Shown here piece after piece: positions 1 to 64,000 of a stretch of 64,000 nt of DNA. Numbering within the stretch: position 1 is the first letter of the stretch; each line of letters begins with the position of its first letter. The stretch comes from Liolophura sinensis (lineage: Eukaryota > Mollusca > Polyplacophora > Chitonida > Chitonidae). Location of the stretch: assembly GCF_032854445.1 (NCBI RefSeq), contig NC_088302.1, positions 37,886,191-37,950,190 of the forward strand, in the 5' to 3' direction. The notes under the pieces were generated by a model. That model worked only from the letters and a program-made list of their open reading frames with translations. It did not search any database and was not told where the DNA came from. The translations under genes were made by a program, and so were the position numbers.

Positions 1-129
1 CAAACGGCCTGTGGGAATCCAAATAGTAGACCATAACTTGTATAATAAGCTAATAATACATTTCAGATATTTCATCCACATGTTAACTTATTATGTATGT
101 GAAAGCTTTCTTTGTTCGGTTTATTTCAG

Positions 130-1383
130 ACGAGATGCAGTCCGATAGCCAGCACGATAGCCGAGAACTTGAAAGGAAAAACATCAACTCACTCTCACCA
201 GGGGATATCTCCTCCCTGATGACCGCGTTCAGGTCGATGATGGCCGACACCTCAGCAGATGGTTACCAAGCCATAGCCTCTTTCCACGCGATCCCAGCCT
301 TATGTCCTAATCCCACGGCTGCCCAAAGGTATGCTTGCTGTGTCCACGGTATGGCAACTTTCCCTCAGTGGCACAGAATATATGTTGTGCAAGTTGAAGA
401 TGCACTGAGGCGCCAAGGCTCCACTGTTGGCCTACCGTATTGGGACTGGCTAGAACCATTTACTGCTCTTCCTAGTATTTTCACAGACGACGAGTTCACA
501 GACTCTGTTAGCCTGAAGACATTCAAGAACCCACTGAAGAACGTCCATATCGCTTTTGAAGACACACATGTTGAAAGAGATGTTATCGCCGAGAAACTGT
601 ACGAGCAGCCAAAGAATGGCAAACAAACATGGATTTACGAGCAAGTTATGTTGGCTTTGGAGCAGACAAACTACTGTGACTTTGAAGTGCAGTTTGAAAT
701 TGCTCACAATTCCATTCACGCCTGGGTTGGTGGCTCTAAAAAACACTCGCTTGGGCATCTCCATTATGCTTCATACGATCCAATATTCTTTTTCCATCAT
801 TCAAACGTAGATAGGCTCTGGGCTATATGGCAAGAGTTACAGAGATACCGGGGTTTAGGAGGTTCAGACGCCAACTGTGCTCTTGAACTGATGCGGGTAC
901 CTTTGAAGCCATTCAGTTTTGGAGAACCTTGGAATCTCAACCCTCTAACCAAGAAATACTCCAAACCCGCCGATACATTTGACTACAAGAACCATTTCCA
1001 TTATCATTATGAGCATTTAGAAGTTGGCGGATTAAATGTACCAAAGCTGGACAGATACCTGAGAGAAAGACAGGAACACGACAGGGTATTCGCAGGTTTC
1101 CTATTGCATGGCTTTGGCAGTTCAGGTACAGTAAAGTTTAACGTGTGTGATCCCAATGGCAAATGCACAGAAGGCGGTTCCTTCCACGTCTTAGGTGGGT
1201 CCATGGAAATGCCGTGGGCTTTTGACCGTCAGTATCGGTATGACATCACATCGGCCGTGGAAGCTCTGGGTGCAAGAAAGGATGACGCCTTGTCAATCTC
1301 TGTCAGTATCGTGGCTACAAATGGAACAGAAGTACCATCTAGCATCCTAAAAACTCCCAACGTATTCTTCGTACCAGGAAAAG
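130..1383 (+). CDS. Hemocyanin functional unit (probable FU-e), single exon
   Basis: The exon starts with 2 nt completing a GAC codon and ends with 1 nt before gtaagc, covering 417 full codons. A linker rich in charged residues is followed by the CuA site: the first histidine in SFHAIP (codon at 285), the second in CCVHGM (345) and the third in QWHR (372). PYWDW follows. CuB has AHNSIH near 703-720 and FFFHHSN near 790-806. The CxH spacing is that of the Cys-His thioether bridge known in molluscan hemocyanins. An N-glycosylation sequon (NGT) sits in the C-terminal beta domain near 1320. QWHR replaces the HWHR of the other three units, but the ligand histidine itself is kept. Nothing suggests loss of oxygen binding. 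Confidence 0.93.
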
Positions 1384-4300
1384 GTAAGCTCCCTATGTTG
1401 TTTTCTCATCTTGAACAAACTGATAGTTTGCCAGGATACTGAAATGTGTGTAAAATATACGTTGTCAAATGCTCTGTGCTTAATGACCTCTGAATTAACT
1501 GAAAATATATGCCATATGTAATATTCTGTCTTTTCTTAACACAGACACTGTAAGGAATGCTCAGACACCCCCAAATCGAGTTAGGCAGAATATTAACAAC
1601 GTAAATGAACGTGATATACAGAGTATTATGGCGGCCCTCGCTGAGTTGAAGGAAGATGAGTCTGCCGACGGCTTTGCTGCCATAGCTGCCTTCCATGGTT
1701 CACCGGCTAAGTGTGTGAGAGATTCGGGCGAACCTGTAGCTTGCTGTGTTCACGGTATGGCAGCTTTCCCTCACTGGCATAGACTTTACACCGTGCAATT
1801 CGAGGATGCTCTCCGCAGACACGGTTCCAGTGTCGCCTTGCCATACTGGGATTGGACAGTAGATGCCAGTCTCCCAAAGCTTGCTACCAGAGCCGATTAT
1901 TACGACGCGTGGACGGATACAGTTGTGGAAAACCCATTTCTGAGAGGTCGCATCGAGCACGAAGACACATACACGGCCAGAAACGTACAGCCAGAGCTTA
2001 CAGAAGTTGGTCCAGACGGCAAAAATGCTTTGTACGAGAGCATGTTATTAGCGTTTGAGCAGGAAGACTACTGCGATTTTGAAGTTCAGTTTGAAGTCAG
2101 TCATAATGCAATCCATTACTTGGTCGGCGGTCGACATGAGTATGCTCTTTCATCTTTGTCCTATACATCGTACGACCCAATCTTCTTCCTTCATCACTCC
2201 CAAGTAGATAGATTGTGGGCCATTTGGCAAGCCTTACAGAAGCATAGGAAACGGCCATACCTCAAAGCTTACTGCGCTGCTGCACAGATGACTATGCCGA
2301 TGAAACCGTTTAAATTTAACGAGACGTTCAACATGAACTCCGTGACACGCTCTCACGCCAGGCCCGATAGCGTCTTCAACTATGAAAACCTGGGCTATAC
2401 CTACGATGATTTGAAATTTGATGGACACAGTATTGAAGAGTTATCTGAAATAGTTGAAAGACAAACGCAGAGCGATCGAGTGTTTGCCAACTTCCTCCTC
2501 CATGGTATTGGTACATCCGCTGATGTAAAATTTTCCGTTTGTAAGACGGACAACACATGTGAGCGTGCTGGACTTTTCTTCATTCTAGGCAGCGATCTTG
2601 AGATGCCTTGGGCCTTCGACAGAACCTTTAAATACGACATCACCAAAGCACTGCAGAAACTAGGCGTGAGTTTGTCCGATGACCTATACCACTTGAAGGT
2701 AACCATTGTGGCTGTGAACGGAACAACTCTGTCCAACGATGTTATCCCGGCGCCCACCTTGACTTTCGTTCCAGCTTCCCGTAAGTGACTTTTCGGAAAC
2801 TTTAAGCTATATTTCTTGTTAACTTTTGCTATAACAGTGATTTGGAGTTTAAAATATAGGCATGCTATTTGAAATATTGGTTGTACTTCTTAATTACACT
2901 GTAGTATTATAAAATATCATGAAAAACCATACCTGGATTATAGATCAGATGTATTTTCCTTCGTGACACGTGTTTTCGTATATTTCCTTGCACAGGTTCT
3001 GGAAGACAGGCAGAAGCCGATCATGCAGCTGCCCCAGGTATTAGGAAGAATGTGAAGGACCTGTCTTCTTCAGAAATGGAAAACCTCCGAGAAGCTATGC
3101 GACAAGTACAGCAGGACCCTTCTTCACGCGGTTACCAAGCCATTGCAGCATACCATGGTCTGCCCGCCAAATGTAAGAACGGCAATGGCCAAAAAATGGC
3201 TTGCTGTCTCCATGGAATGGCTAATTTCCCTCACTGGCATCGACTGTACACTAAGCAAATGGAAGATGCTCTGGCGGAGAAGGGAGCCCGACTGGGAATG
3301 CCGTATTGGGACTGGACAATGCCATTCACAAGCTTACCCCACCTCGTCACCGAAACTGAGAACAACCCCTTCAACAAAGTGAAAATAGTGTTCAAGAATA
3401 AGTATACCACCAGAGACCCTGTCCCCAACCTCTTTAGGGACCCTGAGTACGGAGAAAAATCCTTCTTCTATCGCCAAGTCCTCTTTGCCTTAGAGCAGAC
3501 AGATTACTGTGACTTTGAAATTCAGTTCGAAGTAAGCCACAACGCTATTCACTCTTGGGTGGGAGGTTCTTCCCCATACTCCATGTCAACTCTTCACTAC
3601 ACGTCATACGACCCACTTTTCTTCCTCCATCACTCCAACACGGACAGGATCTGGGCTATCTGGCAGGCCCTTCAGAAATACCGTGGTCTCCCGTACAAAT
3701 ACGCTAACTGTGCCATACCTCTACTCAGAAAACCCATGAGACCATTCAGTGATGACGACAACTGGAATGCAATTACCAGAACAAACTCTAGACCCATCGA
3801 CGTATTTGACTATCAGCGATTGGGCTACCAGTACGACCATCTGAGGTTCGACGGTTTAGACATACCACAGCTGGAGGTTCTACTGAACGAAAACAGACAG
3901 AAAGACAGAGTCTTTGCCGGCTTCCTTCTCAGCGGTTTCCAGGCATCTGCCGATGTAAGGTTTGATGTGTGTCTGGCGAGCGGGGAATGCAAATTTGCGG
4001 GTACTTTTGCTGTGCTCGGTGGAACAAAAGAAATGCCCTGGGCATTTGATAGATTGTTCAAATACGAAATTACAGAGGCTCTATCAGCTCTACGCGCAGA
4101 CCATCACAGTGTCTTCACGGTTGAGACAACGATTATTGCTACCAACAAAACTAAACTTGCAAGTAATCTGATCCCACGACCGACTGTCATCTATGAACCC
4201 GGAAAAGGTACGTATTATCCCCTTCACCATTAAGATTACCTAATAAGCCATGATAGGATGAATTAAATCTACATAATGCCATTTTACTCAGAAATCAGTC

Positions 4301-6050
4301 TAAATGAACAGCCAGTGAAGAAAATTTCTGACGGCGTCAATTTCCTGAATTTTTATTTGAAGACAATAGATAATAAGGGTGTAATGAAACAAATGGTTTC
4401 ATTTATCCTGTATGATTTGTAGTATATAAAGCATCGAGTAAACCGAAACCTTTCATGTAAATGTATCAGGTAGGAATTAACTTCTGGGTTCCAATGGTAA
4501 TATTTTACTTCTACCCAATAACAGCCTCTACTTCAACAAAACGCGTGACCCAACCCAAGAGGACTGCACTTCTTAGGAAGGGACTCAACACCCTTACATT
4601 AGATGAGGCGAAAAATCTGCGGGAAGCTATGTTCAAAATGATGAACGACGAAGGTCCGAATGGATTTGAGGCCATTGCAACATTCCACGGGGCCCCAGGC
4701 AAGTGCCCAGAGGGCGCAACAGAGAACACGTTTTCCTGTTGTATTCACGGAATGCCAATGTTCCCACACTGGCACAGACTGTTCGTTCTACAAGCTGAGA
4801 AGTCATTACAGGATCACGGGGCTACTGTAGGTATACCTTACTGGGACTGGACACGGTCGATGAAGGCTTTACCAAACTTTGTTAGTCAGGCAGAGAACAA
4901 TCCTTGGCATCGTGGATACATTCGTTTTGAGGGTAAATACACCACTCGAACTGTTGATCCACGCCTGTTTGATCCACCACAAGTGTCTGGGCGAAACTTC
5001 CTTCATCATAATGTACTCCTGTCTCTGGAAGAGGATGACTACTGTGATTTTGAGGTGCAGTTCGAAATCTTCCACAACACGATCCACGCCTGGGTGGGAG
5101 GAGCCGATCCACGCTCCTTGTCCACCCTGGAGTACTCAGCCTTCGATCCCCTCTTCCTCATACATCATTCTAACATGGACAGGCTCTGGATCATCTGGCA
5201 GGAATTACAAAAACTGCGAGGAAAGCCATACAACTCAGCACCGTGCGCTGGAAGAAAGATGTCCCTTCCTATGCAACCATTCCATTTCGATAGCCTGAAT
5301 CACAACACCCTGACCAAAGAGAACAGCAGGGCCATCAATGCTTTCGACCACCATGCTTTCGGCTATGAATATGATAGCCTTGATCTCAACGACCTTGGCG
5401 TTAATCAGCTTCTTGCATATATCAAGGAAATTAAGCAACACGATCGCTTTTTCGTCGGCTTCAATACCCACGGATTTTCCGCGTCTGCCAACGTTGACTT
5501 CTTCATCTGCCGAAGAAACGACAACGAATGTAACAACTATGCTGGCTCGTTCTCCGTACTTGGCGGACCTACAGAAATGCCCTGGGCCTTCGAAAGACCA
5601 TTCAAATACGAAGTCACAGAACTGTTCAACAAGCTTGGCTACAAATACACTGACGACATCAAAGTCAGAACAGAGGTCAAGGCAACAAATGGCAGTGCCC
5701 TAAACATCGAGTTTCCTCTGCCTGTTATTGTATACCGTCCGCCTATATCTGAAAATGACGTATATGTAATATCCATCGGGCAAGGCAGAACACCGGCCCA
5801 CAAGATCGTGGCCAAGAGGGGAACAAGGTTCATCGTCAATCCATTTGACGCAGAGTCTGAAGGAAAGCGCTACATCATGGATCTAAGCAGCTACACTCCA
5901 TTCTACAGATGTGATGTCCCTGAGTTCGGTTTCCAAAAGTACAACTTCAACCAGGAATATACTTTGGCTCCCGGAACATACTATTTCACTACGGCCGATT
6001 CCGAAACATGCAAGCAAGGGGCTAAATTCATCTTGGAAATTGCTGAATAA
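130..6050 (+). CDS. Hemocyanin, last four functional units (3' part of gene)
   Basis: This is the 3' part of a molluscan hemocyanin, the extracellular di-copper oxygen carrier of hemolymph. Seen: four homologous ~400-aa units on four exons, 130-1383, 1545-2780, 2996-4207 and 4525-6050. Each intron lies between units, is phase 1 and has GT-AG ends (donors gtaagc, gtaagt, gtacgt). The joins give codons GAC, CGT and GCC, and the frame is open to TAA at 6048-6050. Every unit keeps six copper histidines: F/Y-H, CxH and WHR for CuA; HNxIH (two histidines) and FHH/IHH for CuB. Known: gastropod-type hemocyanins have eight units, a to h, and h has a C-terminal extension. Inference: these are units e, f, g and h, and the first half lies left of the window. 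Bases 1-129 are intron ending in a clean acceptor (ttatttcag). The exact unit letters are inferred from order only. Confidence 0.95.
1545..2780 (+). CDS. Hemocyanin functional unit (probable FU-f), single exon
   Basis: The exon is 2 + 411 codons + 1 nt. Its first 27 codons upstream of the ATG-like position 1628 are a linker (DTVRNAQTPPNRV...) read in frame across the splice. CuA: AFHGSP, CCVHGMAAF, HWHR. CuB: SHNAIH and FFLHHSQ. Sequons are NET in the KFNETF segment near 2318 and NGT near 2718. It is separated from its neighbours by introns of 161 and 215 bp. Donor gtaagt and acceptor cttaacacag are strong. The methionine at 1628 is internal and not a translation start. Confidence 0.93.
2996..4207 (+). 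CDS. Hemocyanin functional unit (probable FU-g), single exon
   Basis: The exon is 2 + 403 codons + 1 nt. The linker (SGRQAEADHAAAPG...) is followed by CuA residues YHGLP, CCLHGMANF and HWHR, and by CuB residues SHNAIH and FFLHHSN. It ends in the GKG linker motif used also by the first unit. The sequon NKT near 4146 occupies the same C-terminal position as the NGT/NGS sequons of the other units. The following intron is 317 bp, the longest of the linker introns. Confidence 0.93.
4525..6050 (+). CDS. Hemocyanin terminal functional unit FU-h with C-terminal extension
   Basis: The exon has 507 codons after the 2-nt split codon and then TAA. CuA: TFHGAP, CCIHGMPMF, HWHR. CuB: FHNTIH and FLIHHSN. 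After the usual end of a unit (VIVYRPP, near 5740) about 100 further residues follow, with beta-strand-like composition and two cysteines (YRCDVPEF and SETCKQG). Known: FU-h of gastropod-type hemocyanins carries an extension with a cupredoxin-like fold used in subunit assembly; a match is inferred from length and position. Sequon NGS lies near 5690. Upstream in-frame codons from 4461 are intron: the acceptor aataacag at 4517-4524 and phase fit the preceding exon. Confidence 0.93.
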
Positions 6051-6790
6051 TACCTGAGTTAGAGTAAGTATATTATACTCCATGTAAGATACCCTAATAC
6101 GTCAGTGTCAGCATATGGAACCATTTAAGAGAAAGGTATCGCATGCTGGGTGGTGAAGGAAAGTTCAGAAAGCTATAAATAGAGATGATACATATATAGG
6201 CCCCGGTAGGCATTCTGAACGTCGACATTTTTCGAAGCCAAAGAAATGCAAGCGTAATAGACAGGGAATATAATTAAGTCGTGCGCTTCCATTTCCAAAG
6301 AATTTGCAGGAGTATAGAGCCGAAGAAAAAAGTCAGTGTAACCTTTTCCTTCTACATGGCATAATTATCTCCCATAGAGACGATTATTTTTGCGTATATA
6401 GGCTAACATAGCCTTACTGTAAGCTACATTATCCCTTTCACATTGTTTCGCTTCCTCTTGCAGACTGATGGATTTGCTCAAGATGTGCTACTGTTTGACA
6501 GAAGTAGGGGAATGAATGACTGATCCAAAAAAAAAGATACAGAGGGATGGTTCACAAATCTCAACGTGTCTTCGTCTAGATGTACAGCGTGTAAATCATC
6601 CACAATAGTATCCGGTGGTGAAACACAAACTTTGGCCTCAGGTGTAAACATTCCAGAATTTTATTACACTATTTTGAACAGTATTGATTTCCAATTTTAA
6701 AATGTTTACAAAGTTGTCGCTCACCTCTTAAAAGCTGTGCCGGAAACCAGTTATTTCAGTTTCCACGATGTTCTCGGTTTAATAAAATAA
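6051..6790 (+). other. Probable hemocyanin 3' UTR with poly(A) signal
   Basis: No ORF of note follows the TAA at 6050. The first canonical AATAAA on the coding strand that I see is at 6781-6786, in a very AT-rich stretch. A TATAAATAG string at 6174-6182 looks like a TATA box but nothing downstream supports a promoter. The length (~740 nt) is plausible for a 3' UTR, but transcript data would be needed to place the end. Confidence 0.5.
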
Positions 6791-7046
6791 TTTAACATAG
6801 TTATGTGTTCAGTTTATCGATACCGCCTTTGCACTGAAGAAACATGAGGCATATAGGCCTATATCAACATCAAAATAACCAGTGAGAGCATGAGCTCAGT
6901 ATTGAAACTTTGATGGTTCGGGCGCGGATTTAATTCAAAAAGTGCGTGAAGTCCGTTAAGACAGTTTTCAACTACCTTAACAATGGGGGATTGATCGGTT
7001 TGCTTTTAATTGTATGAGGGCTGTGACGTCATGGTGGAAACCACAG

Positions 7047-7195
7047 AATCTGGGCCCACTTTTACAAAACTTTGTGAAGCAATTTTTCGTAACTTTTCTC
7101 GCAAATGACGTCGCCTTATGGCACTCTAACATAGACGTCTTTTACGTTACGAGAAATATGACGAGGAAAATAAGTTTTGTGAAAGTGGGCTCAGA
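7047..7195. repeat. Small MITE-like element with GGGCCCAC terminal inverted repeats
   Basis: The left end reads ctgggcccacttttacaaaa and the right end reads ttttgtgaaagtgggctcag, an imperfect terminal inverted repeat of ~20 bp around an AT-rich core. No coding capacity. Related ends occur at 9231-9368 and 39296-39425, so this is a dispersed family. Confidence 0.6.
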
Positions 7196-9230
7196 GTGAT
7201 TGGTGTCTTCGGCATTGTGTTTCAGCTAAGCAGCACTAGAAATAGTGCAAATTCTGGGCGACCTTGTATTGCAACTGACTGATGCCTTCAGCATGGTGTT
7301 CCAGTTAAGCTGCAGTATAAACGTTTGTTTATTTTCCTAACTGACATTTATCACCGTTCTGAACTGCATATGATTTTACTTATAAAACGATGACATTTTA
7401 GGGTTGACTGATTTTTGTTTAACGCCGTGTTCAAAAAAGTTTCATTTATATGACACAGGTAAAGGTTATATAGGGTGGGGGGAAAACGATTTCAAGGTTA
7501 AGGAAACCTAAATAGCAATATGTTGGTAAAGGTAGGGATCGTTTCGCATGCTAGATATGTACATGATTATATCCCAATTCCAAAACAAACAGACAAATTC
7601 AAGTGTGTCATCCAAAAGAAATACTGACTGCTTGGGCCTTAGGAGGACCCTCACCCCGCCACCTCACGAACATGGCTGAGCATTTGTCCTTTCGGACACA
7701 CTGTGCATATTAATAAATAAAAAAAAACATACGTTTCTTGCATCCTCTAAGCGTATCACGCATCTTAAAAGGGAGCATGTCAAAACTTTGACCTACACAC
7801 AGGACAACGGACTTACACACTCGGTTAAACAGAATCATTTTTCTGAACATTAAAGAAAACAAGACAAGAGAATCAGTTTTACACAATCAGTTTATATACA
7901 GTATTGACAGGAGCCAGCCTCATCTGATGAAGGGCGAGCGGAAAGTCGTTGAGGGAAAATGGGACAGCTTAACATTCTCAACGCAGAATTTACGGTTAGG
8001 TCCAAACTTATTAACTTTGGATACATATGAATACGCTTCAAAGTTAGTAACCTCACGATTAAACACTGCACCTACATTTCCATATCAACACTTCACTCCA
8101 AATATGTCTATAGGACCTATGATTTCGCTTAGCTTAGAATATGACGTCACCAATATTTAAAACCACCCAGACATGCGCAGTCCCAATGTCTTGGCAATTA
8201 ATGTGTATATACTAAAGCACGACAATCAGTCTATATACAAATGTACTTTATACACAAAATATCCATCTGTATCTATACACACTTAGATACTATACCATTC
8301 AGCGCTATAAGAGGCCTGATGACTTCTGTTTTATCGTACAGTATTATATATACATGTATACTGACGTCTGCTGACATGAGGCATTCTTAACATCACGAGC
8401 GCAAAACTGCCATTACAATGTAATATCTGTATGGTGCTGATTGCCAAAGTATTTGGGTGTTTATGTTCAGCAGATGTTACACTGGATTTGTATCAGAGCA
8501 TCACATAGCTGAAATGTACTCCGTAATAGAAGCGTGACCTGGAGTCACCGTACTGTCAACCTGGCTCAAAAATATGTCCAAGCATAATAATATCTGAACA
8601 AATACGAAAACCAATGGGGATATTCAGCTGTACACGAGGAGAATCCAACATGACGTCTTTTTGTTACCTTTTCAACAAAGCGAGCCAACTAAATACAGAC
8701 AGGTATGCCAAGCGCATACTAACGGTTACACGAAGACAGGAGACAAGCATTGCCATGGTGCTGGTGTCAATATTTACTACAGCAACAAGTGAGAGCGATC
8801 TACCACGTTCTAAGACTACATTCTGTACAGTCCAACTCAGAGCAACCATCTTCTCGCTAAAGCTGAGGAACAAGATCAGTAAAACCAATGCAATTTCACA
8901 TAGGCATCATGCGTAAGTGTTCAGCTGAGTAGCATGCCAATTAAATGTCTATCTGCACAAAATAAACACGCCTATTAAAAGTTGTCTGCGGCCATCCATG
9001 AATAAGCATGAAATACGACACAGGCACTCAAAAGATGTAGGACTATGGGTCTTCTCGTCAAACGGATAGCAATCCCAAATTATACCAGCAGTAACAATGT
9101 TCCTCTTCAAATAACAGGGAACAACTTTCTCTACATGAAACGCCACCTTTTATTGAGACAAGCATCTTTGGGCCTAGCTTGTGTTACAGTACATGTATAT
9201 TCATACAACATCTATGTGTGTAATTATCTG

Positions 9231-9368
9231 GGCCCAGTTTATCAAAAGCGTAGTAGCAGTTAAACTCAGTATTCACTTTAGTCTGGACATAAGTCGCACT
9301 AATTTTGTATTAGGTCAAGGCTGATTTTAAGATTTAAACCTGGCCTAACTTTTAATACACTTTTGAAC
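9231..9368. repeat. MITE-like element related to the 7.0-kb copy
   Basis: It begins tgggcccagtttatcaaaag and ends in the imperfect inverted complement acttttgaac...ctggaccca. Length (~138 bp) and ends match the 7047-7195 family; the core is diverged. Confidence 0.5.
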
Positions 9369-10296
9369 AACCAGCTCCTGGACCCAATACACAGCCAGCA
9401 GCTCTAGCAGGTATGGTAGTTCTACAACATTTATACTTTTGTTACCTTATTCAAGTTACTGAAACATTTTTAAGATGCAGGTAGGCTCTGTTAAATAAAG
9501 CTGAAAACCTGATTTAACTAAACATTAAAATATTTCACAAAATGACAAAAAAATACATACATATAAAGTTGTCTGAAAATGACAATGAAATGCCTGCACA
9601 TCACAATTATAATATGCTATCTCACTATATGCAAGAAAGCATCTTCTAAATAAATGTATGTATGACGTTAATAACAAAAAAATGATTTGAAACAGAACTA
9701 AATGAGCAGAAGAAATAAGACATTTATCACTATACTCAAGCAACTTTCTACATGGGCGGATACAGTCGAGTTTGATTAAATTACCAAAAATAAAAAAAAT
9801 GGATGTGCCAGTGATAGATAGATAGATATGGATAAACTTCATGATTTCCTTGTGAGTTTTACTGACCTCAGGTGCATCAAGATCTACTTATGGATAATAT
9901 TGGTGAGAAAGCATTACAAGCAATCTGGGGAAAAATTAAATTTCTTTGATTGATGTTTTATTACCCCATACTGAGGAAATTTTCACTTTTACCCTGGGTG
10001 TCACATTTATGGAGAGAGGGATGAGAAATCATTTCTCTGCCACGTGTCTGACAAGTACCAGGTATACACCTTTCATTATCATGATGTATGTTATCAAATT
10101 CTTGCACATTTCTAACTAGACTTACAACACATACGTCAACATTAGCATATAGTCCTTCCCAAGACTATTCGATTTTTCTTTGTTCAACGATGTTTAAATC
10201 ATTTTTTACAAGCCATACATTTGGTGCCTATACCAGTTTTTAACATCATGATCTCAGTTTATTATTTCTCTTTGAACTAGCAGTATATAGTATATA

Positions 10297-10500
10297 TTGT
10301 AATTCTTCAACCTTTTTACATGTTTGCAAAATGTTTAATCCAGCAAATTTTGAGGCCATTAGCCTGTGCAGACTGATAACATTTTACCTTTGGTGACACC
10401 TGAAATTGGCCAATGCAGTTTTGTCTCCAAAATCAAATTAAAAAGGTACAAAAATGACACAGGTATATGGTTGTGTTTGACAGACTCTAAATTGATTAGC
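10297..10500. repeat. MITE-like dispersed repeat (family B, copy 1)
   Basis: It starts tgtaattcttcaaccttttt and continues with a ~170-bp core similar to 18796-18981 and 53517-53724. The three copies share the order of blocks catgtttgcaa, tgtgcagactgataa and ttgtctccaaaatcaa. The right terminal repeat is not clear in this copy. Confidence 0.5.
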
Positions 10501-13500
10501 TTCAAATGAGATTCTCCAGATGCCTTCTGAATTTAGTCTTTTTACAAAATATACATTTTCCCTGTAAATTATGAAAGTACCGGCATATTAATTGGACTCA
10601 TATCTGGTGATATGGCACAATAGATTGGATTTGCACTTCTTCCACTTACACTTTTGCAGGAATTGCGACATTTACCTATGAGTAGAATTCCTACTCCTAG
10701 GACTACTACTGTGGCATAACCTCACTAGACTGGACAGAGGGCTACATGTCTGCAGGACTTATGATATAGGAATCTGGGCCTACTATTGCAAATTTCTGAA
10801 ATAATAATTTTCATTTTTTTTTTTTTTTTTTTTTTCATGAAATCATTCTTTACTGTCCTTTCATGGCCAAATTCATTGGACACCCCCACCCTCCCCAGCC
10901 CTCTCCCTTTCCGAAATGGCTATGGGTACACATACGTAATTAGCTGTTGAATCTCTAATATGCTATGATTTCATGTATCAAAGCAGGCCATGGGCACTGC
11001 AGGAAACAGTCCAGGATATTATACAAGGGCTGCTTAAATATGGTCTCAAAAATTGGTTGCCTGTACACTAAATATGCATTCAGTACGTACGCAATACAAT
11101 GACCTTTTGATGACAGTGTTAGAACTGTTACAGCAAAGCAACACACAAGTTTGCAGGTCATGGAATTGCCTAATATCATAACACAGTGTGCACCTACAAC
11201 TAAAACAACAACAATGCTGCCATGTGAAAACATGTAGGCCATGTGTTGACAGATCATTGTGTAAACCTTCAATATTTAGGCTTGGGTCCGCTTTTCTTGT
11301 ATAATATATACAGTGGAGGTTGGCACACACAAAAATAGTCTGTACAAATATTTACATGCCTGTGCATCTATACTGCAGATATAAACATGTTTTGGTAACA
11401 GCATGGAGGTTGGAGCTGATGTGACAGAGTCATGGACATAAAAAGTATGTCACCACACATTATATTGGAACTAATTTATGCATGTTCATCACAAAACTAC
11501 ATATGAAACACAAATCACAAAATTTTCTACTCAATAATTAGTTTTGGACACAAAATCCTACACAACAATCAGATTGTTTTAAACCCAAAAATCTACACAA
11601 TAATCACATTTTCTACATCATCATCAATTTTACAGAAAACATTACAGCAATCAAATCTCCTGGCCTAACAGGAGCCATAGTATTTACTCAAGCAACTAAA
11701 TGCTTTGTTAATCTTTAGAAATCATTTACACCATCAGAGGTCATCTCAGGAAAACACATTATTCATGTCATTAGTAAAAGATGAGAGAATGGTGTCAAAA
11801 ACAATTTATGACCTGTTTCTTTTTAGCCAGATATAGATGTACATGGTATCTGTAGAACTATCCACACATATTTCAGTAGCCCACAGTAACCTCTTTGATC
11901 ACGAAGTAGAAAAATGAGAAAAACTTTCTAAATTAAAAGAGGAGAAAACAAATGAGAACAGCTTCAATAAAATAAAAAAATTTTTAAAAATTCACAAATC
12001 ATACATAAATGATTACATAATACACTGTATATCTTTTTGAACATGCTGATAACGTTCAAAAAAGTCCTTATACATGAAAAAGCCAACAGCACTTAGCCTG
12101 AACTCTGCAGAGATGGTTATGACGAATTCAGATTGATAATGATATCATGTAAATCCAAACACCACACATTTTGAATCAATCAACAGACTCAATTTTAGAG
12201 AAAAGCATAACTCAAAGTGTCACTGTTGAGTATCCTGTATACTCTGAGCCAGTTTGCTGTGGCCCATGTGTGGTGGGTGGGCGGGAGGTGTGTAGTTATG
12301 TACATCTGAGATGTGAGAACTTTCCAGGACTGTACAGGACTCACAGGTCCATTATCAAGCCATGTTTATCGCCACCTTGTTGTCATAGCTGCTCTCCAGT
12401 GGGCCTGAAAACATCACAAGAAACCAGACTGTTAATGATCCTGCTCTAGGAAAGATGACAGTTAGTGGTGAAAATGCACCATGTATACCAGTATTTCCAA
12501 ATTTGGGTAAACACGACACTACTGGCACCACTGATCTACATGATGTACCATGCATCATAACGATGTGTATGGCCATATGTACAAACTGTATTCCTAGCTC
12601 AAAAAGCAATCCAATTTGAACACAATTAAAGTACCAGCAACACTTCTCTAATAAAATGTGAAACTGTAAATGTTCATAAAATATTCGTTACAGATTCCTG
12701 TTCACATTACCATGCTACCACTGAAAGCACAAGATACACAAAAAAATATTACTAGTAAAATTGACAAGGAACCACTGTACGCAAGCGCGGGATAAAAGTA
12801 CAGGTGCTACAGAACAACAATAAACTACAAAATTAAGCATCAAATCAAAAAAGTAAAATCCTTTTCTCCTAATCAATGTTCTGAATTCTGAGCCAGAAAG
12901 GACATCTTTGGATCCAATATTTATACAGGTTATACTAATGAAATTGCTAAGCCAAAGTAATATCTAAGGAATGTTTAAACTTCACACAGCGTAATGCTTT
13001 CACACACTCTAATTATTTTGACACTCTCAATAACAACTTGTGACCTTGTACCTAAATAAATGTAGTTTTATTCAATGTATCAAGAGAAATATCTGGAAGG
13101 GTCCTCATATTCTGTCAACAGTGTTAACTAGTACAGCACATGTATTTGAAAAACTAGACAGACTTGCACTGCAAGATTATCAGCAGATGTTGAAATGACA
13201 GCCATCACTACTGAATACAACATCAAGCAAGGTTTATCTGATACCAAGTAGTTTAATTAAGCCAAATAAACAATAATAGAATGCTTGGTGCTTGGTGATT
13301 AAAAGAGCTTAATTAAACCTAATTTGTGCAGTATTTTAAAGGATGGCTAGCAATAATGAACTTCAAGGAAATTTGAACCAGACTGAATAATCTGGTAATC
13401 AATACAGTTTATCTAGGAGACAACAGAAATTAACAAGTTAGCAAAACAGTCAAAAAAGAAAGTCTAAGGTAGTAGACAGCAGAAATAAAGTCTGACAACA

Positions 13501-13721
13501 GATCATGCAAGCCTGGGGAGAAGACAGGGCAAGTGACACTGTTTAGAACCTGGTAGAAGAGTCCTGGTTAGAGGGGAGAGAACAGCTGTCAGTCAGTCAG
13601 ATAACAAATACGCCCGCTCGTTTCCTGCTAGTACAAGGCTACCTAGAGGAGAGGAGACAGCAGAAAGCACACAGCCAGATCACCAGTCTACCAGCACATT
13701 CAGCCACACCACAACCATCCT

Positions 13722-13870
13722 CTAAAACATTCTTGTCTTTACAAGGCATTCTGGTCTTTATGAGACCGCTTTGTCTTCACAAGGCAGTCTTGTGTTTACA
13801 ACGCAGTCTGTATTTACCAGGCATTCTACTCTTTACAAAAGACGCTCTTATATTTATTAGGCATGATTAC
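13722..13870. repeat. Degenerate short tandem array
   Basis: About six imperfect copies of a ~25-bp unit containing ttcttgtctttacaaggca variants. It has no coding meaning that I can see. Confidence 0.45.
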
Positions 13871-15172
13871 AAAAAAAAAAAAATTTTGTCTAAATAACTT
13901 CCTTGGCTGACAAAATTGGATGAATGATTTATAGCCCACACCTTTAATACACACATCTGAGTTATGATCTCCGTTGAACTATCAGTGTTTTATACAAGGT
14001 TTTATCCTGTCCTTGAAAAGGCTTTAACCAAAAAATCAAATGGGAACAAAAATCAAATCACAGGATCAAGTGAAAATTTCAGAGTATGCCATGAAGTTTT
14101 GCATCCTGAAACTGGTTTCCTCTTTAAGCAGCCATCCATATACGAACGCATGATTCTTATTTTGTCATGTTTAAAATCATTCATTTACATTAATTCAGAA
14201 GAACTTAAACCATTAACAAGAATTCTACTGATTCACTGTTAATCAGGGTGCACAGGCTTTTTCAAGGCTTCTCCAGGCTCACAATTCACTTTTTCCATGC
14301 TACATGGAATTTTCCACACTTATACAGGCTTTCATAGAACAATGCAAAATGACCTTAAAATAATAAACTGTTTTCCACTTATACCAAGTAGTTTACTGAG
14401 CAATTTGAAAGATGATGGAAAACAAAATTCTCCAAGAAAAAAAGGTCAGCATACTATGCACAGGAGCCCATAATAGTTCTGTTATCTCAATTTCAAGGCT
14501 TTCTCAGGCCGAAACACCCCCAACCCCCACCACCCTTAGTATGAACCCTGTGTTATCCTGTCATCAACAGATTAAATTCAGGCTTTAATACAGGGGAGTT
14601 AATACAGTGTTTCCTTGTAACTGTGTAAAATGCAAGAAAGTTAGTTTGATACAAGTATTAATTTCATAAAATAAATGTACACAAATCTTACAAAGTTGCT
14701 AGGGCCCAAATACTGTGGATAGAAGAGAAAAAAAAGAAAAAAGAATTGATAAGACTTGAAGGAAAAATTGTTTAATAAGTCAGCATTAAAAGAGTTGAAG
14801 AAAGTTGCAGCATATCCAGGATAGGACTTCATGAATCCGAGAGAGTTTTTTGGTCACAAATTCTCAACTGATGGAAATGGACACACATAGAAGCTAACTG
14901 TGGACACAGTTGATTTTTATAATTTTACATACAAAATACATGTACTGTACAGCCTGATCAATACATTTTATGGATGATTCCAAAAAGAGAATTAATCCAG
15001 CTCCCTTTTGATAATAACAATAAATGTGCCTAGCATTCTATTCCCAGACAAATCAATCCATTTTGATATCAAAGAGAAATTGAGCATAGTTTATGTAAAC
15101 TGAAACTTGGTACTTTGTACCTTGTATCACCTTAAGGAGCCAGATTCCAGTGCGCTGATTACATTAACACTT

Positions 15173-15176
<4 letters not shown>

Positions 15177-15226
<50 letters not shown>
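15177..15226. repeat. (TA)n microsatellite
   Basis: About 24 uninterrupted TA dinucleotides. Confidence 0.95.
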
Positions 15227-15229
<3 letters not shown>

Positions 15230-15719
15230 AGCTTCTAGTAAAAATATGGACACATTTCCTTTTCAGTTATAAACATCACCAGTATGTGACTTAAAATGTT
15301 AGATGTTAGAGCACAGAAGGAGACATGAACATAAGCCTACAGGCTCAGTTACACACAATCACAAAGACAGGCATAATGACTTCACAGGTAAGAGAAAAAG
15401 GCCCTATAACAAGCTCAATAGTTCAACAAGTTCTCCAACAAATCTGTTTGTTTCTTCTTAAGCATGCCATAATTAATAGGATAAAACATTCAGCCATCTT
15501 CATACAGTACATTCAGTACTGATTCTGTGACTGACAGTGCCAACTACATGTATGTTATGGTGATTTGGTTATTAGACTAATTGAAAACACTTTCAAACTT
15601 TTGCTTTGAGGCACAAGTATGACACCCCACCAGCACCTGACCTTCACTCTATGTGAAACGTGGCCCTGGACTACATATAGGTGTACCACAAAACTACTCG
15701 CTGAAGCTCTCATGTACCC

Positions 15720-17620
15720 CTTAGAGTTAAGGTTGCATTCTTGTGTATGATGATCAGTGAAGGTGTATGCTGTGTGTTGAGGTTGTATGCTGATTGATGA
15801 GGGTTTATGCTGAGTGCTGGGGGTGTAAGCTGAGGGTGTGGGCATGTGCTGAGTGATGACAATGTATGAGGAGTTATCAGGGTATATGCTGATCAGTGAG
15901 GATGTATGTTGAGTAATGAGGGCGTATGCTGTGGGACGTACGTGTATGATGCATGATGAAAATGTATGCCGAGTTCTTAGGGTGTATAGTGAGTGATGAA
16001 AGTGTATGCTGTATGATGAGGTCGTATGCTGATTAATGAAGGCTTATGCTGAGTAGTGGGTGTGTATGCTGAGTGATGAAAATCTATGATGAGTTATGTG
16101 TGTGTATACTGACTGGTGGGTGTGCTGAATGATGGGTGTGCACGCTGAGTGGTGGGTGTGTATGCTGAGTGGTGGGTGTGCATGCTGAGTGGTGGGTGTG
16201 TATGCTGAGAGATTGGTGTGTATACTGTGATAAGGGTGCATGCTGAGTGATGTGTGTGTATGCTGAGAAATCGGTGTGTGTGCTGAGTGATGGGTGTGTA
16301 TACTGAATGATAAGGGTGTATGGTGAAGAATTACAGTACAAGTATATTAAAATTACTACCGAGTGTGTATGCTGAGTGATGGGTGTGTATGCTGAGTGAT
16401 GGGTGTATGCTGAGTGATGGATGTGTATGCTGAGTGGTGGGTGTGTATGCTGAGTGGTGGGTGTGCATGCTGAGTGGTGGGTGTGTATGCTGAGTGATGG
16501 ATGTGTATGCTGAAGAATTACAGTACATGTATATTAAAATTACTACTGAGTGTGTATGCTGAGTGATCGGTGTGTATGCTGAGTGATGAGGGTGTATGCT
16601 GAGTGGTGGGTGTGTATGCTGAGAGATGGGTGTGTATGCTGAGTGGTGGGTGTGCATGCTGAGTGGTGGGTGTGTATGCTGAGTAGTGGGTGTGTATGCT
16701 GAGTGATGAAAATGTGTGCTGTATGTTGAGGTCGCATGCTGATTAATGAGGGTTTATGCGGAGTGGTGGGTGCGTATGCTGAGTGATGAAAATCTATGAT
16801 GAGTTATGTGTGTGTATACTGAGTGGTGAGTGTGTGCTGAGTGATGGGTTTGCACGCTAAGTGATGGGTGAGTATGCGGAGAGATTGGTGTGTATACTGT
16901 GATAAGGGTGTATGCTGAGTGATGTGTGTATATGCTGAGAGATCGGTGTGTATGCTGAGTGATGAGGGTGTATGCTGAGTGATTGATGTGTATGTTGAGT
17001 GGTGGGTGTGCATGCTGAGTGGTACGTGGGTATGCTGAGTAGTGGGTGTGTATGCTGTGTGGTGGGTGTGCATGCTGAGTGATGGGTGTGTATGTTGAAT
17101 AGTGGGTGTGTCTGCTGAGTGATGAAAATGTATAATGAGTTATGTGTGTGTATGCTGAATGGTGGGTGTGTGCTGAGTGATGGGTGTGCACGCTGAGTGA
17201 TGGGTGAGTATGCTGAGTGATTGGTGTGTATGCTAAGTGATGGGTGAGTATGCGGAGAGATTGGTGTGTATACTGTAATAAAGGTATATGCTGAGTGGTG
17301 TGTGTATGCTGAGAGATCGGTGTGTATGCCGAGTGATGGGTGAGTATGCAGAGAGACTGGTGTGTATACTGAGTGATAAGAGTGTATGCAGAGTGATGTG
17401 TGTGTGTATGCTGAGTGGTGGATGTGTATTCTGAGTGATGAGGGCATATGCTGATCAATGAGAGTGTATGCTGAGTGATGAGGGTGTATGCTAGGTCATG
17501 ATAATGTATGCTGATCAGTAAGGCTGTATGCGTACTGATTAGGGAGTATGCTGACAGCTAGGTGTGCATTCAAGCCGTGATCGAGGTGTACACTGATCAG
17601 TTAAAGTATATGCCGAGTTA
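15720..17620. repeat. Large minisatellite, ~20-bp unit
   Basis: The consensus unit is gtgtatgctgagtgatgggt (20 bp), with variants agtggtggg, agagattgg and shortened 18-bp forms. It spans about 1.9 kb and also contains a higher-order block: the segment ending in gaagaattacagtacatgta occurs at ~16323 and ~16511. Because 20 is not a multiple of 3, any open frame cycles through a 20-residue period, which explains long His/Thr/Ser-rich ORFs (up to 234 codons) on the minus strand. It abuts the stop codon of the palmitoyltransferase (17601), so it could lie in that transcript's 3' UTR. Confidence 0.93.
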
Positions 17621-17748
17621 TGACTGTACCTGTACTGCCATTGGGCTGATCCACCTCCCCTTCCTCCATCCACCTCTGTCGCTCTGCTAACAGACAGTCA
17701 GAGTCCAGGTCCACATTACGGGTTGGATACGTCACCCCATCGCCCATA
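17601..17748 (-). CDS. ZDHHC20: ZDHHC terminal exon ([10 protein letters not shown] type) with stop
   Basis: The acceptor is gctgttgtag; the frame runs through [20 protein letters not shown], then [12 protein letters not shown], and ends at TAA (17603-17601). The LL-x(n)-W-EEG pattern resembles the C terminus of vertebrate ZDHHC20/ZDHHC2. A possible donor (acag/gtacag near 17626) would let the gene continue, but no downstream exon is recognised. The end is therefore the less certain part of the gene. Confidence 0.75.
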
Positions 17749-20700
17749 CTACAACAGCACAACACAACACATGTGTACAGATGTGTAATATAGCTATAAA
17801 CAAATAAAAACAACGTGATCAGAAGTCATACATTTCATCAAATGATCTTACAATCAAAATGTTTTAAGCCTGAAAACAAACAAGCAGAGCATCATTCATA
17901 TCACAAGCCTCAAATCTAAGAAACCCTTACTAAAGAGTTATTTGTCTGACTGATTTGTGTTCACCATCACATATTATGATTACACCACCACCCTTTATTA
18001 GCTACGCCTGACAGGCAGGCCACTCTGAAATAAAATATGTACATGTATTTGATGACAGACCATTAAAGACTTTCCAGGAGAATAGCTAAATTTATCCTTA
18101 CCTAGTAAAATGGATTTGAATATCTTATTCTATGGTGGCCTTTTCTGACTACAATGGGAGGAGTGACGTCACATAAGGTTTCTTTTACTTAACATGCATA
18201 GACTGCTACATTTCATCATTCAAAATATAGATCTATAAAAGAAATTGCTGATTTCACCTTGAAAAATTCCAGGCAATTGTGAAAAATTTCAGGCAAAAAG
18301 TGTAGATGTGATGTAATTCATACCTCCTGGGTCCGAACAGACTATCATAAAATTCAGATCTTTTAACACAATTTTACTTGTGTTAGTAAAATTCTAAAAA
18401 AAACCCCAATAAATCTAACTATTTTCCTGGACTGTATTTAATGGTCTTTCATCTGATATATACTTTATCATGAACTTGTCTTTGTCTGTAAGGCCGTGGT
18501 CAAAATAAAGAGGTTCTGGACTTGAACTCATAACCTACTAGTAATTGGTCAAAGGGCCTGGCAGTTGCAGCATGCCAGAGCTCCTAACATCTAAGCCAGA
18601 GATGGGCCTCAACTTTAACATGTTGGTAACAATGTTGAACAAATGACCTTTGACCCTAGATACAATCAAGATATTACTGCATCAGTGAATAGATAACATC
18701 ACTTGATAATTTTGGTAAACCTATGGATTCTCATACTTGAGTGGGAATAACACAACCTCCCTGGCAAGTAGGCTGCTTTCAATATACATGTACACTGTAA
18801 TTCTTCAACATTTTCACATGTCTGCAAGGTGTTTATTCAAGCATTAATCTGTGTAGACCAATAAACTGGCTGAAACTGGCCATTCCTACCAAAGTAGTGT
18901 TGCCTACAAAATCCACTTCAAAATGTGCATGACTTGCACTTAAAGTTGCTCTTTCATATGCATCAAGGTTGAGGAAATAGGGTAACACAGCCTTCCTGGC
19001 CAGTATGCTGCTTTTATTATACCTCATGGTTGATTTTTATTATTAACTGGAGTTCAGCACAATGGCTGCAGATCTTGTTGTATCCTACTGTTGTCTAATT
19101 AATTAAACCAATGATTTGAAGTATACTGAAAACATTTGGATGTAATCACATGTACAGTTAGCCCAAATTTACTATCAACTGTAAACATAATGAACAAAAA
19201 CAAAAGCTTGCAGTTGTTCAGCTCAATAATATTAGAGTCCTATTTAACAAACTAAGTGAACAAATGATACAAAAACATAATTCCTCCTGCAAATACAGGG
19301 CAAATGTAAAATGTACTCTAGAACACAGTTCCACCACATGGAGTGTGGAGTTTCATCATGCAGAGAATTTTTCAAACCAGACAAACCTGAACCCAGAATT
19401 GTATAGGAAAAATGCCAACACCCAATTAAGGACACTAGCTTCAGGGATACTTCAGTGCAGGCATAGCCAGTTTGAATTCCCAGTTAGTCAATTCCCCAGT
19501 GACCTTATCCCAATAGGTCAATTTCCTAGGACCATAATCCCAGGCTGACAATTTTCCAGGTGAGCACTGCCCGGGATGATCTAGCCGCCACGTGAGAAAA
19601 TGTCCACCTGGGACAGGGCCCTGGGAAATTGTCCACCTAGATATGGGAAAAAGGCCCTGGGAAATTATCCATCTGGGAAAATAACCCTGGAGAACTGTCC
19701 ACCTGGGATAACAGCCTTGGGAAATTGTCCACCTGGGATAAGAGTCATGGGAAAAATGTCCACGTGGAAAAAGAACCCTGGTAAGTTTTCCATACAAGGA
19801 GGACCCAGAGAAATTGTCCCCCTGGGAAAAGAGCCCTGGGAAACTGACCTGCACCCCAATCATGCAGTTAGGAATGACAACTTATAAAGATACAATATAA
19901 AAATATATCTGATAACATAGACCTTAAAAGCTGAGAAAGAAGAAGAAAAAAAAATAAGAGATAAATATTTTAATCCCTAATAATATAGTCTCACTCCACA
20001 ATTAAAATGACAATATGTACAGAAATTCTGATGTACAAAAACTAATGATTTCTTTTTTCTGCGGCATCAGATTTAAGTTTTTATAGGATACAAGTATTTT
20101 CAATAATGTTTTCAAAGATAAATAAAGTTACGAAACAGCTGCCCTAAAAGATTTATTTGTTTTCTTGCTGTATGTTCCTGAACAAGTTCTGAAATGGCTA
20201 ACCCATCCATATAAATACTATATAAACACAATGAAATAGACATAAGAAAACCAAGAGAAAAGTATAGGTCTAAAAGTTCCCTTTGCTGTCCACACCACAT
20301 TATTCCCAAGAAGAGCAACTAGAAGGAGGACAAAGAAGACGTTATAAGGGGAGAGAACTGAGAGACAGCTGACAACATCCATGACCAAACACCACACCAA
20401 CACAAGGGCAGAGGGTACAGGTAGGTTTGATAATCTGACCTGACAGTGGATTCAGTGGCTGGCGCGTTAGCCGATGGGGTAACTTTGGGGGTAGTGCTGC
20501 CCATGGTCTGATACGAGTTCACGGGCCCTGATCTTGTTGGAAATGACACACCGTCGCCGAAACTGTAAATTTTGAAGACGTCTGTTATTAACTCAGGAGC
20601 CATTAGTAAAGCCACATGATGTGACTCGAAGTTTCACATTGTGTTAATTTTCAAACAAACATCCCAAACACAGCCTACTGTCATTATTAAAATTTTGGCA

Positions 20701-23700
20701 AACTATCAACAACTTGATGTGGTTTACAAAATGAAACATTAGGACATGCAAGCTCAAAGACAGCATGATATCATATCCATAACAAACTGTCAAGTGCACA
20801 AAGTAAAGGTTATATGGTGCAAGCGTCCTAGGCAAAACAAGTGAACATAAAGAGGGGAGTGCAAGGGTTGAAAAATCTTTGCCATAACTAGTGCATGTAT
20901 CCCTTTAGACATCAATTGATTTGGTTGCAGTTGGAGAAAATATTGGTTAACTCCTTCAATACAAATTCTCAAAGATGCCTTAGCTATAAGTCTTAAAGGA
21001 AAGAACAACTCAAAATTTAGCTTATGGGAATACGCATTATCAAAAACGACATTTTGTTTCCTGTTTGTCAACAATGACTTCTATGACACAAGTATAAATG
21101 TGTGGTGTGTGTGTGGTGTGTGTGTGTGTGTGTGTGGTGTGTGTGTGTGTGATGTTTTATTCCTAGTGAAAAATATTCTCTCAAATTTTAATCTTCCTAA
21201 CAATACTTCAATTCAATTTAGCTGTTCCAATTTCAGAATATTGGGATCAACCCATTTGAAATTGTCTTCAATGCCAGGATCAGAAGGTTCAGACCCAATG
21301 TCGATAACTCACTTGCTTAATGGTCGTTCTCAGAATTAACTTTCCTGGAATTTTATCTTCTTCATTTTCTTTGTAATATGCTTTTCCTTGTCCGACTGGA
21401 AACATCATCCTTATTTTATGCACAAGAATTTCCCCTACTAGTTCAATTCTATTTGTTTTCTTCTCTTTTTAAAATGTGTTAAAGTAATCCTGCCAGATAC
21501 TATATTTGTTACAATAACAGTGAATTTCCAACACACTAGCTGACATGTCTTTGGTAGTGAGCTTTATGAAGTTAGTATATCAGGGCAAACAAGGCAGAAG
21601 TACAGGACACACAAACTGGGTAAAGACAGCACGATGAAAATGTGAAGACTGTACAATAAACAAATCAACGTGCCTTTTGCTAACCATGTTAACTGTCAGA
21701 AAGAGTCTATGGTAATGAACTTTTGTTGTTGTGCTTTACATATATGTAAAACCTCAGATCAGTACATGCAGATACTACCCCCTGAGGTTGACAAATAAAC
21801 AACACACTAATTTGTCAATTCTGTAATTTACCATCTGCAATCAACATCCCCCTCAAGATATTGTGTAACACATGTAGATAATGCGTAATGCACACAGATA
21901 TGTAAAAATTCACTAATGATTTCAATAACTGTTAAATGACCATTGCCACTGCAAGCCTTTAGATTCATAAAATCTGTACACAAATCATATGTACAAGCAC
22001 CCATTACTCTGCACTATAGGTATAGTTTGTGCTGAGAGAGATAAGTTGTTAGCCAAACCCTGTACCAACCCAATTAAACATGCTTAAATGTCATCTAAAT
22101 TAACCAGCCCACATGACCAAAACCTAATAATGAAATGCCTGGATTTACCCTGATGTATCCACATGTACATAATGACTGCATCCTGCAATTCTGTTTTTTT
22201 TTTCTCTATAAGGCATTACAGACTGGACACTCTCAATTAATGTATGGTGTTAAATATACAGTACACAACTTTCTCATGAAGAGTATACACGTCTGAAACA
22301 AGACTAAGGCTTGACAGTATATTGCCTGGTTGGAGGACGTAGATTCTTATAACAGTTTTTAGTTAAGGTTTTACACCAGGGGTCATGGAACTGATCAGGA
22401 GTGGGAGGTGGTGGTGCTGTTGGAGCCACTTTTTCCCAATGAGCAATCATTTTTCACGGGGCTGATTGCCTAATTTGAGTCTTAGTCCTCACCCCCACTG
22501 GCAAAATGGTTCTGATGCCCCAGTACATTATGAAAAACAAAATCACTGTTATTTCCTGATGCAAATTCTTAACCACAGTAAACTTCCTTGCTTTATGCAA
22601 AACTAGTTTTGATATATACAAATTTTAATTTTGTTTCCTTTTCCTGCAGAGGATTCCTGATATATCTGACACTGTATCTAGCAACTGTATTTGTAAGGTT
22701 ATAACTGTCACATCTCTCCTGACACAACTAGCCTCAGATATACATCTGTAGGAAGCCTCACAAACTGGCACACAATGAATCCAACTCTCTACATGATCAG
22801 ATGAATCCTTAGAGTAATATAGACAGCATAGCCGTATCTACATATAGACTGATACAATTCTATTCTTGTCAGGTCTAGCCCTGCTGTCCATGTTACTGGT
22901 CAACACTACTTGGGTAGTTTCACTTTCGAAATCATACCAATATGAATGTGCTTTCCAACTCAACCAAAACTGAGTTTCAAACTATGAACTTCAAACTCTT
23001 ATCAGAGAGTATTCAGGAGTAACAGAAAATAGGAGTGAAGAAAGACATTACTACAAATAGATATTACTATAAGTATGACAGCACTATAACACACTCTGTG
23101 TTAAAAGCCCCCAAAAAACCCCAAACACAAACACTTAGTGGTTATGAACAGATAAACACTCCAGCTAATATAATATTAACTACAAACTAAAGTAACACAC
23201 ATGGCAAAATATATCATCCAATTAACAAGAAAAATAATATTAGAGAAACTCCTTCACATATCTGTATGTTCACATCCTGAATATTCTGACCCATCATGAT
23301 CGCATTATCTGATTCAGATTTAACTTAAATCAATCGTTAATGCGAGACAAAAAGCAACTGTAGCAGTTCTAAATCAAACAGTTATGTGCATAACAAACTG
23401 GCACATTGCTTCACCATATTCAGGCGAATAAAAAATCAGGACAATGCTGCTTTAATTAACACTTAATAATTAAGCACAAAACATACTGCAACAGAAATAA
23501 CAGAAAATTGGAATGGAATAAAAAAAAAATTATAATACAGTTACAAGCACAAAAATAAAGAGAATTCAGTACAAACCATTTAAGATTCCAATGTTTAAAT
23601 CAAAGAACTCAAAGAAATCAAAAAATGAAAACTCCATCATAAAGTTAGTCAGTTGATTCTCACCTTGAAAAGATTGGAAGAAACCATCCCTTTTTGGAAT

Positions 23701-26700
23701 CTCCAAATATTTCTATGAAGTTGGCCTTTTTGCCGAGACCAAAGCCATCCTTATCTGGTCCTGATCGGAAGACAGGAGAGCGAAATGACTCTGAAATCAT
23801 AACAGTGAAAACGTTAGTGAACAAGTCTCTGCATAAATTAGTATTCAAATTAAGGAATTGGTCTTCTTTTAATAGGCCTTTTAATGAGCTCTTCCTGGAG
23901 ACAACAAACCCTTGACTAATGAGGTCATGCCATTCAAATTCTGCCTGTGTGGATGGGATACCTTCTCTCATGGAATGGCAACTTAGAGTCAAGCTGAACT
24001 AACCATTTTTCTCTTACAGTCTGGATGGGATACCTTCTCTCATGGAATGGCAACTTGGAGTCAAGCTGAACTGACCATTTTTCTCTTACAGTGTGGATGG
24101 GATACCTTCTCTCATGGAATGGCAACTTGGAGTCAAGCTGAACTGACCATTTTTCTCTTACAGTGTGGATGGGATACCTTCTCTCATGGAATGGCAACTT
24201 GGAGTCAAGCTGAACTGACCATTTTTCTCTAACAGTGTGGATGGGATACCTTCTCTCACAGAATGGCAACTTGGAGTCAAGCTGAACTAACCATTTTTCT
24301 CTTACAGTGTGGATGGGATACCTTCTCTCATGGAATGGCAACTTGGAGTCAAGCTGAACTAACCATTTTTCTCTTACAGTGTGGATGGGATACCTTCTCT
24401 CATGGAATGGCAACTTGGAGTCAAGCTGAACTAACCATTTTTCTCTTACAGTGTGGATGGGATACCTTCTCTCATGGAATGGCAACTTGGAGTCAAGCTG
24501 AACTAACCATTTTTCTCTTACAGTCTGGATGGGATACCTTCTCTCATGGAATGGCAACTTGGAGTCAAGCTGAACTGACCATTTTTCTCTTACAGTGTGG
24601 ATGGGATACCTTCTCTCATGGAATGGCAACTTGGAGTCAAGCTGAACTGACAATTTTTCTCTTACAGTGTGGATGGGATACCTTTCCTCATGGAATGGCC
24701 TCTTGGTGTCAAGCTGAACTGACCATTTTTCTCTTAGTGTGGATGGGATACCTTTTCTCTTGGAATGGCAACTTGGCGTCAAGCTGAACTGACCATTTTT
24801 CTCTTAGTGTGGATGGGATACCATTTTTCTCTTACAGCGCAAGAGTATCAGATTACCAGTATTAAGTTTACCCACAAAATTCATCCCAATCAAGGCAATG
24901 GAAGGAAGGAATAATACACTGCACAGCTCACAGCCCTGGCCCAAATTACTTCAGGCAGGATAATTTCCTCAATGGCTGTGAATTTACACGTGCCTCTGGA
25001 GATGACTGGAGCGTTAGAGTGGTTTCACTCTGCCTCTAGTTAGTTTCCTACACTAATCATGAAGTGTCTGAAGACGATCAGTAGTTTCACTCTGGCTGTA
25101 CATGGTATCCTACACTAATCAGGTGGTTCCAGGAGAGGTTCAGTGGTTTCACCCCATCTCGACAACTAACAACTAATGTACATGTATGTCTGAGATTAAA
25201 ACACTGTGACAACACTTTCAAGCTTACAAATCAAATCATTTTCTGCTGCAATGCTCCATAATTGTACATTACTGTATTAATTTCATCCAAAAATGGCTTA
25301 TTGGTATATTTAAAACAGAAATTTTATATCGCTATATTATATTTTGAGAGCATATTGGCAAGTTGCTCACCCAGTGTGGACCTGTTGTGCATCACCAGGT
25401 ACAGGTGATAACTGAACAGGGAGATAAGGCTTAGTCCAAACATGATGGACACAAAGAATAGGAACAAGATGTGGAACTTTCCCAAACCATCGCCGGCTCC
25501 ACCCTGAAACATACGACATGCGGAAATGAGTGATGACAGCCAGCAGTGTTCAGATCATACAAAATCAGCTAGTTGGGTTTAAGGGGTACAGTATTAGACC
25601 CTCTCCACTTCATTTCTCTATTTATTTATTTATTTGATTGGCATTTTTGCTGTACTCAAGAATATTTCACTTGTACGACGGAGGCCAGTTTTATGATGGG
25701 AGGAAACCGGGCAGAGCCAGGGCTAAAAAAAACCGACCATCCTGAGGTTGCTGGCAGTCCTTCCCACATACGTCCGGAGATAAAACCAGCTGGACTTGAT
25801 CTCCCAGCGACCACATTGGTGAGAGCCTCCTGGATTACAAACACAAACCACTAGGCCACGGAGACCCCTATTTCTCTATTTATTTATTGTTAAGGCCATG
25901 TTCATAAAATTTTTCACGGATATGATATCAATCACTTTCATTTTAGGCAGACAAAATTGGAGAGCCTGGAGTAAACCACCGACATTCATCAAGTATGTGA
26001 AAAAGCCCTCATGAATGAATGATTATGGCTTAACGCCACATCGGCAATATTTCAGCCATATCGTGGCGACCCTCATGAATTGAAGATGGTCAAAAGTGGC
26101 TGAGGCAGTCAGTGTGCCACAAATAATATAATAATGTGTACTTTTCACTGAGAAATTAACAGGTCTATGTCAGATATTCGGATGGCATGAAACTTAATCT
26201 TTTTTATGTGTTGGGGGATAATTGAAGAAAGAGCATTTAGCAACGCTCACTGGGTACCTCAGCTGTTGTGACGGGAACATTTATGTACCCTAAATGCCCT
26301 AAAAATTCGTCCATGACTAAGTTGCTCATTTTTCCAGATTCTGGGAGTTCTACTGATTTTAGAAAGGAGCTTTGAGAGACGTCTGGAAGGTAGGATGATA
26401 TTCTACTTGGAAAATGTAAATTTTAGCACCAGAAGTGTTATCTCATGACATTTATTTGCCTCCAGAAATGCTCTTTTGTGGTTGAATTTTTATGTCATAT
26501 AGGGAACATACATGTTCCTCTCATAACAGCTGAGATACCCAGTGAGAACTGTTAAATGCTCTTTTTTCAATTATTCCTTAACATTTCATAAAAAAGATTC
26601 CCAGTCAAAACTTTTGACTTCATCGTGCCAGCAAAGAGAATTCAGTTTTGTGTTAAATACCAACTTATCCGTTTAGAGGCACACAATTTATTAATTTGAT

Positions 26701-29700
26701 AACAAAGAGATATTTTGTGATAACCATGAATCATAAATCATGGGCAGACAACTTTTAGTGATTCTTCTGTCTACTAAAACTTACCGTCCAAAATTTGATA
26801 AAATACTGCAATGACGTGGCCGCTACATAAAAACAGTATATCAGGGCATAGCCCAAAAACTGCACAAAGAATTTATAATTTGTGAATCCCACGCAGTTAT
26901 TCACCCTGAAAAAGAATGAAATAATATCTCTATTATTGAACACATAGAGACACAGATAACACCTTTAGCCACAAATCATACTGCAGAGATGCAGCCTGTA
27001 ACTATAGTCCCTTATATTGATGAAATGTTTAGCAACTATCGGCACATCATTTTCTCCAGTAAGGCTTTGTCTCTACTGATGACATCATATTAAAATTAGT
27101 GCTGCATGTACAACACACGTGTCTGATACCTTATCAAAGTTTTTATCTCCTGTGTAAATACTGTGTACAATGAACACGTAAGGTAGTAAAACATGATTTT
27201 TACCCATGAGAATGAAACTTACCAAGGGCAATGGTGATCCATTTTCAATACACACCTGTAAATATATGGAGAAAATAAATATCACAGCCACATTTATCCA
27301 TAAAAACTTAGAATCAAGAGAGATTCCCAATACACATTCAACGTGGGGTATCAAATTTAACCCTTGTGCTGAACATTGTTCACTTCTCGCGAAATAACAG
27401 TATACATTAACAGCCCACTAAACTATGACCTTATGGTTATTTCAAGAAATTAAACTTGTATCTGAATACAAAAAATGACTTTTATACAATAATTGATGAT
27501 AACTATTTACCATCTCAATTGTTTTTCTTTGACTTAGTGTCTTTATAATAGAAATGTAAGAAAATCCTGAGACAGTCTTCATTAAACTGAGACAAACTGA
27601 TCAAAATGTCATGCACATAAATGTCTATTAACTCAAAACAAATGTCTCATACAATCACTAATTGTATCTAAAAATAAATCAACATGTCCCACGGATGAAG
27701 GAGAATAAACAAAGTAAATTAGTATGCATATTTAATATCACATAGGAACAGGTTTAAGGATAAAACTGGTTTATTTAAACCAGTCCCATTGTTATAGTCT
27801 TCTCAACTTATATATAACTCTGCAGAAAGCACACATGGAATGTCTTTGTTGTCAACTATAACCGCATGCGTCAGTTTCAGGAGAGAATGCAGACTCTAGC
27901 AAAGGAACTGCTTGAAACAGTACTTACGTCGAGCACATGGAACAATGGTGACATCTATCCGGTTTAATAGCTTTACATTTTTCACAATATCTGATAGCTG
28001 TAAAGAGAAATATATCACTCTCTATCAGTGCAAATAAAGACTGATTATTTTAATTAAAAATGTGAGCCTCACTCTATACTGAAATAAGGGTTTAACTAAT
28101 AGTGCTCTGATAAATTTATAACAACAACTGAGTGGCAGCTTTTACCTCTTTAAGGCCAAACAATCTTTGTTTTACGGGCAGAATGGATCTTTTTTCAATG
28201 TCGTAGGTGGGTATAACAATAAAAATAAAAGTGAAAAATCATCCAATTTGTTAGAACTGTGGACTGTCAGCAGTTGTTCCAGGAATTTTTCCTTTTAAAG
28301 ACGTATTCACATGATCGGAAAGCCTTGAAAATCATAGCAAATATTGTGATCAGGCAAAAGAAAAAGGTAAATTTTCAATATTATTTTTATTCCACTTTAA
28401 TTTTTTGCTATGTTTTAGTGTAGGCTTGCCCGAAGAAATACAAGATAAAGGTGGTGTGGAGTAAAAAAAAGGAGCAACAAAATGTTTCATTACTATACAT
28501 ACATGACGTACCAAATTCAGATGGTAGTTTGACACAACACAACATCTGGTAACTATAATATCTACATGTAGAGAGATGCCAGCATGTGTGATCCCTCAGA
28601 TACACAACACTGTTTAATGTACATTGTACTTTTAATAAGTGCTTGTCTACAATACTTGCATGTTAACATTTCTAACAGACTGAGCATTATCTGACATATT
28701 CTATCAAGAATTTGCTTCCACTAAAAGATAAAAAAAATTTTGCAATCTCATATCCAAAAACAGCTGAGAAACCCGACATATCAGGAGTTACTGTTGGACT
28801 AGGTAAAGAGAGGCCTAGCTTACCGCCTGAAGCTGTTCTGGTCTGCACAGGTAGATTCCTAGCTATATGAGCCAGGATTTCACGCTGTAATTCCTCATTC
28901 CCTGCTGCTTCAAACCTTTCCACATCTTCCTTGCCTAGGTAAAACTGCACGGCAGAGAAATACATGTTACTGTCTTTACTCAACAAAACAATTCACAAGA
29001 ACATACATATGATGTGAAGTCTAAAATCCCATAGCCTCTCCCTTACATGAACTAAAATTTCAAACACAAAAACCATTTTTAGGGGCAAATACATGTCGTA
29101 AAATACTATTTTTGGTGCCGAAATGTACATTTTTCCATCTCTGGCCATCTATGGGAAGGTTTCCAAGCAACCTACAGAAGGTTGTGGGTTTCCCCCTGGG
29201 CTCTGCCCGCATTACCAAACACCACAATGCTAGTTGCTGTAGTATAAGATCAGCGAAATAATCTTGAGTATGTAACAATGAAGGTTATTAGTGTTCAATA
29301 TACTATTTTTCCAGTAGACAAGCCTTATAATTTTCTATCCTTGAGTACAGTGTTGTGCTGCACCAACATGCTAACCACTCTGCTACAGAGGTTCCCATTC
29401 AAAACTTGCTAGCCTTGCTACAAGCATTCCTGTGTATTACAGGTATTCAGTACAATATAACACTTTTTATAAATCTTGGTCAATCTAGAAAAATACCATA
29501 TATGTGGACAGTATTTGTGCACACAACATTTTACAATGATTCTCACCTCCTTAGGCACTTTCCCAAGTTGAGCGAATATTGTTTGCCAATATGACCATGC
29601 AAACATGAATAGGAGTGGATGATACAGTATCAGGTATATCACTGCAAGAATAACCCATCCAAAAAGAGTCAGAAAAAAACAGAAAACATATACAGTAATA

Positions 29701-31205
29701 CAGATTATTAATACAATAATGAACTACCTGTTAATTCTTACATGAAGCTCATACATATGCTATCCATAAGTAGCTGACCAAAGTAAAGAGCATGTGTCAT
29801 AATTAACTTTCATATTCCTGCAACAGTAACCTTTAAAATTAAATGTTTTAAGTGACTAACAAATAAACAAAAACAAAAAAAAAGTAAAGATGAATTCCAA
29901 TACTTAATCCTGATCTAATGGTCATAGCTACAATGTATTTAACACATAAAGCCATCTACAAGTTCAGCAAATTAGGCAAATCACAATGTTTACATTCTAA
30001 TGACACATAGTAATACAAAATTTATTGCCAATGTTTACCTTTTTCTGCTATATTTGTGTTAGGTATCGTCACTGAAAAAGGAAAAAATATAAAACTCACT
30101 CAGTCAACAGTCAAATTTATTTCCATGTATCAAATGTGATGTTGTGGGGGCTATCTTGTGTTAGTGCTAGTAGCTTAAGGTATTAGAGAAGAACAACTGA
30201 AGTAATTCACCTGGTTGGAAAAGAATGTCAGGATGCGGCCTTTTGAAAATAAAAATTATTAGAAGATGCTATTTTGTCTTATTGTAAACTATGTTTTAGG
30301 TTACAAGTATACTACTTTTCAATATTTTCTTAGTTGATAAGTCCTTGGAAAGATTCAGTCTACAACTGCTTACTACACTATGGGTTTAATTGCTGCATTA
30401 TCAAATTCTTCCATTCCATTTATTTTTTAACATCAAGTGATGACAATTAAATTTTAACCTTGAGGCTTAAAACTCAAAATCACTTTCTTCTCACCAGCAA
30501 GAATGTAGGATCTCTTAAATATATTAGAATTATTAGCTTGCTTGGGATTTAACATTGCTTTTAACATTATTTTAGTCACATGTTCGCATGATGGGTGTCT
30601 CTTTTGTGTCTCCCATGATTTCAATGCCTATATATCTACTGTGCTGCCTCACTGTTGAATAAAACGTCTTAACAGCTTTGTTATATACAACATTAACCTA
30701 AGTTATCAATGTCTCACCATCACGAGATATGGCTATACCGGGTACTTGGCAGTATTTACGTAAGATTACACATACTCGCGTGCTTTCAAGACAAGTAGGC
30801 CTACCTATAGTTGATACATTCGACAGCTGTTTTCCACATGCAATTTAAACTTATTCACAACAAACATCTGTTAAAAACGATCCTAAAACATATCAATAGC
30901 CATTGAAGTTCTGTAATAACTGTATGATTATCAAACATAAAAGAATTCAGCGATTTAAAGATCTTGATTGAAGACGGTCTGTGGCAAAGAGATAGTATTG
31001 AGTAAACGATGAACTTCCTTGAATGGAAACATGGAATACCCATTTACCTCAGTCATTTTATACCCCATATATACTTTTACTTACAGATACACATCTGGAT
31101 CACATATGCATAGTACGACCAACACACTACAGCTGTGATAAAAATAACAGGACCCCATTTTACAGCACTGCAACAACATCTAACGACAGGATTTGTTGGG
31201 GCCAT
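17601..31205 (-). CDS. ZDHHC20: DHHC palmitoyltransferase, ZDHHC2/15/20 clade (complete, multi-exon)
   Basis: It S-acylates cysteines of membrane proteins from palmitoyl-CoA; family members act at Golgi and plasma membrane. Exons (minus strand): 31205-31085, 30071-30039, 29641-29547, 28944-28824, 27997-27928, 27255-27223, 26905-26785, 25503-25371, 23790-23664, optional 20562-20440, and 17748-17601. All splice phases agree; 1002 nt gives 333 aa (374 with the optional exon). Domains in order: N-terminal [11 protein letters not shown] and TM1 ([11 protein letters not shown]), TM2 ([14 protein letters not shown]), KEFYL linker, cysteine-rich domain YCEKC...[12 protein letters not shown]...DHHCPWVNNC with all zinc ligands kept, TM3 and TM4, NRSTLE (TTxE-like), the PaCCT-type segment NFIEIFG, then LPIFS and GDGVxxPTR. 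The start ATG (31205) has the good context aaaATGg. Which of ZDHHC2, 15 or 20 is closest is uncertain; invertebrates may have one co-orthologue. Confidence 0.93.
18796..18981. repeat. MITE-like dispersed repeat (family B, copy 2)
   Basis: Ends are tgtaattcttcaacattttc and catcaaggttgaggaaatag, an imperfect terminal inverted repeat. The core matches 10297-10500 and 53517-53724. It lies in the last palmitoyltransferase intron. Confidence 0.6.
19560..19860. repeat. Degenerate ~30-bp tandem repeat
   Basis: About nine imperfect copies of a unit containing gggaaattgtccacctggga. Unit length varies around 30 bp. It is intronic in the palmitoyltransferase gene; the ORFs through it on either strand are Gly/Pro/Trp-rich by-products. 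Confidence 0.8.
20440..20562 (-). CDS. ZDHHC20: ZDHHC optional C-terminal exon ([10 protein letters not shown] type)
   Basis: The acceptor is aatttacag; the exon is 1 + 40 codons + 2 nt = 123 nt, and the donor is cag/gtcaga (weaker than others in the gene). It encodes [20 protein letters not shown] and a Ser/Thr/Pro-rich tail. The first ten residues duplicate those of the next exon ([10 protein letters not shown]), and both begin at the same phase. It can be skipped, included, or used instead of part of the terminal exon without breaking the frame. Confidence 0.8.
21099..21152. repeat. (TG)n microsatellite with interruptions
   Basis: A run of TG dinucleotides interrupted by tggtgtg variants. 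Confidence 0.9.
23940..24840. repeat. 72-bp satellite, ~13 copies
   Basis: The repeat begins tgtggatgggataccttctc and ends gaccatttttctcttacag; ggatgggatacc recurs 13 times at 72-bp steps. 72 = 24 codons, so both strands stay open for long stretches (24-residue periods such as [15 protein letters not shown] on plus). The end of each unit is a good splice-acceptor look-alike on the plus strand, antisense to the surrounding palmitoyltransferase intron. Copies are >90% alike except the last two, which are shortened or diverged. Confidence 0.95.
25620..25868 (-). mobile_element. tRNA-type SINE, full length, with target-site duplication
   Basis: In minus orientation the tRNA-like head is at the right (ggggtctccgtggcctagtg) and the tail at the left, (AAAT)n preceded by aaaatgccaatc. 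The flanks share atttctctatttatttatt (25612-25630 and 25870-25888), a target-site duplication. The body segment gccagcattatggtgggagg type is shared by all copies in the window. The family resembles molluscan V-SINE-type elements (RUDI-like), an identification made from memory. Confidence 0.85.
26008..26070 (-). mobile_element. Fragment of a second SINE family
   Basis: It reads tgaatgaatgattatggctt, then aacgccacatcggcaatatttcagccatat; the same tail layout (TGAATGAA tract, taacgc, caatattt, cag-catat) is seen in the complete copy at 57901-58232. Confidence 0.55.
26213..26585. mobile_element. MITE-like element with ~65-bp terminal inverted repeats
   Basis: The left end (ataattgaagaaagagcatt, then tagcaacgctcactgggtacctcagctgtt) is inversely repeated at the right end (aacagctgagatacccagtg, then agaactgttaaatgctc...aattat). 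It is ~370 bp with no ORF. Diverged internal copies occur at 34000-34220 (opposite orientation), 29060-29140 and 39050-39180. Confidence 0.8.
27223..27255 (-). CDS. ZDHHC20: ZDHHC catalytic micro-exon (DHHC motif)
   Basis: This is a 33-nt exon between acceptor tttacag and donor gtaagt. With split codons ACG and TGG at its edges it encodes [10 protein letters not shown] plus the tryptophan. It carries the catalytic cysteine. The preceding exon (27997-27928, 70 nt) encodes [20 protein letters not shown] and the next (26905-26785) starts VNNCVGF. Both edges are phase 2, so the exon is symmetric. Confidence 0.92.
29150..29278 (+). mobile_element. SINE fragment (3' body)
   Basis: gggaaggtttccaagcaacc, ggttgtgggtttccccctgg and cataatgct-like segments follow in the order of the SINE body, in plus orientation, ending aatcttgagtatg. 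Head and A-rich tail are absent. Confidence 0.6.
31085..31205 (-). CDS. ZDHHC20: ZDHHC exon 1: start codon and first membrane segment
   Basis: ATG at 31205-31203, followed by 40 codons and 1 nt before donor gtaagt. It encodes [17 protein letters not shown], then a hydrophobic segment and WSYYAYV, the hallmark of the ZDHHC20-type N terminus. It is too short to stand out as an ORF and was recognised by this motif. The split codon with exon 2 (30071-30039, 33 nt) is TTG. Confidence 0.88.
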
Positions 31206-32973
31206 TTTGACAGCCCTTATCTCGCTAATGCATGACGTAGCAGGTTTTCGTGATATACGTCACTGCTTTTTGTGATAACATTGCAATCTGTGCGAAAATT
31301 CCTTAATAAAAAGTTCTGTAAAAAAGAAATAAAAAATGTTTATGTAACGCTGCTTACGTAGCGGCAGCAGTTGTGTTTTACCACCAGAGCATCAGATTAA
31401 CAAAATTAACAGAAGGATCACTGCTGTGTTGATAGACTTTGTTTAAAAAACATCTCTTATCGCTGTCGGGTCGCACCTGCTTCAGTGCGACAGTTCCACT
31501 GATTTAGGCTAACTAATCTCGATCATTATTCTCAGGAAAAAAGTGAATTTATATACTCATATGCATATACATGTATATATAACTTTACTAATAACTGAAT
31601 TACTTTTTTTATTTATTTGATTGGTGTTTTACGCCGTACTACGTAAGATACATGTACAGAGTGTCTGTACGACAAGATTGGACCAATTATATTGCTATGT
31701 AAGTCCAAGTTCATGAATGCAACGCTCCAACAGGGTGATCCTTGTCCATTCAGCCTCGGTGACAATCAGGCACTTGACTGTAATTATGCGGTAGTCCTGT
31801 TAAACGTTTGATGTAGACCGCTTGTCTGCATATACTGTATGTCATATGTGGTTTGTATTATATGGCAAGTTGTCAGTAACTCTTTAATAGCTGGCTTATC
31901 CCAGGAAATTTGTTTCGTCCATTCAGTAAATTGAAATTCTGGAGTATGGTGTTAAACAAAATAACCAGTTAAATAAATAAATAAACAACTGAAATTCTTG
32001 AGTATGGAGTGAACAATAATCAAGTAAATATTTATTTATTTATTTATTTGATTGGTGTTTTACGTCGTACTCAAGAATATTTCACTTATATGACAGCGGC
32101 CAGCATTATGGTGGGGGCTAGAGGCCGGGTAGAGCCCGGTGGAAACCCACGACCATCCGCAGGTTGATGGCAGGCCTTTCCACTTAGAGACGGAGAGAAA
32201 GCCAGCATGAGCTGGACTTGAACTCACAGCGACCGCATTGGTGAGAGGCTCCTGTGCCATTACCCTGCGCGCCAACGCACTAACTAACTGAGCCACTGAG
32301 GCCCCCCAATAACTGAATTATAGACATTCATTAATTCACTGGCAATAAAGTTGTGCGTACATGTTAGTACGTGTTAGAAGATTTCTGTATACATTTATGC
32401 GTCTATATGTGACTTTTTGTTAATGTCGATTTTTCCATCACTATTCTTAATGTGCGCTTTAAACAGTAATGTATGTAAAATTGTTGATATATAATTGTGA
32501 TATAGGTACATGTGTTCTCAAAACAATTCAGAAGTGACATAGACACAATAAAATAAAATGATCAGCTAATTTTTTTTTCAGAAGGGACAAATCCAAGCGT
32601 GAACCAGTGCTAAATAACATGACATGCTCTTCAAAGCGAAACTGACACCGGCTCCCTGCTGCGCCAACTTCTGTTGGCACGCTCATTGGCTGACGGGTAT
32701 TTTCTTGGCAACTAGCTGTAAACACAACATGGCGGCTCCGGGACAGGTGGTTGAAAATCGTTGTTCGTCCATTTAATTTGATTTGATTGAAAGGGAAAAT
32801 TATACCAAAGCCCCGCTATTGTGAAAGGGATCGCGACATTTATTAACTAATGTGCACTTATCACATCCAATTCCTTTTAAAATGCTGTAAAAAAGAGAGA
32901 AGTGTTAGCAGATTCTCTGCTGTACAACAACAACTTGCATTTGGTGGGCTGGGCGGCCCAGAGTCGTTTTGCG
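31206..32973. promoter_or_regulatory. Head-to-head promoter interval of ZDHHC and VWA3B
   Basis: The two start codons (31205 minus, 32974 plus) face away from each other across 1.77 kb. Most of the middle (31607-32307) is a composite SINE. Near the VWA3B side are an inverted CCAAT box (cattggctga, ~32683-32692), a GTTGCC half-site on the minus strand (ttggcaac, ~32705) like an X-box half, and aacatggcggc (32726-32736), which matches the YY1 motif often found at transcription starts. Inference: VWA3B transcription starts near 32.7 kb. No TATA box is evident. Confidence 0.4.
31607..32307 (-). mobile_element. Composite SINE with long 3' extension (copy 1)
   Basis: Read on the minus strand: a tRNA-like head with A-box-like tggctcagttagttag and B-box-like gagttcaagtcc, the standard SINE body, the tail cgtaaaacaccaatcaaata, then a ~380-bp extension. 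The extension contains two inverted relatives of the tail (tccatactcaagaatttcag, accatactccagaatttcaa) and ends again in tacggcgtaaaacaccaatc plus an A-rich run. A near-identical inverted copy lies at 38151-38815. Confidence 0.85.
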
Positions 32974-35900
32974 ATGTCAGCAGATACGGAAATGTTGCGT
33001 TCTTACCAGCTGAAGAATGCATATACAAATGGTAATATTTTTAATTGCGTGTTTGCTGAAGTGCTGTTGTTTGTATTGTGTTTAGATTATCGTTAAGATT
33101 ACCATATAATTATGTTACGTAGTACATGTCACTGGTTCGATCACGACAGGCAGAAAAAAGTACTAGGCTATGAAATGATCGACAAATAGTCTGTTTATCT
33201 GCAGTCTATACAGAGATATCCCCTTTGTGCTGTTGTCATCAGTTGCATGGCTAGTAACATACATATAAAGCCAAAGTGTGAAAATGAAAGTAATTACCAA
33301 TTTAAATTATGATAATTGACAAACCACTGGCTCTAAGAATGGGTGTGGCTTAATCTGCAGACTTTGCAAGAGTTTTAGCTGGGCAGACCTCTCAGTAGTT
33401 CGTGAAAATATTGTAGTTTACTAGAATTACACAACAGACAAATGCTAAACCCAGGGTTGTCTTCTAAATATTATATGAATCAGTGCTCTGCTATTGTGAA
33501 ATGTTCAGGAGTACTAATATTGCATGCTTGTGATATAGGGAAAAGGAGAATTAAAATAAGAAATATCTTTCATACATGTATAGCCTACTGATGTAATTAG
33601 TGGCATTACTTGAGTGAAGACTTTACAGCTGCAAAGTACATACTGTAAATCTTCAACCTTTTTAACCATTGAAGCACTTTTTTTCAGTGGATTTTATGAA
33701 TACAATTATCATGAATATGAGGCTAGAAGTGATTTGTTTGTGTCATTTCACATGCAAGCTTCATAAAACTCTGCAAATTATATACTCCATAGTTCTCTCA
33801 GAATATTTCAAAATATTGTTTGCAGAGGTGGTTGCAATTATAGTTTTGTGGGAAAGATTTGATGTAATGTTAATAACAGCTTGAAGTATTAAGACTCCCA
33901 ACTCATCACCCTACAAGATATGTTCCCAGTGCTCCTTGAATTAGTTTATATACATTTATGTCACATTGTTTCCCCATTCTATGTGGCACATGATGCCCTA
34001 AATGAACTGTAATTGCACGCACAAAAGTGTATTTTTAGAGGCAAATAAATGTCACAAAATGTTGTTTTTGGTGCTGAGACTTACAATTTCCGGTAGAATA
34101 TCATCCCATGTTCCAAGCAAACCTCAAAACACCTTTCTAAACTCAATAGAACTATCAGAATCAGGAAAAATGGGCAAGTTAGCCATGGATGAAATTTATG
34201 GTCATTTAGGGTAATTAAGTAATAGGTTGTGCATTACATGAATATCGTGAGTTTCACATCGCACATGATAATCCCAGCACTTTGTTTATGCTTATTCCTC
34301 TGTTAACTCCTCCATGTAGGTGTCAGGTTTGATGTCCAGGACACAGATGTGATGTTCAGAAGAGTGAAGACTCAGGTCCTGAGGTACCAGTGTGTAACGC
34401 CGATGTGAACCTCAAGGACACGCCCTCAAGGGACTGGGATCCAGATGTGTCCGCACTTATCACCTCAACAAAATGGCTTTCCACTTTTGGCCTGAAGAAA
34501 AATCGCTTAGATTTTAATAGTTTGCTCTCGACAATTGGATTTAAACACAGTGATGGTAAGACATGTGGGTAATGATGCTAATGTTTGAACTAAAGTGTCA
34601 AATTTGTAAACTGGTCTACAGTTATACCTGATGGAACTTTGAAGTGCTTATATTTATGTGTTCTGTGTGGGTAATGTTGTTGAATGTTTCAAGTGAACTC
34701 TCAAATTTGTCAACTGCTCTGTATTTGTACTGTATGGAACTTTGAATTGCTTACATTTACATGTACCATACACAGTTTTCATTGCACAATCCTGCTAGGT
34801 TTAAATTTTTCAGTTTTGGAACTTGCTGTTTCAATGTTGATAGAGTTTAGTTATTGTATGTAAACATGTAGTTTATGTCATGGCTACAGACTGTTTTTGT
34901 TTGTACATGTGTTATTATATGTACTACAGTGTAGTTGTGTTATCGGCTGAATATTTCTACTAGTAGTTGCGGAAAATCACTATCATCCATGATTTGAGGA
35001 GCATAATAAATATTGTGGTTGCATTTATGCAATTAAAGCGCGACTAAGATACTTGTTTAGCTGTTATTTGACATGGAACTCATTCACGGACTACGAATTT
35101 GAACTTTGATATTGAATTCATGCCTGGAATATTCATTGTCTGCCTGGCATCATTGAAAACTGATGACCGCTTCTCTCTTGTGTGTTACCGGCTTTATTTC
35201 TTATTTGTATAATTTCTTACATACCTTTGTCATTGGGAGTTAGTGTTAAACGTTGTTGTGGAAATGGATCTTGCAATTATCAACTTGGAACACCCTTTAC
35301 GGACTACGAATGGTATAGGAATGTCGGACTTGACGCTTATATTTAATACCATGAAAACAATGTTTTTGCCATTCAGTGTTTAGGCTTTCTGCTTATTATA
35401 AAGCTTATTCTTATTTTCACTGTATAATGATTATTGATATTAATTATGCTTTGAAATGTTTTGTCTATTGCAGATTTTGATGGGGTCTTGAAGAGACCAG
35501 TTTCTTCTCGATATGCCAATACCCTCTCAATCGCATCTTCAGACCTGATGGAAAAACATTTAATGTAAGGCAGGACACATTTTATGTAGTATGATGTAAC
35601 TGCAACAGCTAAAAATTATCTGCATGCTTCAGACGATAACTTAACTTTGCAAAATAGATAAATACCAATACATTTATATAAAAACCTGTTTTGTGTGACC
35701 ATGCAGTTCAGTGGAAGAAAATGCTTGAAATATTACACATGTTACAAAATTATAGTGGAAGATTTCATTCCTTAATAAGCAGTAAACATGATACCTGCAG
35801 GAATACCTTTCTCAGGTGACATTACTCCTTTGGTTTTCTTCATCAGCACAAGCAAGGCTAAGTTTTCCCTAAAGTCATTTCAGTGACATTACTGTACCAG

Positions 35901-38900
35901 TAGTCTGCTTGCAATTTGACCCTGTTGAGCAACTGTACTAGCAGTGGTCTGGTTGTACAAAGTCACAGTTGGCTGGTCAGCACATCCACAGACCTCTAAA
36001 GCAACTCTATATAAGTAGTGGGATAGCGGCTTGCCAGTAAAAAACTTGAGCCTGATACTGTAAAAGCATTGTAAAATCTCTTAAAGATGTTAATAATTTC
36101 CTCCGGTAAGGAGGTCATGTTTTTTGTGTTGGTTGTCTGTTGACAACTTTGTGGAAAAAGTTATGCAGGGATTTGGATGAAATTTTGTGTACAAGTTGTC
36201 ATTTTGCCAAAAGATAAAGATGATTATCTGGATGGGGATCTGAACCCAGGAATTTATGAAATAATTCTTACAATTAAAAGAGAATATAGAATTCAGAGTG
36301 TTGTCCCTTTGTCTGTAGTGTGGGAATTTGTACATTTATCTGTGGCAGAGGTTTCTCTCTCAGATTACCTTCTAGTTATCAGTGTGTTTGTCAACTTCAG
36401 ATCACTGCTGATAAAGGCCTCATGAAGATGTTAGAAGCCAGACTGATACAGGCGATCATGTTGTACAAGCGGAGACTGGACTGGTTGACCTCAGAGAGTC
36501 GGCGTATCTTTGGTGTGATTACAGAGAAGTGTCCAGTGATCGTGATTGACATCAGGAACATGTCCCCACAACAGTTTGACCAGTACCGGTCAGCCCTGGA
36601 GAGGGTGCTGAAAGAGCAGGTTAAGGAGCTCACCAAGTTTAACATCATTAGGTAGGCTGGAGAGAATGTGGTGTTGTTTCTAAACCAGCTACGTATTAAA
36701 TGTTCTGTAGAAAATGTAAAGTGAGAGGACATCAGCTTTAGTTTGTGTTGAACAGGCGCGTCAACACTATAAATGTGTCTTCCACAGGAAAATAGCTGGG
36801 ATAGGCCAAATTTTCCCTAAATTAGATGATTCATTTTCAAAATCTCATCTGAAGAAAGATTTTTCTGCCCGTAAAACAACAGATTTAAATACAGAAACTT
36901 ACATGTACCATTGCTGATGAGCAGATTGAGTGTGTTTAATGTAATTTATACAAAGGATATGAGGATGACAACACCCTCCTTGTCAGTACAAAATCACATC
37001 TCTAAAGTTTGTCAGCTTATCACCACATCCAGTGGGTATTGCTTGTAACTATCGAAGTCTATCTGTTTGTAATAGCTCCCCCCTATTTCTGTAGGATGCA
37101 TGTACATGGTTTTTAATATATTAAACTTAATTGCTGTCAATGAGTTGAAACAAAACAGCTGAGTGCAGTGGTGCAAAACTTTTACCTTCATTTTTTTTTC
37201 AGAGCAGTGGAAGATATTGAAATGTACAACAAGGATTGTCTCCCTGTCACTCATGATACAATTGAGGGTGCTGTACAGTGGTTATGGGGCTTAAATCGGT
37301 TAGCCCCAATTTCAAAAACTGCCACCTGTGAAGCTGTAGTGAAGGCCCTTCAGGATAGGAATGTATGTACATATAAATTTACTTGTAAGGATGTGTCTAC
37401 CGTCTTTAATTGTACAGAAATAGCATCATCCCTTAATCATTGATATCATTATTTTTAAGCCTAAATGTAATTTAGTCAATTGATATAGCTGGCCAGGTGC
37501 AGGGATTTTGCCTAAGGCTCAGTATGGCGTTCCTCTGACAGCCGTCATTCCATATGTTACACATGTACAAATAATGCAGAATTGCAGGCAGATACCACAA
37601 GGAACAAGTGCTTAGTGCAGTACAAAACTGCCACGTAAATAACATCGTAATTTTTTAAATAAATGTGAATAGCTCTACATGTCCTGCTTCTATAGGCTTG
37701 CTGTTTGAACATCATTTTTGGGCTGACTTGATGGTCTTAGAGGTATGTGCCTTTTGTATGAGGTGTTTGTTTAGTTAATTAAGTTATCACATGGTTTATA
37801 TGTTTATAAACACAGTTTCTGTGTATCTATTTTGCACAGGCTGAGGCTGTATACTTATTCACAGAAGGTGCTGCAGTGGATGGATCCAGGGAAATCCTGA
37901 AGGAAAAGGTAACATTGATTTGTAACCATGTAATATGGAAAATGAAACTGTATATGGTTTCATGAAGAGCTGAATACAATAGCTGTATTTTAGTACTGTA
38001 AAGTTATAACATTTTTCCACTACTGGTTAGAGGTATTCTGTCAACAGTTTTCTCAGCATCTGTAAACGGATATAATTTTTTGTACCCTTCTGGAGGCAGC
38101 ATGTATTTGTACTGAAAATCAGCAATCATCATATTGATTTATTTACTTTATGGGGGGCCCCCGTGGCTCAGTTGGTCAGCGCGCTAGCGCAGCGTAATGA
38201 CCCAGGAGTCTCTCCCCAATGCGGTCGCTGTGAGTTCAAGCCCAGCTCATGCTGAGTTCCTCTCCGGTCGTACGTGGGAAGGTCTGCCAGCAACCTGTGG
38301 ATGGTCCTGGGTTTTCCCCGGGCTAGGCCGGTTTCCACCCACCATAATGCTGGCCGCCGTCATATAAGTGAAATGTTCTTGAGTACGACGTAAAACACCA
38401 ATCAAATAAATAAATAAATAAATATTTACTTGATTATTGTTCACTCCATACTCAAGAATTTCAATTGTTGATTTATTTAGTTAACTGGTTATTTTGTTTA
38501 ACACCATACTCCAGAATTTCAAGTTACTGAATGGACGAAACAAATTTCCTGGGATAAGCCAGCTGTTAAAGAGTTACTGACAACTTGCCATATAATACAA
38601 ACCACATATGACATACAGTATATGCAGACAAGTGGTCTTCATCAAACATTTAACATAATTACAGTCAAATGCCTGATTGTCACCGAGGCTGAATGGACAA
38701 GGATTGCAGGATCAGCATGTTGGAGCGTTGCATTCATGAACTTGGACTTACGTTACAATATAATTGGTCGCATCTTGTCGTACAGACACTCTGTACATGT
38801 ATCTTATGTAGAATCGGTATTTAATTTTATGTTTTGTAGATATCCAAACTACAAGTGAAGACCCCGGTACATGTGATTTCCTACAACTGTACAGATTCTG

Positions 38901-41900
38901 ACACGATCCGTTATCTGAAGGACCTGAGCAAGTTCACAGGGGGAAAGTATGCTTAACTCATTACTAAACAGTATCCAGATTTTACTGCATTTGCTCCTAA
39001 AAATTTGCCTGAAAAAATGCAACTGTATAGGCAAACATCATTATATCATCACATACCTCACATGTATTACCTTTGGTGCTTAAACTTACATTTTTCCAGT
39101 AGAATATAACCTTACTTTCTCAGAAACATCTTTCGAAGATCGATAGAACTTTCAGGCTAAATCAGTGACTTAGTCACTGATGAAAGACAGACATTGTGTA
39201 AAGTGTTCTTGTAACTGTGTTAGCATTATCTTTTTGAAATCCTTTGTTAACAGTAAACTGATACAACATTTTAAATTTAAACTGAAAAACATCTGGCCGC
39301 CTGGGGACTCTTTTCACAAATCTTCGGAAGTCAATTTTGTTGTATTTTTTCTCGTAAATAACGTTGACGCACAGCCCTGTTACCTATGCAACGTCTTTTA
39401 CAACAAAAAGTTTTGTGACAATGGCCCCTGCCTATGAATCTGTTGCAAGTCCTTTACAAGGTGCATTTACAGATAGGGTATTCTCCTTCTGCTCTTAATC
39501 TTTACCTGAAAAAGGTTCCACGCTTATGCTATCACAATGGAGATGGATATCTATGAGGGAATGCCAGTAAATCCCAAAAACAGTCGTGCTAACATCGTGC
39601 TGAAGAGGAAGGCGTACGGTGGGGTCCCTCCCGGGGCTGGTGTCAGAGATGATGTTTTGCTGATCTTTGAGGAACTGGAAACAGCCCGTAATAACCTAGA
39701 GCAGGTTCAAGCTGTCCTTCAAGGGCTCCCTGAACCAAAACTTACATTAGGTGTGTAACTTTATTGTTATGGTAATTAAATACTTTGAAAGGGAATAAAA
39801 ACATAAAGATGAAGTAAACATCAGGAGGAGGACCATTTAAAACTGTTTTTGAAAATACTGATTATACTGAATTTTAAGTTTAAAGGTTTTGTAAGCCATA
39901 TTTGTAAGGTATAATTTCAGTGATGCCACACAATCTTTATGTTCTGACAGGATTATGTAAAATGTTTGTGAACTTTAGTCATGTAATGTGTACCAGTGGA
40001 TGAAGAAGTGGATCTGACAAGAAAAAACATTTGTTTCTAAGGCTATAAAGTTAGGGACATCATTGGCAAAATACAATGTCAATGTGTTGCCCCACCTTAC
40101 AAAACCAAACATTTCACAACATTTAATTCAGTGAAAAAAAAACAAAGGTTTTTTCAAATAGGTGTTAAAGGGAATTTGTATTGATTTGTAAAATTTGGGT
40201 ACAGTAAGCTTTGTTTGTTTTCAAGAGTAATTCACTGAGTAGAAATGAAGATAACATGATTACACTGGAAATAGTCAAATAATTGCTTATCAAAAGAATT
40301 ATGGGTTTAAATTATTTTGGTGACTGCAGATTTTGTTGCTTTAAAGATGGTTTTGCATAGTGGTGGCTTTGAGTATGTGTTAAGAAAGTAATTTGCATGT
40401 GTAGATGTTAAATTATAATTTACATATTGTTTCATTTTTTATTAATAAATAGAGAAGAGTCATGTTGAATTTCTGCCCAGACGTAAGTTTTAAGTACAAG
40501 CTTTCTCTTACTGCATGAGTATTTGAAAAACCTGTGGGCGTGCATGATCTTTGTCCCTTCCTGTGATAGAAATTAATTGTTTTACTCATCTTTGAATGGC
40601 TTTTTAGATGGGAGTTTATAGTATCTATGACTTATTTTTTCTGAGAGTTCCTCTGAAAAGAGGGAAGATCCTCTGTCATCTTGTCATTAGTCATCAGTTG
40701 ATTAACTGGTTCATACTCCATATCATTATTCTCATTATCATTGAAACTTTTCTCTTTCTCTTTAAATGAAAGATGTTTATGCATTGATTTTTTGTACATT
40801 CTAGGATTTATTTCAAAATGTTGCATTATCTTTAGTGCTACCACAGCAACAAAATCACTCCATGCATATTCCTCTCAGCTCATACCTCAGTCAATAATTT
40901 TGGAACTGGGTATCTTTCAATTCAACAAGTAGATGATTATCATCAAGCTTACAAGAAAATGCTGTTTTCCAGCATTCAGTATATCACATTTATATATTTT
41001 ATATATAAAATGACAAAGTTGATAGTTTAGAACTGTGTTAATTTTGCTTTTTGGTGAACTGATCTTTTACCCAGGAAGGCAATATTCTTGTTTGTGTAGC
41101 ATGCCACCTTTTTTCTCTGTTTAGCTCCACATGTGCTTCTGTTAGATTCCAAATGTTCTAGATTATTAACATCACTGCAGGCTTCAGATTGTTTAGTACA
41201 ATTGTAATAGCTGGTGGACATCAAATGTTCACTCCCCATTTACTTTTTCCTATTTACTAGAGCTCTGTATTATAAATGTTCTTGAGTAAAATAAAAGAAA
41301 TTGAAAGCTTTTATAGCATTGATCATGGTAACAGATATATTTAATTTTGCATGATTTTCTGTAATTGATATCACTTTGCAAAGTACTACAGACCAATGTA
41401 AATCCTCCCCTATATTTAATATACAGTGTATTGTTTTTATTTATATCGTTACATTCGCTTGTACAGATGATGGCTTGAGTTGTTCCCCTTGATTTTGTTT
41501 ACAGGCCCTCCAGTGAAGAGCAAAGTCACCTGCTATTGAATGCTAAAAGTACTGGTTTAGAAATAACTGTTCAAGATATTTAGAATTGTTCAAGATATTT
41601 TATATTATCACTTTTTTATTTTTTTTTAATCATCAGAATCAAAAATCTCCAAGCAGGAATTTAAACTAGAGAGTCGAGAGGAGTACCAGAGTTCAGCAGC
41701 TTGGCTGAAAACCTATGGCCTGGGGGCTCAGAAGTTGGGTCTGTTTGACATCCTGGGTGGGGTAGTCTTCAAACACCAGGATGGGGTGGTGAATGTGCTG
41801 GAGAAGCCCTGCCATGGTGGTCAGACAGATGCGGTAAGGGAGGACTTACAGTTCCTGTAACATTTACATCACGATGTATCTGTAAACACACATGATTTGA

Positions 41901-44900
41901 CTGCGGTTTAAAGCCCTTCTTATAACTCAGGACATGAGATAGTTCTGGTTTGGGCTTGAAATTTTAGTAGAGATCAGTATTATGGATACATGATAAAATA
42001 TGAAAATTGAAAACAACACTGAAACGATCCTGTAATACATTATTTTTTCTCTTCTCACTGCTGACTAAGATAGTTTCATTCACCCATAAATTTAACTGCC
42101 ATGGCAGAAGAGAAAATTCTTGACCACAGTGTAAAATGCCAGTCAAAAAATTAAAGATGATAAATCTCTCTACTCACAGATGTAGCATCATGAAATAGAA
42201 CCTAAAATGATGTTCCTGTGGAAAATGATACTTAGAATGGTGTTTAGGTAAGGACATCTTATTTGGAAAACATACTGGGGCTCTGTACTCTGGAAAACTG
42301 TGCAAATTATTGAAGAAAGACCATTTCCATGACAGCTTGAACATTTTGCCCAATTTTGCTTTCTGTGAGAAATCCTTACATTTTGTGTTGGTGTGAAATG
42401 CTACATGTGCTATGGACATGGAATATAAAACCAGAACAGTTAAATGATTTGGATTGGTTTCAGGTGAGTCATGAGAAGTTGATCAATGCCCATTACTGTG
42501 ATCGATTCCCCGTAGTGAAGTGGAAGGATGGTTTTCTGGTTCACGTTCAGGTCTCACCAGAGATTCATCGCAGCTATGAGCAAAAGATGAGAATTGCTTT
42601 GCACAAAATTCAACAAAGGTACAGATTTTTACCCTCTGGAAATATATATTATTGAAAAACAAAAATGGAAGAAATGGTTGCTTTCTTTGATGTAATAAAA
42701 ATACATATATCTTGGTTTTCAAATTCGGTGATAGCCAATGAATTGAAAAAAAAAAAAAAAGGAAATAGAAAATGTTGATTATGTTAGAGTTAATGAGGAA
42801 TTTAGTTATTGTTTGGGGAAAGATGGTCTACCAAAGATGATACAGGATGAAACAAAGTCTTTTGGGAATAAGTGACTGTGCAATGTTAAGCAGATGTGGT
42901 GTATTGATCATGCATGATGTTCATTTATGGCAGTTTCTTACTATTATAAATTAGGGTCCTGGCTTGCCTAGTGGTTAGTATGTTAGCACAGTACACTTAC
43001 CCAGGAGCCCTCCACCATTGCGGCTGCCATGAGTTCAAGTCCAGTTCATGCTGTATTCTTCTCCAGCTGTGTGTGGGAATTTCTGTGAAAAATCTGCATA
43101 CGGTTGTGGCTTTCCCCGGAGCTCTGCCTGGTTTCCTCCCACCATAATGCTGGTCGCCATTGTTCAAGTGAAATGTTCTTAAGTAGGGCATAAAACATAA
43201 ATCCAGTAAATAAATAGATACTATTATAAATGTCTGGCTTTGTAAATAGATTAATTCTGCAGTTGAAAATATGAGATTTGACTTTACTTTGATTGCCCTT
43301 CACTTTGATTGCCTTTCTACTTATTTTACCTTATACATTTGCTAGGTAAAAGAGAGTCCATGCATTTGTTGATAAATAAAAAGTTGTACATTATGCACCT
43401 GTATGTTTACATAAGACTTTGCAGTGTTATAGGTCACTGCATTGGGAAGATCTGCCCACATGTAGATAGTTTATAAATCCATTAGCCTTCACTTAAGTAC
43501 ACAGCATAAGCCGTAAGCACATTACTGCCTGCAGAATTACAGCATGACCATGTCTGCCAGTAGACTATGTTCACTTTGTTGTGTCATCCCCAAGTTATGT
43601 TTGTGGGGTGGGAGTGACATGGAGGTGTATCTGTACATGTACAGTGTTTACTAGCTAGTCCTCAAAACATCTTCTGTACTGCTGAGCTCTCCGTGTTACC
43701 AACCATTATGACTCTTCATTATATATGTGGATCCTGAGAGCGTTGGGAATGTCAGGGATACAGGATACTGTAATGTCTTTCTCTTTATATTTCTTCATTT
43801 TATTATGTTTGTACCCGTATAAGTTGACAACGTACATTGAGTTAACATCCTTGTTTCTGGAAATATCATTCTCTACTAGAGCATGTGAACTTAAAGTTTT
43901 CTTTAAAAATGTCATCATTGTTGGGAAGGGATATATGTTTTGGATGGGTTACTTTGTTCACATAGTTTGTTGGAATTGTTCACACATCTGTGAATATACA
44001 TTGCAAAATTCAGAATCTGTCGTTGATGAGGAAACTTGTCAGACGTGCATGTTTCTGCCACACTGTTGCAAAGTTGGCGTTGCATATGTTAGTTGTCACA
44101 TCTAGGGTTTTGTTTTATATAACTACTTGTTTACAGTTAATATTGATGTTAGTTTTCTTTTGTTGAAATATAACACATGATTGTTTAAATGTATTTACAA
44201 ACGTGACACATATAAATTTAGCATACATTTATGTACATGGAAAAGAGTATATAGGGAAATCCATGTTATCAGACTCATTCTGCATGATATTTGATGATAT
44301 TCAAATATCACTATTCAAAAATCATTTTGTTATTATTGTTACCAATGGTTTTGTTTGAATAATGTGAAATATGGCAAGGATCAAAGTTTATTATTTGATA
44401 ACGTGGTTGTTGATATAATAATATTGGCCAGCATGTGGTGGGAGGAAACCGAGCAGAGCCCGGGGAAAACCCACGATCATCTGCAGGTTGCTGACAGACC
44501 ATCCCATGTACGGAATAAAAGTTATACATGGCCCATATATATGTATGATATATTGCACATGATCACTTTTACCTTTTACTTTGCAGTTTTGAAATTTCAC
44601 CTTTATATAAATACTAAAGCTAATTACTCTTGTCTGAATTTATCATTATACTCAGAGAGCCCTCCAGTACTGAGGTCCTGTTGTGGTTTCTTTCTTCCCC
44701 AGAATTGACTGGCTAAGCCAGGGTAGCCGTGAACTGTTTGGGACAGTGTTAGAGGAGCAGATCTACATCTTGATTGACACTTCCAGCTCTATGGTCCCTC
44801 ACCTGCAGTTTGTCAAGGATAAGCTATTTCTGCTCTTACAGGTACATCTCTAATGTGTAGTAATATTCATGTGTCAGCTGCATTTAATTTATTATGACGG

Positions 44901-47900
44901 CGACCAGCATTATGGTGGGAGGACAGCTGCATTTAAGATACAATGTACCATGATTCTTAAAACCTTCTACCCTCCCGCATAACTTGGTTACCAACTGGGA
45001 AATTTTGGTAAAAGTGTTAAGTGCAAAAAAAATGAGCAGGGCAGCTATTTGTTAAGATGTCAGTAGATACTGTTGGCTTACAGTGGTATGGAAACTTAGT
45101 AGATTGGTCTCGGATATAGGGTTAATTGGTGGGGTTAAAAGATTCCTGAATCTGTCATGTATATGTAGCAGTGAAGTCATCTTAGACTTTTAAAAACATT
45201 TTGCGGTCGCATACATATGCATAACCTTTATTTTATATACCGGTAATAAATTCGGCATTGTTTTACCTGATCGAAATGCAGGTATTTCAAGATAAAATGT
45301 TGCAACAACAGAGTGGCATCTCTTTGCGACTTGACATTGTTGCTTTCGAGCATGATAGGTTCAGCCTGTCAATTTTAACAAGGGGTGGTATAAAACTATA
45401 GGAAGCTAATTTATCAGGATAATTAGTGAAAGATAATAATTTCTAAATTTTGTTCTTGGATGGGTTTAGGTGTCAAATATGGCAAAAATAATTATTGTTT
45501 AAACAAGAATACTGGTATATTGAAAGATAGACAAGTAGCCCATCCGCATCTTGACGTGGTGACGTCAGTTGCAAGATGACGATATTGCTGCTGTAATAAT
45601 GAAACTCAAAGACTGGGTATTATTTCATTACATCACCTTATTGTGCCTTCGAACAGGAGCAACTACGTCACAAGATGAAGTTTAACTTGGTGAGTTTCAA
45701 CTCCCGTGCATCCCCATGGCGAGATCGGCTGATGGATGTCACAGAGAGGAACCTGCAATCTGCGTGGTCATGGATACAGGGGCTGACGTGTCAGGGGTCA
45801 ACTAACACGTACAATGCCCTACAAATAGCCCTGTCTGATAACCAGACCCACGCGATATACCTGCTGACAGATGGAAGACCAGACCAGGTGAGTCGGACCA
45901 GTCGGATCCAATATGCAGTTTGCAGAAATAACTGGATAAACACACAAGTTTTACTACTTTCACAAGAAATAATTAGGCTACGTTGATTTAAGACATGGTG
46001 TGCATGCATCTCACTAGGCTTTCTTTATCGTCGGATTTTAAAAGTTTCCTAACTGAGAAGTATTAAAGATTATGATGATTGGTTTTTTGAGCGTTGTAAG
46101 CCTGTATTATTCTGTAGATCATTTTTTAGAAGATAGCAGAAGAGCTTATAGATGAATATTTTGTAGCAAGTAAGAAGCCATAATGGTATTCTTATCAACA
46201 TGCTTTATGTGAGCTAAGAAAATTTAAAGATCACAAACATTATGGCAAAGTGAAAAACGTAACTGTTAACAGTTGCTGTATGTATTAAAAACATTGTGTT
46301 GAAATGCAGGAAAATTGTTACTGAGTTGTGTCATTGTCTGTGCCATCTAGCCTCCAAAGTCTGTGATCGCTCAGGTCCAAATGCAGAACCGAATTCCCAT
46401 CCACACTATCTCCTTCAACTGCAACGATGTCACAGCCAATCAGTTCCTTTGTGAGCTGGCTTCTGTCACCAGGGGGCGCTTCCACTATTTCAATGAGACT
46501 GGCATTGATATGGATGTACCCAACAGATATGAGGTGAATCAGGAAGTAGATGTTTTATTCTTCCTATACTGTATGTCCCGGGTTCGAATAATGGTCGACT
46601 TAGAAATGGTGGATGGCTATCTGTAAATCCCACAGCTGTTGTATCTGCGTGCATATACAGTTACCCCAAACAGTTCTGCAGGAAAGGCCTGTATTTGTTA
46701 GAACTGAATTTACACATTATGGATGTGTTGACCTGTTTTGAGTTTTATTATTCACATGAGGTGCATCTTTTTTTGGTTTTTGCCACTTGTCCCATCTCCC
46801 CCCCAAAATACCCCCGTCTCCATGGCCTAAACTACACGGAGGTTAAAAATGCCCCTGAACCTTGAGCCAAAGTGCTTGTTGAGTTTAAGCTAGGTGTCAA
46901 GTGTGTCTAACTAATACTTTGGTGGTGACAACTACATGAATTTCCTTAATATTTATGTGTGGTCAAACTCATTCAGACTAAACTACATATATTAATTGAA
47001 CAAGACAAACAATAAAGAAATACAATTTAAAATGAAATATAAGTAAAAGAGAAAGTAAGAATATGGCTTATCGCGTACTCAGTATAAACAATTTACTATT
47101 TGTGACATTGTGACAGAAGAAGGTATTATTATTTATAAGATTATTTTTTTCAGTCCGAGGACATTCGCATGTTAAAAGAGGAGTACAGTGAAGGTCTGAA
47201 GAACTTGGAGAAGGTAGCTGAGTTGAGAGACCAGTGCTTGTCCCTGGCCTGGAAACAAGATACGGATGAACTGAGGAAGTCAAAGTATGCCTTGCTTTAG
47301 TAATCATGTAGTACATATAGAATTTAGTAAATTTAAGGATTTGGTGGATAGTTTGCACCTAATCTCATTGGATACGATTAAAAACATGTGAATGTTGTTT
47401 ACACCTACATTTGATTTTAATTTTGACAGGTATATACTATAGCATTAAGAAGTGCAATATTCACGTTTTTAGCCCAGACAACTTACTAGCTTAGAGGGGT
47501 ATTGTTTTTTCAAGTACTGTATTTGGTCTAAAATTTTCAGATAACACATTTTGCTTCATTCTGATTGATTCATCCATCATAATCCATTATAAGGCTTTTT
47601 TTTTTTTGTTTTTGAAGTTCGTTCAATTTTTTAAATGTGGGCACAAAATGAACTATTTTAAGGCCCTTATGTATTTCTGAAAGTGCTTTTTTATATACCA
47701 AACTTTAGGTGTAATACAGTATACAACTTCATGGACTGACTGTTATTTATTGCCTCTTCCAATTATGCTTTCTGAATTGCTGGGAAATGGGCATGTGTTT
47801 GTATGTGCTTTGGCACATAAGAAGCATTAAAAAAAGGGATGCTTGCAAGACTGATAAAGTACTAGGAAATTGATGATGTCCATCAAGGGAGAGTAACACT

Positions 47901-50900
47901 TTGTCGGAATCCATGGCCATCATGGCATGGTGTTCCCAAAAATCAGAGTGCATGCTAAAAACAAGGAAATTCAAACAAATAAAGGAAGGTCTATACTGGT
48001 TTATATGATTTCTGCTTCATTCTTTGTTTTCTAAAAATGCATGTCAATTAATTAATGCTAACTTGTTGTTTAATCTGTTATTTGACACATGTGTATGTAG
48101 ATTTATAAAAATGGATATGAAATATCAAAAGTATCATGTTTTATAGGAACAGGACAATTGGTCAACTGAGGAAATCTTGCACAGTGTCTGGAAGTGAGTT
48201 TGCTCATGAGCGTTTGTCTGCACGTCCCAGAAGTGCCCCTCCCAGGGAAAGCCGGATAAGCCCCACCCCTCCTAGAGGAAGCCAGCTGAGCCCCACCTCT
48301 CCCAGAGAGAGCCAGCTAAGTCCTGCACCTCCCAGCAGATCCTCCTCTGCCCTGGGCACGTATCAGCAGCCATCCCCCTCACAGAGCCCCCGTATGTACT
48401 CTGTCAAATTCTCACGCAGACCACCCACTGCCAGTAAGTGTTTTACTCACCCTGTGCACCAAGGGGAGACCATTCACTAGTGTTAGTCTTGGTAGTGCAG
48501 TGCCAAAGAACTGATAGTTCTGATCTTGGTTTACAATGGCATTTACATGGAATTAGAAATGTGTTTCTTGTTTATGTAGGGTTTGCAGAGGATGTCATCA
48601 CCCTAGCTAAACAAGATGTTGTCAGCATTGTTGGAGTTTTTTTAAGATGGTTTAGTATAGCATCATGTTGGTAATATGGCTTTCAAAAAGTAGGTCATAC
48701 AGTGCCTCAGCATCTTTTCAAACTCTTCATAGCGACGTCACCTGTTTCGTTATGATATGACTTCCCCACATTTTCAGTGATTTGTATTCATTCACATGTC
48801 ACGGCCCTGCCGTCCCACATTGTTATTTATTTGTTTTCATTACATGTATTCACATTATTTCACTAGGGCCTTCTCACTCTTTTATTCACTTGTATTCATT
48901 ATAGGTACTTGTATTCAAATTATTTCATTATGGCATCCCCACCTTAGTATTCACCTGTACTGTATTCATTTATTATTTATTATGACCTCCCCAGAGTTGA
49001 GTCAGTCAACAAGCAGACGCCCAAACAAAGCAGGTATTCACCATCACTGGCACAGACCTGCACGTTGTACCTGTTTTTCATTTAACAGTGTCAAAATGAT
49101 AAGAGCTGTCAAGCGCTTATTTTTTGTACTGTGAAACTGTTTGTGTGAGCACAGTCACAAATTGACAATCTTGTTACTGATCAATGTGAATGTATTGGTA
49201 TTTCCAGCACATTGCTAACTTTCCAGTGAATGTGATTAATTTTGTGTCTGCTATTCATCATTTCATATTATAAGATTGTTTGTTCATTGTGTTATGCTGT
49301 ATATAGCAGGATTCATTGTTTATTCATTAGTATACCCCCTCAGCGAAGTCAGGGTGGGGTATGCTAGAATCACCTTGTCAATAGACGTAATTTTGTCCAT
49401 ACATTTCCTCCCAAACTACTGCGCTGATTTTTATGAAATTTACCATACATTTTGCCTATCATCTGAACGTGTGCATACTAAAGTTTAATAGCATTCGGTT
49501 AACTATTTGTCCATACATCTCCTTTTCAAACTGCTGCGCTAGTTTTTTATGATATTTACCATACATCCTGATAATCATCTTAACTTGAGCATGTTATAAG
49601 TTTAATGGCAATCAGGTAATTATTTTCATAATTACTTCAATTTAGGACTTTGTGTAATAATGCTTTTCCATATATTCAGATTTTGTTTATGCAAGTTTTG
49701 CTTAAGTATTGAACCTGTTTGTGTGAAACTTAGCGTCCATCTCCCCTATCATCTAAACGTGTGCATGCTTAAGTTTAACTACAGCTGGGTTATTATTTTC
49801 ATAATTATTCCCATTCAGTTACCTAATGCAGTAATGGATTTTCATGTACACTGTATTCTCTTCTGATTGCTACATTCCTCAATTCAAACTGGATGAACCA
49901 GTACTGCAGTCAAATGCAGATTTTAATTAACTGGGGAGATAAGGATACTCAAATGATCAACTTTTATGTCATATCAGACGTGGTGTTTCCATTGTAATTG
50001 TTGAATTGGATGACCATGTACTGATATGGCATATTGGAGTTTTTTTATGATCAAACTCTTGACATGATACAGACATGATCATGTATTCGTATCTTCTTTA
50101 ACTTAACTAAAACACTGCACACATACATGCAACATTATGGTTAACCCTTAAATACTGTTGTATATTTAGTATATAGAAATGGATCTCCTAAAAAGTTAAG
50201 TAACTGACCAACTTTTATGCGCTACTCAGTATGGGTAAACAGTATTTGAAGAGTAATTTTCTTAATGACCTCCTGTGGTCTGATTTGGTAAACCTGACAT
50301 TGTCTCCTACAAGACAACATATTGTGAGGACATATATCACGGTAGGAAATATGATGGACACAGCCATGTACAAGCTTTTTAAAAAGGGCGAGCTCTAGAA
50401 TTTTTCAAGCTTTTCATGGTGAACTGATTGATTGACACAAGAAAATATAGGAACATGATTGTTCACCTTTAAGACATCACAAATGAGAATGTGTGACAAA
50501 TGGACTGGTAAAATATGACAGTGTTCATGAATTCTGGTACTTGAATGTTTATGGTGTGTATGGTGTGTAGAGTTCATGTGTCCTTATTCATGCTCTGTAA
50601 ATCTTCAACCTTTTCAACCTCTAAAGCACATTTTTTAAGTGGAATTTATGCATGCAATTTTTGTCAGAATGATGCCAAAATTATTTGTTTGTGTCATAGT
50701 GGATGCAAGCTTTATGTAGCTGTGTAAACTATTTCTGCGCAATCCATAGTTCTCACAGAATGTTTGAAAAAATGTTGGTAACAGAGGATGAAAAGGTTGA
50801 AGAATTAGGGTGCTAATGTCTGAATGGTGCTAACATCAGTTAGATGTTCCTTTTACACACTTGTGCAGCATTTTTTTACAGTCTGTGTATTCCTGTTTTG

Positions 50901-53900
50901 ATGTCTGTATAAGGTTTTCTAGGTGACTTCCTGAAATCATGTCAGTTTTGAAATTTTGCCAGCCACATCTAGCTCTCAGGTCATATTTCTGAAGTAAGAA
51001 TTTGCGTTAAGCTCATAAAATGGTGAAAAAATTTCACTAGTTAATAAAGTAATATGCGTGATATGTAAAGTTGTACAATCACATAACAGAGGGAAAAGGG
51101 AAATTTTATGTTATTGTAAATACAGTTGTGCGCAATTTCCTATGTTACTAATTAATTTATTTTTTACTGTAATCAGCTTTTTTGAGTTACAGTAGATATT
51201 TTTGTTGATCCCACAGCTCACACACGGACAAGCTTATTACGCACACTAAGCAGTAGTGGCCGCTTCACTCCTGATGCTTGGCTCCTCCCTGAGACCAAAG
51301 ACGTGCTGGACCGACAGACAAACAGACAGACGCGCTCACTAGATCTAGATGGTAAGGCTTAGACTAGAGTATAGTGGGTAAGGTTACTTCTAGAACATAG
51401 ATGGCAAGGCTAATATTACACATTAGTAGATGAGAAGAATTTCACCCAAAGTTTAGCATGTTTAAAATGACACCTTTTATTTGATTCTGATTGATTCATC
51501 CACCTGTACAGAGCCACTGAAGAGTTCTTTTTATGAAATATGATTAATTTCTTATCAGAAAAGTATCAGAAATATCATTTAAAGACCTTTACATGCTCTT
51601 GAAAGTGCATTTTTACACACCAAACTGTAGGTGAAATTCCTTTGATTCTAGAAGTTAAGGCACATAAGCTGAAATTATTATTAGCTAATATTAAATTTAG
51701 TTTAGTCTTGTTCTTGAACTTTCTGGAACAGCTACTACACGCTGGTGGACAAAAAAAAAACTCTTTAATTATTTGTACACAATTAAGCCTTATGATATAG
51801 TCATAGAGAATTATATCATAGTATGGATTTGAATCCTTGGCTTTTTGAAGAGATCTGTTGCTTTTGTCTCTTCTCTTTCATTCATTATCAGCTGAATTGA
51901 CGTCTTAAGTTGTCAGACTGAGAATGACAAAGTACAAATTAATATGGGGTAATAATTCTAGCCATTATAAAGTAGAAGCCTGGAGTTCTGTGGCAAATCA
52001 TTGTTGTGCTCCTTCTAGGTTTACCGTGTGATGACAAATTAGAAGTGGTAGAATATACACACATAATCTGAACTCTGCACTCTGAACTAATGTATTTATT
52101 TGCACACTTTACAAAGAAGAAAAATTTTACAGTGTTGCATAATGTTTCAAGTTCCAGATGGATACAAAAGGTTTAAAGATATCCTAGAAAATAGAGGCCT
52201 AACTGGTGAGATGTAACCAATTGTAGATGAATTTGGCATATATAGACCAATCCTATCATAACCATGCCTTTGAAAATGCCAACTAATCTTTTCATATATA
52301 ACCAATTCGTGTACAACTGGCTTTGATTTGCTAGTGATGTGTAGCATGCTTTCAGTATTACAATCTGTTTATATTCATTTTACCAGAAAGTTTTAATAGG
52401 TGTGTTTCGAGTTCGAACTCTTTTATCGCTGAAGATAAAAAAAGGTCCTACTCTACTCTACTCTAAAGGTCGTTATAACAAGGGCCTCCGAAAAATGTTT
52501 CAAAGAATGTTATTTAGAAATGATGAAGGCTAGAGAATATTGAGGAGCTGGGTGTTTTTAAACTTAAGGAGTTCATGAAGAAAAGGGGCGTTATTTGAGT
52601 CTCCAGAACGTGGTGAGAAAGGTGATCCATAAATTCACATCAACAAGAGTTGCCTCACCTTTTTCACAAGTCGCACAATAATGTAGAACTGATTTACCTT
52701 TAACGACAAAACAGTTCGAACCTGTAACTCCCCTATTGCTTGTAGATTGTAATATCCTGTTTGTCTTTAACTGGTGTCAAAATGTTCACACTTTCAGTCT
52801 GGGTTTCTTAATTTCAAAGGGTTTTTTTTTTCAGTTTTATGTAAGGTGGGCTCTGAATGATCATGAATGTAAATATGTTGTAATCTGTGTGTATAATGAA
52901 TCAAAGGTGAACATGATATTTTCATGTGTCTTAAAATTCTGGGGGAAAAATTGGTCCTGATGCATGGATATAAATCTTTTGATAAAGCAACAGCCAGGCT
53001 ACACTATATTTATTTTAATTTACCACTGTCTTGTCTTTACTACTCAGCCGGTAGACAATCTGGTTTGTGGAGCTGTACTCATATATCCAGCTTTAGATAT
53101 ATCTCTGCTTTTATTTCTCGACCCTTTTCTCTTCTCACAGTGGAAATTTAAATCTGCTTAATGCATCTTTATAAATTGAAGCAGGTAAATTTAGGTAATG
53201 ATTATTTTGGGAGGCCATAATTACAAAATGTAATGTGTAAATATGACAAGATGTGTCTGTATGTAGGTTTATTTCAAACTACAAAGACCCTTTTTTATTG
53301 ATATAAGTATTATTTCCAATGGCTACCGATTGCGCTTTCGCAAATTTTTACAATTTTACTAATCCCGGTAAAATTCCCTATGTGGTCTATTAGTAACATG
53401 CTACCAAACCGTTCTTCCTTTTCTACTTCTCATGTGTTTCATTTCCAAAGAGAAATTGTGGAAAAAATTTGAAAAAAGGCCTAGACAACAAATAAGTTAT
53501 CATTATAGACTTCAGGCTATTTGCATGTTTGCAAGGTGTTTATTCAAGCAAATTTTGAGGGCGTTATTCCATGTAGACTGATAAAATTATACTTTTTGTG
53601 AGGCTCTGAAATGGGCCAATCCCACCAATGTAGTTCTGTCTCCATAAATCAAATTCAAAAAAGGAAAAATGGGACGGAAAATTGCTCTTTCATATGCTCT
53701 TTTCATAAGGTTGAGGAATTAGTTTGCTTTTCCTTTAGAATCTTTACCCAGTGACTATATTATTTATGTTTGGTTTTTGTTTTGTCTTTTTAGTTATTCA
53801 TAAAGACGAGTCTAAAAAGCGAAAAAAGCGACAACGCAAAAAAAACAAGTGAGTTTTAATGCTTTTTGAAAAGTACCAGCTTGCCATTATCTGATTGATT

Positions 53901-56900
53901 GATATGATGTATTTTTAAGATTTGTGATTTTATAACTGTAAAACATATCATAAGTTATATAATGAAGATGTAAGATCTGATGAACATACATGTAACATGA
54001 TGAAGGTAATGTAACTACTAATACAAACATGATGAACATGCATGTGACATGATGAAGATAATGTAACTACTAATACAAACATGATGAACATACATGTGAC
54101 ATAATGAAGATAATGTAACTACTAATACAAACATGATGAACATACATGTGACATAATGAAGATAATGTAACTACTAATACAAACATGATGAACCTATATG
54201 TAAAATGATGAAGGTAATGTAACTACTAATACAAACATGATGAACATACATGTAACATGATGAAGGTAATGTGACCACTTATGCAAACATGATGAACAAA
54301 CGACCATACATGTAGATGTGTATATCGAGTGTAGAGGAGGTATAGTGTATATGTATTTGTGTGATATACCTGTAGATACATATATGCTGGGAAAAAAAAC
54401 AAATATAAACACCTCTCCGGCCGTACGTGGGAAGGTCTGCCAGCAACCTGCAGCAACCGTATAAGTGAAATATTCTTGAGTATGGCGTAAAACATCAATC
54501 AAATAAATGAATAAATAAATAAATCAAAAGTAAACACTATGTTGGATGATGAAGAAATAAATAATATTATAAAGGTAGACATAAAAAAAACATAAATGAT
54601 GCATTTGTTTACATTTAGGGAATAAATGTTCAATTATGAGTACATGTCTCTGTTTACGTGCTTGCAGTCTGACCAGTGACCAGGACTTGACGGTCAAGCA
54701 GTGGCTGGGCAAACATGGCCTGACTGCCAAAAAGCTGACCATGCTGGACGCCTTGGCCCCTACAATTGTCCCACATAAAGCCAAATATGTGCCCATTCTG
54801 GACAAGCATGTTCTGGCTAAGGTCTTTAACAATGTGAGTGTGTTCGAATGTTATCACATTCAATCCTAAGCTTTTCAACAATCTGTGTACCCGAGAGTTT
54901 TTGGGATACCTGGTCTGCTCTTTTTTAGCCAGTATACATGTAAGTATAGTAGAAATATTTAGTTTCCTTTTTTCATGTGGTTAGACAACCTAATGAAAAA
55001 CATATTAATGTCTTTTTTTCCCCCAAAACTGGGAGAGGAACTATTAATATCTGTTCTAAAAAATAGAACAATAAAGGTACATTCAGAAATTCATGACCAA
55101 AAAATGGATATAATGAATCTTGATTCAGTGTTTGAGGAGCAAATAACAATAAAACTGAAAAATCATCTAATATTTGGGAAAATGTGGACAGTCTCAGCAA
55201 TTTTGTCTGTTGAAGGCCTGTTTTGTGTGTGTTCTGTATCTTGATTGCTGATTGTCTTCCTCATGTCAGGTTCTGCCCCTAGCTCATGTTTCTGGTCGAG
55301 ATACCAAGCAGATCCAACTGATCAGCCCAACAGGTGTTAATCTGGGAGCTTATGAGGAGAAACTAGAACAGAGCATCAACCTGTATGAACGGTAAGACTT
55401 TGCTTCTGTATGCATTGTATTTGCCTGGAGGGGTCTCCGTAGTCAAGGTGGTTAGCATGCCAGCGCAGCGCAGTGACCCAGGAGCCTTTCACCAAGGGGG
55501 TCACTGTGAGTTCAAGTCCAGCTCATGCTGGCTTCTACTGCGGCCGTGCATGGGAAGGTCTGACAGCAACCTGCGGACAGTCGTGGGTTCCCCTCGGGTT
55601 CTTCCTGATTTCTTCCCGCCCATAATGCTGACCCCTGTTGTATAAGTGAAATATTCTTGAGTACGGCCAGTCAAATAAATAAACAATATTTACCTGGATT
55701 TTTAGCCCTGATGTCTGCGAATACATATAGAACCCTTGACTTGCAAATGTCTCACTTATTTCTGGTCATTTGCTCAGTGTTATGCAGTAACTTGAAATTT
55801 TCATCATACACTGTACCGTACTTTAAAAAAAAAAAACCTGAAAACATTTCAAAACAAAGTTGTCATCACAATGTGGGTTTTGGGGTGACTTAATTGTCCC
55901 CAGATGTCATGAAATCAGCCCTGCCTGTCATGACATGTTTATGTTGCTGTGAAGTATATGGACAACAATCTACTCACTGTACATGTAATATTTTGTTGTC
56001 TCCAGATGTCATAAAATCAGTCCTGCCTGTCATGACATGTTTATGTTGCTGTGAAGTATATGGACAGCAATCTACTCACTGTACATGTAATATTTTGTTG
56101 TCTCCAGATGTCATGAAATCAGCCCTGCCTGTCATGACATGTTTATGTTGTTGTGAAGTATATGGACAACAATCTACTCACTGTACATGTAATATTTAGT
56201 TGCCTCCAGATGTCATGAAATCAGTCCTGCCTGTCATGACATGTTTATGTTGTTGTGAAGTATATGGACAACAATCTACTCACATATCACATGTAATATG
56301 ATCATTTTTCAACATGCCAAAATTCAACACTTTGCTCCTACTACCTACAAGTCATTGAAGTTAAGTTATCTGGCCAAAATATTTACCTTCCTTCTTGTAA
56401 TATCAATGAATTTTATGAATGCTGTGTAAAGTATGATTCGCAGAGGGGTTGAACAAATGGACGTAATGATTGTGAAGGACAAGATTCAGTAATATTTTTA
56501 CGTTGTGTGGTAACATTGGTTTTCCATTCTTCACATTGCTTAATAATAATGTTAATTATGTTATTCTGTTTTATTTACATTTTCAGAAAACTTGATCAGC
56601 TTGTGTGGGATGCCTTGCCAGATGAAGTGAAGGCAGAGTGAGTACAACATTGTGCTGTAAATTATTCGTTTAGGGTGACATCCAAGTTTGTGTTATGTTT
56701 TGAAAAAAAAAAATCATTGAAATTCTATAAATAGATTTACTGCAGCTTCTCAAGGCCATGCCAGATTGTGGTCAGCAGCTATGATGTTTGACTTGCTTAG
56801 GTAAGAGTAAATTCAAAATGATGTGCTAAATGCAGGGGGTCTTCATGAATGGATTCTCTGGCAGGTCTCACACATGCATATCAGATTGTGGCCAGTGCAA

Positions 56901-59900
56901 ATGGCCTTTATCATATTTTATCAGGTCATAAGTTTATATTTGCTTTTTTTTTTAATTTCCTTGTCTCCAAAGCCGCATGCTGGATAATAAGTTACCTAAT
57001 CTTTGTGTTGCAATGAGCTGCATAACCAACTGGGTTTGCTTGGCGCAACTTCATTTTGTTTTTTTATGTCTAATGACAGTTCAATTGATAGTTACTGTTA
57101 TAGATGATTCACAGAACATTTAATTCATTAACTGACTTTTGAGTTTTGTCCACATGAATTTGTTTCATGTATTTAAAGGTTTGAAAGCATAGAACCAGTG
57201 TCATTTGCCAACAACAAGATAAAACTGATGAAAATTTTGAAGGAGTTAAATTGGCCAGTGACTTCCAAGGACATAGCCTTATTAGAAGGGGAGATAATCC
57301 GTGGTGAGAAGTTTTTACAGCAGTCACGTGACCTGCAACGAGTTGCTACAGAGCATCAAGAGAAACAGTCGCATCCCAAAACAACAACAACAAGGGGACA
57401 TGATTCAGAGGAGAGGGATGATGCAGATGACAAAGATTATAAAGATGAAGATAAAAAAGAAACGGAGAAGCTTGACAGTGATAAAGATGTGGATGACCAG
57501 GAGAAAGGTGAACGTGATGTGTATGAGGAAGAAGCCAGGGTAGCATCTGTGCTGGCCAAGGAACTTGAACATCAGGTAATGCTCTAGTTATGTGCTAATG
57601 TACGTAATCATTATCACACATGTAGAGTGCATCAGAAAAAAAAAATCCACAGGTTACTTTTCGCATGAAAACCTGCCTTAATTAAAAGTAGGATAATTAG
57701 TGTAATGCTATTTTCAAACAAGTTACACAATAGCAAAGTCAGAATGTTAGTGAACAATAAAGTAAGCAACTGGGTACAGTTGTTAAAGACTGTTTTAAGA
57801 CCAGCTTTGAGGCCAAGTCTTAAATTTTGCATTTAGTCCAGAAATGATTCCATACCAGTATATTAAATATGAAGTACCTCTGCTGAACTGCTGAATCAAA
57901 GTGAGTGAGTGAGTGAGTGCTTGGGGTTTAACGTCGTACTCAACAATTTTTCAGTCATATGACGACGAAGGAATCCTTAGGGTGCATGTACCTGTAATGT
58001 GCCTCCTTATTGCAGGACGGATTTCCACCGCTCTTTTATTTAGTGCTGCTTCACTGAGACGACTTACCTAAGGCAAGTAAGCTGCCCCGCCCAAGCCATT
58101 ATACTGATACGGGTCAACCAGTTGTTGCACTATCCCCTTCATGCTGAACGCCAAGCGAGGAAGTTACAACTTTCTCTTTTCAAGTCTTAGGTGTGACTCG
58201 ATCAAGGATTGATCCTGCATCTACCGGTCCCGTGCTGAATCAAAACCTTACTTAAATATAAAGTATGGCTTAATTCCAGTATTAGTTAATACATTTTCGT
58301 ACAACAGGGACCAACATTGATTTACGATGACGCCATACTGGTCACATGTGGAAGTTCTTTTCAGTTTTTGTTGTCGCCAAGCAGCACCTATGCTTTTCTT
58401 TTCGGGCAAATTTCCAACAGTTTTAATTATCTGAGAAATATGGTTTCAGAGTTGTTTGGGTGCTAAAATGATATCATACTGAACAAAGTATGACTTTCAT
58501 CAGCAAAAGCAATTTTTTTATGATCCCTTATTTGTCTCTGAAAATGCAATTCTTTTCAGTCAGCATTCTGCAGTAAGCAGAGAACACTTTAATGATCAAT
58601 TATTCTTTTATCTTATAAATGACAGGGCCTGAGAGATTCCGCTATGATGAAGAAAAGAGAGAAAAGTGAGAGTCAGAGCAGAAGAAAGGGTTTAGGTGGG
58701 ATGAGTGGACAGAAGGTGATAGCACGTAAAGAGGCTGATGGACACTACTACCCTGGTGAGTATGTTCATGTAGCTTACGATGGGAGAGACTAACAGGGTT
58801 GAAACTGACAAAACTTGTAATTCGGTATGAATTCATGGACCAGGGGCTCTCATGTACTCAGGCAGTTTGACTGTTGGCCAACTGTTAGGCTCTTGGCCAA
58901 TGTGGTCGCACATTTGAATCTGTTTATTAATTTATTTATTTAATTGGTGCTTTACGGCGTAGTCAAGAATATTTCAGTTATATATCGGCAACCAGCATTA
59001 TGGTGGGAGGAAACCAGACAGAGTCAGGGGGAAACTTGCGACCATCCGTAGGTACACATTTGAACCTACCTTAATTCTTCCCAAACCTCTAACCAGTATT
59101 TTGAAACATTCTGAGAGAACTGTCGGTATAGAGAAATAATTTGCACAGTTTATGAAACTTGTATCTTTAGTGACACAAGTAAATCATTTCAGCATCATTT
59201 TCATACCAGTAATAGTATGCATAAATTCCACTGAAAAAAATTGATTTAAAGGTCCAAAAGGTCGAAGACTTACCACATTTACAGTAACTCTCATTGGTTC
59301 TGGATCTGGCTCTATGTCATGTTGTTTGCATTTATTTGGTGATTATATTGGTGTTTTATGCCATACTCAAGAATATGTTTTACTTATACGACGGCACCCC
59401 AACATTATTGTGGGAGGAAACTGGATTATGTGGTTTGTAAGGCACCTGGTACAGGTCAACTGTTTACTCTGTATACTTTGTATATGGGCTTCCTCACTCA
59501 TAAACCTGACTACTATTCTTGAGTACGGTGTAAAACACCAATCAAATAAATAAATAAATCTAAGATGAGAGTAGGGCTAACCTAGTTATCGTGGACGTCA
59601 GAGAAATATGGCATTTCAGTTATTTTACTCTATTTCATTGGAAGAAAAAAAACAGAAAAAAACATCCCTTGATCACAATCAAGACGAAGGGCAAAATTAA
59701 AATTCTTCAGAAAAAATCATATCATAAGATTATACCCATATTTAAAACTTCGGCATCCGTAATGAATATTTCACTGACTGATATTTGTTATTTAGCAACT
59801 GCGTGTCGACTAAAGGCTAACTTGAAAGACAAAAAAATGTATTTTGTATAATTTGAACAGCATGTCTAAGTAGGCCTAAGTTCTACTGGGGAGATGAATG

Positions 59901-61287
59901 CAGTTTGGGCTGAGATGGTATGCTGCTGTCTGACATAAGATGTGATGTTGTCGTTGAATATTACATGACTTCTAAATCAACTGATTTTACATCTGTGGTG
60001 GTCCGTACATGATACAGACCTGTCCCACAACACTGTGAAAATGGCCCTTCAGCAACATGTAAATAAATTGTTGGGTAAATGATCTCAAAATGATGTCTTA
60101 TGCAGTAGTTCATGGAGTGAATGGGTAAAGGCTACATTACAGCAGTGCAGTATGATAGCAACATGTTTGATTGGATAAAATTTTTAAGATGGCTGCCTCG
60201 ATTCACACTAGCCAGCTTTGCAGTGTAGTCATTTTTTTCTACATGTTTTTCGGTGAAATCTCATTAAAATAATAAAGTATCACAGGAACAAAGCTTGAGT
60301 ATCCGGTTTACGATTGAAATATGTTTTAGCCAGGTGCTGTCTTGTAAGTAGAATTTTTGGATAAAGTTAAGGAAATGTATATGAATCTTGATATACTACA
60401 GTATTGTTTGGTTACATTAACATGCACTTGTGATAGTTCTTTTATTAGCACATCATACAGTCGTGCACTGTATTTGTGTGGTTAAAGCAGTTATGTGTAA
60501 TGATTGTTTTCGATAGGAATGGTGATAAAGCGTGATGGGTACAGACGAGCTGTGGTAGAGTTTGACAACATGTCTGAAGAGACGGTACTCTTGCGACACA
60601 TCATCCCTACATCAGGGGCTTTACCATGTCCCATTCTTAGGGTAAGGCACAGTGAATGTTCAAAAGATAAGTTGTTGGGATTTTTCACCAAATTATCATC
60701 CAGGTGGACTAAATTGGTGAAAATCCATGTGAAGTTATATGTGATTTGTGGTAAATGCAGGGTAGGGGGATTACTAGTAATTGGTGAAATATTCATGAAA
60801 TTATAGCTGATTTTGTACTGGCATTTTGCTGTTCACTCTAAACTGAAATTCAAGTTTCCTGTAGCATTGTCTACCATCTGGGACTGACATAACATATATT
60901 TAATTTTGTATTATTGTATTAGTCCCAGGTACTTGAGGCTCCCTTCCCTAATGTGCTGGCCACATAATCAGTACAGATAATACCTCAAAATGTTATGGAT
61001 TATGAAATATTAATAAATGTATATATTTTTTTATTATTTTTTTTTTATAAACTATAGTTAAGTGTTTATGTTCAAGATCTGTTTACCTGTAGCAAGAAAT
61101 CACAGTGTCTTCACATCCGTCATAAAGCTATACCTCAATCTTGCAGATAGGGGACTACGTACTAGTCCGTGTTGTTAACACTGAGACTGAGGATGAAGTG
61201 TACATCCCCGGGATAGTACAAGTCACCCCACGCCGGATAGCCGACAGTGCAAAGTTCTACACCATCCTAACCTACAACAATCAAAGG
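32974..61287 (+). CDS. VWA3B: von Willebrand factor A domain-containing protein 3B orthologue (3' end beyond window)
   Basis: Cytoplasmic protein of a family associated with ciliated cells; molecular role poorly known. Exons: 32974-33031, 34340-34555, 35474-35564, 36364-36651, 37203-37362, 37840-37908, 38840-38946, 39515-39750, 41637-41833, 42464-42618, 44703-44841, 45657-45887, 46351-46533, 47154-47284, 48147-48433, 48995-49033, 51217-51351, 53794-53848, 54668-54833, 55270-55391, 56587-56637, 57179-57575, 58626-58755, 60517-60641 and 61147-61287. All junction phases agree and give 1303 codons without a stop; human VWA3B is about 1294 aa. Motifs: three W-L-x(3-4)-GL-x(3)-L modules, a degenerate and an intact VWA fold (ILIDTSSSM MIDAS), VLDKHV-like PILDKHV, GQKVIAR and a C-terminal DUF4537-type (Tudor-like) region GDYVLVRV. 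Start is uncertain: ATG 32974 is the first in-frame ATG of the open segment of exon 1; a further 5' exon is possible. Confidence 0.92.
33643..33850. repeat. MITE-like dispersed repeat (family A, copy 1)
   Basis: It starts tgtaaatcttcaaccttttt; blocks ttttcagtggattttatgaa, tttgtttgtgtcat and agttctctcagaat match 50594-50809 and, in reverse, 59100-59286. VWA3B intron 1. Confidence 0.6.
34000..34220. repeat. Copy of the 26.2-kb MITE family, inverted orientation
   Basis: The reverse complement of 26260-26490 aligns with this segment: ggcaaataaatgtcacaaaa, ggtagaatatcatccc, cctttctaaa, tagaactatcagaatc. The terminal repeats are eroded. Confidence 0.6.
34340..39750 (+). CDS. VWA3B: VWA3B N-terminal module: W-L-GL motif and first, degenerate VWA
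   Basis: Seven exons. The segment LITSTKWLSTFGLKKNRL with IGFKHSD opens the module. CPVIVIDIRNMS occupies the VWA beta-1/MIDAS position, but the DxSxS triad is not kept (DIRNM), so metal binding is doubtful. HVISYNCTDSDTIRYLKDLS, GGKFHAYA and PPGAGVRDDVLLIFEELE follow, as in vertebrate VWA3B. Exon 36364-36651 uses acceptor tttctctctcag; the upstream ORF from 36320 is intron. Exon 39515 begins after the pyrimidine-poor site gaaaaag, chosen because it completes the AAG codon. Confidence 0.85.
38151..38815 (+). mobile_element. Composite SINE with long 3' extension (copy 2)
   Basis: Plus-oriented near-copy of 31607-32307. The head is cccgtggctcagttggtcag (A-box-like) with gtgagttcaagcccagctca (B-box-like), then body, tail and the same extension through tacagacactctgtacatgt and atcttatgtag. 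It lacks the final tail of copy 1. Its right end lies ~25 bp before the acceptor of VWA3B exon 38840-38946. Confidence 0.88.
39296..39425. repeat. MITE-like element of the GGGCCCAC-end family (diverged)
   Basis: The ends ctggggactcttttcacaaa and aaaagttttgtgacaatggc are imperfect inverses and resemble the ends of 7047-7195. Confidence 0.45.
40453..40482 (+). CDS. VWA3B: Candidate VWA3B micro-exon (30 nt, unconfirmed)
   Basis: It lies between acceptor ataaatag and strong donor gtaagt, phase 1 on both sides, and would insert EKSHVEFLPR (last codon split). It fits the reading frame between exons 39515-39750 and 41637-41833 but has no motif support. Confidence 0.3.
41637..46533 (+). CDS. VWA3B: VWA3B second module with intact VWA domain
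   Basis: Five exons. AAWLKTYGLGAQKLGLFDIL with VFKHQDGVV repeats the opening motif of the first module. IDWLSQGSRELFG leads into the VWA fold: YILIDTSSSM is a complete MIDAS DxSxS, GSTNT (exon 45657-45887) supplies the metal-binding threonine region, and YLLTDGRPDQ the T/D-G loop. IPIHTISFNCND and RGRFHYFN end the fold. This is the best-conserved part of the gene and the firmest basis for the call. Confidence 0.92.
42952..43218 (+). mobile_element. tRNA-type SINE with 13-bp target-site duplication
   Basis: Complete element: head gcttgcctagtggttag, B-box-like gagttcaagtccag, body ccaccataatgctggtcgcc and a TAAATAAATAGA tail. Flanked by tactattataaat at 42939-42951 and 43219-43231. It lies in a VWA3B intron. 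Confidence 0.87.
44415..44520 (-). mobile_element. SINE body fragment
   Basis: ttggccagcatgtggtggga, gagcagagcccggggaaaac and ccacgatcatctgcaggttg match the SINE body in minus orientation. A smaller piece, cgaccagcattatggtggga, is at 44900-44922. Confidence 0.65.
47154..53848 (+). CDS. VWA3B: VWA3B central linker: coiled coil, Ser/Pro-rich and basic segments
   Basis: Exon 47154-47284 is a probable coiled coil (EDIRMLKEEYSEGLKNLEKV). Exon 48147-48433 is low-complexity and Ser/Pro/Arg-rich with repeated SP motifs (SPTPPRGSQLSPTSPRESQL), likely disordered. Exons 48995-49033 (39 nt) and 51217-51351 (TRTSLLRTLSSSGRF) follow. Exon 53794-53848 is strongly basic (KKRKKRQRKKN). Small exons are assigned from splice signals and phase, so their boundaries are less certain than those of the folded parts. 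Confidence 0.75.
47540..47720 (+). repeat. Dispersed repeat family D, copy 1
   Basis: ttctgattgattcatcca, a central gap, then tgaaagtgcttttttatata and ccaaactttaggtg; the same ordered blocks occur at 51481-51645. No coding capacity. Confidence 0.5.
49320..49620. repeat. Probable dispersed repeat beginning with a short palindrome
   Basis: ataccccctcagcgaagtca followed by gggtggggtat forms an imperfect hairpin; downstream two copies of a ~130-bp block begin tgtccatacat and contain ctgcgct, tttaccatacat and aagtttaat. Confidence 0.45.
50594..50809. repeat. MITE-like dispersed repeat (family A, copy 2) with terminal inverted repeats
   Basis: Ends tgtaaatcttcaaccttttc and gaaaaggttgaagaattagg are inverse complements with few mismatches. 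The core matches 33643-33850. Confidence 0.7.
51481..51645 (+). repeat. Dispersed repeat family D, copy 2
   Basis: Shares ttctgattgattcatcca and ttgaaagtgcatttttacac, ccaaactgtaggtg with 47540-47720. Confidence 0.5.
53517..53724. repeat. MITE-like dispersed repeat (family B, copy 3)
   Basis: The core tttgcaaggtgtttattcaa, tgtagactgataaaat, ctgtctccataaatcaaatt and the right end cataaggttgaggaattag match the copies at 10.3 and 18.8 kb. Confidence 0.6.
53990..54290. repeat. 52-bp tandem repeat, ~6 copies
   Basis: The unit contains acatgatgaacatacatgtg and gataatgtaactactaatac; repeats begin at 54027, 54079, 54131, 54183 and 54235, with partial copies at both ends. It is intronic (VWA3B). Confidence 0.9.
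54415..54526 (+). mobile_element. SINE fragment with internal deletion
   Basis: ccggccgtacgtgggaaggt and tgccagcaacctgcag are followed directly by tataagtgaaatattcttga, the tail and (AAAT)n. About 80 bp of body are missing compared with full copies. Confidence 0.75.
54668..61287 (+). CDS. VWA3B: VWA3B third module and DUF4537-type C-terminal region
   Basis: VKQWLGKHGLTAKKLTMLDA is a third copy of the opening motif, followed by YVPILDKHVLAKVF and LAHVSGRDTKQIQLISPTG, closely as in vertebrate VWA3B; no VWA follows. Exon 57179-57575 has LKELNWPVTSKDIALLE, then an acidic/Lys-rich disordered run (DDADDKDYKDEDKK). Exons 58626-58755 (GQKVIARKEADGHYYPG), 60517-60641 (ALPCPILR) and 61147-61287 (IGDYVLVRVVNTETEDEVYI) form the Tudor-like DUF4537-type region. 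The last codon, AGG, sits directly at donor gtaagc; the next exon is outside the window. Confidence 0.9.
55430..55686 (+). mobile_element. tRNA-type SINE with 12-bp target-site duplication
   Basis: Head ggggtctccgtagtcaaggt, B-box-like gagttcaagtccagctca, body and tail. Flanks are tatttgcctgga (55418-55429) and tatttacctgga (55687-55698), one mismatch. Confidence 0.87.
55896..56300. repeat. 102-bp tandem repeat, 4 copies
   Basis: The unit begins gtccccagatgtcatgaaat and includes the palindromic-looking ctgtcatgacatgtttatgt. 102 = 34 codons, so one frame stays open for 101 codons (VMKSALPVMTCLCC period), but there is no splice or homology support for coding. Confidence 0.92.
57901..58232 (-). 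mobile_element. Second SINE-like family, full length, 12-bp target-site duplication
   Basis: The (GAGT)n tail is at the left, followed by ggtttaacgtcgtactcaac, aatttttcagtcatatgacg and a ~250-bp body ending ctaccggtcccg. Flanked by tgctgaatcaaa at 57889-57900 and 58233-58244. This layout is common in molluscan genomes (from memory); it has no ORF. Confidence 0.8.
58921..59052 (-). mobile_element. Truncated SINE (tail and body only)
   Basis: (ATTT)n, aattggtgctttacggcgta, gtcaagaatatttcagttat, accagcattatggtgggagg, ending near gcgaccatccgtagg; the tRNA-like head is missing. Confidence 0.78.
59100..59286. repeat. MITE-like dispersed repeat (family A, copy 3, inverted)
   Basis: The reverse complement reads tggtaagtcttcgacctttt, tcagtggaatttatgcatac, cttgtgtcac and cagttctctcagaatgtttc, matching 33643-33850 and 50594-50809. 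Confidence 0.6.
59335..59560. mobile_element. Two SINE tails in opposite orientation
   Basis: 59335-59430 is a minus-oriented tail/body (attggtgttttatgccatac to gtgggaggaaactgg); 59508-59560 is a plus-oriented tail (ttcttgagtacggtgtaaaa and (AAAT)n). Together they form an imperfect fold-back with ~75 bp between. Confidence 0.65.
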
Positions 61288-63610
61288 GTAAGCATGTACA
61301 AGCCCCCCGCGCCAGATAGCCAACAGTGCAAAGTTCTACACCATTCTAACTTACAACAATCAAAGGGTAAGCATGTACAAGTCACCCCACGCCAGATAGC
61401 CGACAGTGCAAAGTTTTAGCACCATCCTAACCTACAACAATCAAAGGGTAAGCATGTACAAGTCCCCCATGCCAGATAGCCAACAGTGCAAAGTTCTACA
61501 CCATTCCAACCAACAACAGTCAAAGGGTAAGCATGTACAAGTCCCCCATGCCAGATAGCCAACAGTGCAAAGTTCTACACCATCTTAACCAACAACAATC
61601 AAAGGGTAAGCATGTACAAGTCCCCCCACGCCAGATAGCCAACAGTGCAAAGTTCTACACCATCCTAACCTACAACAATCAAAGGGTAAGCATGTACAAG
61701 TCCCCCATGCCAGATAGCCAACAGTGCAAAGTTCTACACCATCTAACCTACAACAATCAAAGGGTAAGCATGTACAAGTCCCCCCATGCCAGATAGCCAA
61801 CAGTGCAAAGTTCTACACCGTTCTAACCAACAACAATCAAAGGGTAAGCATGTACAAGTCACCCCATGCCTGATAGCCAGTTGTACAACCATTGTAACCA
61901 AGAACGATCAAACGGTAAGCATGGACAAGTCCCCCCACACCAGATAGCCAACAGTGCAATGTTCTACACCATCCTAACCAACAACAATCAAAGGGTAAAC
62001 ATGGACAAGTCCCTCCAGGCCAGATAGCCGACAGTGCAAAGTTCTACACCATCCTAACCAACAACAATTAAAGGGTAAACATGGACAAGTCCCTCCACGC
62101 CATATAGCCAACAGTGCAAAGTTCTACACCATCCTAACCCAACAACAATCAAAGGGTAAGCATGGACAAGCCCCTCCAGGACAGATAGCCCGACAGTGCA
62201 AAGTTCTACAACCATCTTAACCAACAACAATCAAAGGGTAAGCATGTACAAGTCCCCCCCACGCCAGATAGCCGACAGTGCAAGACTCTACAACCATCCT
62301 AACCAACAACAATCAAAGGGGTAAGCATGTACATGTCCCCCCACGCCAGATAGCCGACAGTGCAAAGTTCTACAACCATTTTAATTTACAATAATCAAAG
62401 GGTAAGCATGTACAAGTCACCCCACGCCAGATAGCCAACAGTGCAAAGTTGTACACCATTCTAACTTACGACAATCAAAGGGTAAGCATGTACAAGTCAC
62501 CCCATGCCAGATAGCCAACAGTGCAAAGTTCTACACCATTCTAGTTTATAACAATCAAAGAGTAAGCATGTACAAGTCCCCCACGCCAGATAGCCGACAG
62601 TGCAAAGTTCTACGCCATTCTAACCAACAACAATCAAAGAGTAAGCATGTACAAGTCCCCCACGCCAGATAGCCGACAGTGCAAAGTTCTACACCATTCT
62701 AATTTATAACAATCAAACGGTAAGCATGTACAAGTCCCCCACGCCAGATAGCCAACAGTGCAAAGTTCTACACCATCCTAACCAACGACAATCAAAGGGT
62801 AAGCATGTACAAGTCCCCCCACGCCAGATAGCCGACAGTGCAAAGTTCTACACCATCCTAACCAACAACAATCAAAGACTAAGCATGTACAAGTCCCCCC
62901 ACTCCAGATAGCCAACAGTGCAAAGTTCTACACCATTCTAACCTACGACAATCAAAGACTAAGCATGTACAAGTCCCCCCACTCCAGATAGCCAACAGTG
63001 CAAAGTTCTACACCATCCTAACTTACAACAATCAAAGACTAAGCATGTACAAGTCCCCCCACGCCAGATAGCCAACAGTGCAAAGTTCTACACCATTCTA
63101 ACCAACAACAGTGAAAGGGTAAGCATGTACAAGTCCCCCCACGCCAGATAGCCAACAGTGCAAAGTTCTACACCATTCTAACCAACAACAGTGAAAGGGT
63201 AAGCATGTACAAGTCCCCCCGCGCCAGATAGCCGACAGTGCAAAGTTCTACACCATTCTAACCTACAACAATCAAAGGGTAAGCATGTACAAGTCCCCCC
63301 ACGCCAGATAGCCAACAGTGCAAAGTTCTACACCATTCTAACCAACAACAATCAAAGAGTAAGCATGTATAAGTCACCCCATGCCAGATAGCCGACAGTG
63401 CAAAGTTGTACACCATTCTAACCTACAACAATCAAAGAGTAAGCATGTACAAGTCACCCCACGCCAGATAGCCAACAGTGCAAAGTTCTACACCATTCTA
63501 ATCTACAACAATCAAAGAGTAAGCATGTACAAGTCACCCCACGCCAGATAGCCAACAGTGCAAAGTTGTACACCATTCTAACCTACAACAATCTAAGAGT
63601 AAGCATGTGG
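61215..63610 (+). repeat. ~80-bp tandem satellite derived from exon end plus splice donor, ~30 copies
   Basis: The unit reads gtacaagtcccccc, acgccagatagccaacagtg, caaagttctacaccattcta, acctacaacaatcaaagg, gtaagcat. The first unit is coding sequence of exon 61147-61287 followed by that exon's donor. The motif (g/c)taa(g/a)catg recurs about 30 times; spacing is exactly 80 bp in the right half (63120, 63200, 63280 and so on) and 77-84 bp in the left half. Most copies keep GTAAGCATG; three around 62880-63040 have CTAAGCATG. Confidence 0.95.
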
Positions 63611-64000
63611 TTGACATCATTCCACAAAATCAGTTTTTATTGAGGTAAAAATGTAAGAGAGGAAAGTAAGTTATTTATGAACAGATCTGTTACAGTTTTA
63701 GCTTAGGTGTTTTTAAGCAAAGAAATAAAGTGGAAGAAATAATGGTACAAAGTTTTTAAGTTCAATATTTTTCTTATGTTATTAAGTATTGAAGGATGAT
63801 TTTCAGTTTCACTTGAGCAAATCATGATACAAAGTTTTAAAATTTAATGTTTTCGTTAGGCTACCCTAATTTCTGAACTGTTTCGCATATGAAAAAGCAA
63901 CTTTCAGTGCAGTTTATGAACATTTTTAATTTGAGTTTGGAGACCAAACTGCATTAATTGTATTGGCCAGTTTCTTCACAAAAAGTATTATTTTATCAGT

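What the first reader, a model, noticed from the sequence alone, without database searches (positions are those of the whole stretch)
61147..63610. A satellite built from an exon's 3' end and its splice donor
Seen: the last ~72 nt of VWA3B exon 61147-61287 plus the first ~8 nt of its intron are tandemly copied about 30 times into the intron. Nearly every copy retains AGG/GTAAGC, so the intron begins with a ladder of ~30 near-identical 5' splice sites, each preceded by the exon sequence (and any exonic enhancers) of the real one. Using a later donor would add multiples of ~80 nt, shifting the frame unless three units are added. Near the right end three successive copies have lost GT (CTAAGC). 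This is an unusual way for an intron to acquire repeats and could make splicing of this exon noisy or copy-number dependent.
Basis: seen in the sequence. Interest (0 to 1): 0.85.

Follow-up and report, generated by a model that had tools for sequence, protein, structure and literature searches.

The report
Exon-tail satellite with repeated splice donors
In a chiton gene the last 72 letters of an exon and its splice signal were copied in tandem about thirty times into the neighbouring intron, and the same kind of exon-tail repeat turns up at other genes of this genome, so it looks like a recurrent way in which this animal's introns acquire repeats.

Summary
In detail: 30 units of about 80 nt (61216-63606); the first is the last 72 nt of a DUF4537 (VWA3B) exon plus 8 nt of intron. 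GT is kept in 27 of 30, the exact AGG|GTAAGC in 16 of 30. No other match was found in the 609-Mb assembly (chiton Liolophura japonica), so it grew in place. Two corrections. (1) It is not a one-off: the next gene has a second exon-tail array (21 units), and 7 of 16 donor-motif arrays sampled on contig C1 begin at a homology-supported exon end (raptor, BTAF1-like, prominin, fucosidase and others). This anatomy was published in 2026 as 'exon stuttering' on chicken dot chromosomes; here it is in a mollusc, on large contigs. (2) The array may fill its whole intron: directly behind the last unit lies an in-frame ORF (HVVDIIPQNQFLLR) resembling the missing last strand of the domain, so units may also supply the acceptor; the evidence is weak and no RNA was at hand. 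Only the first donor keeps the native frame; later donors meet a stop whatever number of units is added. Likeliest role: a tolerated, neutrally decaying passenger.

The parts
61147..61287 (+). source exon, 141 nt, phase 0-0, ends ...KFYTILTYNNQR; later part of a DUF4537 domain
   Evidence: PF15057 1.5e-6 for the exon alone, 5.8e-25 joined with preceding exons
61216..63606 (+). tandem array, 30 units of about 80 nt (1 in the exon + 29 copies)
   Evidence: TRF; unit split
61288..61295 (+). intronic part of unit 1, GTAAGCAT; the exon's own donor
   Evidence: sequence
62807..63046 (+). units 21-23, donor lost (CTAAGC)
61417..61419 (+). first stop when the exon frame is read on into the array; lies in every product that uses donors 3-29
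63527..63606 (+). last unit; holds a CTAAC branch-point-like sequence and the candidate acceptors CTAAG|AG (63597/63598) and TAAG|CAT (63603/63604)
   Evidence: inferred signals, not tested with RNA
63598..63644 (+). candidate next exon (SK)HVVDIIPQNQFLLR (from 63598 or 63604), donor AG|GTAAAA at 63645; in frame with the source exon and, via TTTAG|A at 64199 (outside the window, in L001), with QAKPQYQSESVKELTSLLKAQKLEFDWTTTD*
   Evidence: [IL]PxxxF pattern shared with two other DUF4537-like C-ends of this genome

Best explanation
A minisatellite born in place: a segment spanning the exon-intron border (72 nt exon + 8 nt intron) was duplicated in tandem, with GT at both break points as possible microhomology, and then grew and contracted by unequal exchange or slippage to 29 extra copies. 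Because the exon itself stays intact and the exon-proximal donor is first in line, the copies are tolerated and decay neutrally as intron. The same process recurs at other exon 3' ends in this chiton genome and equals the 'exon stuttering' described in chicken. Shown: the array, its composition, no match elsewhere in the searches made, the neutral pattern, recurrence at other exons. Inferred: the duplication route, use of the first donor, harmlessness. Use of another donor would end the protein early, but the native stop is only 45-47 codons behind this exon, so the loss would be short.
For: No match elsewhere: 20 of 20 DNA matches and 27 of 27 pattern matches lie in C8:37947406-37949798 (the tool warns that its DNA search skips very common words and that some stretches read N). 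Unit 1 is exon, later units carry the same border. Adjacent copies are more alike than in shuffled order (0.906 against 0.886, 0 of 2000 shuffles): local growth. No sign of coding constraint among the 29 copies: 18/13/16 distinct variants at codon positions 1/2/3 (chi-square p 0.67); 13 of 29 differ in length from 80 nt; 14 of 29 are not open and in frame as a cassette; the unit's three CpGs are decayed in copies (CpA 28 of 29, CpA 19 of 29, TpG 7 of 29). Recurrence: second array in the next gene, 13 nt of exon + 66 nt of intron, 21 units, 96%; 7 of 16 donor-motif arrays on C1 0.3-5.5 Mb start at an exon end with homology support: Ank_2 1.9e-9, raptor 1.7e-14 over 33 of 33 residues, Mot1 (BTAF1-like) 3.8e-11, DUF3535 6.6e-6, Prominin 1.6e-9, alpha-L-fucosidase 1.9e-11, Fe_hyd_lg_C 2.7e-13. 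Control arrays with the reversed motif: 0 of 14 with a Pfam hit (10 ORFs from 9 arrays scanned). Published precedent: PMC12954441 (passages and part 2 of section 7).
Against: No RNA, reads or relatives were reachable, so splicing, polymorphism and age are untested. Likeness does not simply fall with distance: mean identity is 0.905 at separation 1, 0.872 at 8, but 0.918 at 25, so both ends resemble each other. The donor octamer is among the least variable stretches (2 variants in 8 columns, 5 of 73 windows as low; 5 of 232 minority cells against 130 of 2071 in the exon part, naive Fisher p 0.008), which could hint at retention of donors, though shared ancestry inflates this. The C1 sample is richer in donor arrays than average (100 of 2573 matches in 0.9% of the genome) and was selected by the donor motif, so it shows recurrence, not frequency. 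Of the six Pfam hits among the exon ends three lie below the family's curated cut-off (L011, L012, L019; L011 and L019 have PDB hits, L012 has none).
Confidence: 0.8

Rival explanations
1. The array is the whole intron. The next coding block starts directly behind the last unit, so both the donor and the acceptor (and branch point) come from copies of the exon tail. Either an exon that was once continuous was split by tandem duplication (intron gain of the Rogers type), or an older intron lost its unique part, perhaps by a deletion at a shared AGCATGT, leaving AG|CATGTGG as acceptor. This adds to the best explanation rather than excluding it.
For: ORF 63604-63644 (or 63598-63644) is in frame with the phase-0 exon end and ends on AG|GT in the phase needed by TTTAG|A at 64199, giving ...NNQR(SK)HVVDIIPQNQFLLRQAKPQYQ...DWTTTD*. 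Two other DUF4537-like C-ends of this genome read VYYLPPEKF (Pfam positions 61-120, 38.7 bits) and VWIPMQVF (positions 83-115, 19.0 bits, below the cut-off of 27; the exon before it is over the cut-off). DIIPQNQF shares the [IL]PxxxF pattern; [ILV]PxxxF occurs in 288 of 20000 random open 19-codon stretches. CTAAC or CTAAT in 24 of 30 units, AAAG in 28 of 30, TAAG in 28 of 30.
Against: Pfam scores do not discriminate: 88.1 bits without any continuation, 89.6 with SKH..., 89.1 with H..., 90.5 when the exon is joined straight to AKPQYQ. A BLOSUM comparison with known last strands was not significant (5263 of 20000 random stretches as good as the SKH form). The pattern was noticed after the fact. 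The acceptor is TAAG with a poor pyrimidine tract, while ACAG|GCC (exon from 64203) would also keep the frame with the strand left out. The loop would be about 3 residues short. In the second array of the next gene about 550 bp of unique intron remain.
Confidence: 0.6
2. The donor ladder works: keeping some 27 near-identical donors changes splicing (copy-number-dependent use of later donors gives early stops and lowers or shortens VWA3B protein, or holds U1), so donors are kept by selection.
For: 27 of 30 GT kept; donor octamer among the least variable stretches; none of the 28 other donor positions spliced to unit 30 keeps the native end (three of the 28 lack GT).
Against: Other stretches of the unit are equally invariant; three copies lost GT, six have A at -1; the same ladders stand in unrelated genes, as expected of a mutational process.
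Confidence: 0.12
3. Cassette-exon nursery: TAAG|CAT + unit to donor is mostly a 75-nt in-frame reading (HVQVTPRQIANSAKFYTILTYNNQR), so units could be spliced in as 25-residue repeats.
For: 15 of 29 copies give an open in-frame reading (14 of 75 nt, one of 66); for 11 of 22 testable units a two-intron product stays in frame to the end of the protein.
Against: About half are broken, no codon-position bias among variants; inserting a repeated strand pair would disturb the domain.
Confidence: 0.04
4. Assembly artefact or a satellite inserted from elsewhere.
For: Tandem arrays are a known weak point of assemblies.
Against: No copies found elsewhere; units carry individual differences; HiFi reads average 8.3 kb at 14x against a 2.4-kb array (PMC11068029 passages).
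Confidence: 0.03

Closest known systems
Exon stuttering / sequence stuttering on chicken dot chromosomes (PMC12954441, 2026; passages and part 2 of section 7 seen)
   Same: A lateral part of an exon with the adjacent donor or acceptor copied in imperfect tandem through the neighbouring intron; source within 1 base of the exon border in more than 90%; exon parts 20-187 bp (median 36), 1-44 copies (median 4); exon itself intact.
   Different: Mollusc, large contigs (C8 58 Mb, C1 96 Mb); some units hold only 3-13 nt of exon, below that screen's shortest hit; here the array may fill the intron. Length polymorphism between individuals not testable here.
[quoted passage not shown] ATP2A1, Hellsten 2011; fission-yeast SPOG_01682 with an intron across four 24-bp duplicates; potato RdRp), as told in PMC4974935 (abstract and introduction read; the works it cites not seen)
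   Same: Tandem copies of exon sequence supply splice signals of an intron; the yeast case also has several copies.
   Different: Here 30 units of 80 nt and a donor that may have been genuine already; intron gain is not shown.
Ordinary intronic minisatellite
   Same: Period 80, local, neutrally decaying, adjacent copies alike.
   Different: Its first unit is coding sequence and 27 of 30 units carry a donor GT.

Membership tests
exon stuttering (PMC12954441) | part of a coding exon including its splice site repeated in the adjacent intron | tested here: met
exon stuttering (PMC12954441) | strictly local origin | tested here: met
   no match at another locus, (within the limits of those searches)
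exon stuttering (PMC12954441) | copied segment reaches the exon border | tested here: met
   unit spans 61287/61288
exon stuttering (PMC12954441) | location on avian dot microchromosomes (association in that paper: 190 of 236 introns) | tested here: not met
   contig C8 is 58,388,612 bases and C1 96,433,062; a mollusc
exon stuttering (PMC12954441) | length polymorphism among individuals | not testable with these tools
   one assembly only
intron gain by tandem duplication | orthologues lack an intron at this site | not testable with these tools
   no relatives held
intron gain by tandem duplication | donor and acceptor both supplied by duplicated exon sequence | tested here: inconclusive
   frame and position allow it, Pfam does not decide
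intron gain by tandem duplication | new intron is spliced out | not testable with these tools
   no RNA data

The most novel reading that the evidence does not exclude
In this chiton, exon-tail expansion is a genome-wide mutational process touching perhaps a hundred or more genes, and at VWA3B it has gone to completion: an intron made of nothing but tandem copies of its own upstream exon's tail, most units carrying donor, branch point and acceptor. Introns of this lineage would then be built and rebuilt by satellite expansion across exon borders.
Probability: 0.4. Interest if true: 0.78.

Novelty: new variant of a known kind. Interest (0 to 1): 0.62.

Why it matters
[quoted passage not shown] The same anatomy in a mollusc, on large contigs, at conserved genes such as raptor, means that the explanation cannot rest on dot chromosomes alone. 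It gives natural series of near-identical donors behind one exon, a ready test of how the spliceosome picks among equal 5' splice sites, and a testable route from satellite to intron.

Tried and rejected
Insertion of a dispersed satellite: rejected. A first pattern with wrong spacing gave one unrelated match. The 'three units keep the frame' rule: rejected. Known RNA family in the window at gathering threshold: 0 matches. Solved structure of the domain: one chance hit at E 1.1 for the exon, 0 for the joined domain at E up to 1. Pfam to decide what follows NNQR: inconclusive. BLOSUM test of the last strand: not significant.

Acceptor-side mirror: TTTTCAG x3 gives 1060+765 matches against 494+319 for the reversed pattern. 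Of 16 sampled places (the whole printed list) 0 showed an exon start with a Pfam hit; 10 ORFs from 9 of the 16 were scanned, other open frames were not. Three of the 16 (L027, L030, L032) are not clear arrays and in L028 the array runs to the end of what I fetched. TTTTCAG is also a far less specific splice mark than AGGTRAGT, so I claim no donor/acceptor asymmetry.

The donor pattern's 1268+1305 against 618+643 counts overlapping matches within arrays. Its control is not clean: control array L045 has a unit with CAGAG|GTGAGTGG and L047 one with CGGTGAGTA. In control L037 the array fills the 2 kb fetched, so its start was not seen; 4 further control arrays had no open frame of 22 codons to scan.

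In the donor sample I chose by eye one reading frame for 10 of the 16 arrays and scanned those; frames at L015 and L017 and second frames elsewhere were not scanned. Candidates L005, L010, L016 look like exon ends but had no database hit and are not among the 7 of 16.

One search used coordinates of the next exon that were one base off; one search replaces that part.
Full report
Observation. The array is as described: 30 units, 61216-63606, period 80. Unit 1 is the last 72 nt of a 141-nt exon (61147-61287) plus GTAAGCAT. GT is kept in 27 of 30 units, GTAAGC in 25 of 30, the exact AGGGTAAGC in 16 of 30; units 21-23 read CTAAGC.

Organism. The genome has 609,464,459 bases in 632 contigs and its contig C1 has 96,433,062 bases. 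The mitochondrial gene order ND3-ND2-COX1-COX2-ATP6 (the gene names are my reading of the proteins) suggested a mollusc. The published Liolophura japonica assembly has 632 scaffolds, the longest of 96,433,062 bases, and a total of 609,495,693 (PMC11068029, passages). The total differs by 31 kb; the rest agrees exactly. HiFi reads average 8.3 kb at 14x, against an array of 2.4 kb.

Origin in place. A 160-nt query and a 24-nt pattern with up to 2 mismatches match only this locus (20 of 20 and 27 of 27 matches; the tool warns of skipped common words and of withheld stretches). Adjacent copies are more alike than copies in shuffled order (0 of 2000 shuffles), although identity does not fall steadily with distance: 0.905 at separation 1, 0.872 at 8, 0.918 at 25. 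The junction between units reads GCAT|GTACAAG, where the exon has ATA|GTACAAG and the right flank GCAT|GTGGTTG, so GT is shared at both break points (sequence); microhomology-driven duplication is inferred.

Decay. Distinct variants among the 29 copies fall 18/13/16 on codon positions 1/2/3. The unit's three CpGs are decayed in copies: one is CpA in 28 of 29 copies while the exon keeps CGG. The copies behave as intron. At four of nine exon-tail arrays examined the exon copy has a base found in none of the copies read (VWA3B; L001, L012, L020; none in L006, L007, L011, L018, L019; of the C1 arrays only the fetched part was read).

Splicing arithmetic. With the acceptor in unit 30, only donor 1 of 29 gives the native end; the exon frame read on into the array meets a stop at 61417, so donors 3-29 fail whatever number of units is added, and donor 2 ends early too. 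The native stop is itself only 45-47 codons behind the exon, so wrong splicing would cost a short tail unless the mRNA is degraded (inference).

What follows the array. Directly behind the last unit, 63607-63644 reads VVDIIPQNQFLLR in one frame and ends on AG|GTAAAA. With the last unit's own CTAAG|AG or TAAG|CAT as acceptor, and TTTAG|A at 64199 as the next one, exon, mini-exon and final exon join in frame to a stop codon. Two other DUF4537-like C-ends of this genome carry YYLPPEKF and VWIPMQVF (the second scores below the family's cut-off), and DIIPQNQF fits that pattern; random open stretches show [ILV]PxxxF in 288 of 20000 cases. Against this, Pfam gains nothing from it (88.1, 89.6, 89.1, 90.5 bits for no continuation, SKH, H, and direct joining to AKPQYQ), a plain alignment test was not significant, and ACAG|GCC at 64203 would keep the frame without it. 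I hold it likely, at about 0.6, that the array is the whole intron; whether by intron gain or by loss of an older intron's unique part I cannot say.

Not a one-off. Self-comparison of the window plus 9.9 kb downstream showed a second array, C8:37956275-37957918: 21 units of 79 nt, 96% alike, made of the last 13 nt of an exon (...GLYEEG) and 66 nt of intron, with G at +1 in 19 and T at +2 in 20 of the 20 copies. Genome-wide, three AGGTRAGT within the set spacing occur 1268+1305 times against 618+643 for the reversed pattern. The 100 listed places form 16 arrays on C1 (0.3-5.5 Mb); the 100 listed places of the reversed motif form 14 arrays spread over 0.55-33.5 Mb of C1. I fetched the 5' side of all 16 donor arrays. 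In 7 of 16 the first unit lies at the end of an open frame with homology to a known protein: L006 ankyrin, L007 raptor (33 of 33 residues, to the last codon), L011 Mot1 (BTAF1-like), L012 DUF3535, L018 prominin, L019 alpha-L-fucosidase, L020 Fe-hydrogenase-like. L011 and L012 lie 7 kb apart on one strand and may be two introns of one BTAF1 gene (gene name recalled; L012's hit is 26.1 bits against a cut-off of 26.2, and its PDB search gave nothing). Three more look like exon ends without database support; in the other six I recognised none, and two open frames there were not scanned. The reversed-motif control gave 0 of 14 with a Pfam hit (10 ORFs from 9 arrays); the donor set by Pfam alone gives 6 of 16 at E up to 0.01, three of them over the curated cut-off. 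These numbers show recurrence. They do not give a rate: the sample was chosen by the donor motif, and in a genome rich in minisatellites some arrays must fall across exon ends by chance. If the sample were typical, 2573 matches at about 6 per array and 7 of 16 would mean on the order of 180 such arrays; C1's first 5.5 Mb is richer than average, so this is a rough guess.

Comparison with what is known. PMC12954441 (passages and part 2 of section 7) describes this anatomy in 115 chicken genes and 236 introns, 190 of them on dot chromosomes, and names it exon stuttering. A library search for 'sequence stuttering' or 'exon stuttering' found that paper only. Searches for intron, tandem repeat, minisatellite, exon duplication and mollusc terms listed 3 and 6 papers; of these I opened only PMC12954441, and no other title names such a case, so I saw no report from a mollusc in a limited library. 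Intron gain by tandem duplication, including a yeast intron across four 24-bp duplicates, is told in PMC4974935 (abstract and introduction).

Verdict. A real, in-place, neutrally decaying exon-tail satellite; the known phenomenon of exon stuttering in a new phylum and chromosomal setting, recurrent in this genome, with a plausible but unproven extreme form at VWA3B where the satellite is the entire intron.

Noticed in passing
L001 6176-7819 (C8:37956275-37957918), outside the window: Second exon-tail array, 79 bp x 21, at the donor AAG|GTGAGTG of the neighbouring Tudor/DUF4537 gene; about 550 bp of unique intron follow before the next exon.
   Followed up: yes
23947-24822: 72-bp x 12 array (96%) inside an intron of a minus-strand gene that looks like a ZDHHC palmitoyltransferase (name recalled, no database search); on the minus strand most units hold CACACT|GTAAGAG, but no source exon was seen.
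   Followed up: partly
34564-34759: Two 103-bp copies that begin about ten bases behind a likely donor (GATG|GTAAGA), perhaps an early exon-adjacent duplication.
   Followed up: no
48236-48335: 30-bp repeat x 3.3 inside an open frame (SPTPPRGSQLSPTSPRESQLSPAPPSRS), a likely coding minisatellite.
   Followed up: no
G000 contig C99 (and C632): COX1 matches seven times at about 15.5-kb spacing on C99 and once on C632: probably a concatenated mitochondrial genome in the assembly.
   Followed up: no
L003 from about 939: A tandem array of about 78 nt lies between two DUF4537-like exons of a gene on C1 (seen in translation); no exon source seen.
   Followed up: no
L045 (C1:10447320-10449320): An array found with the control motif has units with CAGAG|GTGAGTGG behind an open frame; perhaps another exon-tail array, without Pfam hit.
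   Followed up: partly
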